NCBI GenBank assembly: GCA_015231395.1
Contig: JADGBP010000009.1
Span: forward strand, 1-15,523
Length of the DNA stretch: 15,523 nt
Source: Desulfamplus sp.
Lineage (GTDB): Bacteria > Desulfobacterota > Desulfobacteria > Desulfobacterales > Desulfobacteraceae
Reading direction: 5' to 3'
Part shown: positions 1 through 15,523 of the stretch, one piece after another
Numbering within the stretch: the stretch's first letter is position 1
How the letters are laid out: every line of letters begins with the position of its first letter
Notes under the pieces: model-generated
Database searches by the model: none
What the model saw: only the letters and a program-made list of their open reading frames with translations
Told to the model about the DNA's origin: nothing
Position numbers and translations under genes: made by a program

Positions 1-1266
1 GCTTAATGCCTGTTGAATATCTTTTTCCATTGCCCTGTGCGTAATCATGACAATTGGAACCGGTCCATTATGCCGCCTTCCCTTCTGATGAACAGATTGG
101 ATACTTATACCCCTGTTGCCCAGAATGCCTGTAATGTTTGATAGAACTCCAGGACGATCTGCTGCTTCAAGCCTGATATAGCAGGAGGTGCTTATTCCGG
201 TGACAGGCAAAATAGGAATTTTTTTGATGTTATGTTTTGGACTGCCGAGAATAGGCACTCTTGTGTTGTTTCCGGTTCTGCTTCCCGTTTGACTTCCGAG
301 CATGATATTTCTGACAATATCTGCAATATCACTGACTATCGCACTTGCTGTGGGCATCATGCCGGCTCCAGCACCATACAGCATGGTCTGTCCTGTTGCA
401 TCTGCGTTAATGGTGACTGCGTTCATGGAGCCATTAACATGGGCAAGGGGGTGAGCAGTTGGAATCATTGCCGGATGAACGCGTGCTTCCACTGTATCTG
501 TATAGTTTTTGCTGATTGCAAGCAGCTTTATGGTATAACCAAATTCTCTTGCAAATTCGATATCCATGGGAGTAATTTTGCTGATTCCCTCAACATGAAT
601 ATCCTCAAGATTAATCTCCATTCCATAGGCAAGGGCAGTAAGGATTGCAAGTTTATGTGCAGAATCGTGTCCTTCAACATCTAAAAAAGGATCTGCCTCT
701 GCATAACCCTTAGCTTGAGCCTCTTTCAAAGCTGTATCAAACGAGCATCCTTCCCGAGAAATTTTGGTGAGAATGTAGTTGCAGGTACCATTGAGAATGC
801 CGGTAATGGAATCAATACGGTTGGCAACAAGTGACTCGCGGATGCTCTTTATCACCGGCATGCATCCTCCCACACTGGCTTCAAAAGCAAGATCTACCCC
901 ATGTTTGACAGCTGTTTCAATAATAGTGCTGCCAAATGAAGCGATCAGTGCCTTGTTGGCAGTTACCACATGTTTGCCATTTTCCAGTGCCTTGATGACA
1001 AAATCTTTTGCAATGTTTTTACCTCCAATCAGCTCCACAATAATGTCAACGTCAGGATCGTTTATAACCCTGTTGGCATCTGAAATAAAAACCCCTTCTT
1101 TAAACGCAATGCCCCTGTCAGTTTGGGTGTCAAGGTCTGCAACGTACTTTAAATTTAATGGAATACCTATTCTTGATTCAAGCAGTGACCGCTTTTCCAT
1201 GAGGAGCCTTGCCACCCCTGTTCCCACAACTCCGCATCCCAGAATGCCTATGTTGATCTGTTTCAT
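1..1266 (-). CDS. hom: Homoserine dehydrogenase with C-terminal ACT domain (3' end cut by window edge)
   Basis: NAD(P)-dependent reduction of aspartate semialdehyde to homoserine, the branch-point step to threonine and methionine, in the cytoplasm. 422 codons are visible and the reading frame is still open at base 1; family length (about 430-440 residues) suggests only a few C-terminal residues are missing. The N-terminus has a Rossmann motif (GILGCGVVGTG, residues 7-17). A conserved substrate/catalytic stretch follows (EASVGGCMPVIKSIRES, then GILNGTCNYIL), and then ADPFLDVEGHDSAHKLAIL near residue 190. A regulatory ACT domain starts near residue 350 (RLEAADRPGVLSNITGILG), which in this family usually means feedback control by threonine. 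The ATG at 1266 is preceded by AGAGGA with 8 nt spacing, a good ribosome site. It is divergent from purM. The family call is firm; threonine inhibition is inferred from the domain. Confidence 0.96.
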   Translation of the reverse strand, partial: MKQINIGILGCGVVGTGVARLLMEKRSLLESRIGIPLNLKYVADLDTQTDRGIAFKEGVFISDANRVINDPDVDIIVELIGGKNIAKDFVIKALENGKHVVTANKALIASFGSTIIETAVKHGVDLAFEASVGGCMPVIKSIRESLVANRIDSITGILNGTCNYILTKISREGCSFDTALKEAQAKGYAEADPFLDVEGHDSAHKLAILTALAYGMEINLEDIHVEGISKITPMDIEFAREFGYTIKLLAISKNYTDTVEARVHPAMIPTAHPLAHVNGSMNAVTINADATGQTMLYGAGAGMMPTASAIVSDIADIVRNIMLGSQTGSRTGNNTRVPILGSPKHNIKKIPILPVTGISTSCYIRLEAADRPGVLSNITGILGNRGISIQSVHQKGRRHNGPVPIVMITHRAMEKDIQQALS

Positions 1267-1283
1267 CTTAAAAATCCTCTGAT

Positions 1284-1325
1284 TGCTTGAATACTCTTAA
1301 CCACTGCCTGAATATTCTCAACTAT
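1284..1325. repeat. Two-copy 21-bp tandem repeat upstream of hom
   Basis: Adjacent units at 1284-1304 and 1305-1325 match at 16 of 21 positions, and all five differences are C/T exchanges. Consensus begins TGCYTGAATAYTCT. It lies in the 5' leader or promoter zone of hom and directly abuts the next repeat array. Confidence 0.75.
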
Positions 1326-1414
1326 TGATCGTTAAATGTTGATCTTAATTGATCGTTAATGTTGATCCTAATTGATCGTTATGTTGATCCTGATTAATCG
1401 TTATGTTGATCCTG
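1324..1414. repeat. Four-copy 22-24-bp tandem repeat with seven GATC sites
   Basis: Units at 1324-1347, 1348-1370, 1371-1392 and 1393-1414 share the pattern ATTGATCGTTA(n)TGTTGATCCT. The A run after GTT shortens from 3 to 2 to 1 to 1, giving unit lengths 24, 23, 22 and 22. Each of the first three units has two GATC sites and the last has one. It is non-coding, so unit length is not held to multiples of three, unlike the intragenic arrays of this window. Confidence 0.85.
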
Positions 1415-1460
1415 ATGTTAATTCAAAATTAGAGTTTAAATACAATATCAATTAAGTGAT

Positions 1461-1485
1461 GTCAAAAAGGTTTTGACTTTTTGAC
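1461..1485. promoter_or_regulatory. Perfect 9-bp inverted repeat upstream of purM (candidate operator or leader hairpin)
   Basis: GTCAAAAAG (1461-1469) and CTTTTTGAC (1477-1485) flank a 7-nt gap. A third half-site, TTTTGAC at 1471-1477, makes an alternative inverted repeat with 1461-1467. The element overlaps the proposed -35 box of purM and lies 65 bp before its start. A repressor site or an mRNA hairpin are both possible; the sequence alone does not decide. Confidence 0.45.
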
Positions 1486-1549
1486 CTAATAAGTTTACTG
1501 TTTTCCACTTAAATTTAAAATTTATGATTGCAATAATGAGGAGTTTTTA

Positions 1550-2593
1550 ATGGCTAAATCGTTGACATATGCTGATGCTGGTGTGGATATCAGCAAGGCA
1601 AATGATCTTGTTCATATCATCAAGCAGCTTGCCAAAACAACGCCTCGATCCGGCGTAATGGGAGAAATTGGTGGGTTTGGCGGCCTTTTTTCGTTGAATC
1701 TTTCCCACTATTCTAATCCTGTGCTGGTCAGTTCCACAGACGGCGTCGGAACAAAGCTAAAAATTGCTTTTGCAATGGAAAAGCATGATACTATTGGTAT
1801 TGATCTGGTTGCCATGTGCGTAAATGATATTGTGGTTCAGGGTGCAAAGCCGCTCTTTTTTCTTGATTACCTTGCTATGGGGAAATTAAATAACGAAGTA
1901 GCTGCAAAGATTATTGAAGGGATTGTCAAAGGGTGCTGTGATGCCCAGTGTGCCCTTATTGGCGGTGAGACTGCTGAAATGCCCGGCATATACAATGAAG
2001 GGGAGTATGATATTTCCGGATTTACCGTTGGTATTGTTGACAACTCTAAAATAATAGATGGTTCGGGAATAAGAAATGGACATAAACTGATAGGGCTTGC
2101 TTCCAGCGGTGTTCACAGCAACGGGTTCTCTCTTGTGCGAAAAATCTGCTTTGAGAAATGCGGCTACACTGTGGAAACACATATCCCTGAGTTTGGAAAG
2201 ACTCTTGGTGAAGAGTTGATTACGCCGACCAGAATTTATACCCAGACTCTGCTTGGGCTTATCAGGGATCTTCCGGTTCATGGGCTTGCCCATATTACAG
2301 GCGGCGGCATTGATGAAAACATCATCAGGGTTATTCCTGATGCCTGCAAGGTTCTGATAAATAAAGGTAGTTGGGAAATACCGCCGATTTTCAGATTTCT
2401 CCAAGATGCAGGTGGTGTGGAAGATAACGAGATGCATCGTACCTTTAACAATGGTATTGGTATGATTGCCGTTGTTCCGGAAACATCAGCCCAAGATTTC
2501 ATGGATAGACTCAATGCCATGGAAGAGAAAGCCTATATTATTGGTGAAATAGCTTCCAGAACAGAGTCTGACTCCCAAGTGGAGTGGGTGTGA
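1550..2593 (+). CDS. purM: Phosphoribosylformylglycinamidine cyclo-ligase (AIR synthase)
   Basis: Catalyses ATP-dependent ring closure of FGAM to aminoimidazole ribotide, the fifth step of de novo purine synthesis, in the cytoplasm. The 347 residues match the normal family length. Family motifs are present in order: SLTYADAGVDI at the N-terminus, the nucleotide-binding SSTDGVGTKLKIA (residues 61-73), DLVAMCVNDIVVQGAKPLFFLDY, IGGETAEMPGIY, SSGVHSNGFSLVRK, AHITGGGIDENI and FNNGIGM near the C-terminus. The ATG at 1550 has TGAGGAG 6-7 nt upstream, a strong ribosome site. It is the only purine gene in view, so it is not in a visible pur operon. No repeat insertion is seen in this gene. Antisense open frames across it are shadows. 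Confidence 0.97.
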   Translation: MAKSLTYADAGVDISKANDLVHIIKQLAKTTPRSGVMGEIGGFGGLFSLNLSHYSNPVLVSSTDGVGTKLKIAFAMEKHDTIGIDLVAMCVNDIVVQGAKPLFFLDYLAMGKLNNEVAAKIIEGIVKGCCDAQCALIGGETAEMPGIYNEGEYDISGFTVGIVDNSKIIDGSGIRNGHKLIGLASSGVHSNGFSLVRKICFEKCGYTVETHIPEFGKTLGEELITPTRIYTQTLLGLIRDLPVHGLAHITGGGIDENIIRVIPDACKVLINKGSWEIPPIFRFLQDAGGVEDNEMHRTFNNGIGMIAVVPETSAQDFMDRLNAMEEKAYIIGEIASRTESDSQVEWV

Positions 2594-2754
2594 TAGATCA
2601 TAGCGGAGAGATTTCGCTCACATGGATGATGATTCAGCAACTCCTAAATTTTGACTCAACGCTCCATATCTGTCCAACCCTGTCTGTTCGATACAATAAT
2701 AATGTATCGCCACATCATTATATCGCTTCAGCAACTCTTTGTAAGATTTGAACA
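2594..2754. other. purM-tsaD intergenic spacer with small inverted repeats
   Basis: This 161-bp spacer has a weak 6-bp hairpin just after purM (AGCGGA near 2602, partner ending near 2618). A clearer inverted repeat, CGATACA (2689-2695) with TGTATCG (2703-2709) around a 7-nt A/T loop, lies 45 bp before tsaD. Neither is followed by a T run, so neither is a typical intrinsic terminator. No ORF or clear promoter is seen. Confidence 0.4.
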
Positions 2755-3927
2755 ATGATTATACTTGGCATTGAATCTTCATGTGATGAAACAGCCGCTG
2801 CAGTAGTTGACGATGGAAAAACTATTCTCTCTTCTATAGTGGCATCACAGGTGGATGTGCATCATAAGTATGGTGGTGTTGTTCCTGAGCTTGCTTCCAG
2901 AATGCATATTGAGTCTATCATTCCGGTTGTTATGGATGCTATTGAGTCAGCCGGCATAACCATTGAACAGATTGAAGGTGTGGCTGTAACAAGAGGTCCG
3001 GGATTAATTGGTGCCCTGTTGGTGGGGTTTTCTTTTGCCAAAGCATTTGCATGGGCAAGGGCAATTCCTTGGACAGGAGTTAATCACTTAGAAGGTCATA
3101 TCTATTCAGTTCTGCTTACAGACGATCCTCCACAGTTTCCCTTTGTTATTCTATTAGCTTCCGGTGGTCATACAAATCTCTATAATGTGACATCGCCCGA
3201 TAAGTTTGAGCTTCTGGGACAAACTCGTGATGATGCTGCTGGTGAAGCATTTGATAAGGTAGCAAAAATGCTGGGTCTTGGTTATCCGGGTGGTGCGGTT
3301 ATTGAGAAACTTGCCCAAAAAGGTAACCATTCTGCTATCTCTTTTCCAAAAGCTTTTCTTGAAAAAAACAGCCTTGATTTTAGTTTTAGTGGTGTAAAAT
3401 CTGCTGTGGCTCGATATATCCATGAGCATTGCGGTTCTGATGCAGTCAAGAATTGGAAATCAGTAGATTTTAATGAAAATATGGCTGCTGACATAGCAGC
3501 TTCCTTCCAAGATTCTGTCATAGAAGTACTTTCGCAAAAACTTATCCGTGCGGCTCTTGACAAGGGAGTTCAGCATATAGCCGTGGCAGGCGGTGTAGCT
3601 GCAAATTCTGCTTTGAAAAAGAAACTCCTTTCATATATCAGCTCATCAGGTTCTACAGGAGCTTCAGGCAAAGCAGGATTTTCAGGAGCAGGAGTAGCAC
3701 AATCTTCAGCAGTAATAGCAGGATCTTCAGGAGCAGCACAATCTTCAGCAGTAATAGCAGGATCTTCAGGTAAGGGTGTTGGTGCCGGAAATTTAAAGCT
3801 TCATATCCCTCCTACTGCCCTTTGTGGTGACAATGCCGCCATGATTGCTGCAAGAGGCTACAGGCTTATTAAAGAGGGGAGGTTATGTCATATAGAACAT
3901 GATGTCTTTTCCCGCACAAAAAATTGA
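2755..3927 (+). CDS. tsaD: tRNA N6-threonylcarbamoyladenosine transferase TsaD with internal repeat insertion
   Basis: Transfers the threonylcarbamoyl group to A37 of ANN-decoding tRNAs with TsaB and TsaE (t6A synthesis, usually essential), in the cytoplasm. The N-terminal ILGIESSCDET, GGVVPELASR, VTRGPGLIGALLVG, the metal-binding HLEGH (H111, H115), ASGGHTNL, GEAFDKVAKMLGLGYPGG, FSFSGVKSA, AVAGGVAANSALKKKL and CGDNAAMIAARG are all present. The protein has 390 residues, against about 335-345 usually. The excess is a Gly/Ser/Ala-rich stretch of about 60 residues between KKKL and PPTALCGDN, where E. coli-type enzymes have roughly 15. It contains a 39-bp in-frame tandem duplication. The reading frame is intact and all active-site motifs survive, so the protein is probably functional. 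The ATG at 2755 has only a weak ribosome site (TAAGA); the start is supported by the conserved N-terminus. Confidence 0.96.
   Translation: MIILGIESSCDETAAAVVDDGKTILSSIVASQVDVHHKYGGVVPELASRMHIESIIPVVMDAIESAGITIEQIEGVAVTRGPGLIGALLVGFSFAKAFAWARAIPWTGVNHLEGHIYSVLLTDDPPQFPFVILLASGGHTNLYNVTSPDKFELLGQTRDDAAGEAFDKVAKMLGLGYPGGAVIEKLAQKGNHSAISFPKAFLEKNSLDFSFSGVKSAVARYIHEHCGSDAVKNWKSVDFNENMAADIAASFQDSVIEVLSQKLIRAALDKGVQHIAVAGGVAANSALKKKLLSYISSSGSTGASGKAGFSGAGVAQSSAVIAGSSGAAQSSAVIAGSSGKGVGAGNLKLHIPPTALCGDNAAMIAARGYRLIKEGRLCHIEHDVFSRTKN
3697..3770 (+). repeat. 39-bp in-frame tandem duplication inside tsaD
   Basis: A unit at 3697-3735 is followed by a 35-bp identical copy at 3736-3770. The period of 39 bp (13 codons) encodes AQSSAVIAGSSGA twice (residues about 315-339). 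A decayed related segment (GCAGGATTTTCAGGAGCA near 3673-3690) precedes it. Exact identity of the copies suggests a recent duplication. Confidence 0.92.
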
Positions 3928-4252
3928 ATGAAATGTTGTGCACATGCTATATATAATCCCTTTAAATTCTTGCAATAACCAACCTCACCTTCTCCATTTT
4001 TTGATTCTTCTTATCCACAGCACCGACCAGTTTGCCCTTTTAAAGGGGGTAAATCAACTGTCCCTCCTCATGCTGGCTGTAACTCAATTGTCCCACCCAT
4101 GGCTGTAACTCACAAAATGCATTGGTATCCAACATTACGGCTGTAGCCCACAAAACGTATTGGTGTTTCAAATTGTTTTTTTGCCTTTTAAAAAGTTATA
4201 TGATATTGCTTGCCAACTTTTTGAATTATGAATTTGGAGGCATATATATCTG
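3928..4252. other. 325-bp non-coding region before the glycan cassette, with degenerate repeats
   Basis: No credible gene is seen. The stretch contains decayed tandem repeats built around GGCTGTAACTCA, at 4075, 4101 and 4139 (spacings 26 and 38 bp). The last two copies extend to a shared CACAAAAYGYATTGGT block, and an AACTGTCCC/AATTGTCCC pair lies at about 4056 and 4086. CCCTTTTAAAGGG at 4035-4047 is a short palindrome. This region should hold the promoter of the downstream operon; a T-rich, A/T-rich zone at 4171-4210 is the likeliest place but no good -35/-10 pair stands out. GGAGG at 4236-4240 serves the next gene. Confidence 0.5.
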
Positions 4253-5377
4253 ATGTTTGACCATGAAATAATATATCCAAAAGAAATTATTCTTGAGATC
4301 ACAAATCTGTGTAATCTTAAATGCAGGTATTGCCACTTTCATGGAGAAGATGCAAAAATCAGAAGAAAGCTTGGATTTATGCCTTCTGAAATATGGAAAA
4401 AACTTTTGAATGAAATTAAAAAATGGAATAGACCATGCACAATTTTAACACATGGTGCAGGTGAACCATTACTATATCCGCATCTCAAAGACCTTCTCAC
4501 CCAAGCGAAAGAAATTCCTGAACTTTGTGTGGGTTTTATGACCAACGGAATGCTTCTGACCCCTGATATTTCAAGAATGCTTATTGAACTTAAGGTTAAT
4601 AGCATTGCACTTAGTATTGACGGAGTTATCCCTGAAACTCATGACCATTTCCGAAAGAATGCGGATTTGAAGCTTATTGAGAGTAATCTTCAGTATCTCA
4701 TAGCTGAAAAAAAGAGGTCTGAATCTGTTTTTCCTATGCTCACATTTAATATGGTTGGATACCCTGATATTCTGGATCAGGCAAATGACTATGTTCAAAA
4801 GTGGCTACCTCATGCAGATTCAGTAATGGTGTCTAAATTCAGACCTGTGGGATCAAGAAAACTTTGGGACAATACCACATCTAAGCCCACTTTTGATGCA
4901 AACTCTAATGTATCCTCTGAGCACACATTTAATCTAACCTCTGATACCACTTCTAAGTTAGCCTCTGATACCACTTCTAAGTTAGCCTCTGATACCACTT
5001 CTAATTTTACCTCTGATACCACCTTCAATTCCTCCCCGTTTTTTACAGCACCACTTTTTGTAGCGTGTCCCCTTCTTTATAATCAGACAGTGATATCCAT
5101 TGATGGAATTGTCGGTCTTTGCTGTGAAGATATCAATCTTGACGTACCTGTTGGAAATGTTTTGAATGATGACTTGCTGACACTATACAATAACAATCCA
5201 ATACTTAAAGGCTACCGAAGTGCCCATGAAAAACAGGAAATAGAAAAATTGACTCTCTGTTCAGACTGTCATGTATGGGGAGGGCACATCAATATTGAAA
5301 CATATGAAATGCGGATAGCTGATATGAGTGTTGTTTGTCAGGCTTCACCATCAGGAAAGGTATATAGAAAAATATGA
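4253..5377 (+). CDS. Radical SAM protein with SPASM-type C-terminal cysteine domain
   Basis: A radical SAM enzyme that would cleave S-adenosylmethionine with a [4Fe-4S] cluster. The cluster motif CNLKCRYC (C20, C24, C27) follows the typical ILEITNLCN strand. HGAGEPLLYP matches the GGE-like SAM-binding motif, and MTNGMLL and LSIDG are further family landmarks. The C-terminal half has CPLLYNQTVISIDGIVGLCCED, VGNVL and LCSDCH, the layout of a SPASM auxiliary-cluster domain. Seven 24-bp repeats (residues about 205-260) sit just before that domain. The ATG at 4253 has GGAGG 12 nt upstream, a slightly long spacing. It is the first gene of five; its stop overlaps the next start (ATGA). The substrate cannot be told from sequence; context suggests a sugar, lipid or peptide attached to a glycan. 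Confidence 0.85.
   Translation: MFDHEIIYPKEIILEITNLCNLKCRYCHFHGEDAKIRRKLGFMPSEIWKKLLNEIKKWNRPCTILTHGAGEPLLYPHLKDLLTQAKEIPELCVGFMTNGMLLTPDISRMLIELKVNSIALSIDGVIPETHDHFRKNADLKLIESNLQYLIAEKKRSESVFPMLTFNMVGYPDILDQANDYVQKWLPHADSVMVSKFRPVGSRKLWDNTTSKPTFDANSNVSSEHTFNLTSDTTSKLASDTTSKLASDTTSNFTSDTTFNSSPFFTAPLFVACPLLYNQTVISIDGIVGLCCEDINLDVPVGNVLNDDLLTLYNNNPILKGYRSAHEKQEIEKLTLCSDCHVWGGHINIETYEMRIADMSVVCQASPSGKVYRKI
4865..5032 (+). repeat. Seven in-frame 24-bp tandem repeats in the radical SAM gene
   Basis: Units start at 4865, 4889, 4913, 4937, 4961, 4985 and 5009. The central units (4937-5008) are nearly identical and encode an 8-residue unit of the form (T/A)SDTTSKL. The first three are increasingly diverged, and the last carries a few changes. 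The gradient suggests an old array whose centre was recently re-amplified. The segment is Ser/Thr/Asp-rich and likely a disordered loop between the radical SAM core and the SPASM domain. Confidence 0.93.
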
Positions 5378-6696
5378 GTTACTCAAACACTGTGAGTTAC
5401 AACACTATGAATTGCAGAGAAAATCTTGCAAGTTTAAAAACATTGGATGTTATATGGTGTTGCGGGCATCCACCCGATATTACAGAATCTGTATTCTCCT
5501 ATGATTATTGCAGAAAAACAAGCCGGCAGCTTTGTGAATCAAAGTTGAATGTCCTGTCATGGCATGATCTTGATTTTGGTTTTGCTTGTAGTGCTGATGA
5601 AAAAGCACGCTTTTTTTTACATTATAAAGAATTAGGTGCAGATTGTCTGATGATAGTTTCAAATCCGGAAATTGTAATCAGTCCTGCTGCTGTCAAAAAA
5701 ATGATGCAGACTTTAGAGAACGGAGTTGCAGTTATTCTTCCTGTTTTCAATGAAACCTCTAACTCGTCTCAATCTGCTAATATGCCCTGGATATATTTCA
5801 ATCTATCCACATATCTTGAAGTTTCGGAATTTATGGCAGACATTAACAAGTCTGTTATGCTAAATGGAATAGAAACCTGTGGGACAGAGATTACCCCTGA
5901 AAATATAGATTGTTCATGTGTCTTGATTCAAAAAGAGTTTGTGGAAAATTTTATATCATTTATAGAACACGGAATATCTCTTCAAGACGCTTTAACATCT
6001 TTTATATCTTACCTTGTATCCCGTAAACTTTGTGTTATTGAGACCAGTGCTCTGCTTCACTCATTCAGTGGCAGCTATTATGGCGGAAAACGCATAGATC
6101 TTGCAGACCTTGTTCCTGATCTGGCTGAAAATATTCTTGATGTCGGGTGTGCCAGCGGTGGATTTGGTGAACTGATGAAAACCAGACGCTCTGATATTCA
6201 TATTACAGGCGTTGAAATGAACAGTATTCTGGCTGAAAACGCATCTCGTCATTATGATCAAATCCATAACAATAAAATTGAAGATATCCATTTCAAGACA
6301 ACATTTGATCATATTAATTGCGGAGATATTATTGAGCATCTTGATGATCCATGGCAGATGCTCAAATTATTTTACATTTTGCTCAAAAAAGGCGGGTCAC
6401 TTGTTATAAGTATTCCAAATGCAGGGCACTGGACTATTGTAAAAGACCTGGCAGCAGGCAGATTTGAATATATTCCTGGTGGCTTGCTTTGTCTGACACA
6501 CATAAGATGGTTTACTGAAAAGAGCATAAAAGAAGCTCTTCAGGAGGCAGGATTTGATATTGAGTTGTTTCATCAAGGGCAGATACCTCCCACGCCATGC
6601 GGAGAAAGATTTATTGAATTACTTTGTGACAATAATATGGGAGATCGCACCTCCCTTTTAACCAATGCTTTTACCATAAGGGCTTGGAAACGATGA
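5374..6696 (+). CDS. Two-domain protein: N-terminal glycosyltransferase-like region plus class I SAM methyltransferase
   Basis: The C-terminal half (from about residue 245) is a class I methyltransferase. It has motif I ILDVGCASGGFGELMK (about 254-269), the acidic TGVEMN, an INCGDIIEHLDDPW motif, GGSLVISIPN, and the GGLLCLTHIRWFT segment seen in methyltransferases of surface-glycan clusters. The N-terminal half (about 240 residues) is not clearly recognised. The pattern DCLMIVSNPEIVIS followed by CSCVLIQKEFVENF resembles a degenerate family 2 glycosyltransferase, without a convincing DXD, so this is tentative. The start ATG at 5374 overlaps the upstream stop by four bases, pointing to translational coupling. 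The first codons contain a short duplication (SYSNTV then SYNTM, 5377-5409). A later ATG at 5407 lacks a ribosome site. Target of methylation is unknown; a sugar is the best guess from context. Confidence 0.82.
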   Translation: MSYSNTVSYNTMNCRENLASLKTLDVIWCCGHPPDITESVFSYDYCRKTSRQLCESKLNVLSWHDLDFGFACSADEKARFFLHYKELGADCLMIVSNPEIVISPAAVKKMMQTLENGVAVILPVFNETSNSSQSANMPWIYFNLSTYLEVSEFMADINKSVMLNGIETCGTEITPENIDCSCVLIQKEFVENFISFIEHGISLQDALTSFISYLVSRKLCVIETSALLHSFSGSYYGGKRIDLADLVPDLAENILDVGCASGGFGELMKTRRSDIHITGVEMNSILAENASRHYDQIHNNKIEDIHFKTTFDHINCGDIIEHLDDPWQMLKLFYILLKKGGSLVISIPNAGHWTIVKDLAAGRFEYIPGGLLCLTHIRWFTEKSIKEALQEAGFDIELFHQGQIPPTPCGERFIELLCDNNMGDRTSLLTNAFTIRAWKR

Positions 6697-7808
6697 GTGT
6701 TTCTGCAATCATTGTTAACTATCACACATCTAAATATCTGCCGGAGCTGATTGATGACCTTATAGCCCTTAAAGATATTGAGCAGATTTTTATTGTGGAT
6801 AACAGCAGTGAAATTGATGGCTCTTTTTTGAGCAACTACTTTGTTTCGTATCCGCATAGAATAGAGCTTATCAAACCAGGTAAAAATTTAGGATTTGGAG
6901 CTGGTGTAAATCTTGCGGCTTCCAGAGCATCTTCAGAATATCTTTTGGTGATTAATCCTGATGTCAGACTTTTTCCAGACTGTCTGACTCATCTGCTTGA
7001 GGCTGCCCGTAAATATGGTTCAGTGCTTACAGGGCCAAGATTTTTCTGGGATGATGCAAAAAAATACAAGTTGCCGCCAAGTCAGGGGGCTTCTTCATGG
7101 TTAGATTACGCTTTTGAAGCTGCGGGCGGCAGCCGTCTTGAATTTGAACATCTCTCGTTTTATTGGCAAATGTGTCATGAAAGATTCTGGAGCTACACAA
7201 CCCCGTTTACAGAACTATTCCTTTCTGGAGCCTGTGTATTAATTAATCGTCAGTGGGCAATGGAAAGTTTGTCTGCTGTATTTGATGAGCGGTTTTTTCT
7301 CTATTTTGAAGACAATGATATCTCTTTGCGTGCTCATTTTAACGGAGTTCCACCGCTATGCGTTCCTGCGGCAGAGGCTTTGCACCATTATGATCAGTCT
7401 CCATCACCGGAAAAATCCAAAGCAGATCTTATGGCTCAATCCCATATTCAGTTCTCTGAAAAATATTATGGTGGTATGACATATCTGCTGAATAAAAAAG
7501 ATACTTACCTGCCGGAAATCAGTGATATGGGATTAAATACATCACCTTTCTCTTTTGATACAAAGTGCCTTGAACCGTCTGTCGGTAATCTTTATTTTGA
7601 AATTGGTGTAAATCCATGTTTTGTTCCATTTGCCCAGACAGATATAAAAGTTACTCAGACAGATATAAAAGGACTTTATGAGAACAAAATAGATGTGTTT
7701 ACATTGGACAGTACTATCTGGAACAGACTTGCAAAAGGGATTTATTATGGAAGGGCAAGAGACAGTATTAAAGGAACACTGAAGATATGGAAATGGCAAA
7801 AAGTATAG
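6693..7808 (+). CDS. Family 2 glycosyltransferase (rhamnosyltransferase-like)
   Basis: Transfers a nucleotide-activated sugar to a growing glycan, probably at the inner face of the membrane. The N-terminus VSAIIVNYHTSKYL, then FIVDNSS, NLGFGAGVNLAASRASSEYLLVINPDVRLFP and FFLYFEDNDISLRAHFNG match the GT2 subgroup that includes WbbL-like rhamnosyltransferases; NPDV stands at the place of the DXD metal motif. The last 100 residues are not recognised and include a two-copy 21-bp repeat. I chose the ATG at 6693, whose ATGA overlaps the previous stop; a TTG at 6684 in the same frame would add MET before MSV. The sugar and acceptor cannot be assigned. The 3' end overlaps the next gene by 22 bp. Confidence 0.9.
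   Translation: MSVSAIIVNYHTSKYLPELIDDLIALKDIEQIFIVDNSSEIDGSFLSNYFVSYPHRIELIKPGKNLGFGAGVNLAASRASSEYLLVINPDVRLFPDCLTHLLEAARKYGSVLTGPRFFWDDAKKYKLPPSQGASSWLDYAFEAAGGSRLEFEHLSFYWQMCHERFWSYTTPFTELFLSGACVLINRQWAMESLSAVFDERFFLYFEDNDISLRAHFNGVPPLCVPAAEALHHYDQSPSPEKSKADLMAQSHIQFSEKYYGGMTYLLNKKDTYLPEISDMGLNTSPFSFDTKCLEPSVGNLYFEIGVNPCFVPFAQTDIKVTQTDIKGLYENKIDVFTLDSTIWNRLAKGIYYGRARDSIKGTLKIWKWQKV
7635..7671 (+). repeat. Two-copy 21-bp in-frame repeat in the glycosyltransferase gene
   Basis: CAGACAGATATAAAAG occurs at 7635-7650 and again at 7656-7671, a period of 21 bp (7 codons). It encodes QTDIKVT then QTDIKG (residues from about 315). The shared 16 bp are identical. It lies outside the catalytic core. 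Confidence 0.85.
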
Positions 7809-8914
7809 TATGGAGAGACGAAACTCTGGTTATACGAAAATATGATGTTAAACGAGATCAGGAAAAAGTTCTTGAACTCTGGCAAGCAGCATTTGGCAAT
7901 CAGATCTCTTCCAGCCTGTGGCAATGGAAATATATTGAAAATCCCTATTCCACCACCATCCTGATCTGTGAAAATGCCAAAGGAATGCCTGTGGTACTTT
8001 ATGGGGGCATCCCTTTTACTTCAATATGCTTTGGCAGAACAATAAGGATGATTCATCTTTCTGATATAATGTCCCATCCTGATTACAGAGGCAGCGGGCT
8101 TTTTATTCAAACAGCCAATGCCTATTTTGAGACCTTTGGCAATATAGACGATATTTGTATTATGTATGGCTTTCCTGGAAAATATCATTTTGATATTGGT
8201 GCAAAATACCTGAACTATTCACAACTGGGGGATGGAGCTGCTTTTTTCAGGGGTGATTGCAAAAACATAAAATCTTTAAAGCATATCATTTCTGGCAGTA
8301 TTCATCTGGCTCATGCTCCAAGTCATAGTTCTGACCAGACAAATTACAGTTCTGATAAGGTAATTCATCATTCTGAACATACAAATTACAGTTCTGATAA
8401 GGCAGCTCATTGTTGTGATAAAACAAGTCATAATTATGATCAGACAAGTCATGATTTTGACCAGATATGGAGAAATGCTTCAACAGACTACCCTCTAAGT
8501 GTGATTAGAAATAGTGCCTATGTGGAGTGGAGATATTTCAACCATCCGGAAAAAACATATGAAGTGTGGTGTTACAAGACTCGATTCAATAAAGATTCCA
8601 AGGCGTTCATAGTGATTCAAATAAAGGGTAGAAAAGCTGTTATCGTCGATATATTGGTACAAAACTCTGAAAAAATATTCCGTGATTTTTTAGGTAATAT
8701 TGCTTCAATGCTTCTAAAAAGAGGGATAGAAACCGTTGAAGTCTGGGTGCCTCATGACCATTTTCTTGCGGTTTTTTTCCAGGGTTGCGGCGTTAAAAGA
8801 ACCAAAGAACCAATTGGTATTATTCCAACCGTTCGATTGTTTGATGATATGCTTGATATTAAACAAGTCTGCCAGAACTTTTATTATAGCATGGGAGATG
8901 GCGATCTGCTTTGA
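7787..8914 (+). CDS. GNAT-family acyltransferase with heptad-repeat insertion
   Basis: Probably transfers an acetyl or other acyl group from CoA to an amine, perhaps an amino sugar. The N-terminal VIRKYDVKRDQEKVLELWQ and SSLWQWKYIENPYS, then SDIMSHPDYRGSGLFIQTANAYF carrying the R-G-S-G CoA-binding loop, and IMYGFPGKYHFDIGAKYLNY fit a two-lobed GNAT type often found in polysaccharide clusters. The second lobe begins after the repeat at NSAYVEWRYFNHPEKTYEVW. Between the lobes is a 49-residue array of 7-residue repeats (about 178-226). Starts at 7787 and 7793 (both ATG) are possible; the first is reported. It overlaps the upstream gene by 22 bp, and its TGA overlaps a TTG of the next gene. The fold is fairly sure; the substrate is unknown. 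Confidence 0.82.
   Translation: MEMAKSIVWRDETLVIRKYDVKRDQEKVLELWQAAFGNQISSSLWQWKYIENPYSTTILICENAKGMPVVLYGGIPFTSICFGRTIRMIHLSDIMSHPDYRGSGLFIQTANAYFETFGNIDDICIMYGFPGKYHFDIGAKYLNYSQLGDGAAFFRGDCKNIKSLKHIISGSIHLAHAPSHSSDQTNYSSDKVIHHSEHTNYSSDKAAHCCDKTSHNYDQTSHDFDQIWRNASTDYPLSVIRNSAYVEWRYFNHPEKTYEVWCYKTRFNKDSKAFIVIQIKGRKAVIVDILVQNSEKIFRDFLGNIASMLLKRGIETVEVWVPHDHFLAVFFQGCGVKRTKEPIGIIPTVRLFDDMLDIKQVCQNFYYSMGDGDLL
8318..8464 (+). repeat. Seven in-frame 21-bp tandem repeats in the acyltransferase gene
   Basis: Seven consecutive 21-bp units start at 8318, 8339, 8360, 8381, 8402, 8423 and 8444. Each encodes seven residues with consensus T-S-H-x-x-D-Q/K; position 3 is His or Tyr in every unit and position 6 is Asp or Glu. 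Units 2 and 4 are identical at DNA level, which suggests duplication of a two-unit (42-bp) block. A weaker possible unit precedes the array at 8297-8317. The composition (His, Asp, Ser) predicts an exposed disordered segment. Confidence 0.93.
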
Positions 8915-8919
8915 ATCTA

Positions 8920-10845
8920 ATGGTTTCTAAACTAATGAACGAAAATCAACTTGTACCTTATTATGCTTCACCGCTCCCTTCCGGTCCATATCTTGTATTT
9001 GCGCCACACCCTGATGATGAAACACTTGGTATGGGTGGAACAATAATCCTTGCAGCCAAATCAGGTATTGAAGTTAATATCGTATTTGTTACTGATGGTG
9101 GAAAAGGTGGAGACCCTGCTACAAGAAAAAAAGAGGCAGCAGCAGCATCTGAAATCCTTGGAGCCAAAAATATTTTTCACTTAAACCTGCCTGATCGTGA
9201 GGTTGGGCTAACTCCATTTCCTGAGCAGACTCTTCTTGAAATTATGGAACAGGTTAAACCGGCAACTGTTTTTTTGCCTTCTTTTCAGGAGATTCATCCA
9301 GATCACAGAGCTACAAATCATGTTGTTTTATCTTTTTTTGAGCACCGGATTAAACACCAACAAGAGTATGAACTTGGGCATGAACATAAACTTATGCATG
9401 GGCATGGTCATGAATATAAACTTGGGCATGATCATGAGTTTGGGCATGATTTCCAGATGTGGTTCTATGAAATCAATCGTCAAGGAGAAATCAATCGTTT
9501 GATTGATATCTCTGACGCAATTGAAATAAAAGAACAAGCTATAGATTGTTATGCGAGTCAATTGGCTCAATTGGACTATAAATCTCAATGTCTCTGTTTA
9601 GACTACGCACGCAGCATTACGCTTGGTGATAATATTTCCTATGCCGAAGGATTCTGGTTATGTCCAAAAGATGTTCCTGTTACACTGCTGTCTATCTGGA
9701 ATAGTTATCATAAAGAGATATACTCATATCAATGCCCTGCATCAATGAGTATATCCGCCTGTATATCTTCTCGTGTTTTTTCAGACATAAAACATGTTCA
9801 ATCTTGCGAATTTGAACAACTTTGTGAATCCGATCGACCTTCTGAATCCGAACAATTGTCCGAATCAGGGCAAAATTTTCACATAACAGATGTGCAGACA
9901 TTGGTTTCTGTTATTGTGAGAACAAAAGAGAGACTTTCATTGCTTGAAGAAGCTCTTGGAAGTATTGCCGGACAGACTTGGCGTTATATTGAAGCAGTTG
10001 TGGTTAATGATGGTTCTGATGATATTGATGCAGTGATTCAAAAATTCAGACAATCTATTTTCAGAATAGTTTGTGTAAGAACCGAAGAAAAAAATGGGCG
10101 AGTAGCAGCAGCCAACAAAGGTATTGAAACTGCTACTGGTGAGTGGATAATGTTTCTTGATGATGATGATCTGCTTGAGCCTGATGCATGCTTTAACTTA
10201 TTGAACAAAGCTGTTCAAACCAATGCGTCGGTCGTTTATGGTAAGGTTTTGAGAAGACATTATCTGGAAAATGGTCATGTTGATATCAGAAAGCCGGAAT
10301 ATGTATATGGAAGGGTTTTTGATAAAGATTTGATTGTTATGGAAAACTATATCCCGTTTAATGCCTTGTTGATCAATCGGCAGCTTGCCTGCCAGTCATA
10401 TCCGTTAAGGGAAGATCTTACTCTTTTTGAAGATTGGGATTTTTTGATTTTATTATCCCGTAAAGTTGATTTTGTATATCTTCCGGTTCAGGTGGCAATA
10501 TATCGATGCTGGGAGAGTTCAACCGCAACGGGAAGTCGTTTTTCCCATGAGGAGATTGTAAAAGCGGAACAATTGATTAGCCAGAAGTGGCATCAGAATA
10601 TTACTTTTAAAAACATTCTGGCATTTCGAGAATATATTGTTGAGCAAACGCAAGAAGCAACTCAAAAAGGACTTCAAGAAAAGGCTCAAGAAGAAATGAC
10701 TCTTCAGCTTAATTTTGCAGATACAAGCTTTGCAAATACAAATCAAGTTCATGAGTCATGTGACAACTCCTTTGTTGAAAAGTTGTTATTATCTGCTAAA
10801 AGGCTAAAAAACCTGACGAGCAAAAAGTTCAAGAATAGAATATAA
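8920..10845 (+). CDS. PIG-L/LmbE-type deacetylase fused to a family 2 glycosyltransferase
   Basis: N-terminal domain (about residues 20-250): zinc-dependent N-acetyl-sugar deacetylase type, with the signature FAPHPDDETLGMGG, VTDGGKGGDP and the later HPDHRATNH metal motif. C-terminal domain (about 325-560): GT2 fold, with VSVIVRTKERLSLLEEALGS, VVVNDGSDD, GRVAAANKGIETATGEW, the metal-binding run FLDDDDLLEPD and FEDWDFLILLSRK. The linker and the deacetylase domain each hold tandem repeats, and a Gln/Glu-rich tail follows. A protein of this build could deacetylate a sugar and add another in one chain. The ATG at 8920 is reported; a TTG at 8911 overlapping the previous stop, with GGAG 13 nt upstream, is a real alternative. 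It is the last gene of the five-gene run. Confidence 0.88.
   Translation: MVSKLMNENQLVPYYASPLPSGPYLVFAPHPDDETLGMGGTIILAAKSGIEVNIVFVTDGGKGGDPATRKKEAAAASEILGAKNIFHLNLPDREVGLTPFPEQTLLEIMEQVKPATVFLPSFQEIHPDHRATNHVVLSFFEHRIKHQQEYELGHEHKLMHGHGHEYKLGHDHEFGHDFQMWFYEINRQGEINRLIDISDAIEIKEQAIDCYASQLAQLDYKSQCLCLDYARSITLGDNISYAEGFWLCPKDVPVTLLSIWNSYHKEIYSYQCPASMSISACISSRVFSDIKHVQSCEFEQLCESDRPSESEQLSESGQNFHITDVQTLVSVIVRTKERLSLLEEALGSIAGQTWRYIEAVVVNDGSDDIDAVIQKFRQSIFRIVCVRTEEKNGRVAAANKGIETATGEWIMFLDDDDLLEPDACFNLLNKAVQTNASVVYGKVLRRHYLENGHVDIRKPEYVYGRVFDKDLIVMENYIPFNALLINRQLACQSYPLREDLTLFEDWDFLILLSRKVDFVYLPVQVAIYRCWESSTATGSRFSHEEIVKAEQLISQKWHQNITFKNILAFREYIVEQTQEATQKGLQEKAQEEMTLQLNFADTSFANTNQVHESCDNSFVEKLLLSAKRLKNLTSKKFKNRI
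9364..9447 (+). repeat. Histidine-rich in-frame 18-bp repeats in the deacetylase domain
   Basis: 18-bp units at 9364, 9382, 9412 and 9430, with a 12-bp GHGH segment at 9400-9411, encode the consensus (E/D)-(Y/H)-(K/E)-(L/F)-(G/M)-H. Ten histidines fall within 28 residues (about 149-176). The array lies right after the HPDHRATNH zinc motif and before FQMWFYEI, so it is an insertion in a loop near the active site. Confidence 0.85.
9805..9876 (+). repeat. Four in-frame 18-bp repeats in the deacetylase-glycosyltransferase linker
   Basis: Units at 9805, 9823, 9841 and 9859 encode six residues each, consensus (C/S)-E-S-E-Q-L. The acidic, Ser/Gln-rich segment (about residues 296-319) lies exactly between the deacetylase and glycosyltransferase domains. 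Confidence 0.82.
10714..10743 (+). repeat. Two-copy 15-bp in-frame repeat near the end of the fusion gene
   Basis: Units at 10714-10728 and 10729-10743 encode FADTS and FANTN; 12 of 15 bases agree. They lie in the poorly conserved C-terminal tail. Two short copies alone are weak evidence, but they fit the pattern elsewhere in the window. Confidence 0.55.
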
Positions 10846-10910
10846 GCAGCTTCGTTATAATTGTTGTTTGATGGAAAATCCTGATGATAGAAATTCTCGA
10901 ATAAAAACAA

Positions 10911-10940
10911 AGTAGAGACGCACGGTCGTGCATCTCTACT
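10911..10940. terminator. Bidirectional hairpin terminator between convergent genes
   Basis: GTAGAGACGCACG (10912-10924) pairs with CGTGCATCTCTAC (10927-10939) with a single G-T type mismatch, plus an A-T pair outside. On the minus strand the stem is followed at once by TTTGTTTTTATT, an excellent intrinsic terminator for the rubredoxin-like gene. On the plus strand a T run (10949-10954) begins several bases after the stem and could help end the five-gene operon. Confidence 0.85.
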
Positions 10941-10952
10941 CGCGATTATTTT

Positions 10953-11630
10953 TTAATCCTTGAAAACCAGCTTGCCACCAAGATGCCCTGCGATACCGGC
11001 ACAAGCAAGCATTATAACATTTAACAGGATAAACAGCCATGAAAGGCAAGAAGAGAGAACCTGTGGATCAGAAATATACCATACCACATTAAAAACACAG
11101 ATAATCGTTGTTACAGAAGCTGATATAATTTTAACAACAAACAGTGATGTCATGGCTTTGTTATATTTTTTTATCCATTCGACATATCCGGCAAAAAGAA
11201 CAAAGGGCAGAACAAGCAATACAAACAGCATGTTGAAAAAACCAGCGGCTGAAAGGGTTTTGGAGAGAGTATTTGCTATTGAAATTTCAGTGTTGTTAAA
11301 TAAAACCGCCAATATGAAAAAAGTCACAGCCACAGGCAGCACTCCATTTGGAAAATGAACTGAAATGGGATGGGCATGGTGCTTTACAATAAGCTCCTGC
11401 AGTGATTTGTAAAGTTTAATGATTCTTGGTTTACCCGCCTCAATGATAGCCTTCTGTTCTGAAATCTTTTTTTCCAGCTCCTTTATTCTCAAGGAGTCTT
11501 TTGATTTTTCATCCTGTTCTATCTCAAACAGAACAAACTTTGATGCCGGAGCTTTGCAGATGGGACATCTTGCAGGGGGTTCATCTCCTTCATGAATATA
11601 TCTGCATATTGTACATTTCCATTTTTTCAT
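10953..11630 (-). CDS. Rubredoxin-like domain fused to four-helix DUF2231-type membrane protein
   Basis: The N-terminus MKKWKCTICRYIHEGDEPPARCPICKAP has two C-x2-C pairs, the iron-binding layout of a rubredoxin or rubrerythrin tail domain. A charged, probably helical segment (residues about 45-85) leads to HPISVHFPNGVLP, the hallmark of the DUF2231 membrane family, and four hydrophobic segments: about 92-112, 120-147, 155-180 and 190-220. It is most likely an inner-membrane protein with a cytoplasmic one-iron redox centre, perhaps in electron transfer or oxidative-stress defence; the function is inferred only. The ATG at 11630 has a perfect GGAGG 6 nt upstream; an upstream TTG at 11642 lies before that site and is rejected. 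It is convergent with the glycan operon. Confidence 0.85.
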   Translation of the reverse strand: MKKWKCTICRYIHEGDEPPARCPICKAPASKFVLFEIEQDEKSKDSLRIKELEKKISEQKAIIEAGKPRIIKLYKSLQELIVKHHAHPISVHFPNGVLPVAVTFFILAVLFNNTEISIANTLSKTLSAAGFFNMLFVLLVLPFVLFAGYVEWIKKYNKAMTSLFVVKIISASVTTIICVFNVVWYISDPQVLSSCLSWLFILLNVIMLACAGIAGHLGGKLVFKD

Positions 11631-11934
11631 AAAAACCTCCAAGGAAGCCTCTACTCCTTTATAGGTAGGGGACGTTGACTTTTAATATAGACTTCCAGAA
11701 AAATATTTCTGCATTCTCAATTTTGAAGGGCAACCACAAAGGATTGCCCCTACAGTGCTCTTGCCAATTTAATTATCTGGAAAACTATAGAACCATAATG
11801 CTGATGTTTCTACTATATTGCAATTCATTTGTCTTTATTTTTTTTGATGCTCTTATCAATCGACTTACCTTTTGTCGTTTGCCTGTCTCTTCACTTCAAA
11901 ATTAATCCAATAATTGTCACAGGAAAAAATAAAA
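11631..11934. other. Divergent intergenic region with GTAGGGG-type inverted repeats
   Basis: This region should hold divergent promoters for the membrane protein and the YitT-like gene. CCTCTAC (11648-11654) faces GTAGGGG (11665-11671). A second hairpin, GGGCAACC (11728-11735) with GATTGCCC (11742-11749), ends in CCCCTAC (11747-11753), which is the exact complement of 11665-11671. The 11665-11753 segment is thus an 89-bp unit bounded by 7-bp inverted ends. A weak promoter-like pair, TTGCCA (11761) and TATAGA (11786), has too long a gap (19 bp). A 76-codon open frame here has no ribosome site or family match and is not called. Confidence 0.5.
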
Positions 11935-12798
11935 ATGCGTTTGGAAAAAAAATCGCTGAGATCATCTGTATTTTGGAATATGTTCCTTCTTTTGACAGGC
12001 TCTGTTATTTTCAGTATCGGTCTAAATGGTATTGTTATACCCCATGGATTTATAACAGGGGGAATTTCCGGATTTTGTCTTCTTATTTTCTATCTTACTG
12101 GCAAACTCTCACCTGGTGTTTGGTATTTTATCATCAACATCCCTTTGTTTATAATTGGCTGGCTTTTTATCAGCCGCCGGTTCTTTTTTTATAGCCTCTA
12201 TGGAATGGTTGTTCTCTCTTTATGTATGGATATGGTTTCATTTCATATTGAAATCAAGGATTCATTTCTTGCAATTCTTGCCGGAGGGACAATCCTTGGA
12301 GTAGGTGGTGGTATTACTCTTCATTCGCTTGGCTCTCTTGGTGGAATAGATATTATTTCAATTCTTCTGAATCAGAAATTTGGCGTACGCATTGGTACGT
12401 TTCTTTTTACATTTAACATGATTCTTTTTGTATCAAGTTTTGGTTCTCTTGACACAGATCTTGTCCTCTACTCTATTGCATTGAGTTTTGTTACATCTAA
12501 GGTGCTGGAATCTGTTCTCACAATGTTTAATCAACGGAAAATGATTCTGATTATTTCAAACTCCAGTGACCAGATAGCCGGTGTTATCAAGGAAAATCTT
12601 CAAAAAGGAGCTACCTTTTTAAATGGTGTTGGTGCTTACAGTGGCAATGAGAAAAAAATAATTTTAACTGTAGTGCATAATTATCAGCTCAAACGCCTTG
12701 AAGAGGCTGTCTTGAACATTGATCCTGATGCATTTATGATTACCGAAAACACATTCAATGTCATGGGCAAGGGATTTTCAAAACCAAAGGTTTACTAA
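11935..12798 (+). CDS. YitT family membrane protein (DUF161 plus DUF2179)
   Basis: The 287 residues fit the family length. About five hydrophobic helices fill residues 12-185; family landmarks are the IPHGFITGGISGF segment near residue 35, the GGTILGVGGGITLHSLGSLGGIDIIS loop, and the C-terminal cytoplasmic DUF2179 domain (about 200-287) with GATFLNGVGAYSGNEKKIIL and NIDPDAFMITENTFNVMGKGF. The molecular role is not settled in the family; it is an inner-membrane protein, possibly a transporter with a regulatory domain. The ATG at 11935 has AGGA 10 nt upstream; a TTG at 11914 would place the ribosome site inside the gene and is rejected. No repeat insertion is seen. The next gene is co-directional after 137 bp. 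Confidence 0.9.
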   Translation: MRLEKKSLRSSVFWNMFLLLTGSVIFSIGLNGIVIPHGFITGGISGFCLLIFYLTGKLSPGVWYFIINIPLFIIGWLFISRRFFFYSLYGMVVLSLCMDMVSFHIEIKDSFLAILAGGTILGVGGGITLHSLGSLGGIDIISILLNQKFGVRIGTFLFTFNMILFVSSFGSLDTDLVLYSIALSFVTSKVLESVLTMFNQRKMILIISNSSDQIAGVIKENLQKGATFLNGVGAYSGNEKKIILTVVHNYQLKRLEEAVLNIDPDAFMITENTFNVMGKGFSKPKVY

Positions 12799-12840
12799 TT
12801 GGACTTTGAACAAGCATAATTCCTGAATCAAAATGAAGCT

Positions 12841-12900
12841 CCCCGCCGCAAGGAACGGGGTATCTTTAAAAACATTACAACGCCCCAAGGGGCGGGGTAT
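12841..12900. repeat. GC-rich palindromic repeat doublet (REP-like) before comEC
   Basis: Two palindromic units, about 12845-12863 and 12882-12900, match at 16 of 19 positions with period 37 bp, and both end in CGGGGTAT. Unit 2 contains CGCCCC-AA-GGGGCG; unit 1 has CCCCG and CGGGG arms. In addition CCCCGCC (12841-12847) is the exact complement of GGCGGGG (12891-12897). The local G+C is far above the surroundings. No T run follows, so it is not a standard terminator. It resembles dispersed palindromic repeats, but no second locus is in this window. Confidence 0.7.
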
Positions 12901-12935
12901 GAACCCAAGCTTCGAAATCAAAAAACAGGCGGCAT

Positions 12936-15523
12936 GTGAAAATTTTTCTGAAACATGGCATTCCTCCACTACTTCCTCTGTTTCTATCTCTGTGCGGAGG
13001 TATTGCTGCTGCTAATTATGGAGGAATTACAACAGATAATTATCTTGTTATTCAGAAATTTCAATCCAACATTAATGGCGGTGAAGTCGCTAATATTCCA
13101 ATTGTTTCCAACTCCTTGTTACTTGTGTTTCTTGTGTTAATTTTATTTTTTATAGCCATGATTTTGCTTCTTTTTTTTGTTTCCAGACACACTCCCAAAG
13201 CTCTTCAATTCCAGCATTTGACTTATTCTTCTTATCGCCTTCCTTATCTCTTTCCTTATATTTTTGTAATTCTGTTTTTTATATCAGGATATTATCTTTT
13301 TAAGTCATCAATGTTTCCTGATCATCCTCCAAACCATATCTCAAATTTTACGGACAAAGGGATTTCACAGATTACCGGTACAATATCTTCTGTGCCTGAA
13401 GAGTTTTATAACCAATCTGAAAAATCTAAAAAAAATAATGATTCGGAAAAAAATGACAGACGAATACGATTTAATCTATCTGTTGAAAATATCATGACAA
13501 GCACCAATACGGTCGATAAGAAAGAGACTGCGGTCAATAAGAAAGAGACTGAGACTGCGGTCAATAAGAACGGGGATACGGTCAAGAAAAGTATAAATCA
13601 CAGAGTCACAGGAATAATTCAGATGACCGTTTATAGGCCTTTGGTGCAATATAACAAGGGAGATACTATTCAATTCAAAGGCAAAATAAAGTCTATCCGC
13701 AACTTCAATAATCCCGGAGGATTTGATTATGTTCGATATATGAAACTTAAGGATATCTGGGGAAAAGTCAGTACTAATGGTAAAAATATTACTTCATATT
13801 GTCCGACAATGCCTGAGTATGGTTCGAACAAATCTGATATGGAACAACTCAATTTACTATTCAATTCTTTTAATGATTTAAATTCGTCAAATTCTCTTAA
13901 TAATTTAAATTCGTCAAATTCACTTAATTCGTTAAATTCACTCATTTTTTTTAATTCTCTCAATTCCCTGTCAAGTGCCATAATTGCCAAAATAGATAAT
14001 TTCAGGGACGATTTTGCCACGCATATTTTTAAACACATTGACAATAGAGACTCTGCAGCAATTTTATGTGCACTGAGTACAGGTAACAAAGAATTTGTTT
14101 CAAAAGAGCTGAGTCGAGATTTTTCCAGAACTGGTGGCAGCCATATTCTTGCAATATCAGGACTGCATTTGTCGATTGTGGCAACTCTTTTTTTTTATAT
14201 GTTCAATGCTTTTCTGTCGTGCTTCAAGTGGGTGCTGATTCGCGGGTGGAGCAAAAAAGGTGCGGCTTTGCTGACGATTCTGCCCATTGTGGCTTACGCG
14301 GTTCTTTCCGGCTATTCTGATGCTACTGAGCGAGCCATGATTATGATTATCATTTTTATGATCGCGGCAGTCATAGAACGTGAGAGTAACAGCTTCAACT
14401 CTCTTTGTGCAGCCGGTATTGTGATTCTTATCCTGAATCCGGCATCTCTTTTTATGGTCTCTTTTCAACTTTCATTTTCAGCCGTGTTTTTTATCCTGAT
14501 GGGATTGTCCTTGTCTGCTGATTATAAAATTGAGATTAAAAACAGCATTTTAAAAAAATTCACAAGTTTTATTTTTATATCCATGTGTGCTATTGCCGGC
14601 ACCCAGATTTTGGTTATGCACTATTTTAATATTTTCTCTTTTTCCGGTCTTATTGTTAATATTATTCTTATTCCCTGTGTCGGTTTTGGAGCACTCTCTC
14701 TTGGACTTGCCGCCCTTTTTTTTTATCCCTTTTCATTGGTAATATCGGGTTTTCTGATTCAATGTGCAGGACTTATCCTGACACCTTGCATCGCATTCAT
14801 CAAAACTGTTGCAAGCCTCCCTTGGAGCTACATTGAAACATTTAAACCTGATATTCTTGAAATAGCCTGCTATTACCTGTTTGTCTCAGCTCTTTTTGTT
14901 GCTGCGAAGGCGTGGAAAAAAGAATCGGGGAATGTATTTGTCAGGGGAGGGGTGACAATAGCATTGTTATCATGCCTGACACTTCTGATCCATGAAGCTG
15001 TATGGATTAAAAAAAGATTTTTTAATGACGATCTTGTGGTTACTATTTTAGATGTAGGGCAGGGTAATTCCGCTTTGATTGAGATGCCACAAGGAAAGAG
15101 TATTTTGGTTGATGGGGGAGGCTTTTTTTATGGCGGGAATTTTGATACTGGAGAGCATATTATCGCTCCTTTTCTAAGACTCAAAAAAATCATGACTCTG
15201 GACGCAGTTGTTCTGACTCATCCAGACTCGGATCACATGAATGGACTTGTCTATATTTTTAAACATTTTAAGATCAATCTGTTGATAAAAAACTGTGACC
15301 AGCAGCAAAATGATGCTTACAAAGCTCTGATCGCCCAAGTTGAAAAAAAAGGGACTAATGTCTATATAGTTGATCATAGATCAAACTCAATTAAGATTGG
15401 CAAGGGCGAATTGCATTTTTTTCATCCTTTGAAAGTTTGTCCAGATACAAATTTAAAAAATATCAATACAAACTCTTTTAATGACAATTTTGTCAATGAT
15501 AACTCTGTCAATGACAACTCTGT
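12936..15523 (+). CDS. comEC: ComEC/Rec2 family DNA-uptake channel (3' end cut by window edge)
   Basis: Inner-membrane channel that moves single-stranded DNA into the cytoplasm during natural transformation. 862 codons are visible with no frameshift, still open at the edge. The N-terminus has hydrophobic helices (LLPLFLSLCGGI; a long one at about 60-85; another at about 115-130), then a soluble OB-type region with NNPGGFDYVRYM. The competence membrane domain is marked by GGSHILAISGLHLS (about residue 402) and many helices to about 690. A metallo-beta-lactamase-like domain follows (ILDVGQGNSALIEMP, LVDGGG, THPDSDH near 760). A TGA at 12900-12902 closes the frame upstream and the GTG at 12936 is the only sensible start; AGGCGG lies 3 nt before it, an unusually short spacing. 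Three in-frame repeat arrays lie in soluble segments. Whether the cell is competent cannot be judged from this gene alone. Confidence 0.93.
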   Translation, partial: MKIFLKHGIPPLLPLFLSLCGGIAAANYGGITTDNYLVIQKFQSNINGGEVANIPIVSNSLLLVFLVLILFFIAMILLLFFVSRHTPKALQFQHLTYSSYRLPYLFPYIFVILFFISGYYLFKSSMFPDHPPNHISNFTDKGISQITGTISSVPEEFYNQSEKSKKNNDSEKNDRRIRFNLSVENIMTSTNTVDKKETAVNKKETETAVNKNGDTVKKSINHRVTGIIQMTVYRPLVQYNKGDTIQFKGKIKSIRNFNNPGGFDYVRYMKLKDIWGKVSTNGKNITSYCPTMPEYGSNKSDMEQLNLLFNSFNDLNSSNSLNNLNSSNSLNSLNSLIFFNSLNSLSSAIIAKIDNFRDDFATHIFKHIDNRDSAAILCALSTGNKEFVSKELSRDFSRTGGSHILAISGLHLSIVATLFFYMFNAFLSCFKWVLIRGWSKKGAALLTILPIVAYAVLSGYSDATERAMIMIIIFMIAAVIERESNSFNSLCAAGIVILILNPASLFMVSFQLSFSAVFFILMGLSLSADYKIEIKNSILKKFTSFIFISMCAIAGTQILVMHYFNIFSFSGLIVNIILIPCVGFGALSLGLAALFFYPFSLVISGFLIQCAGLILTPCIAFIKTVASLPWSYIETFKPDILEIACYYLFVSALFVAAKAWKKESGNVFVRGGVTIALLSCLTLLIHEAVWIKKRFFNDDLVVTILDVGQGNSALIEMPQGKSILVDGGGFFYGGNFDTGEHIIAPFLRLKKIMTLDAVVLTHPDSDHMNGLVYIFKHFKINLLIKNCDQQQNDAYKALIAQVEKKGTNVYIVDHRSNSIKIGKGELHFFHPLKVCPDTNLKNINTNSFNDNFVNDNSVNDNS
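13509..13577 (+). repeat. In-frame 21-bp repeats in the soluble N-terminal region of comEC
   Basis: 21-bp units at 13509, 13530 and 13557 encode (T/A)-V-(D/N)-K-K-E-T. A 6-bp duplication of GAGACT (13551-13556) separates the second and third, itself in frame. A partial fourth unit follows at 13578. The segment (about residues 192-214) is Lys/Glu-rich and sits inside the OB-type soluble region. Confidence 0.88.
13863..13970 (+). repeat. In-frame 27-bp repeats (Asn/Ser/Leu-rich) in comEC
   Basis: 27-bp units at 13863, 13890 and 13917 and a diverged one at 13944 encode N-S-(F/L)-N-(D/N/S)-L-N-S-S. An inner 9-bp period (Asn-Ser-Leu) suggests nested slippage. The array (about residues 310-345) lies before the competence membrane domain. 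Confidence 0.88.
15480..15523 (+). repeat. In-frame 15-bp repeats in the C-terminal domain of comEC, running off the edge
   Basis: 15-bp units at 15480, 15495 and 15510 encode N-D-N-(F/S)-V. The array is cut by the window end, so the copy number is unknown. It lies in the metallo-beta-lactamase-like domain, about 85 residues after THPDSDH. Confidence 0.88.

Follow-up and report, generated by a model that had tools for sequence, protein, structure and literature searches.

In contingency repeats, for which Haemophilus influenzae is an example, short units shift the reading frame at chosen surface loci. Rickettsia palindromic elements are in-frame extra segments in unrelated genes, and the genomes of Ehrlichia ruminantium and Wolbachia, which are host-bound, are rich in tandem repeats. 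For Bacillus, the accessible part of one study describes large differences between species and a class of repeats that encodes repeated peptides and has a period divisible by three; in the same part, constant sizes of 20–21 and 51–53 nt dominate and most genomes hold few coding repeats (PMC8161180). Tandem repeats have been reported, by a method other than the one used here, in >30% of bacterial proteins (accessible part of PMC7230257). In Plasmodium falciparum, replication slippage has been proposed for the low-complexity and asparagine-rich inserts, and whether these are neutral or selected is debated (PMC5762703 and PMC3749963, accessible parts). No previous description of in-frame repeat growth of the kind reported below was found for Desulfamplus or magnetotactic bacteria in the literature searched; the Desulfamplus tandem-repeat literature that was found concerns magnetochrome domains.

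The window, i.e., the whole stretch of 15,523 nucleotides that was analyzed, is contig C548 of a MAG of the genus Desulfamplus (2.81 Mb, 548 contigs, 52% complete; hereafter the source genome). The genus is represented by Desulfamplus magnetovallimortis (G001) and Desulfamplus sp. MAGs, and G003, G004, G006, and G008 are named MAGs (100% identity). A preliminary description of the window had reported repeats in six genes, and when TRF was combined with a self-match scan, matches were obtained in exactly those six. TRF (score of at least 50, period of at least 6, overlapping rows merged to the best one) gave eight arrays inside genes, all with a period divisible by three, and one intergenic array. 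The scan of nine window genes gave one self-match each in tsaD, the radical SAM gene and the GT2 gene, two each in the GNAT and PIG-L-GT2 genes and three in comEC, but none in the methyltransferase, yitT-like and purM genes. One of the two PIG-L-GT2 self-matches was weak and distant (offset 108). All ten offsets were divisible by three, as had been claimed for every unit length, and only 0.09 self-matches per window were expected from codon-shuffled window genes (0.065+0.01+0.015).

All of the coding arrays of the window lie on the plus strand. In tsaD, a unit of 39 bp is repeated 2.1 times with a 97% match (3689..3770, TRF), within an insert of TsaD and adjoining the upstream side of the conserved CGDNAAMIA. 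The array of the radical SAM-SPASM gene (24/48 bp, 4876..5022, TRF) falls in an insert of ~56 residues (residues 213–268, 4889–5056). A 21 bp unit in the GT2 gene (7635..7671) was detected by the self-match scan and was absent from the TRF rows, and both methods recovered the 21/42 bp arrays of the GNAT gene (8327..8465). In the PIG-L deacetylase-GT2 gene, both methods gave a degenerate 24/48 bp array (9367..9437) instead of the 18 bp unit of the preliminary description, and the second 18 bp unit named there was not recovered by the scans. Three arrays were located in comEC: one of 21/27 bp (13510..13570, both methods) in the linker that holds a KLPERKG array in D. magnetovallimortis, one of 27 bp × 2.9 (13863..13939, TRF) between the DUF4131 and Competence matches, and one of 15 bp (15471..15523, TRF) made of copies of a resident NDNS motif and truncated by the window end. 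The intergenic array (1324..1413, no strand) has a period of 22–23 or 45 depending on the row; its best unit, 22, is not a multiple of three and serves as an internal contrast. No Rfam families were found in the window. The radical SAM, methyltransferase, GT2, GNAT, and PIG-L-GT2 genes form a run (4253–10845), perhaps a surface glycan cluster, and the best G004 matches of three of them share one contig (C43). On the minus strand, 10953–11642 encodes a protein for which a rubredoxin-like domain is predicted, with a DUF2231 membrane domain after it.

The segments that carry the arrays were compared with orthologues. One loop of TsaD was enlarged in seven members of the genus, its size varying between roughly a dozen and >50 residues and its content being dissimilar; it was hardly enlarged in G009, and the insert was missing in all six aligned genomes from outside the genus. 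The radical SAM insert was missing from all 11 aligned homologues, which were picked among 120 listed, and the GNAT insert (~40 residues) from all ten aligned homologues among 68 others found, two of them having a few residues there. As judged from match positions only, residues ~147–179 of the PIG-L-GT2 protein were without counterpart in G002, G003, G005, G007, and G008, whose matches abut at the array, and G004 and G009 aligned through the site with shorter gaps. In ComEC, the KLPERKG array of D. magnetovallimortis occupies the site of the NKKETETAVNK repeat of the source genome, and repetitive segments were seen by eye at another linker in G003 and G008. The comparison with orthologues, put forward in the preliminary description as a check, therefore came out in its favor, as the aligned TsaD, radical SAM, and GNAT proteins lack the inserts or have other sequence at the site.

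The absence of whole segments from these orthologues, and not just of extra copies, would also fit a mobile element that inserts into genes in frame, like the Rickettsia palindromic elements. The preliminary description had dismissed such an element because the units have no common sequence, and this was sustained: none of 1219 array pairs shared a 14-mer and three shared a 12-mer (a random-segment control for shared words was set aside, as its segments could overlap). Furthermore, the periods of the 50 coding arrays of the source genome range from 12 to 102 bp, mostly 12–45, and in two genes the unit is a resident conserved motif. The last copy of the GNAT array extends into F224-D225, which is invariant in 11 aligned sequences, and the 15 bp unit of comEC repeats NDNS, present once in G004, G005, G006, and G007 and in altered form in the others. 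The founding units of TsaD and of the radical SAM protein of the source genome were not traced clearly to resident sequence; in P0009, a radical SAM protein of the same length as the G002 one, the N-terminal extension repeats its own first residues, as seen by eye. No signature of a mobile element was found in the arrays, and this origin is considered highly improbable.

Array density was analyzed with one pipeline in 20 contigs of the source genome (110 kb) and, for 12 other genomes, in 86–200 kb apiece, the sampled genomes being mostly incomplete MAGs. TRF rows with a period below 6 were dropped and only the best-scoring of overlapping rows was kept; arrays not fully within the chosen ORF were counted as noncoding, and those overlapping an ORF by <10% (75 in total) were divided 24/26/25 by remainder. 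L005 of G006 (22 kb, two coding arrays with periods of 24 and 13) was left out of the pooled table. Ten sampled stretches had been picked for holding tsaD, and densities without them were similar. The proposal that the process acts genome-wide and not only in the window was supported, since 56.2 coding arrays per 100 kb of coding DNA were found in the window and 42.6 in the 20 other contigs. The combined value of 44 also stands far above the 3–5 found outside the genus (G016 5.4, G010 4.1, G017 2.8, G023 2.8). Among the congeners, G002 reached 25.2, followed by G003 (11.3), G008 (10.6), G001 and G004 (10.1 each), G005 (9.9), G007 (7.7), and G009 (2.0). The genome-wide process is real; most members of the genus show it at a raised level, and the source genome shows it most strongly.

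Among ORFs of at least 150 codons, an array was present in 23 of 67 cases in the sample of the source genome, 5 of 11 in the window and 17 of 79 in G002, compared with 2.4–12.1% in the other congeners and 2.5–4.9% outside the genus. The 34% of the source genome is comparable only to the 2.5–4.9% from the same pipeline, because the published bacterial survey used another method (PMC7230257). Perfect tandem duplications numbered 199 per Mb in the source genome and 189 in G002, ~14-fold above the 14 of the genomes outside the genus; the six other congeners pooled had 28, and G009 had 9 (one case). Many of the duplications are thus perfect and hence young.

These densities bear on whether the arrays are just the usual low-complexity linkers expected at low GC content, with a duplication rate that is not raised. 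N, S, K, D, and E are indeed frequent in the arrays, and proteins in general often contain low-complexity linkers (accessible part of PMC7230257). Nevertheless, G009 (37% GC) and G005 (34% GC) have 2 and 10 arrays per 100 kb against 43 in the source genome (35% GC), so that base composition was also rejected as a cause of the density. In addition, 6-mer shuffles yielded 0 to 2.2 arrays per 100 kb, the density of intergenic arrays is also elevated, and perfect duplications exceed those of the genomes outside the genus 14-fold. Ordinary linkers are thus a very improbable explanation.

In the source genome and the window (112 kb of coding sequence sampled), the period was divisible by three in 50 of 50 coding arrays, but in only 7 of 15 noncoding ones. 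In the pool of eight genus genomes (the source genome and its congeners, G009 kept apart and G006 left out), the counts were 143/150 and 30/92 (Fisher p = 1.2e-26), so that multiples of three are enriched in coding arrays and not in noncoding ones, in favor of the preliminary description, and G009 pooled with the four outside genomes gave 20/25 and 3/7. The perfect duplications of the eight genomes behaved alike, with units divisible by three in 45/45 coding and 12/29 noncoding cases. The one-third share of the noncoding arrays is the expectation for a frame-blind process. In-frame arrays were almost as dense inside genes as outside them, both in the source genome (44.3 and 53.7 per 100 kb, a ratio of 0.83) and genus-wide (14.9 and 20.9, 0.71). 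By contrast, out-of-frame arrays in the eight genomes reached 0.73 per 100 kb in genes and 43.2 outside. Therefore, the process is indifferent to genes, which lose the frame-breaking two thirds and retain most of the rest, and the claim that selection retains the frame was upheld by the ~59-fold rarity of frame-breaking arrays in genes. Ten of the 62 noncoding arrays with a period that is not a multiple of three are flanked on both sides by ORFs of one strand and may be traces of disrupted genes.

The strict preservation of the frame also bears on the quality of the assembly. The source genome is a fragmented metagenome bin, and several other dense genomes are also MAGs, which might suggest that the repeats are artefacts of assembly or binning. 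An artefact would ignore the frame, but 50 of 50 coding arrays respect it, and degenerate copies are present; moreover, D. magnetovallimortis, which is recorded as an isolate, has 10 coding arrays per 100 kb and also carries an array in the corresponding linker of ComEC. An artefactual origin is consequently most unlikely. As a separate observation, a similar sequence of ~60 bp, of the TTTACC(G/A)TGAAAA type and in either orientation, was seen within noncoding arrays of D. magnetovallimortis and the source genome (L057:16350-16464, L061:14541-14751, L064:5710-5843, L041:11442-11636, and L040:900-941), and might represent a family of repeats interspersed between the genes of this genus.

The arrays were found in proteins of all kinds, including gyrase A, RecJ, a CheA-like kinase, UbiA, a PTS enzyme I-like protein, and a helicase-like protein of 2304 residues. 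The gene of DNA gyrase A (L041:5633-8434, minus strand) carries a 27 bp × 7.7 array at the C-terminal tail and a 24 bp × 3 array near the N-terminus. The arrays of the source genome were enriched in N (3.0×), S (2.1×), H, D, T, K, and E, and depleted in W, Y, L, R, and M. The preliminary description had located the arrays in loops, linkers and domain boundaries. In agreement with this, the midpoints of 8 of 41 arrays fell inside a Pfam match compared with 20.6 expected, and none of 5000 simulations gave a count as low; the agreement comes with caveats, since only the best stretch per family was considered and an insert may itself end a match, both of which may lower the inside count. The test covers 41 of the 50 arrays, the other nine being in hosts without a match (4 of the 20 sent) or not sent (4 of the 24 sample hosts). 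AlphaFold predicted a folded core for the radical SAM and GNAT proteins (alignments of 12 and 11 sequences) with pLDDT <50 over residues 197–265 and 181–217, respectively, and a few other weak stretches; these low values may partly reflect that the alignments are shallow and that no other sequence covers the inserts.

The divergence between the copies was also analyzed. Copy identity across the 50 coding arrays of the source genome ranged from 100% (five arrays) to <75% (five arrays). Differences at codon positions 1/2/3, counted in arrays without indels, were 56/71/74 in the sample of the source genome and 11/13/13 in the window. The synonymous share was close to that of uniform change in the sample (0.24 and 0.22) and was 0.29 against 0.19 in the window. 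In the eight genomes it was 137/502, slightly over the uniform expectation of 0.17–0.23 per genome, and it is possible that the repeated peptide is under some constraint outside the source genome. This slight synonymous excess in some congeners, the polar, N- and S-rich composition and the recurrence of arrays at the same TsaD and ComEC linkers in several species could be taken to indicate selected functional segments, i.e., length-tunable linkers or contingency segments that provide adaptive protein variation. Against this, the hosts include such proteins as gyrase A and UbiA, intergenic arrays are equally dense, the copies of the source genome diverge evenly across codon positions, and recurrence at tolerant sites is expected without any benefit as well. 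Selection for variable segments is therefore regarded as unlikely.

Recent changes were sought as gaps between the closer pairs of congeners. Clean tandem duplications accounted for 6 of 206 coding and 0 of 125 noncoding indels of at least 6 bp, in a crude test with ragged blastn gaps and with pairs that are not independent, some loci being one genome under two names. The closest pairs used were other congeners. A FastTree phylogeny of TsaD without the insert clustered the source genome with G003 and G008 (support 0.87) and placed G002 elsewhere (0.39, weak), so that, on this one-gene tree, the source genome and G002 may have become dense separately.

Additionally, repair genes were searched for in 15 genomes with a score cut-off. 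RecJ-type exonucleases limit repeat rearrangement in E. coli, and recJ was matched in all 15 genomes, above the cut-off in 14. mutS was above it in 12, with no match in the source genome and pieces in G002 and G004; xseA in 14, with none in the source genome; and sbcD in eight, being missing or below the cut-off in the source genome, G002, G003, G004, G008, G009, and G020. The absence of a gene from an incomplete genome such as the source genome is no proof of loss. Loss of recJ, mutS, xseA, or sbcD was rejected as the cause, because none gave a pattern fitting the density, the genomes with sbcD missing or below the cut-off being both dense and sparse ones. The recJ gene of the source genome (L055:1587-3647, minus strand) itself carries two arrays, of 24 bp × 3.6 (L055:1871-1956) and 30 bp × 2.2 (L055:2374-2438). 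Its open frame of 698 compares with 576–599 in five genomes outside the genus and 583–666 in the congeners (best match, where complete), although length was not tied to density, as G002, the second densest genome, has 602. The Pfam match of the OB domain in this RecJ ends at profile position 62 of 107, adjoining one of the arrays. RecJ-family matches were found on two contigs in G000, G004, G006, G007, G008, and G009, so that many members of the genus may possess two RecJ-like genes.

Taken together, the arrays are most probably the product of an ongoing local tandem duplication that is blind to genes and filtered mainly for frame and fold. Short tandem duplications, with the range of units given above, would arise genome-wide from the sequence resident at each site, presumably through replication slippage or misalignment, and the arrays would expand and then decay through point mutation. 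Selection would strip the frame-breaking arrays and most of those in folded cores and be near-indifferent to the others, so that the in-frame remainder would have a nearly neutral fate. As a result, the linkers and ends of all kinds of proteins would gain repetitive, polar, and probably disordered inserts. It is conceivable, although rather doubtful, that the lineage is in a heritable state of high tandem duplication, with its whole proteome inflating at the linkers. As the recJ gene of the source genome carries two arrays, the process might then even reinforce itself, the inserts weakening an enzyme by which they would otherwise be limited.

Compared with the systems described, the process is known in kind and, as far as compared, unusual in scale. 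As in H. influenzae, the arrays lie in genes and would arise by slippage, but the frame is kept and the hosts are general: units not divisible by three inside genes amounted to 0/50 in the source genome and 7/150 in the eight genomes, and no signature of frame switching was found in the arrays. Unlike the Rickettsia palindromic elements, the arrays have no element in common. Ehrlichia ruminantium and Wolbachia are likewise repeat-rich bacterial genomes, but those of host-bound organisms. The Bacillus repeats, in the part of the study accessible, resemble the present ones in the strong differences in number between species and in the class with a period divisible by three (PMC8161180). Here, in contrast, sizes vary, with no constant repeat size of the Subirana and Messeguer type among the 50 coding arrays, and coding arrays dominate by number.

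There is also a resemblance to P. falciparum, in which numerous ordinary proteins contain disordered inserts that are polar, rich in N and specific to the species (PMC5762703 and PMC3749963, accessible parts). In the source genome, too, an array is present in about one third of the sampled ORFs of at least 150 codons, with inserts absent from orthologues. Plasmodium differs in that its inserts are mainly single-residue runs, whereas the units found here, in a bacterium, are longer and locus-specific; moreover, here the copies differ evenly over codon positions and the intergenic arrays serve as a yardstick. The phenomenon provides a bacterial system, found in nature, where proteins receive in-frame insertions at a high rate and with little filtering, and where the intergenic arrays are an internal neutral yardstick. 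The amount of repetitive linker that a protein can tolerate, and its position, thereby become measurable, and a testable question is raised, namely what sets the tandem-duplication rate in a genus that still has RecJ and MutS. If the lineage were indeed in a heritable state of high duplication, its proteome would be a bacterial counterpart of the Plasmodium proteome.
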